NCBI GenBank assembly: GCA_028818995.1
Contig: JAPPMR010000661.1
Coordinates: 1-5,528, forward strand
Length of the DNA stretch: 5,528 bases
Direction of reading: 5' to 3'
Source of the DNA: Candidatus Poribacteria bacterium
GTDB taxonomy: Bacteria; Poribacteria; WGA-4E; WGA-3G
A model generated the notes under the pieces. That model made no database searches and was not told the origin of the DNA. It saw only the letters and a list, made by a program, of their open reading frames with translations. Each line of letters opens with the position of its first letter. Position 1 is the first letter of the stretch. Positions 1-5,528 of the stretch are shown here, in pieces. The position numbers and the translations under genes were made by a program.

Positions 1-109
1 GACGCAAATCAGGTAAAAGACCGGTAATTGTTGCGTTATCCGGTTGGAATTCACCCTCATGTGAGTAAGGTGGACATTTTACACCTTTCAATTGACATTT
101 CAATTTCAT
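1..109 (-). CDS. Unrecognised protein, N-terminal fragment (runs off left edge)
   Basis: Only the first 36 codons are inside the window. They begin with ATG at 109-107 and read M-K-L-K-C-Q-L-K-G-V-K-C-P-P-Y and onward with no stop to the edge. The start is well supported: a full AAGGAGG Shine-Dalgarno (minus strand, 116-122) sits 6 nt upstream, better than any other ribosome site in the window. The visible N-terminus has two Cys (residues 5 and 12) and no hydrophobic signal segment, so the product is probably cytoplasmic. I recognise no family in this short stretch. It has the same orientation as the oxidoreductase at 436-1680 but lies over 300 nt downstream of it, so it probably has its own promoter in the AT-rich gap. 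Confidence 0.7.
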   Translation of the reverse strand, partial: MKLKCQLKGVKCPPYSHEGEFQPDNATITGLLPDLR

Positions 110-115
110 GAGAGG

Positions 116-122
116 CCTCCTT
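116..122 (-). promoter_or_regulatory. Strong Shine-Dalgarno for the gene at 1-109
   Basis: The minus strand reads AAGGAGG here, complementary to the 16S 3' end, with 6 nt to the ATG at 109. This site is what makes the short edge ORF believable. Confidence 0.75.
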
Positions 123-161
123 CATTTTAAAATACCTATCTCTTAAGACATCCTTTAACCT

Positions 162-195
162 TATATATATCTTAAATAGAAAAAGTTAATAGCAA
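162..195 (-). promoter_or_regulatory. Possible sigma70 promoter for the gene at 1-109
   Basis: This very AT-rich stretch offers weak minus-strand matches: TTGCTA (190-195) or TTAACT (184-189) as -35, and TATATA (162-167) as -10, 16 nt from TTAACT. Several alternative registers fit, so the exact elements are uncertain. It is the likeliest promoter location because the nearest same-strand gene ends more than 300 nt upstream. Confidence 0.25.
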
Positions 196-412
196 ATTGC
201 AGATTTTTTTCTATTTTGTGCATTTTTTTGGATAATAGATATGATTTCTGCCATCAAAGAGGTTTCTGCATTACAGTTTTTTCATCAGTTTAACATCTGC
301 TCCTTGGTAAAGAGGTGTTGAAAGCATCACAAATTGAATTTTATTAAGGATACCTCATAAAAGAGGAGTTTTCAACCTTAAATTAATGGTATTAGGTTTG
401 CTAAAGAAGCAT

Positions 413-433
413 AACTTTCGGAAACCGAATGTT
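413..433 (-). terminator. Weak hairpin after the oxidoreductase stop, possible terminator
   Basis: TTCGG AAA CCGAA (417-429) forms a 5-bp stem with a 3-nt loop. It extends by three more pairs past a T-T mismatch (413-415 with 431-433). It begins 2 nt beyond the stop codon of the minus-strand gene. The minus strand then reads ATGCTTCTTT, which is T-rich but not a clean U-tract, so the terminator role is tentative. Confidence 0.35.
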
Positions 434-435
434 CT

Positions 436-1680
436 TTATGGAATAGGCCACCCTGGTGTCGGTTCAGTACGGAGTGCCTCAAGTTCGTAAAGTTCTTCTA
501 CGCTAACTTCACGGCGGAGTTTTGCCGATAGGAGCGCACCACTCATAATCTCTGTGACCTTCAGACCAATATCGCCATTGCTAACAGGTTGTGCATTACT
601 ACTGCATGCGTCAATAAAATCGCGAAACTTATCGGGGAAGTGCATATCTGGCAGCTCCAACGGTGTTTCAACGAGATTTTCACGATAGCGTCTACGATTG
701 CCCTTATCATCAGTTTCCCATTCACCTTTTTCAAGAAAAAGTTTATCGTTGCTGAATGACCCTTTAGAACCGAAGATAAAGATACCCTGCTGTTGCCCTG
801 CCATATTGCATGACCAACCGTTTTCATACGTAAACGACATGCCGTTTGTAAATCTGACAAATACGGATGCGAATTCCTCAACGTCGTTTATCTCCTCACC
901 AGTGTATTCGGGAGGCATGCCGCGATAGGCGATACCGCTAATAGTAGCAGGTTGCGGTGAACCGAGCAGATAGATAGAACGATTGATGAGATAAACCGCT
1001 GTGTCGTATAAGGTGCCTCCGCCGCTGTACATTGAATTGAGAAACCATTTACCAAATCCAAACATATCAACATTGGGCCTACCACGAACACGGTAACTGG
1101 TGAGTCTACCGTAGTGCACATCTCCGATTTTTCCTGATGTGACATACTCTCGGATAGCGTAGCTTCTCGGATCAAGACAAGTGCCGCCGCTCTGGTATGC
1201 GAGTTTTACGCCTGCTTTATCGCATGCGTCGCGCATGTTTCTTGCCTCAGTTGCGGTGCGTGCCATCGGTTTTTCACAGAAGACGTGTTTGCCAGCGTTG
1301 GCAGCTGCCACTGTCGGTGCTTCATGGGCAAAGGGTGGTGTAGCAAGACTAACTGCGTCTAATTCACATTCCTTCAACATTTCGTTGTAATCACTGAAGA
1401 TTTCAACACCGTTGTCTTTATACTCTGCCCAACGTGCAGCGTTCTCTTTCAAGCGATCCCGTGCTTCTGCAGTATCCGCTTTTTCGGCGTCAGCAGTAGC
1501 AGAGTTCGCGCGTGCCTCTGCACCAGAAAGCACTTCCGCGGCTCTTCGTTGTGCGTTTGCGTCAACTGTATCGCAAACAGCAACGATTTCCGCGTGCTGT
1601 GGATGTGCTAAATATCCGTTGACGTGTGAACCGGATATCATGCCGCATCCGATTAGTCCAATTTTTATCCGTTTTGACAT
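436..1680 (-). CDS. Gfo/Idh/MocA family oxidoreductase
   Basis: A 414-residue NAD(P)-dependent dehydrogenase of the Gfo/Idh/MocA family, which typically oxidises or reduces sugars, inositols and related cyclic or dihydrodiol compounds in the cytoplasm. The N-terminal Rossmann fold shows G-L-I-G-C-G-M-I (residues 8-15) and the acidic residue after strand 2 (D37). The family signature E-K-P is at 136-138, with K137 the expected catalytic or nicotinamide-contacting Lys. The C-terminal substrate domain has G-G-G-T-L-Y-D-T-A-V-Y (220-230). Most relatives have His at the last position, whereas Tyr230 resembles glucose-fructose oxidoreductase and dihydrodiol dehydrogenase members. An unusual Ala/Glu/Lys-rich helical insertion lies at roughly residues 45-88. 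The ATG has an AAAGGAG site (1688-1694) 7 nt upstream. The stop is TAA. The gene is same-strand with the HpcH/HpaI gene, 228 nt upstream. The substrate cannot be assigned. Confidence 0.93.
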   Translation of the reverse strand: MSKRIKIGLIGCGMISGSHVNGYLAHPQHAEIVAVCDTVDANAQRRAAEVLSGAEARANSATADAEKADTAEARDRLKENAARWAEYKDNGVEIFSDYNEMLKECELDAVSLATPPFAHEAPTVAAANAGKHVFCEKPMARTATEARNMRDACDKAGVKLAYQSGGTCLDPRSYAIREYVTSGKIGDVHYGRLTSYRVRGRPNVDMFGFGKWFLNSMYSGGGTLYDTAVYLINRSIYLLGSPQPATISGIAYRGMPPEYTGEEINDVEEFASVFVRFTNGMSFTYENGWSCNMAGQQQGIFIFGSKGSFSNDKLFLEKGEWETDDKGNRRRYRENLVETPLELPDMHFPDKFRDFIDACSSNAQPVSNGDIGLKVTEIMSGALLSAKLRREVSVEELYELEALRTEPTPGWPIP

Positions 1681-1687
1681 TGTGATG

Positions 1688-1694
1688 CTCCTTT
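1688..1694 (-). promoter_or_regulatory. Shine-Dalgarno of the Gfo/Idh/MocA gene
   Basis: AAAGGAG on the minus strand, 7 nt before the ATG at 1680. It fixes the start and lies just outside the inverted-repeat-bounded segment that begins at 1697. Confidence 0.7.
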
Positions 1695-1759
1695 AGTAAC
1701 GTGAGTTTGAAAAAGTTTTCATCCGCAGCATTCTCTGTTATTTTTGGCAAAAACGGCAC

Positions 1760-1772
1760 AACCTAACAGGTT
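1760..1772. repeat. Small palindrome AACCTAACAGGTT
   Basis: A 5-bp inverted repeat (AACCT/AGGTT) with a 3-nt centre inside the spacer upstream of the Gfo/Idh/MocA gene. It has the size of a regulator half-site pair, but no factor can be named. Confidence 0.25.
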
Positions 1773-1811
1773 ATGCTACAAAAACAGTGCTTTTTTTAGA
1801 CTTGAAAAGTG

Positions 1812-1840
1812 TTTAGAGCAAACTCACATTTTATTATCAA
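1812..1840 (-). promoter_or_regulatory. Possible promoter for the Gfo/Idh/MocA gene
   Basis: The minus strand has TTGATA (1835-1840), a 17-nt spacer and TCTAAA (1812-1817). The -10 is poor. Two CAAACTCAC copies overlap the -35 and the spacer, which would suit repression if the promoter is real. The leader would be about 125 nt. Readthrough from the HpcH/HpaI promoter is an alternative. Confidence 0.22.
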
Positions 1841-1908
1841 ACTCACGTTAGTAGTATTCTAACAACAGCAAGTTCGTGCGCTACATTCTTTGTTTGGAAT
1901 TGTCGTTC

Positions 1909-2574
1909 CTACAATGAACCCGATGGTGAGCGTCCGGCACCAACTTTGACGTGTGTATCTGCCAACTGAATTTCTACATGTGCAATACACTCTTGAAGGT
2001 TCTTAAAGGGAGAACTCGGATATGATTCTATGCTAAAATTTAGGTCGTTTTCACCGAAAGTTACCATATCTACGCCCGGTTTGGCGAATTTACGGACGTT
2101 TATAACTGCATCAACAGACTCAATCTGTAAGATGAGAATGCCAGTATTGTTCCACCACTCAGCGTATTCGAGACGGTCCATCCCCCGTTTAATACCGTAA
2201 CCATTACTGGGGCCCCAACTCCGTTTTCCCATTTGTGGATAGTAAAATGCATCAATAGCCTCATCTACTGTCTCGACTTTTTCGACTTGTGGCACGACAA
2301 TAGCGAGGGGACCTAAATCCAGCATGTTACCTATGAGATAGGCGTTCCGAGTGTGTTTGATACGAAGTTGCACACCTACACCGAATTCGTTTGCCATCGT
2401 ACAAAATTCAACGAGTTTGTCTTCATTTGCGGCTGCGTGCTGATGGTCGGTACCGATTAGATCGTAGTTGTCTCGACTGAGGACAGCTTCCATTTCGTCG
2501 CGGATGCAACCGAACGGAACACCGGACGCTATTTTAATCGGCTCTTGGTTGCGGATGCGTTGTTTTAAGGACAT
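1909..2574 (-). CDS. HpcH/HpaI-type aldolase, C-terminally short
   Basis: A 221-residue protein of the HpcH/HpaI aldolase/citrate lyase family (class II, divalent-metal TIM barrels that cleave or condense 2-keto acids with aldehydes). Visible features are D43-x-x-H46 (the family D-x-E-H motif with the general-base His), R71 (pyruvate-binding Arg position), a Y-P-Q-M-G-K-R-S-W-G-P segment (112-122), Q140-I-E142 and the G-E-N-D167-L motif. E142 and D167 are the expected metal ligands. I chose ATG 2574 over the in-frame TTG at 2598: AAAGAGG lies 8 nt before the ATG, and a consensus promoter would start transcription near 2608, leaving almost no leader for the TTG. The chain ends in V-G-A-G-R-S-P-S-G-S-L, before the last barrel strand usually seen, so it is roughly 25-35 residues shorter than typical members (about 250-260). 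It may be truncated or a naturally short subfamily. Confidence 0.85.
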   Translation of the reverse strand: MSLKQRIRNQEPIKIASGVPFGCIRDEMEAVLSRDNYDLIGTDHQHAAANEDKLVEFCTMANEFGVGVQLRIKHTRNAYLIGNMLDLGPLAIVVPQVEKVETVDEAIDAFYYPQMGKRSWGPSNGYGIKRGMDRLEYAEWWNNTGILILQIESVDAVINVRKFAKPGVDMVTFGENDLNFSIESYPSSPFKNLQECIAHVEIQLADTHVKVGAGRSPSGSL

Positions 2575-2582
2575 TGGGAGGA

Positions 2583-2589
2583 CCTCTTT
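2583..2589 (-). promoter_or_regulatory. Shine-Dalgarno deciding the HpcH/HpaI start
   Basis: AAAGAGG on the minus strand, 8 nt before the ATG at 2574. The longer TTG-initiated reading frame (2598) would contain this site inside its coding sequence. Confidence 0.6.
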
Positions 2590-2614
2590 GGGGTTCAATC
2601 TGATTGTGAAGTCT

Positions 2615-2642
2615 ATTATAGGTGTTTCCTGTTTTTTGTCAA
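2615..2642 (-). promoter_or_regulatory. Consensus sigma70 promoter for the HpcH/HpaI gene
   Basis: The minus strand carries exact TTGACA (2637-2642) and exact TATAAT (2615-2620) separated by 16 nt. The expected start near 2608 gives a leader of about 34 nt to the ATG at 2574. Full consensus at both hexamers implies strong, housekeeping-sigma transcription. Confidence 0.8.
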
Positions 2643-2672
2643 GTGGTATAGTTAAATCTCAGTAACCATTCC

Positions 2673-2701
2673 TTGTAAATTTTGGGTAATTTTGATAATC
2701 T
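2673..2701 (+). promoter_or_regulatory. Sigma70-type promoter for the PhyH-SDR operon
   Basis: TTGTAA (2673-2678), a 17-nt spacer and TAATCT (2696-2701). Transcription would start near 2708, about 29 nt before the preferred ATG at 2737. It is divergent from the leftward consensus promoter, with about 30 nt between the two -35 elements, so the two operons could share regulation. Confidence 0.5.
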
Positions 2702-2736
2702 ATTATTCAACACAATAATTAACTGTGGAGAAATTA

Positions 2737-3573
2737 ATGTATACTATTCAATCCACTTTAACCGAGGAGGAAAAGTGGTATTTTGATTTACATGGTTTCC
2801 TTGTCTTGCGGAATGTTATTTCAAAGCACGAGATTGAGGAAATGTTGAAAGTGCTTCAGCATTGGCTCACAATTGACGAATCTGACATCCCACCGCCGTT
2901 GCACCGTGGGAGGCAAGAACCGTGTAAAACACATATAGGACATATCCAATATGGACATCGTTTATTTCAAGACCTTGCAATGAATCCTGACATTATGCGG
3001 GTTGTAGCGGGGTTAACTATGAACGCTCCGCGTCTTTTTCACAACAATTTCACGATGATGACAAAGCATGACTACCCTCAACATTTTCATCGTGATGATA
3101 GCGGGTTTAAGTTTCCATCAGGGTTTCGCAATCCGCACAACGATTATCAAGCTGCTTCGGGGCATATCTACTGTAATCATCTTGCGACGTGGGTTGCACT
3201 GGTAGACGTGCCACCCGGAACAGGATTTTGCCTTGTTCCTGGGAGTCATAAATCCCTATTTCAAACACCAGAAAATCTACCTGTCCGACACGATCCACCG
3301 ACTTCAATTACGTTACCGATGCAGGCAGGTGATGTTGCTATCTTCTCAACGAATCTACTTCACGATGCAAGTCCGTGGACAGAAGAATATCCGCGTATGA
3401 ACATTTTTCAACGGTATCAACTGAGTGTCTATTTCAATGAAGGCGGAAAGGGAGGGTATCCGTTTGAGGAACATCGTGATAAAATTTCGGAAGAACAGTA
3501 TGAACTGGAATCGTTTTCAAAAGAGATAAAGGCGGCTGTCCAACGTATTTTACCAAATGGAGGTGAAGAATGA
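2737..3573 (+). CDS. Phytanoyl-CoA dioxygenase (PhyH) family protein
   Basis: A 278-residue Fe(II)/2-oxoglutarate-dependent dioxygenase of the PhyH family, cytoplasmic, which hydroxylates a C-H bond while decarboxylating 2-oxoglutarate. The iron triad is visible: H118-R-D120 in H-F-H-R-D-D, and the distal His at 209 in N-L-L-H-D-A-S. R220, eleven residues later, is placed to hold the 2-oxoglutarate carboxylate. The P-G-S-H-K loop (about 169-173) and the Y-F-D-L-H-G-F-L-V-L start are typical of the family. I prefer ATG 2737, which has GGAG 6 nt upstream (2727-2730), over the GTG at 2725 that overlaps that site. The gene ends in TGA within an ATGA overlap with the SDR, so the two are translationally coupled. 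The family has many substrates besides phytanoyl-CoA, and none can be assigned here. Confidence 0.93.
   Translation: MYTIQSTLTEEEKWYFDLHGFLVLRNVISKHEIEEMLKVLQHWLTIDESDIPPPLHRGRQEPCKTHIGHIQYGHRLFQDLAMNPDIMRVVAGLTMNAPRLFHNNFTMMTKHDYPQHFHRDDSGFKFPSGFRNPHNDYQAASGHIYCNHLATWVALVDVPPGTGFCLVPGSHKSLFQTPENLPVRHDPPTSITLPMQAGDVAIFSTNLLHDASPWTEEYPRMNIFQRYQLSVYFNEGGKGGYPFEEHRDKISEEQYELESFSKEIKAAVQRILPNGGEE
3559..3563 (+). promoter_or_regulatory. Shine-Dalgarno of the SDR, inside the PhyH gene
   Basis: GGAGG, 6 nt before ATG 3570, embedded in the last PhyH codons. With the ATGA overlap it points to coupled translation. Confidence 0.7.
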
Positions 3574-4331
3574 AATTAAAGGAACAGGTGTGTATTATTA
3601 CAGGGGGTGGCAGCGGAATTGGTCGTGATGCTGCCCTAAAAATGGCACAAGAGGGTGCTACAGTTGTGATTGTTGGCAGAACAGTATCAAAGTTAATTGT
3701 CGTTAAATCTGAAATAGAAGCAATGGGTGGCACAGTAGTGAGTTGCGTACTTGATGTAGCAGACTATGATGCTGTCCAACAGATGGTCAGCGATGTGCTT
3801 GAGAAATTTGGTCGGGTTGATGTGCTTGTGAACAATGCAGGACACAGTTCGCACAATCGGCGGCTCCTCAATACGACACCTGAGGAGACACGCTCGGTCA
3901 TTGACTCAAACCTAATCGGCACGTTCTTCTGTACACAAGCGGTTGTGCCTGCGATGCTGAAAGCGAAATCGGGGACGATTATCAATATATCGTCGCTTGC
4001 AGCGGTTACGCCCGGACCTTTCAGTGGATTTGCTTATGGTGCTGCAAAATCAGGGGTAATTAATTTTACGGAGTTTCTGAACAATGATTTGAGGAATACA
4101 GGTGTTAGGGCAAGCGTTATCATTCCGGGTGAGGTAGCAACGCCGATTCTGGACAAACGTCCGATTCCGCCCGATGCCGATGCACGGACAACAATGGTAG
4201 ACGTTGCTGAAACATCAGCATCAATCCTTCTCATTGCGACTTTACCACAACGGAGTAACATACCGGAATTGGTTATTCGTCCGACAATGCATCGCGATAT
4301 GGCAGGCGAAGTCGTTGAATTAGACGATTGA
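3570..4331 (+). CDS. Short-chain dehydrogenase/reductase (SDR)
   Basis: A 253-residue classical SDR that oxidises or reduces an alcohol/carbonyl with NAD(P)(H) in the cytoplasm. Motifs in order are T-G-G-G-S-G-I-G (11-18) for cofactor binding, R37 after strand 2 (suggesting NADP), L-D62-V contacting adenine, N-N-A-G (88-91), N114, S142 and the Y156-x-x-x-K160 catalytic pair. P-G (186-187) follows. The C-terminal I-P-E-L-V-I-R-P-T matches a common SDR subgroup. GGAGG (3559-3563) lies 6 nt before the ATG, and the ATG overlaps the PhyH stop. The pairing suggests the SDR acts on the alcohol made by the dioxygenase, or in the same pathway. The stop is TGA, which matters for the codon argument in the next gene. 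It faces the DUF3179 gene with a 4-bp gap and no obvious terminator between. Confidence 0.94.
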   Translation: MKLKEQVCIITGGGSGIGRDAALKMAQEGATVVIVGRTVSKLIVVKSEIEAMGGTVVSCVLDVADYDAVQQMVSDVLEKFGRVDVLVNNAGHSSHNRRLLNTTPEETRSVIDSNLIGTFFCTQAVVPAMLKAKSGTIINISSLAAVTPGPFSGFAYGAAKSGVINFTEFLNNDLRNTGVRASVIIPGEVATPILDKRPIPPDADARTTMVDVAETSASILLIATLPQRSNIPELVIRPTMHRDMAGEVVELDD

Positions 4332-4335
4332 TAGA

Positions 4336-5528
4336 TTACGGTTTGTAAATTGTTGTTTCGGGATAGTAGCGTGCCCACGCGAACCAGTAGATATTGACAG
4401 CGGATAGCCGTTGCAAACGTGCCCCCTTGTGTTTACCCGATATCGCTTTACCTGTAATGAGATTCCATTCTGTGCCGGAATTATCTTGAGCGAAATAACC
4501 ATCCTTAGATGTAAAAATTATCGCCTTATTGTCTACGGCACGTTTAAAAACAGCGGTTGCAAACGACTCCTTGTCGTGAAAGATTAACAAAGGCACACCG
4601 TTAACTGAATCGTTGATTATAGCAGTTTTCGCAAATCGTGTAAGCGGATAGGCGCGATAGTACGTCTTACCAGCATCTTTGGTCTGGGTATGTGTAAGAT
4701 TACTTTGTGAACTGCCTCGTCCACCATCACCGCCATCGCCTCCGCGTCCACCAGCTGTGCCATCCTGTCCATCAGCGCCATCTTTTCCATCAGCACCGTC
4801 ATGTCCATCTATACCATCGGCACCGTCTTTTACCTGTACTTGGACTCCGATCACAAGGGATTTGTTAGGTAGCCTTTTATCGGTGTATCTCGTTCCACTC
4901 ACACCTGTATCTTGACTGGTGTGATACCCCTCATATACGTCACCTCGTGGAGGACTTTCGCGCTTACCCACAGACAACACTTTTGTCTTGGGGTAATTCT
5001 TCCGCCATGTTTTCCATGCGATTTGCGGCATAGAGGCAAGTGGTTTCAATTGCTTGCCTTTTAGTGGGCCCTCTATCGCTTCTCCTGTGATGTGAGACCA
5101 CAGGGAACGGGTCTGATGGTCATACATTAACAACGCATCTCGCCATAATTTGCCACTAACACCGAAAGTATAGGTTTTACCGTCGAGTTCCCGGCTATAC
5201 ACGATAGCCGTTTTACAGAGCGGTCACCATGTCGTTGCGATTTTCTGTCCACCGACAACATCGTTGACAATCTCATGTCCGTTCAGCAGATAGAGTGAGT
5301 AGGCATGACTTTCACCGTTGAATGTCACACCAATGACCGGAGCATCTGTGTCTAATTTTGCTTTGGCGGCAGGCACGAATTGCGGCTTTGTGATAGCGGG
5401 GATTGCATCAAACTTCAGTAAAGTTATGATTGGGTCTTTGTCGTGGTCTGCAGCAGTTACGCTGAGGGTAAAAGAGAGTAAAAAAGTGAGAATGATGTAG
5501 TTTCGCGAAAAGTAAAGTGTGCTTTTGG
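4336..5528 (-). CDS. Secreted DUF3179 protein, candidate selenoprotein with in-frame TGA (5' end beyond window)
   Basis: Read through the TGA at 5224-5226, this frame gives 396 residues with the start just outside the window. Residues 9-26 are a hydrophobic signal segment ending V-T-A-A, so the product is exported. The first DUF3179 half follows: a P-A-I-T-K-P-Q-F-V stretch, H84-E-I-V-N-D-V-V-G-G, W100-U101-P-L-C104, T-F-G-V-S-G-K-L-W, M-Y-D-H-Q-T, S-L-W-S-H-I-T-G-E-A-I (141-151), and A-W-K-T-W-R-K-N-Y-P. The family has Cys where the TGA falls (Y-C-P-L-C). A collagen-like insert (235-271) precedes a second half (290-396) with R-A-Y-P, I-I-N-D-S-V-N-G, E-W-N-L-I-T-G-K-A-I and W-F-A-W-A-R-Y-Y-P, which lacks the Cys motif. 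Function is unknown; the UxxC site suggests a redox or metal role outside the cytoplasm. A recent nonsense mutation or sequencing error remains possible. The stop is TAA. Confidence 0.8.
4714..4824 (-). repeat. Collagen-like Gly-X-Y repeat inside the DUF3179 protein
   Basis: Twelve consecutive Gly-X-Y triplets plus a final Gly (residues 235-271 of the visible chain). The first seven triplets are all G-x-D (GAD, GID, GHD, GAD, GKD, GAD, GQD), then GTA, GGR, GGD, GGD, GGR. The tract falls just after the N-K-S-L-V-I-G-V segment and before the second half's R-A-Y-P, a linker position in the family. It could form a short triple helix and trimerise the protein, or be a flexible acidic linker; twelve triplets is short for a stable collagen helix. 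The slippage-prone DNA repeat explains a Pro-rich antisense frame. Confidence 0.85.
5192..5210 (-). promoter_or_regulatory. Candidate bacterial SECIS hairpin
   Basis: On the mRNA strand CGGCUAU (5210-5204) pairs perfectly with AUAGCCG (5198-5192): 7 bp, loop CGUGU (5203-5199). The stem begins 13 nt after the UGA and the loop about 20 nt after it. Known bacterial SECIS elements sit inside the coding region just past the UGA, with the apical loop about 16-37 nt away and a G among the first two loop bases. All three criteria are met (G is the second loop base). SelB binding is inferred. Confidence 0.68.
5224..5226 (-). other. In-frame TGA, candidate selenocysteine codon
   Basis: This is the only in-frame stop between 5526 and the TAA at 4336-4338. 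It is followed by CCG CTC TGT (P-L-C) and preceded by TGG (W), so it replaces the first Cys of the conserved DUF3179 C-P-L-C motif. Cys/TGA interchange at a CxxC-like site is the classic mark of selenocysteine. The base after TGA is C, a context favouring readthrough. The PhyH and SDR genes both end in TGA, which argues against general reassignment. Confidence 0.72.

Follow-up and report, generated by a model that had tools for sequence, protein, structure and literature searches.

Does the single in-frame TGA codon of a DUF3179 gene from Candidatus Poribacteria end translation, or is it read as selenocysteine (Sec), and what would a selenol then do in this uncharacterized domain? The gene reaches the right edge of the window, the whole 5,528-nucleotide stretch of DNA analysed here (contig JAPPMR010000661.1). 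On the minus strand, its frame can be read from 5526 as far as the stop at 4336-4338 and is interrupted only once, by a TGA at 5224-5226, as a sequence-only reading of this DNA had stated. The signal-peptide-like stretch and HEIVNDVVGG that this reading placed 5' of the TGA, and PLCKTAIVY that it placed 3', are likewise present, the first as judged by eye. The read-through product (P0001) comprises 396 residues counted from 5526, with the TGA as residue 101, and belongs to DUF3179, scoring 253.6 bits against the PF11376 profile, whose cut-off is 27. In a relative that is 88% identical over the best segment (L001), the frame starts upstream of the window's signal-peptide-like N-terminus.

Table 1. 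Features of the DUF3179 gene in the window (repeat and insert boundaries given with ~ are approximate).
Feature	Position	Strand	Remark
Predicted DUF3179 selenoprotein gene	4336..5528	-	5' end past right edge; Pfam PF11376 E 3.4e-75
Signal-peptide-like N-terminus, residues 1-25	5452..5526	-	By eye only; start codon outside window
In-frame TGA, predicted Sec codon, residue 101	5224..5226	-	From comparison of loci and aligned proteins
Putative SECIS-type hairpin	5192..5210	-	Stem 5204-5210 with 5192-5198, loop CGUGU 5199-5203
Misannotated 288-aa ORF	4336..5202	-	GTG start inside hairpin loop; ORF list and P0002
Repeat 1, ~residues 62-186	4969..5343	-	Bears U-P-L-C motif; predicted Rieske-like fold
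Collagen-like Gly-x-x insert, ~residues 235-283	4678..4824	-	Between repeats; model mostly low confidence
Repeat 2, residues 286-396	4339..4671	-	Asp at Sec-equivalent place; predicted Rieske-like fold

Besides the window protein, 13 of the 50 relatives compared (L001-L007, L009-L011, L043, L044 and L049) have a collagen-like Gly-x-x stretch of variable length between the repeats, the other 37 having 4-10 residues there; the Pfam Collagen match to the inter-repeat insert lies below the cut-off of that family. A convergent plus-strand ORF (3570-4331), by eye a short-chain dehydrogenase, adjoins the end of the DUF3179 gene, and 45 of 56 loci share this opposite-strand ORF just 3' of the gene. 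Upstream, the most widespread family reaches at most 21 of these loci, so that the neighbourhood offers no operon clue. Elsewhere in the window, a minus-strand ORF at 1909-2598 (229 aa, TTG start) appears aldolase-like by eye and may be shortened relative to its kin.

The TGA codon falls on the motif cysteine

The earlier reading placed the TGA on the first Cys of a conserved C-P-L-C motif. Across 161 aligned proteins, this column is occupied by U (114 proteins) or C (47) and nothing else; the alignment covers proteins of more than 200 residues (leaving out L183, among others) and omits L059, L135 and L201. A check of homologues for Cys or TGA at the codon itself, which the same reading had proposed, gave 58 TGA and 2 TGC in the 60 related loci (of 62) that cover it. 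TGA also occupies the motif in 23 examined loci of the phylum with one TGA (L095-L117), some of which are copies of loci in the former count. Across the phylum, PF11376 matches occur in 74 of 84 genomes and a match with one internal TGA in 68 of 84, among them G041 with a degenerate copy; five genomes (G026, G027, G035, G038 and G039) additionally carry a paralogue that has Cys and no internal stop. P0004 is a full-length Cys form with 60% identity to the window protein, and hence Sec is not indispensable. At a contig end, a degenerate copy (L059/L201) has several stops besides the motif TGA. The Sec form appears to be the rule in DUF3179 across Poribacteria, which would add to the known DUF3179 selenoprotein family.

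A conserved hairpin follows the codon

Thirteen nucleotides past the TGA starts the perfect 7-bp hairpin CGGCUAU-CGUGU-AUAGCCG that the earlier reading had described. In the folding check suggested there, the hairpin is the minimum-energy fold, and its energy does not stand out from that of shuffled sequences (z -0.88; 37 of 200 shuffles fold equally well). An Rfam search of the window returned no match at E<=5. With the energy of this single hairpin unremarkable and Rfam without a match, the case for Sec is carried by comparative tests.

The codons that encode the hairpin do not drift. From U+5 to U+9 (ACG GCT ATC GTG TAT), there is zero synonymous variation in 56 divergent genes, obtained from 64 by thinning at 95% identity: a single codon serves for Thr in 54 of 54 genes, and for Ala, Ile, Val and Tyr in 56 of 56 each. 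In 100,000 resamplings of other codons, none was as extreme. The stem is complete in 56 of 56 Poribacteria Sec genes. Of 30 Sec genes from elsewhere with the same register, 24 show all seven pairs, three show six and three show five; among 28 Cys rows, which include one false motif (L194), none is fully paired. This count leaves out the Y-U-x-L-C genes, which use another register, L184/L185, L187/L188, L135 and L059/L201, together with the near-copies L095-L117 save L108 and L111; L100 has a mismatch in the stem.

The stem also covaries. In 36 Sec sequences (7 of the 39 distinct Poribacteria sequences and all 29 others), the covariation score is 0.523, versus 0.225 for shuffled and at most 0.112 for slid partners; the stem tested was that of the window hairpin, a choice that favours this register. 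Each of the seven stem pairs shows at least one change on both sides, and 96.4% of cells are paired. Among 25 Cys sequences, 41.7% of cells are paired, which is the shuffled level; this control is imperfect in that most Cys rows have Phe for Tyr at the loop. Four Cys rows retain Tyr there: L057, the sister of a Sec gene, forms six of seven pairs, and the others form 3, 4 and 5. With its G in the apical loop and its conserved structure, the hairpin is supported as a putative SECIS-type element.

Sec machinery and other readings of the TGA

In the 84 genomes of the phylum, matches over the cut-off were obtained for selA in 71, tRNA-Sec in 71, selB in 75 and selD in 75. The 68 genomes with a TGA-containing DUF3179 gene have all four factors in 53 cases, three in 11, two in 2, one in 1 and none in 1; at least three are thus present in 64 of 68, and four genomes have two or fewer (none in G047), a count made irrespective of genome completeness. 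From these sister genomes, we infer that the window's own organism would have the machinery as well. Sec machinery is already on record for sponge symbionts: in a Mediterranean sponge, SelA and SelB occur together in the majority of symbiont bins (PMC5649159). The SelD match itself contains one internal TGA in 75 of 75 matches over the cut-off (genomes G001-G089), which suggests that SelD of this phylum is likely a selenoprotein.

Three explanations would dispense with Sec. UGA might be a sense codon, for instance for Trp or Gly, in this organism, and genetic codes of that kind exist. The selB frames listed for the phylum have no internal stop, and the single internal stop in the listed selA frames is one TAA, so the phylum does not use UGA generally as a sense codon; moreover, the non-Sec homologues aligned have Cys, and not Trp or Gly, in 47 of 47 cases. 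We regard this reading as having a close to negligible probability. Scarcely more probable is a true stop in a pseudogene, whether by nonsense mutation or through an error of sequencing. Degenerate L059/L201 shows that decayed copies with several stops do occur, and the folding energy of the hairpin is not significant by itself; against this stand a TGA shared by dozens of genomes that were assembled separately, a hairpin without synonymous drift and compensatory changes in its stem.

It is about equally improbable that the real product is the 288-aa protein initiated at GTG 5202, the upstream part being a separate or regulatory frame. This start, which the earlier reading had called false, does head the frame in the ORF list, and its product is in the protein database as P0002 (100% identity over 73% of the P0001 query), where many relatives are likewise stored shortened. 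Yet the upstream part contains the near-invariant H84, E85, N88 and D89, is continuous with the remainder in Cys homologues such as P0004 and falls within one confident domain of the model, and the GTG coincides with the hairpin loop. Databases store this protein cut at its predicted Sec codon, here with the loop misread as a start codon. The reading of the TGA as Sec, directed by the hairpin 13 nt further on in a likely exported DUF3179 protein, is in our judgement almost certainly correct. A Sec-containing DUF3179 protein, as first proposed from the window alone, is favoured by TGA in 58 of 60 loci, by covariation at 7 of 7 pairs and by a Cys set at the shuffled level.

Sec and Cys forms beyond Poribacteria

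In the phylum of G017 (Acidobacteria), PF11376 matches were found in 91 of 297 genomes, with about 59 rows containing one internal TGA; in the 46 loci examined, the TGA lies at the same motif residue in every case. The motifs there include U-P-L-C, U-P-L-A, U-P-L-T/S/V, U-[T/S/V]-L-C, U-E-N-C, U-V-V-C and others. A Y-U-x-L-C subfamily (L151, L152, L154-L161 and L163-L169) has a hairpin of its own, CCACACC-GGUCU-GGUGUGG, 8 nt past the TGA, which is fully paired in 15 of the 16 genes caught by the search pattern; L167 was missed by the pattern.

On a tree of 117 thinned rows, Sec and Cys interchange at least six times, and starred branches force four of these changes. A single clade of 30 rows (support 98*) unites the main Poribacteria Sec genes. 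A larger group around it (77 rows, support 86, unstarred) is all Sec except for three Cys members, which, with the root placed by midpoint only, suggests losses of Sec.

The two forms differ in how consistently they keep the second Cys of the motif. All 47 Cys forms have a Cys three residues on; of the 50 Sec forms that fall outside the main Poribacteria clade, 21 are without it (Fisher p 8e-8, kinship-uncorrected). When the link between Sec and a lost second Cys was tested on independent pairs, no support emerged (median p 1), there being too few such pairs, and the contrast therefore stays uncorrected for kinship. The redox UxxC site claimed by the sequence-only reading is plausible for the window protein, but UxxC is not general among Sec forms.

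Predicted fold and possible function

Structure modelling predicts that the DUF3179 repeats adopt a tandem Rieske-like fold without cluster ligands. The Rieske ligand pattern C-x-H / C-x-x-H is absent from all 161 proteins; the window protein offers just residues 101 (U) and 104 (C), and we do not class it as a Rieske protein. A sequence search of solved structures yielded no convincing relative (best E 0.25). In hhalign comparisons with Rieske profiles, the whole alignment gave a probability of 9%, and repeat 2 gave 50%, or 14% with a deeper profile, a value reached by 0 of 200 controls; in the repeat 2 register, the Sec equivalent falls within a hairpin turn and at no ligand position. An idea formed by eye, that C-P-L-C corresponds to the Rieske C-P-x-H loop, found no support in hhalign: repeat 1 against Rieske scored 0.6%, and 0.17% with the deeper profile, where 121 of 200 shuffled controls were as good or better.

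Sequence comparison establishes the codon, the hairpin with its conservation and covariation, and the machinery of sister genomes. In the mechanism we propose, SelA would make Sec on its own tRNA from selenophosphate supplied by SelD, and SelB would bring the Sec-tRNA to the ribosome while binding the mRNA hairpin. Read-through would then yield, and the cell would export, the full protein with its signal peptide, two DUF3179 repeats and collagen-like linker. The selenol of residue 101, present in repeat 1 only, would be the catalytic redox group, paired with Cys104 as resolving partner where that residue is present. The function would be that of an exported selenol redox protein. Given that a second Cys is often absent from Sec relatives but retained by the Cys relatives seen, the selenol itself most likely carries the chemistry, in a reaction of reductase or peroxidase type.

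If Sec decoding is correct, the Sec/Cys site could still bind a metal or metalloid instead of performing thiol-type redox catalysis. The predicted fold is a scaffold for metal clusters, and the domain also contains a near-invariant His as well as acidic residues; the Rieske ligand motif is absent throughout the alignment, however, residue 101 matches no ligand position in the hhalign register and the second Cys is often missing from Sec forms. We consider metal binding unlikely, though a serious contender. To the wider proposal we give an even chance: that DUF3179 is a duplicated Rieske fold which lost its Fe-S cluster and runs on a single Sec or Cys pair in repeat 1, with Sec the rule across Poribacteria and a selenol able to make the second Cys dispensable.

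Discussion

By comparison of sequences, the gene is very probably a real selenoprotein gene and a well-supported member of an already listed selenoprotein family. The earlier reading did not recall DUF3179 as a catalogued selenoprotein family, which is mistaken: 'DUF3179 domain-containing protein, PF11376, UxxC/T' stands in the selenoprotein list of one review (PMC9312934), and the same entry in the list of a second (PMC13188914). The former credits the DUF3179 selenoprotein to a 2007 paper on an Olavius algarvensis symbiont. A plasmid record (H11) is already named 'DUF3179 domain-containing (seleno)protein', and one DUF3179 protein is named in an Idiomarina table. Within the literature searched, which excludes most subscription journals, no paper joins Poribacteria with selenoproteins or DUF3179 with Rieske, nor did we find there Sec as the rule in Poribacteria DUF3179, the second-Cys contrast or the tandem Rieske-like fold.

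What is added to the known family is therefore Sec as a probable phylum rule, the strength of the hairpin evidence, the differing need for a second Cys and the predicted tandem fold. An uncharacterized domain would gain a testable active-site residue (101) and a fold hypothesis, and Poribacteria would be a lineage where Sec is the rule in DUF3179. The family also provides a natural experiment, with the Cys forms seen always having a second Cys three residues on and Sec forms often lacking it.

Compared with known systems, the window hairpin resembles the bacterial SECIS, which PMC1088965 describes as a stem-loop directly 3' of the UGA, within the coding region, with a small apical loop containing guanosine; it differs in that its recognition by SelB is predicted and in having no Rfam counterpart. 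Relative to Rieske-domain proteins (for example, 2qpz, 4nbb, 3gce and NirD 2jo6), DUF3179 is without the C-x-H / C-x-x-H cluster ligands and consists of two tandem copies, with the Cys/Sec motif in the first. With the listed DUF3179 selenoproteins (PMC9312934 and PMC13188914), the window protein would share membership of PF11376, a Sec in place of the motif's first Cys and the UxxC arrangement, from which it is set apart by a collagen-like insert and by a clade in which the Sec form appears to be the rule.
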